Assembly: GCA_003697105.1 (NCBI GenBank)
Contig: RFFQ01000177.1
Span: 1-14,959 of the forward strand
Length of the DNA stretch: 14,959 nt
DNA from: Gemmatimonadota bacterium
GTDB lineage: Bacteria; 4572-55; J002
Reading direction: 5' to 3'
Shown here piece by piece: positions 1 through 14,959 of this stretch. The notes under the pieces were generated by a model that ran no database searches, had not been told where the DNA came from, and worked only from the letters and a program-made list of their open reading frames with translations. How positions within the stretch are numbered: the first letter of the stretch is position 1; the number at the start of each line of letters is the position of its first letter. Made by a program: the position numbers and the translations under genes.

Positions 1-25
1 GGGGGTATCCTACCGAATCCAGATA

Positions 26-72
26 AGCGCGCCGGTTTCCCACACGGTTTGGAGGCGCTGGCAAAATTTTTT
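26..72 (+). terminator. Weak terminator-like hairpin with T-run
   Basis: A 5-bp inverted repeat, AGCGC at 26-30 and GCGCT at 55-59, encloses a long 24-nt loop. A run of six T follows at 67-72, after a short A-rich stretch. This could end a + strand transcript entering from the left. The stem is short, the loop is long and several bases separate stem and T-run, so it is a poor intrinsic terminator and may be chance. Confidence 0.2.
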
Positions 73-108
73 AGGATGGTGATGGGCGATAAAAAGATAA
101 CTGGGGTC

Positions 109-138
109 TTGACAACCCGGTGTGGCCAATGCTATAGT
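109..138 (+). promoter_or_regulatory. Sigma70-type promoter upstream of priA
   Basis: The sequence shows a consensus -35 TTGACA (109-114), an 18-bp spacer and a -10 TATAGT (133-138). TG at 130-131 precedes the -10 by one base, which makes an extended -10. Transcription would start near 145 and run rightward into priA, giving a leader of about 135 nt. This is the best promoter match seen in the window. It could instead drive a small RNA ending before priA. Confidence 0.6.
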
Positions 139-150
139 GCTTTTGTAATC

Positions 151-167
151 CAAGTGCGACGCACTTG
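151..167 (+). other. Perfect hairpin at the 5' end of the priA leader
   Basis: CAAGTGC at 151-157 and GCACTTG at 161-167 form a perfect 7-bp stem with a 3-nt loop (GAC). The hairpin lies a few bases after the predicted transcription start, so it would cap the 5' end of the priA mRNA. It could protect the transcript, bind a regulator as a palindrome, or be part of a dispersed repeat. No T-run follows, so it is not a normal intrinsic terminator. Confidence 0.45.
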
Positions 168-233
168 AAGCAACCCGCCGGTAGCCCCCCAATCCGCATT
201 ATGACGGGGATTTTCGCATTCACGAATGGCTCG

Positions 234-280
234 AACTCCCAAACTCGTAAAACTCCCAAACTCGTAAAACTCCCAAACTC
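234..280 (+). repeat. 17-bp tandem repeat abutting the priA start codon
   Basis: The unit AACTCCCAAACTCGTAA occurs exactly at 234-250 and 251-267. A third copy runs from 268 for its first 13 bases to 280, where the priA ATG begins. The array fills the place where a ribosome-binding site would be, and no purine-rich Shine-Dalgarno sequence is visible. A TAA at 248-250 lies in the priA frame, so no longer priA start is possible through the array. Confidence 0.85.
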
Positions 281-2515
281 ATGAACGCCAAACGCTTTGC
301 AGAAGTTGCAGTCCCTATCCCGTTGGAAAAGCAGACGTACACTTATCGTATTCCCATGGAGTTACAAGCAGACATTCAAATCGGGAGCATGGTGTATGTC
401 CCTTTCAAGCACCAAAAAACGAGCGGATTTGTCGTTGGGTTTCCGGCAACGCCACCTGCGGGTATTGAATTAAAATCGATTATCCGGTTGCGTGACCCTG
501 AACCGGTCGTGGATGCGGATATGTTAAAATTAACCCGCTGGATTGCCGATTATTACCTCTGTTCGTGGGGAGAAGCGATTAATGCCGCCGTACCGATTCC
601 AGCGGATTCTGATAATTCACCAAAACCGCAAACTGAAGAGATATTGGTCGCTGCACTTTCGCTGGATCAACTTCACCAAAAATTAGACCGGCTTCCCCAG
701 CGGAACAAGCGGCAACGTGAGTTGATCCAACTGCTGATTGATTATGAGGGGGAAGTACCGCGCCGGGTTGCCTCGGAACAGGGCATCTCACGAGCGGTGA
801 TTCGGGCGTTAGTGCCGGACGTTTTGCAAATTGAATCTCGTGAAATCCACCGCAACCCTTTCGCGAATCTGGATGTGCCCGACCCCCCTGAGTTGGCACA
901 CACCGAGGCTCAACAAGCTGTGATCCAGCACGTTTTACACGGTATAGCGGGACAACAGTTTGAAGTGGTGTTGCTACACGGCGTGACCAGCAGTGGTAAA
1001 ACAGAAGTTTACTTGGAATCGATCAAATCGACTCTGCGGCACGGGCGCACGGCAATTGTCTTAGTCCCGGAAATTTCTTTGACACCCCAGACGATCCGGC
1101 GATTTAAGGCGCATTTTGGCGATCAGGTAGCGGTATTGCACAGCCAACTGTCACCGGCAGAGCGGTTTGATGAGTGGCGGCGGATTCGTGCTGGGGAATG
1201 TCCGGTTGTGGTAGGAGTGCGCTCCGCTGTGTTTGCTCCGGTCAAAAATCTCGGTTTAATTGTAGTGGATGAGGAACACGAGTCAACGTACAAACAGGAT
1301 AACCCCGATCCCCGCTACCATGCGCGAGATGTTGCCATCATGCGGGCAAAATGGGCTTCGGCAATGGTGGTGCTGGGCAGTGCGACACCATCATTGGAGT
1401 CCTATTATAACGCTAAATCTGGCAAATATACCTTACTGGAACTCAGCCAACGGATTCACTCGGAAGAGATGCCGCCCGTGCGGATCATTGATATGCGGGA
1501 GGAGTGGCAAGCGCGGGGATTCTCGTTGATTTCCACGGTGCTGCGAGACGAAATTCAACAGCGTTTAGCACGAGAGGAACAGGTCATCATTTTGATCAAC
1601 CGGCGCGGTTTTTCCACCTTTGTGCAATGTGCCCACTGCGGGTATGTGCCGCATTGCCCCAATTGCGACATTAGCCTAACATACCACAAAAGGGAGAACC
1701 GGCTCCGTTGCCATTATTGCGGGCATCAGATTACATTTACTGAAAAATGCCGGGAATGCCACTCTCCTCGGTTGCAATATCGCGGTTTGGGAACTCAGCG
1801 GATCGAATTGGTGTTGCAAGGCATGTTACCCGGCCATACCCGCATCCGCCGTATGGATTTAGATACCACCCGCCGGAAAGGGGCACACGACCAGATTTTA
1901 GAGGCATTTCGAGCGGGGGAAATTGACATTTTGTTGGGCACGCAGATGATTGCGAAAGGGCTGGACTTCCCCAAAGTGACCTTGGTGGGAGTGGTATCGG
2001 CAGACACGATCTTAAATCTGCCGGATTTCCGGGCGGCGGAACGAACGTTCCAGTTGTTGGCACAAGTTGCCGGACGTACCGGACGTAGCCATCATGGCGG
2101 GGAAGTCGTGATTCAAACGTTAATGCCCGCACATTACAGTATCCAACGGGCAAAAGAGCATGATTATACCGGATTTTACGAACACGAGATGCAGTTCCGA
2201 AAAGAGTTAGATTACCCGCCCTTTTCCCGATTTTTGCGGATTATCGTTGTCGGAACAAACGAAACTGCCTGCATCCAAATTGTGACCCAACTGGCAAGAG
2301 CTATCCTCAAACAAAAAAACGAACCGTTTGTGGAGATGTTGGGTCCTACAGCGGCGCCGCTGGCAAAAATCAAGCGGAATTATCGTTGGCACATCTTGCT
2401 GAAAAGTACCAGTTCCAAAGCCCTTCACCAGCGAGTACAAACCGCATTGCAGGGCTTCCGAACCCATCACCATGTGCGGGTGGAGATTGATGTTGATCCC
2501 CAACATCTGCTCTGA
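281..2515 (+). CDS. priA: Primosomal protein N' (replication restart helicase PriA)
   Basis: PriA is a cytoplasmic 3'-to-5' superfamily 2 DNA helicase that recognises stalled or collapsed replication forks and starts primosome assembly and helicase reloading. The 744-residue length is normal. An N-terminal DNA-binding region precedes the Walker A loop GVTSSGKT (234-241), with DEEH at 330-333 and GSATP at 366-370. Eight cysteines in four pairs (450/453, 459/462, 477/480, 490/493) form the two zinc sites inserted in the helicase core. Later motifs are GTQMIAKGLDFP (553-564) and QVAGRTGR (595-602). All key residues are present, so the protein should be active. The ATG at 281 is the only reasonable start, since an in-frame TAA lies at 248. 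No Shine-Dalgarno sequence is seen; a 17-bp tandem repeat sits there instead. A good promoter lies at 109-138. The stop codon is 2 bp from that of the convergent kinase gene. Confidence 0.97.
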   Translation: MNAKRFAEVAVPIPLEKQTYTYRIPMELQADIQIGSMVYVPFKHQKTSGFVVGFPATPPAGIELKSIIRLRDPEPVVDADMLKLTRWIADYYLCSWGEAINAAVPIPADSDNSPKPQTEEILVAALSLDQLHQKLDRLPQRNKRQRELIQLLIDYEGEVPRRVASEQGISRAVIRALVPDVLQIESREIHRNPFANLDVPDPPELAHTEAQQAVIQHVLHGIAGQQFEVVLLHGVTSSGKTEVYLESIKSTLRHGRTAIVLVPEISLTPQTIRRFKAHFGDQVAVLHSQLSPAERFDEWRRIRAGECPVVVGVRSAVFAPVKNLGLIVVDEEHESTYKQDNPDPRYHARDVAIMRAKWASAMVVLGSATPSLESYYNAKSGKYTLLELSQRIHSEEMPPVRIIDMREEWQARGFSLISTVLRDEIQQRLAREEQVIILINRRGFSTFVQCAHCGYVPHCPNCDISLTYHKRENRLRCHYCGHQITFTEKCRECHSPRLQYRGLGTQRIELVLQGMLPGHTRIRRMDLDTTRRKGAHDQILEAFRAGEIDILLGTQMIAKGLDFPKVTLVGVVSADTILNLPDFRAAERTFQLLAQVAGRTGRSHHGGEVVIQTLMPAHYSIQRAKEHDYTGFYEHEMQFRKELDYPPFSRFLRIIVVGTNETACIQIVTQLARAILKQKNEPFVEMLGPTAAPLAKIKRNYRWHILLKSTSSKALHQRVQTALQGFRTHHHVRVEIDVDPQHLL
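2489..2507. other. Perfect hairpin at the priA 3' end
   Basis: GATGTTG (2489-2495) and CAACATC (2501-2507) form a perfect 7-bp stem with a 5-nt loop, inside the last codons of priA and just past the kinase stop codon. With only 2 bp between the convergent stop codons, any terminator must overlap coding sequence, so this is a candidate transcript end for either direction. No T-run follows on either strand, so it is not a canonical intrinsic terminator. Confidence 0.3.
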
Positions 2516-2517
2516 TG

Positions 2518-5500
2518 CTACTGTTGACTCATCCCGCTCGTTTCGGGTCGCGGGAGTTCAATCGTAAATATTGCCCCTTTATCTTTGCCGCCACTTTCCA
2601 CCCGAATATCACCGTTCATCATATTGACCAAACGCTTGGCAATGGATAGCCCCAAACCGGTGGAGTGTTCTCCGCCGGTGGGTTTGGCGCTTAACCGGGC
2701 AAATTTGCCGAATATCTGGTTGAGGTCCTCTTCGGTCAAGCCCTGTCCTTGGTCACGGATGGAAATACTGACCATTGTTTCCGTTGTTTTAACCGTAATG
2801 AAAATCGATCTCTCCGGCGGGGAATATTTGATGGCGTTTGAAATCAGGTTATCAAAAATTTGGAGTGCGGCATTGGTTTCGCCCAAGACCATAACGGGTT
2901 CATCTGGCAGATCATATTCCAGCTTAATTTGCTTTTGAGCGGCACGATCCTGATAATCATCAATCGTGCGGCACAAGGGTTGGCGAATATCAAGGGGTTC
3001 TAGGGGTAACTCCTCTTGTACGGATTCCAGCCGGTAGGCATCCAAAATTTTTAAGACGAGGTTGTACATCCGGTCACCGCTTTCCTCAATCACGCCAAAA
3101 AAATGAGAGACGTTTTGGGGGTTAAACGACTTTTGATTTTTCCCCAATTGTGCTATACCTAAAATTACGGTCAATGGGTTTTTGAGGTCGTGCGAGACAA
3201 TCCCCATAATTTCATCTTTTTCCTGAATCAATTCTTGCAGTTTTTCCACAGCGGACTGAAGTTCGCGTGTTCGTTGTTCCACCTTCTCTTTTTCGAGGAT
3301 CAATTCTTTGTTTTTAGCCGCCAGTTCGGCGGTTCGTTGTTGCACCAGCTTTTTCAGGTGAAGGGATTGCTGTTTGATGCGGTACGTTCGCCACTGTACG
3401 AACCCAAAAATGCTCAAAAAACTAACCACCAGGCACAAAAGATAAAACGGAAACGTTTGATAAAAATACGGCTTAATTTCAAACTGAAGTTGTTCGCCTT
3501 CTGGGTTCCACACCCCATCGATGTTGGAGGCAGTGACCCGAAACGTGTATTTTCCCGGGGAGAGATTCGTGTAAATCGCTTCGCGATAGGTCGTGGGACT
3601 CACCCAAGTCGTATCAAAACCGGCAAGTTGGTACTTAAAATGGATTCCGCGCGGGGTGTTTAAACTGAGGGCACTGTAATGGACGATAATTCGCCGGCTA
3701 CGGGGGGAAAAGGAGAGGTTTCCCGTTATGTCATAGGGTTGATTATTGACCCAAAATTCCCGGATATACACTTTTGGAGGGGTTTTGTTGATGGGAATGT
3801 TTTGGGGATTAAACCCCGCAATTCCTCCTAACGTCGGTACCCAAATCGTACCTGTACGGGCAGGTAGCACTTTGGAGGTTGGCGTACATTCTGATTCCCG
3901 CATTCCATCCTGCTGGTCAAATACCCGACAATGTACTGCCGGCAAGTGCCCATCCATGACGGCATTGACCTTCGATTTTGCCACACGGATAATTCCTAAG
4001 TTACAGGGAATCCAAAAGTTATGATGCTCATCTTCCAGAATATCGAACAGATTATCATTGGGTAAGCCCTCCGCGGTGGTTAGGGTGGCAACCTTTCCAT
4101 TTTTGATCCGGCTGATGCCGCCGTTTTGGGCAACCCAGACCGTACCATCCGGTTCAAAATAGGTGTGGAAGACAATGTCGCTGACTAAACCATCGGCTTT
4201 TGTGTACTGGCGTTGAATTGCACCGTTGTGGATCACATTCAGACCGCCCCCGCTGGTGCCGATCCAGAGCTTGCCTTGGGGGTCTTCCCGAATGGACATG
4301 ATAAAATTACTGCTGAGACCGGTTTCAACATTGAATATCTGCTGAATCCGCCCATTTTCCAGTTGTACGACACCACCGTTGCGGGTTCCGACCCATATCC
4401 GGTGTTGGGTGTCCTCGTACAATTCCCGGATTTGATCGTTCGGTAATCCGGTTACCCGCTGTTCTCGTCCTAAAGAATCCACCTGAAATAATCCACCGTA
4501 TGTACCAATCCAGAGCTGTTGGCGATGATCGACGAGTAAATCACGAATGCGTTTCCCAGCCAGATCGGTTTTTAGCGGGTAAAGTACCACCCGGTTGTTG
4601 TGAATCCGGTTTAGGAAGCCTTCATCCGTGCCAGCCACCAAATCCCCATTGGAAAGTTCAACAATACTATTGACGATATTGCCGTGCAAGCCCTCATCGG
4701 CACCGTAATTGATAAATTTACCATTGCTGAGCTGGTACAAACCACCCCGGTAGGATGCCAACCACAAACTTCCTTCGGTATCAAACCAAAAATCTTTGAT
4801 AAACGGGTCTGCCAACCCTTCCAATTGCCCGAGCCGATCCCATTCTGTGGCAGATTGCGTTTTGCGCCACAATCCAGAGGCACTCGCTAGCCAGAGCGTG
4901 CCGTATGAATCCACATGAATGTTGAGGACATTTGTTGGCGGTAATGGTATGCGCTGGTAAGTGGTGCCATCAAACTGAAACAGTTCCGTGTCCGTACTGA
5001 ACCAGAGCGCCTGATCGCTGTAAAAAATACCCCAGATATTATTCGTCGGTAGTTTTTGGGTCTCTGCCGTATATACGGTCAGGCTATCGCCCACCAATCG
5101 TCCAATCCCCTGATTGTGCCCGGAAAACCAGATTGCCCCCTGCTCATCTTGTGTAATACCGGAAATATAAATATTCTGCATAAATGGATGATCATTGATC
5201 GGGTAAAACCGGTGATGATCGTAGCGCCACAGTCCGGTGCGCGTACCGATCCAGAGGTTATTCGTCCGATCCACAAACAGGTGTTCAATGAATCCGACCG
5301 AGTCAGAAATCACCTGAAATGTCTGTTGGTCGTAGGCAATTAAACCCCCGTTTTCCGTGCCTAACCAGAGTGTACCGTTTTGATCTTCCGTGAGACAACG
5401 GAAAAGGTTGGAATGGATTCCCGGCGTGTTTTCTTTGGTGAATGTTGTAAAATTGAGACCGTCAAAGCGGGTAACACCGCTGAACGTGGTAATCCAAAGG

Positions 5501-5697
5501 TAACCATCGTGTGTTTGGAGGACATCGGTGAGGTTATTGGAGGGTAAACCCTCTTCCATTGACCAATGCCGGAGGACATATTGGGAGAGCTTCTTTTCAG
5601 GGGGTAAGCCGGCTTTTTCCGCCGCAGAGACCCTTTGGCAGATGATTAGGCTGATCAGAAGAAAAATGACACGATGAAATCTCACGGAATTTCTCAC
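2518..5697 (-). CDS. Membrane sensor histidine kinase with double two-component-regulator propeller
   Basis: This is a membrane histidine kinase that should sense a periplasmic ligand and pass phosphate to a response regulator. From the GTG at 5697 it has 1059 residues: a signal peptide (about 1-25), then 14 propeller blades with LWIGT-like motifs (about 30-640), which fits two seven-bladed propellers. A Y_Y_Y domain (about 680-744), one membrane helix (749-769) and a coiled coil (772-829) follow. The kinase core has the H-box SHDLKNP with His836, N-box DNLISNAIKYSP (from 949), G1 DQGQG (982-986) and G2 TGLGLS (1013-1018). All catalytic boxes are intact. There is no receiver domain or AraC-type output as in hybrid relatives, and no response regulator nearby, so the partner lies elsewhere. 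The start is uncertain: GTG at 5697 and GTG at 5685 both keep the signal peptide, while the frame extends to a TTG at 5805. No clear Shine-Dalgarno supports any of them. Confidence 0.93.
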   Translation of the reverse strand: MRNSVRFHRVIFLLISLIICQRVSAAEKAGLPPEKKLSQYVLRHWSMEEGLPSNNLTDVLQTHDGYLWITTFSGVTRFDGLNFTTFTKENTPGIHSNLFRCLTEDQNGTLWLGTENGGLIAYDQQTFQVISDSVGFIEHLFVDRTNNLWIGTRTGLWRYDHHRFYPINDHPFMQNIYISGITQDEQGAIWFSGHNQGIGRLVGDSLTVYTAETQKLPTNNIWGIFYSDQALWFSTDTELFQFDGTTYQRIPLPPTNVLNIHVDSYGTLWLASASGLWRKTQSATEWDRLGQLEGLADPFIKDFWFDTEGSLWLASYRGGLYQLSNGKFINYGADEGLHGNIVNSIVELSNGDLVAGTDEGFLNRIHNNRVVLYPLKTDLAGKRIRDLLVDHRQQLWIGTYGGLFQVDSLGREQRVTGLPNDQIRELYEDTQHRIWVGTRNGGVVQLENGRIQQIFNVETGLSSNFIMSIREDPQGKLWIGTSGGGLNVIHNGAIQRQYTKADGLVSDIVFHTYFEPDGTVWVAQNGGISRIKNGKVATLTTAEGLPNDNLFDILEDEHHNFWIPCNLGIIRVAKSKVNAVMDGHLPAVHCRVFDQQDGMRESECTPTSKVLPARTGTIWVPTLGGIAGFNPQNIPINKTPPKVYIREFWVNNQPYDITGNLSFSPRSRRIIVHYSALSLNTPRGIHFKYQLAGFDTTWVSPTTYREAIYTNLSPGKYTFRVTASNIDGVWNPEGEQLQFEIKPYFYQTFPFYLLCLVVSFLSIFGFVQWRTYRIKQQSLHLKKLVQQRTAELAAKNKELILEKEKVEQRTRELQSAVEKLQELIQEKDEIMGIVSHDLKNPLTVILGIAQLGKNQKSFNPQNVSHFFGVIEESGDRMYNLVLKILDAYRLESVQEELPLEPLDIRQPLCRTIDDYQDRAAQKQIKLEYDLPDEPVMVLGETNAALQIFDNLISNAIKYSPPERSIFITVKTTETMVSISIRDQGQGLTEEDLNQIFGKFARLSAKPTGGEHSTGLGLSIAKRLVNMMNGDIRVESGGKDKGAIFTIELPRPETSGMSQQ

Positions 5698-5700
5698 GGA
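5680..5700 (-). repeat. Short direct repeat carrying two candidate GTG starts
   Basis: TCTCACGGA (+ strand) occurs at 5680-5688 and 5692-5700, exactly 12 bp apart. Because 12 is a multiple of three, each copy places an in-frame GTG-AGA at the start of the kinase gene (5697 and 5685). The duplication creates the two alternative starts; both precede the signal-peptide hydrophobic core. Confidence 0.6.
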
Positions 5701-5744
5701 TAACAGGTGATAAACGTAAAAATGGATGATGGTCACGCGATTTA

Positions 5745-5763
5745 CCACATTTTCACGATGTGG
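5745..5763 (-). promoter_or_regulatory. Hairpin in the leader between TonB receptor and kinase
   Basis: CCACAT (5745-5750) and ATGTGG (5758-5763) form a perfect 6-bp inverted repeat with a 7-nt spacer, about 50 bp upstream of the probable kinase start. It lies in the 177-bp gap between the two - strand genes. It could be an operator or an RNA hairpin. No T-run follows on the - strand, so it does not look like a terminator for the receptor gene. No convincing promoter was found in this gap. Confidence 0.3.
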
Positions 5764-5874
5764 CGAGTCCCTAACCCTCAAACCACTTTCATTTCCGTGT
5801 GGCAAGGGGTTTCCGTAACCCGGTTGTCTGTCACCGAACGCAATTTGAATTCCGAAATTTCATATCAGAAGGTA

Positions 5875-8460
5875 CTAGAACGTATAGCGCAGGTTGAACC
5901 AGAAGGTTCTTTTCTCAACTGATGGAGTGCCAACGGTACGGGATTCATCTTCATCGCCGGCATTGGCATTCATCGGGTAGAGCTTTTGATCGTTGAGCAC
6001 ATTTTTCAGTGTACCCATTATCTCCAGATTTGATCCCCATTGGTATTTGATTCCCACATTAACCAGATGGTTGCTCTCTATCGGCTTACCGGAAGGGGTG
6101 TACCACTGCCAATAGTAGAGGTAGTTCAGGGAGAAAGCCCACTGCGTGAACGGAAAGGCAAAACATTGAAGACGGGTTACGTGTTCTGGATAGGCGCGAA
6201 AATGCTTCCCGGAAGTATTACCGGGGATGAGATACATGCTACCGCCGCTACCGGTCTGACTTTCTGGAGCGTTTAGTACTTTCGTCATGGAATGGCTCAA
6301 CGTGGCGTTCATCCGGTGAGTTTCGTAAATAACAGAGGCTTCGTAACCGAAGGTTTTGATCCGCCCCTTGTTATTTTTATAAAACCAATACCCATTCCAG
6401 TCCCCGGCGACATCCGAACCAATATCGGGCATTTCATAAACCACGGTATCCCCAAATTGGTTGACAATTTCCCCACTGGGTACCGAAATGATTCCCACAT
6501 CCAAAATCTGATCCAGTATATTATAATAGCCCACTACATCCAACGTCAACTGCGGGTTGGGTTTGTACTGCACCGCCAATTCATAATTTGCCATTTTTTC
6601 CGGCAGGGTTTTCCCCACATTCTGCTGAACACTATCGGGGTGGGTATTTACATAATAATATAGAATCGAGTCCGGGTTTTCCACAGAAAACACAGGTGTA
6701 AATGTGGGGATTTGGTACGCTTCAATCCGGTTGTGATTTTCATCCCGCAAGTACCCGTCCAACCGGAAACCTCCGCTGTAATTGAGGCTGACTGCGCCTC
6801 GAAAACCGGTCTGCCAAGATAACCGAAAATTTAGACCGGGCATCGCTTCATACAGGACGCCCAAACGAGGGGTAAGATTATTGCCCCAATGAGGGTGATG
6901 GTCATATCGCATCGCCGCAAATGCATCCACCGCCGGCAATATGGTGTAATAGTCTTCTGCAACAAAGCTGTACATATTTAGTGTGTTTGGATAGACGTAG
7001 GTATAGCGTTCATTTGCCCATGCACTGAGGGAATCCTCAATATTCAGGATAAAATTATTGCCATAGCGATTCTTCTGCCCAGAAACATATTGTTTGAACT
7101 CAAAACCAAGTGCCGAACGGTGCTTGTTAATCCATCCATTGCTGGTGAATAGAATTTTTGTGCCATACCGGTCTTCCCGCGTGCCACCCATTCGCAAACC
7201 TGAATTGGAATGTAATAGGTATTCATCGCGTTCGTACGTCAGATTCACTTTAAACCCGAGTTTTGCGCTAATATTATGGGTATAGGAATTGAAAATGCTG
7301 AGCAAGGTTTGTTGGACTTTTTCCCGGTCGCGGAAAAAATTGTAATTATCTCGATATTGATCCACATACATCACATTAAATTTTAATTTATTGTAACCTA
7401 AATTTACTAAAAATGTAGAATTATCCCCCCGTTTGATACGGTAACCCCGTTCTGAGACCTTCAGTCCTTGCCGTTCAATGGTTGTCCAGCCTTTATTTTT
7501 CTGTTTTTGCCCGTGATATTCGCTGAATCCAAGATACACATAGGTGCCCAGTTCGCCTTTTGACAAGACGGTACTGTTGAAATTCTCAAATGACCCGTGA
7601 TGGTACCGGTCTAACCCCAACGCGGCACGGAAGGTACTTTGGTTTGAAGGTGCCGAGAGATGGTTTTTGGTGACGATGTTGATGACGCCCAGAAGCGCAC
7701 CTTGACCCAGCGTGACGGAACCGGGACCCCGAATGACCTCGATCCGGTCAATGTAGGACATGTCCAAGCTGTTGAGGAGCGCATCCGGCGGTCCCCAAAA
7801 CCACTCGGTGTTGATCGTGTGTCCATTGACCTGAAACAACACTTTGGAATTATTGTCGGGGGAGAGTCCCCGGAAGGCGGAAATGAGATCATCGGAATCT
7901 TCCACTAAAAAAAAGCCCGGTACAAAAATGGTTAAGAGTTCGCTAACTGTACGGGCGCCACTCAATTCGATCTGTTTGCTGGTAATTGCCGTCACCGAAA
8001 CTGGTTGCTTGCGATTTTCCGAAATCACGTTGGAGGCAACGGTCAAATCTCCGGTGTAGAAAAAGGAGGCTGAAGATGAGCCGCTGATAAAACCGGTTTG
8101 CTTGAACTGTTCCAGTACCAAGAGACCAATATCCACCGAGGAACGTCCCCGTTTGAGCTGTCGCTGAATGAAGTCGATCATATTTTGTCCGTAAAGTGTT
8201 ACACTTTTCCCCTGACTAAAAATGTCCAGATCGATGTAATTGACCAGCGGCATCATGATATTGTAAACGTCGTGTGGTGTAACATCTTTATTTTGAAGTA
8301 GTTGTGTTTTGACTTCGGCTAAGATGGTCTGAACTTCGCTCGCATCATAAGCGATGACCGGTTTGGTCAAATCAACGAAGTCCTCTGCCATTCCCGGTAG
8401 CCCCTTTAACAGAAGCAGGCTGGCGGTTACCAACATAATGATTATCGGTTTACGGAACAT
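5875..8460 (-). CDS. TonB-dependent outer-membrane receptor with an unusual N-terminal extension
   Basis: This gene encodes an 861-residue outer-membrane transporter driven by TonB-ExbBD; its substrate cannot be told from sequence. Residues 1-25 are a signal peptide. Residues 26-138 form a mainly helical extension that I do not recognise and that looks like neither an STN nor a carboxypeptidase-regulatory-like domain. The plug follows (about 139-269), with IEVIRGPGS (240-248) and ALLGVINIVTK (255-265). The rest is a beta-barrel ending in the aromatic Phe typical of outer-membrane proteins. No SusD-like partner is next to it, so a SusC-type glycan system is unlikely. The ATG at 8460 is preferred because GAGG lies about 7 nt upstream and the signal peptide begins there. 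An in-frame GTG at 8508 directly follows the TAG of the upstream gene and would add 16 polar residues before the signal peptide. The TIR/WD40 gene ends 48 bp upstream, so joint transcription is likely. Confidence 0.93.
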   Translation of the reverse strand: MFRKPIIIMLVTASLLLLKGLPGMAEDFVDLTKPVIAYDASEVQTILAEVKTQLLQNKDVTPHDVYNIMMPLVNYIDLDIFSQGKSVTLYGQNMIDFIQRQLKRGRSSVDIGLLVLEQFKQTGFISGSSSASFFYTGDLTVASNVISENRKQPVSVTAITSKQIELSGARTVSELLTIFVPGFFLVEDSDDLISAFRGLSPDNNSKVLFQVNGHTINTEWFWGPPDALLNSLDMSYIDRIEVIRGPGSVTLGQGALLGVINIVTKNHLSAPSNQSTFRAALGLDRYHHGSFENFNSTVLSKGELGTYVYLGFSEYHGQKQKNKGWTTIERQGLKVSERGYRIKRGDNSTFLVNLGYNKLKFNVMYVDQYRDNYNFFRDREKVQQTLLSIFNSYTHNISAKLGFKVNLTYERDEYLLHSNSGLRMGGTREDRYGTKILFTSNGWINKHRSALGFEFKQYVSGQKNRYGNNFILNIEDSLSAWANERYTYVYPNTLNMYSFVAEDYYTILPAVDAFAAMRYDHHPHWGNNLTPRLGVLYEAMPGLNFRLSWQTGFRGAVSLNYSGGFRLDGYLRDENHNRIEAYQIPTFTPVFSVENPDSILYYYVNTHPDSVQQNVGKTLPEKMANYELAVQYKPNPQLTLDVVGYYNILDQILDVGIISVPSGEIVNQFGDTVVYEMPDIGSDVAGDWNGYWFYKNNKGRIKTFGYEASVIYETHRMNATLSHSMTKVLNAPESQTGSGGSMYLIPGNTSGKHFRAYPEHVTRLQCFAFPFTQWAFSLNYLYYWQWYTPSGKPIESNHLVNVGIKYQWGSNLEIMGTLKNVLNDQKLYPMNANAGDEDESRTVGTPSVEKRTFWFNLRYTF

Positions 8461-8508
8461 CTGTTTACCTCGTATCAAGTCCGATTCCAGATCGCGAATT
8501 TCTGACAC

Positions 8509-11500
8509 CTAATCACAATGGTTATCCACTTTTGCCGGTAACGTTGGGCAAACTTTGCAGTATGGACGGTTACCAAAATAGCGTTCCCACTCTGCGGGTG
8601 TTAGATTCCGTCCAGCGGTACGGCATGCTAGGTCGATCAGTTCTTTGGATGTGAGCGCCCACAGGCGAATCGCACCATCCCAACTCCCGGTGACCAGCCA
8701 CTGCCCATCGGAACTGATGGTCATTGTCGCGATGGCATCCGTGTGCCCTTCCAGTAAAATAGGCTCTTCCGACGGATTTTGGCTTGTCAAATCCCACAAG
8801 CGCGCGGTTTTATCCCAACTGCCGGTGATCAGCCAATGATTATCAGGGCTAATGATAATTGTGGAGATGGGGCTTTGATGACCCGGTAAGACCACCGGAT
8901 TGTGAACGGGTGCTTCAGACGCCAAGTCCCATAAGCGAACGGTATTATCTTTGCCGCCGGTGGCAATCCATCGATTATCTGGACTAATTGCCACCGCGGT
9001 GATGCCGCTGAAGCCCCATTTATCCTCACCATGCCCGTTCAATATCATTTTTTCTTTGGCGGGGGTGCGACTCAAATCCCATAAATGGGCGGTATTATCT
9101 TCACTGCCGGTGAGGAGCCATGTTTCGTCTTGGCTGAAAGCCATGCTGAGGATGGCACCCTGGTGGGCAGAGAGATGTTGTGGTTCGCCACGTTGGGGTA
9201 ATTTCCATAGCAGAACGTGCCCATCTGTTGTGCCGGTTGCCAACCATTTCCCCCCGGAACTGAGGGCGATTTGGGTTGGCGGTGTTGTGTGGGTATATAA
9301 AATGTCGCTGGCGCCTGTTTCCACATTCCAACGTCGCAGGGTGCCATCTTGTCCAATGGAGAATACGTGGCGGCTGTCCGGAGTGAACGTCAAATGCAAC
9401 ACCGCGCCGTCATGTTCTCCCAACCGCTGGGGTTCGGCAGATGATGTGAGGGACGTGGTGTCCCACCGGTAAAGCAAGCCATCTGCTCCGCCACTGGCAA
9501 CCCATTTCCCATCCGGACTAATTGCCGCATCGTTTACCACATCCCCATGTTTACCGAGAATCACCGGATGAGGTCGATCCTCTTGAATGTTCCACAATTG
9601 GACAGAGCTATCCCGGCTGGCAGATACCAGCCAGCGGTTGTCCGTGCTCATCGCCACACCGTTAATTGACTTTTTATGGCTGGACAAAACGACCGAAACG
9701 GCTGTTGGATCGGGAGGGTTCAAATTCCAGAGTCGTGCAGAGCCATCATCACTGCCGGTAATCAACCATCTACCGTCGTGACTAATCTGAAGCTGTTTCA
9801 CACCCGCTTCGTGGCTTTTTAAGATGGTGGGGTTCAAGGCGGGGTTATCTCGCGTTAAATCCCACAAACGGGCGGTATGATCCCAACTACCCGTGATCAG
9901 GTAGTGATTATCCGGGGTAAACGCGACACTCAAAACGGGACCGGTGTGCCCCTTCAAAATGTGCGGCATCTCTCGTAAATCCGGTAAAAACCAAAGCCGC
10001 GCCGTGTGGTCGGCGCTCGCGGACGCCAGATAGCGTCCATCGGCACTAAATGCTGCTTGGTAGATAAGACCGGTATGTCCGGTCAGAACGGTCCTGAGAG
10101 TGACTACCGGATGCTTGAGCCGCCATAGCCTCAAGGTGTTGTCACGGCTGGATGTGACTAACCAGCGGCTATTGGGGCTGAACGTCACATCATAGACTTG
10201 CCCCGTGTGTCCCGTCAATGGAACGGATGGTTTCCGGGGTGATTTTAAGTCCCATAATCGGGCGGTATTATCCTTGCCGGCAGTGGCGACCCACTTTCCG
10301 TCTGGACTGAACGCGACATCGGTGACACCACCGCTGTGACCGGTCAATACCAGCGGTACGGTATTCGTGCCGGCGGTCATGTCCCAGATTTTGGCAGTGC
10401 CATCTTCGCTGGCGGTGGCAATGTGAGTACCGTCTGGGCTAAGTACCAGCGTATTGATGGGTTTATCATGGGCATAGATTATCTGGGGGGGTGTATTTCC
10501 CTCCAACGACCAAATCCGGAGGGTGCCATCTGCTCCGGCGGTGATCATCTGGTTTCGATCCGGTAGGAATTGCACTGCCTGAACGGCGGTTACATGACCG
10601 GTGAACTGCACCGGTTCCCGGAGGGGTATGCCGTTTTCATCCAGCGACCAGAGCTGTACGGAACCATCGCGGCTGGCGGTTGCCACAAGGCGTTGGGTGG
10701 CATCAAACAGGGTTGCGACTGCCGTCACCGGTTGGGTATGCCCTCCCAAACCGATCCCGCCGGCATTGAGCAAACCATTTCGTAATGCGTTTTCTGCGGC
10801 GGGAACTGTTGGCAGACCCTCCCGTTGCGTCGCATTGATCGCTTCTGCGGCTAACAACAAACTCCGCTGGGGACGGCTGTTGCTTAAGGCTTTGGCAGAT
10901 TCTGCCACCAACTGCCGTGCCATGGCGATAATGCGTTGCCGGTTTGCTTCTTGTTCATTTTGCAGGGCGATCACCCGCTGGCTATCGGCAATTGCTTTTT
11001 GCGCCAATGCCTCTTGTTCTTTACGTTCGGCAATCACTCGTTGGCTATCGGCGATACTCTTTTGGCGCAGGGCTTCTTGTGCGTTTTGCAATGCGATTTC
11101 GCGCTGGCGGATGGCTTCTTGTTCATTTTGGAGGGCTCGTTCTTTTTGGTGTATGGCTTCTTGTTCGTTTCGGAGTGCAATTTCCCGTTGGTGCAGTGCT
11201 TCCTGTTCATTTTCAAATGCGATTTGGCGTTGGTGTAGGGCTTCCTGTTCATTTTGAATGGCGATTTCCCGCTGTCGTTCGGCTTCCATTCGTTGGAGCA
11301 GTGCCACTGTCGCCAAAAAAAGGGCGATCAATAACCCAAGGGTGATCGCCGTCAACGTGATCCGGCGGCGGCGTTCTACCGCCAGTTCGGCGGCACGGAT
11401 TGCCTGACGGCTGGCGCCGATCCATGCCCGTTGCAGGGCGGTCGGTGCCGGTTTTTTCTGCCCTTCATCGGCGTCATAGAGCCATGCTTCTGCTACGGAG

Positions 11501-14500
11501 AGTTCATGACCGCGCAACAGGAGGTCATGGCTGCGATTCTGTTTATCCCACTCCGTTGCACGCTGTGCCCATTTGGTGTGGTTTTTCACATGCTCCCGGT
11601 CCGTATCCAGTGTCCGAATGAGTTGCCCAAACGTGGTTTGAAATTCACTTCGCCGGTGTTCAAAATCGATCCATTGGATGGTGCGCAACCCTGCCGGGAT
11701 GCTGTCTTCATCTTCAACGGTATGGTAAAGTACCGGCACAATTCGTTTATTCAAACGCTGGGCATACTCAACTTCAGCGGTGCAATAAGGGGACTCTATG
11801 GCGGCAGGGGAAATGATAAACAAAAAGTTATCGGAGTTTTCAATACCGTGATAAATTTCCTGCTGGAAATCCACACCGGTATCGATACTTTCTTGATCGA
11901 ACCAAGTCGTTTTACCCTGTTCTTGTAACATTTCGTTCAACAAGCGCGCAAAATCGGCATCCGCACGGGAATAGGAGATAAACACATCGAGGGAGATGTC
12001 CACCGGTTGGGAGGCACTCTCTTGGATAAACGCTTCGTGAACCGGTAAGGCGGGATGATGTTTATGTGTTCGTGCGGTTTCCAACCAACTTTCTGCTTTT
12101 TGTAAGGCATGACCGCGCAACAACACCGTTGTGTTGTTGTGTTGGCGTTGCCAGCGCAACGCTTTGACCAACAGCAACTTATGCTGGTCGTAATATGTCT
12201 GCTCGTGGTGAAGTTTTTCAATCAGTTGGGCAGTCGCTTTGAGATAGACACTACCAGCGCTTTGTTTTTCCGTATCGATGAGATCGAGGAACTGAACTCG
12301 AGCTCGCTCCACCGGAAATTCACCGGTGGAAGTGGGTTCGAGCCGTAGAGAGATTATCCGTTTGTTCAGTTGGGCGGCATATTGTAGCTCATGTTGGCAG
12401 GTTTCGGTGGCGAGTGATTCCGGTGATTGCAGAAAGACCACCGTGGTAGTTTCTTCAATGGCTTTGTGTATTTCATCTTGGGATTCAATGCCGGTATCGC
12501 CGCGGGTTGGATTTGTCCACACCGTGAAGCTATGGCGCATTAGCGTTCGTTTGATTTGGTTCATTATCGCCAGGTCTGGTGGGGCATAGCAGATGAAGAC
12601 ATCGGTCACCAATCCGTAGGCATTTTTGTGACCTTCAGTAATGTATTCACAGTGCAGATCGGTGGGTTCGCAGGGGGGTTGTTCCCGCTCAAAGTGAATT
12701 TTTAGCCACGCTTCTGCTTGTAAGCGTTCTTCGCCCACCGGTAGATACGAGTTGCGGCGCTGATGATGTTCCCAATCCAATGCTTTGATCAAAATTTGGG
12801 TATGCTGACGGACATAATCTGCATGTTTTTGGATGCGGGCTACCAATTCCTGTAGCGAACGCTGGATGTCATCCTCCTGTTCTCGAAAATAGAGCCACTT
12901 TTGCTGGCGGATCTCGTCTGTGAGGGTTTCGTTTTCCGGAAGCTGGTACTGCTCATTTTCTGAACGGAGGGTTACGGTATTTTGCGCCATGACGTCCCAG
13001 TCCGCTTCGGAGGGCATCTGGTGGAGGACGGGGATGACCCGCTTGTTCAAGTGTCGTGCCCAGAGCAATTCTTTGAGGGTGTTCATCGAGCGAACACTGC
13101 CGGGAGAAATTACAAATACGATGTTATCCGATTTGATAATGCCTTCCTCATGGGACTTCTGAACATCCGTTTCAAGCGGGGCTTGGTGGGGATCGAACCA
13201 CACATTTAAGCCCTGATCCGCCAATCCCATGAATAATGTCCAGACCCGTTCGAGGCTGTCCTGAGGGGAGTACGAGATAAACACATCTTTAATGTCGTGC
13301 CAATCCGTAGCAAGTTGGGATTGGTAACGCTGTTTAAGGCTCTCCCGAATGAAGGTATGGTGGAGTTCGGTTGGCTGGGAGACCCCTTGACTCTGAGCTT
13401 CGGTTTCAAGCCATTGAACGGCGGCATCCAACGCCTCACCGGAAAGTAAATCGGCTTCTTTCCGGTGATTTTTATCCCATTTAAGTGCCTGTACCAACAG
13501 CATTTTATGGGTATGGGTTGATTCCCATTCGTCCTCAATCTTGCCATAAATCTGATCGAGGTTTTTTTCGTACTGTACATCATTGAGCGCCGTAAAGTCG
13601 GTGTACGTCAGTTCGCGGATTTCTGGCGGCATTTCTTGATAATCAACCGGTTCGATGAGTACCGGAAGGATACGTTTATTGTACTTGAGCGCCGTTTGCA
13701 GTTCAAACAGTAAAAAGGGAGATTTGCAAGAGGCAGGGGAGATATAAAAAATGACATTATCTGCCTCTTGAATGCCTTCTTCTAGGGCGTCTTCAAATTT
13801 GATGTCTTTGCGGATGTCTTTGGTGTCAATCCAGGTGGTAATGCCTCGCCGGAGCAAGAAGCGGTTAAAGCGTTCCATGATGGGCGCATCCACGCGGGCA
13901 TACGCCATAAAGACATGGGTCATCCAATTTTCGGCGTATTTTTTACTTTCGCAGATGAATTCCGCGTGACGGTGTGTCGGGTGACATGGGGGTTGGGCGG
14001 GAGGTTTGAATTCGCGTTTCAGCCACTGTTCCGCTGCCAGCAGATCATCCCCGGTCAGGAGGTAGGCTTCATCTTTCTGATTATGTTCCCATTCTAGTGC
14101 TTTGTATAACAATTGGGTATGGCGGTGGACATAGTCTTCTTCAGTTTGAAACACGGCAATGAGTTCGCGGATTGCCGTATCCAAATCATCAATCGCTTGC
14201 CATGCTTCGAGCGGCTTATCCGGTTCGTACTTTTCGCGGGCGTAAATCCAATTGGTTTTTTGGATGACCGGTGGCATTTTGCTGGTATCGGCTTCCACGT
14301 GGAGGATGGGGATAATCCGTTTACCGTGTTGCAGCGCATGTTCAATTTCCCGGTAGCAGTAAGGGGATTCCACAGAATGGGGGGAGATGATAAAGATAAA
14401 ATTGTGAGCGAGTTCAATACCATTATCAATCCGGCGTTGATAATCGTCACCTTTGGGAATATTGATGAAATCAAACCAAGCATCAAATCCGGCGGTACTT

Positions 14501-14580
14501 AGCTGCTGGTAAAGACGGCGGGCAAAATGCAGACTTTCTTTCCGACCGTATGAGATAAAGGCATCTTTAATATCGTTCAT
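8509..14580 (-). CDS. Giant five-TIR / coiled-coil / WD40 repeat protein
   Basis: This 2023-residue protein has five TIR modules starting near residues 4, 221, 430, 658 and 864. Each is followed by a related helical linker with a KALEWE-like motif (160, 364, 599, 806, 1007). One predicted membrane helix follows (about 1074-1094, after RRRR), then nine 14-residue coiled-coil repeats (1103-1228), a helical stretch, about 16 WD40 repeats (1279-1979) and a tail containing CRTAGRNLTPAEWERYF. TIR domains bind partners or cleave NAD+; WD40 propellers are recognition scaffolds. The glutamate matching the catalytic Glu of TIR NADases is present in every module (E78, E293, E504, E731, E936), so NADase activity is possible but unproven. 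No P-loop NTPase is seen, unlike STAND-type sensors. The ATG at 14580 fits the expected TIR start but lacks a clear Shine-Dalgarno; no in-frame ATG lies close upstream. A role in defence, stress or envelope signalling is inference. The gene lies directly upstream of the TonB receptor. Confidence 0.95.
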   Translation of the reverse strand: MNDIKDAFISYGRKESLHFARRLYQQLSTAGFDAWFDFINIPKGDDYQRRIDNGIELAHNFIFIISPHSVESPYCYREIEHALQHGKRIIPILHVEADTSKMPPVIQKTNWIYAREKYEPDKPLEAWQAIDDLDTAIRELIAVFQTEEDYVHRHTQLLYKALEWEHNQKDEAYLLTGDDLLAAEQWLKREFKPPAQPPCHPTHRHAEFICESKKYAENWMTHVFMAYARVDAPIMERFNRFLLRRGITTWIDTKDIRKDIKFEDALEEGIQEADNVIFYISPASCKSPFLLFELQTALKYNKRILPVLIEPVDYQEMPPEIRELTYTDFTALNDVQYEKNLDQIYGKIEDEWESTHTHKMLLVQALKWDKNHRKEADLLSGEALDAAVQWLETEAQSQGVSQPTELHHTFIRESLKQRYQSQLATDWHDIKDVFISYSPQDSLERVWTLFMGLADQGLNVWFDPHQAPLETDVQKSHEEGIIKSDNIVFVISPGSVRSMNTLKELLWARHLNKRVIPVLHQMPSEADWDVMAQNTVTLRSENEQYQLPENETLTDEIRQQKWLYFREQEDDIQRSLQELVARIQKHADYVRQHTQILIKALDWEHHQRRNSYLPVGEERLQAEAWLKIHFEREQPPCEPTDLHCEYITEGHKNAYGLVTDVFICYAPPDLAIMNQIKRTLMRHSFTVWTNPTRGDTGIESQDEIHKAIEETTTVVFLQSPESLATETCQHELQYAAQLNKRIISLRLEPTSTGEFPVERARVQFLDLIDTEKQSAGSVYLKATAQLIEKLHHEQTYYDQHKLLLVKALRWQRQHNNTTVLLRGHALQKAESWLETARTHKHHPALPVHEAFIQESASQPVDISLDVFISYSRADADFARLLNEMLQEQGKTTWFDQESIDTGVDFQQEIYHGIENSDNFLFIISPAAIESPYCTAEVEYAQRLNKRIVPVLYHTVEDEDSIPAGLRTIQWIDFEHRRSEFQTTFGQLIRTLDTDREHVKNHTKWAQRATEWDKQNRSHDLLLRGHELSVAEAWLYDADEGQKKPAPTALQRAWIGASRQAIRAAELAVERRRRITLTAITLGLLIALFLATVALLQRMEAERQREIAIQNEQEALHQRQIAFENEQEALHQREIALRNEQEAIHQKERALQNEQEAIRQREIALQNAQEALRQKSIADSQRVIAERKEQEALAQKAIADSQRVIALQNEQEANRQRIIAMARQLVAESAKALSNSRPQRSLLLAAEAINATQREGLPTVPAAENALRNGLLNAGGIGLGGHTQPVTAVATLFDATQRLVATASRDGSVQLWSLDENGIPLREPVQFTGHVTAVQAVQFLPDRNQMITAGADGTLRIWSLEGNTPPQIIYAHDKPINTLVLSPDGTHIATASEDGTAKIWDMTAGTNTVPLVLTGHSGGVTDVAFSPDGKWVATAGKDNTARLWDLKSPRKPSVPLTGHTGQVYDVTFSPNSRWLVTSSRDNTLRLWRLKHPVVTLRTVLTGHTGLIYQAAFSADGRYLASASADHTARLWFLPDLREMPHILKGHTGPVLSVAFTPDNHYLITGSWDHTARLWDLTRDNPALNPTILKSHEAGVKQLQISHDGRWLITGSDDGSARLWNLNPPDPTAVSVVLSSHKKSINGVAMSTDNRWLVSASRDSSVQLWNIQEDRPHPVILGKHGDVVNDAAISPDGKWVASGGADGLLYRWDTTSLTSSAEPQRLGEHDGAVLHLTFTPDSRHVFSIGQDGTLRRWNVETGASDILYTHTTPPTQIALSSGGKWLATGTTDGHVLLWKLPQRGEPQHLSAHQGAILSMAFSQDETWLLTGSEDNTAHLWDLSRTPAKEKMILNGHGEDKWGFSGITAVAISPDNRWIATGGKDNTVRLWDLASEAPVHNPVVLPGHQSPISTIIISPDNHWLITGSWDKTARLWDLTSQNPSEEPILLEGHTDAIATMTISSDGQWLVTGSWDGAIRLWALTSKELIDLACRTAGRNLTPAEWERYFGNRPYCKVCPTLPAKVDNHCD
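8512..8643 (-). other. Conserved C-terminal tail after the WD40 array
   Basis: Residues 1980-2023 form a tail with CRTAGRNLTPAEWERYF, then RPYCKVCPTLP and four cysteines (1986, 2008, 2011, 2022). From memory, a similar tail ends many cyanobacterial and chloroflexal WD40 signalling proteins, with a YF..xPYxxTCPxLP-like ending. Its function is not known to me. The CxxC pair could be redox-active or bind metal, but only one such pair is present. Confidence 0.6.
8644..10746 (-). other. WD40 repeat array, about 16 repeats
   Basis: Residues 1279-1979 hold about 16 repeats with the pattern GH...SPDG..(L/V)ATGS.D.T.RLWDL, most spaced 42-46 residues apart. Repeat 14 carries a short insertion after GHGED. 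Repeats 10-12 are the most degenerate. Sixteen blades allow two eight-bladed propellers, or two seven-bladed ones with two spare repeats; the sequence does not decide. Such arrays bind proteins or other ligands and often form the sensor end of bacterial signalling proteins. Confidence 0.9.
10897..11274 (-). repeat. Nine 42-bp (14-residue) coiled-coil repeats
   Basis: Residues 1103-1228 consist of nine 14-residue units of the type QREIALQNEQEALH. The first five match best; the later ones drift (for example QKSIADSQRVIAER). The periodicity is visible in the DNA as recurring TTCTTGTTCATTTT-like segments every 42 bp on the + strand. The region should form a long helix or coiled coil joining the membrane segment to the WD40 part and could drive oligomerisation. 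Confidence 0.85.
11299..11361 (-). other. Predicted transmembrane helix between TIR array and coiled coil
   Basis: Residues 1074-1094 are a hydrophobic run rich in Leu, Ile, Ala and Val with no charges, flanked by RRRR on the N-terminal side and by RMEAERQRE on the other. It is long enough for one membrane span. By the positive-inside rule the TIR array would be cytoplasmic. Related cyanobacterial-type proteins carry a similar segment at this place, from general knowledge of the family. Confidence 0.7.
11401..14580 (-). other. Array of five tandem TIR-plus-linker modules
   Basis: Residues 1-1060 repeat a unit of about 215 residues five times: a TIR beginning with a VFISY-like strand, then a linker with HTxLLxKALEWE, LLxGxxLxxAExWL and a terminal FIxES-like motif. 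TIR1 and TIR5 are the most canonical, with a WFD strand and SPYC before the catalytic-type Glu. TIR2 keeps SP but has FLLF in place of the Cys. TIR3 (RSMNTLKE) and TIR4 (TETCQHE) have changed loops. The modules are clearly homologous but divergent, so the duplications are old. Confidence 0.9.
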
Positions 14581-14610
14581 GCCGGGGGCGATTCATTATT
14601 TGAGGTGGGG

Positions 14611-14640
14611 ATAATAGAAAATGTAACGTTTCTTATTGAA
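14611..14640 (-). promoter_or_regulatory. Weak candidate promoter of the TIR/WD40 gene
   Basis: On the - strand a -10 TATTAT lies at 14616-14611 and a weak -35 TTCAAT at 14640-14635, with an 18-bp spacer. A transcript would start about 25 nt before the ATG at 14580. The -35 is poor, and a 6-bp inverted repeat (TGAATT 14637-14642, AATTCA 14655-14660) overlaps it, which could mark a regulator site. This is only suggestive. Confidence 0.25.
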
Positions 14641-14665
14641 TTCGGGGTATCATAAATTCATTTAT

Positions 14666-14770
14666 TCAGGTCTTGCTCCTGGGTTGAAACGGAACGTGAA
14701 CGGTTTTGGAAGCTCGCTTAACCAGTTTGGTGATGGCATCGTCCTCTGTTTTACCATAAGACCAAATCAT
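14666..14770 (-). pseudogene. Short, possibly decayed reading frame (HicB-like pattern)
   Basis: A 34-residue frame from the ATG at 14770 to TGA at 14666-14668 contains SYGKTEDDAITKL, and the open frame continues 12 codons further upstream without a start until a TAG. The pattern GxTxxxAxxxL recalls the middle of HicB-like antitoxins, but the match is short. A second frame further right (MEDFRRARAA, ending at a TAA) could be its frameshifted 5' part. It may be a gene relic or chance. No family is assigned. Confidence 0.25.
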
Positions 14771-14959
14771 ACCGTAACGACCTGCGGTTAAGCTGCGCGA
14801 GCACGTCTAAAGTCTTCCATATTGCAATGAAATCGGTTATATACGCTTTTGATTTTGCCACTTATTCAATACCTTCGCCAAAATTTGAGGTGACCTGATA
14901 TTCTCTTTACATTATAGCATGATTGACTTTCTATTTTCATTCATTGCTATAAGAGGAGA

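Follow-up and report, generated by a model that had tools for sequence, protein, structure and literature searches.

A Gemmatimonadota protein with five TIR modules and a WD40 array belongs to a bacterial family of ordered TIR cassettes with a predicted Toll-like topology

Introduction

Active TIR assemblies all contain a head-to-tail strand in which the active site lies between two TIR domains, and single TIR strands require extra stabilisation (PMC11364022). In AbTir, SPARTA, TIR-SAVED, TIR-STING, Cat1, and SARM1 one TIR per chain is gathered through a ligand-binding domain, and the number and order of TIRs needed to switch on the enzyme have usually been studied with filaments of such single-TIR chains. 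Asp, Trp, and Glu residues are important for the NADase activity of AbTir, D167 being essential according to the mutants (PMC11374754). More than one TIR per chain is found in eukaryotic proteins of architecture unrelated to that discussed here, namely Dictyostelium TirE with two tandem TIRs (PMC13142454) and the mollusc tandem-TIR Tolls, also with two (PMC4929906).

The domain types considered below, and the plan in which a single TIR is followed by a membrane helix and WD40 repeats, are already known in kind; an example is a Scytolyngbya protein (L036) with the order TIR-linker-membrane helix-WD40 and no NTPase. In animal Toll-like receptors the sensor lies outside the cell, a single helix crosses the membrane, and the TIR is inside, activation presumably occurring by association. 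In the nSTAND1 proteins (PF20703) an NTPase is present.

The DNA analysed here, referred to as the window, is a whole contig of 14,959 bp from a draft genome of 4.18 Mb assigned to a Gemmatimonadota bacterium. It encodes a protein in which five TIR domains precede a membrane helix, a coiled coil, and a WD40 array. The linker, the membrane helix, the WD40 array, and the lack of an NTPase are shared with L036, which has one TIR as opposed to three or more in the family described below and is devoid of its specialised TIR subtypes. In the searched literature, which covered few subscription journals, no bacterial family with a cassette of three, five, or nine TIRs is described.

A Gene for Five TIR Modules

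The gene and its surroundings are presented in Table 1. The open frame spans 2027 codons and an in-frame stop is located just upstream of the ATG, thus the 5' end of the gene is complete despite the proximity of the contig end, 379 bp upstream.

Table 1. Coordinates of the features of the window; residue numbers refer to the five-TIR protein.
Feature	Position	Strand	Residues	Remarks
TIR(A1-B1-A2-B2-C)-TM-coiled coil-WD40 gene	8509..14580	-	2023 aa	Uninterrupted ORF, ATG start; Pfam
TIR A1	14113..14571	-	4-156	TIR_2, 88.3 bits; model vs SARM1/SPARTA TIRs, Z ~18
TIR B1	13501..13923	-	220-360	TIR_2, 82.0 bits; Z 20.7 to 4w8g
TIR A2	12796..13293	-	430-595	TIR_2, 58.1 bits; Z ~16 to plant TIRs RPV1/RUN1
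TIR B2	12175..12609	-	658-802	TIR_2, 67.2 bits; AlphaFold2-modelled; groups with B of paralogue L009, 100/98
TIR C, membrane-proximal	11572..11994	-	863-1003	TIR_2, 113.6 bits; Z 19; aligns to AbTir, Cat1, SARM1
Helical linker behind TIR C	11386..11571	-	1004-1065	One copy after every TIR
Single membrane helix	11284..11367	-	1072-1099	Hydropathy; ERRRR before helix, predicted cytoplasmic side
Coiled-coil stalk	10885..11286	-	about 1099-1232	14-aa repeats; sequence
WD40 array	8641..10755	-	about 1276-1980	16 Pfam matches, E 1e-153
TonB-dependent outer-membrane receptor, downstream	5875..8460	-		Pfam Plug + beta-barrel; likely ATG 8460
Sensor histidine kinase, downstream	2518..5805	-		Reg_prop propeller + Y_Y_Y; Pfam

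All five TIR_2 matches exceed the curated Pfam cut-off of 28 bits. AlphaFold2 was run on two overlapping three-TIR pieces, a single run on all five modules having been dropped since the three-TIR homologues align ambiguously to five. The model of A1-B1-A2 reached pLDDT 91 and pTM 0.72, and that of A2-B2-C pLDDT 86 and pTM 0.83. Structural alignment of the models matched the predicted folds of A1, B1, A2, and C individually to solved TIR structures (Z 16-21), while B2, with the same order of secondary-structure elements and no individual entry among these alignments, is a TIR by sequence and model. A pTM of 0.83 over three modules speaks for a defined arrangement as opposed to a floppy one, and a near-rigid disposition of the modules is predicted. 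Whole-model Foldseek matches to SARM1 chains, with an rmsd of over 20 A, were disregarded as domain-level matches.

An earlier sequence-only reading of this DNA had listed five TIR domains, a membrane helix, a coiled coil, and 16 WD40 repeats, and had noted that a P-loop NTPase was missing. This domain content is borne out by the Pfam matches, by the one hydrophobic segment, and by the 14-residue repeats between it and the WD40 array, as well as by the models, which leave none of the five modules without a TIR fold. A Walker A motif is absent from the protein sequence, and no NTPase appears among its listed Pfam matches; the protein thus lacks the P-loop NTPase that lies between TIR and sensor in STAND/NLR-type proteins. 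The coiled-coil repeat is encoded by a 42-bp tandem repeat (window positions 11062-11271), and the length of the stalk may differ with the number of its copies.

Behind each TIR lies a conserved helical linker of about 62 residues, therefore the real repeat unit is a TIR together with its linker. The five units of the window protein represent three types, arranged in the order A, B, A, B, C.

A Family of Ordered TIR Cassettes

The source genome encodes two further multi-TIR proteins with three TIRs each: L009, of 1138 aa, has a WD40 C-terminus, and L010, of 1438 aa, ends in a propeller and about ten membrane helices. In an alignment, residues 427-1070 of the window protein (A2-B2-C) are colinear with the cassettes of both paralogues; the identity of L009 to the window protein is 54%, and to L010 49%. 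A scan of genome contigs revealed relatives that span the whole cassette, with identities of 34-54%, in Bacteroidota and Cyanobacteria as well as on contigs binned as Roseobacteraceae. The last of these (L024, L028, and L029) have relatives mostly in Bacteroidota and are probably mis-binned.

A total of 51 multi-TIR ORFs were found, mostly in cyanobacteria and Bacteroidota. On a tree of 74 TIR+linker units three subtypes separated, C (100/98), B (100/99), and A (91/97). According to subtype HMMs, to which the window units did not contribute but many of the surveyed proteins did, the order is A-B-C in 47 ORFs and A-B-A-B-C in three, and one protein has nine TIRs. A B unit invariably stands behind an A unit and TIR C invariably adjoins the membrane helix. 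The window protein, with ordered A, B, and C units, a linker after each, and then the membrane helix, can be considered a member of this family. The other two A-B-A-B-C carriers are L066 from Adonisia turfae and L094 from a cyanobacterium. The survey model comprised three TIRs, hence one-TIR and two-TIR proteins are under-counted; Adonisia has an apparent two-TIR ORF.

The view of the layout as uncommon, put forward in the sequence-only reading, stands in part. The family is rare, patchy, and not described in the searched literature; on the other hand, the window protein is no singleton and represents an enlarged version of a conserved family with three TIRs, present in several phyla.

Some members carry additional modules. 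L020, L022, and L030 have an extra N-terminal region of about 135 aa before the TIR cassette, resembling nucleoside 2-deoxyribosyltransferase (PF15891), the match being over the cut-off in L030 and under it in L020. The genes L010:1747-6063 (-) and L031:9938-14146 (+), from different phyla, have a common C-terminus consisting of a propeller-like region and about ten membrane helices.

Predicted Membrane Topology and C-Terminal Sensors

Nearly all homologues contain one clear hydrophobic span of 22-28 residues with asymmetric flanking charge. Across 50 multi-TIR proteins, Lys/Arg average 6.1 in the 20-residue stretch preceding the helix and 3.1 in that following it; the bias places the TIRs inside in 46 of the 50, and one shows the opposite bias. 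This uniformity is striking, although as homologues these proteins are not independent of each other. Since the helix separates the TIRs from the WD40 array and the flanking charge puts the latter outside, the window protein is probably an envelope sensor, with the TIRs in the cytoplasm. Against this stand the mostly cytosolic location of WD40 domains and the statistical nature of the positive-inside rule.

The module beyond the helix varies across the family: WD40 repeats, CHASE2, WG repeats with an FGE-sulfatase domain, weak TPR matches, a coiled coil only, or a propeller with many helices. CHASE2, described as an extracellular small-molecule receptor domain (PMC8195603), substitutes for WD40 in several members, and the WG/FGE and TPR-like C-termini do not settle the side of the membrane. 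Cyanobacterial genes of the CHASE2 type (L025:13269-17133, L034, L088, L094, L095, and L113) adjoin a DUF928 gene and often a TPR-CHAT or FHA-CHAT gene, and DUF928 is also adjacent in the copy on a Kovacikia plasmid. The DUF928 and CHAT neighbours have signal-peptide-like N-termini, and together with the CHASE2-type TIR genes they possibly form a multi-gene envelope system. In another arrangement, a gene for an LRR protein with a signal-peptide-like N-terminus (L020:12581-14611 (+)) lies 22 bp downstream of a gene for a three-TIR protein with a membrane helix, on the same strand; its product is possibly a separate LRR sensor for the TIR receptor.

The main competing view of the topology places the WD40 array in the cytosol, with the hydrophobic segment serving merely as an anchor; an intracellular danger such as a phage protein or stress would then lead to NAD+ loss. 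In defence and death proteins of the STAND type, WD40 arrays usually act as sensors inside the cell. APAF-1 is an example (PMC13174449). A further point in favour of this view is the resemblance of the linker to the region following the NTPase in some nSTAND1 proteins: the linker profile matches it in two of four strong PF20703 proteins of Adonisia (E 8e-8 and 9e-5, the set searched being small), and a third shows a marginal match in the same relative place. The family lacks the NTPase, and the TIR cassette may occupy its place. The clear membrane span, its strongly asymmetric charge, the exchange of WD40 for an extracellular domain, and the signal-peptide-like N-termini of neighbours all stand against a cytosolic array, which we regard as unlikely. 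The charge bias, the CHASE2 swaps, and these neighbours, together with the TonB receptor and the histidine kinase encoded next to the window gene, favour an extracytoplasmic sensor.

Catalytic Residues

In an alignment of TIR C of the window protein with AbTir, E936 falls on E208, Y932 on W204, and D895 on D167. The remaining modules differ in how many of these residues they keep. A1 (D37, E78) and C (D895, E936) have an intact Y-C-x-x-E motif and thus the full Glu, Asp, and aromatic set of AbTir; B1 (D252, E293) and A2 (D463, E504) have lost the aromatic-Cys pair and have a partial set; in B2, E731 is present and N690 replaces the catalytic Asp. Judged by these residues, the five TIR folds do not amount to five enzymes, as the full Asp and aromatic-Cys-x-x-Glu set is confined to A1 and C.

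Among 162 units of the family the catalytic Glu is retained in 56 of 57 A, 51 of 55 B, and 41 of 50 C units, and the Asp aligned with D167 in all 57 A and 41 of 50 C units but in only 10 of 55 B units. This conservation pattern is the basis for the division of labour that we infer among the subtypes, in which A would be catalytic, C usually catalytic, and B structural. The fold and the catalytic Glu and Asp of A1 and C are shared with AbTir, SPARTA, TIR-SAVED, TIR-STING, Cat1, and SARM1, and a need for clustering is likewise expected; the family differs from them in that its TIRs are linked covalently.

The same pattern bears on the view that the TIRs form a non-enzymatic scaffold, as in Toll-like receptors and adaptor proteins, with A, B, and C recruiting different cytosolic TIR partners. 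Three specialised subtypes in a fixed order would suit such a scaffold, as would the loss from B of the Asp needed for AbTir activity, the lack of Glu in TIR C of several cyanobacterial members, and the presence of other TIR proteins in the source genome. Yet Asp, Tyr-Cys, and Glu are retained in nearly all A units, which would be needless for a pure scaffold, and most members have no conserved adjoining partner gene. A purely scaffolding role is therefore improbable.

Genomic Setting and Distribution

The start of the TonB receptor gene lies about 50 bp after the window TIR gene, as seen from the junction sequence, and the genes of the TonB receptor and the histidine kinase are putative members of the same operon. 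With these two genes as neighbours, no known defence gene was found beside the window gene, nor was a ThsA-type effector found in the window, which ends 379 bp upstream of the TIR gene. The PADLOC and NCBIfam system models match the TIR domain only, and NCBIfam equivalog cut-offs are not reached; the ThcB4 model scores 113 bits against a cut-off of 220, which leaves the protein outside Thoeris ThsB/ThcB. No neighbour common to all family members was found, the CHASE2 subset alone having one. Elsewhere in the window a perfect 17-bp tandem repeat of 2.8 copies (positions 234-280) directly precedes the start codon of priA at 281, and Rfam gave no match in the window.

At a threshold of E <= 1e-100, the cassette occurs in 12 of the 386 cyanobacterial genomes scanned; among 395 genomes of Bacteroidota the seed is the only carrier, and a set of 386 genomes sampled across the bacteria contains two carriers, the window's own genome being one. 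Where present, the cassette is often multiplied, with seven copies in Flexithrix, five in Adonisia, and four in UBA2561. Two complete cassettes are plasmid-borne, annotated merely as 'TIR domain-containing protein', with transposases nearby. No cassette match was found in phage records, and an IMG/VR scan with the cassette gave no encoded relative.

These data also bear on the view that the proteins are envelope-stress or developmental receptors whose TIRs give rise to a nucleotide signal and which take no part in defence or death. The TonB receptor and sensor kinase adjoining the window gene, the CHASE2-adenylate cyclase and putatively exported proteins encoded at the loci of CHASE2 members, and the many copies per genome agree with it; the patchy rarity and the plasmid copies near transposases are more typical of conflict genes. 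We consider it quite improbable.

Origin of the Five-TIR Form

On the tree A1 and B1 of the window protein branch apart from A2-B2-C and have different nearest relatives. The inserted B units of the two cyanobacterial A-B-A-B-C proteins cluster together (0.997), apart from that of the window protein. This separate branching indicates that the A-B-A-B-C form arose at least twice, an A-B pair being added N-terminally each time. A recent internal duplication was rejected as an explanation of the five TIRs, because A1-B1 and A2-B2-C lie on different branches. One might suspect that two paralogous three-TIR genes were joined into a chimera during assembly, as the contig comes from a MAG, the genome has similar paralogues, and the relatives of A1-B1 and A2-B2-C differ. 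This is hardly credible, given that the join is in frame and coincides exactly with the boundary of a unit, and that the A-B-A-B-C order recurs in two cyanobacterial genomes, in one case on a contig of 7.7 Mb.

The largest member, a 2637-aa protein of Cytophagales UBA2561 (L018:5870-13783 (+)), has nine TIRs in the order A-A-B, A-A-B, A-B-C. Remnants of C-type linkers sit between its blocks, which were apparently fused with loss of the C TIR.

A Proposed Receptor with a Pre-Built TIR Strand

The reading that we favour, although we would put it at slightly less than an even chance, is that the window protein is a single-pass receptor of Toll-like topology in which sensing leads the covalent TIR strand to assemble and to cleave NAD+. 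Outside the cytoplasm, the WD40 propeller array on its coiled-coil stalk of about 130 aa would respond to a ligand, to a partner at the surface, or to damage of the envelope. Inside, A1-B1-A2-B2-C with its short helical linkers would constitute a covalently wired strand. Sensing would alter the association of the stalks so that strands of two or more receptors meet, and NAD+ sites would form at the TIR-TIR junctions; catalysis would probably fall to A1 and C, and A2, B1, and B2 would serve mainly as structural modules. The NAD+ would be consumed or turned into an ADP-ribose signal, with growth arrest, cell death, or signalling further downstream as the outcome. The basic unit of the family would be A-B-C, and added A-B pairs would make the strand longer and may reduce the threshold for activation.

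The idea that the protein carries its own TIR cluster, put forward in the sequence-only reading, is sensible in view of the head-to-tail contacts between TIRs that active TIR enzymes require (PMC11364022). According to the models the A-B-A-B-C chain could be a covalently stabilised strand; the linkers may, however, block the head-to-tail (BE) contact between neighbouring TIRs. NAD depletion and a role in defence, both suggested in that reading, are putative functions of the window protein.

For the family as a whole, we propose more tentatively, as a possibility still open to considerable doubt, bacterial receptors of Toll-like topology with a pre-built strand, in which a conserved A-B-C cassette grew to five TIRs or to nine in different lineages and is combined with interchangeable extracytoplasmic sensors. 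The resemblance to Toll-like receptors would be one of analogy and not of membership: these have an LRR ectodomain, in contrast to WD40 or CHASE2 here, whereas the family has the reversed N-to-C order, several TIRs, and conserved catalytic residues. If the predicted topology is right, the family would be the closest bacterial parallel to the Toll-like receptor layout.

If the proposal is true, envelope sensing would be linked directly to TIR assembly. The partners with signal-peptide-like N-termini (DUF928, CHAT, and LRR proteins) point to sensing at the level of the envelope, as opposed to the cytosolic triggers known for most bacterial TIR systems. In this family the number and order of TIRs are encoded in one protein, and the natural variants with one, three, five, and nine TIRs on comparable scaffolds would allow strand length to be tested as a control of TIR activation.
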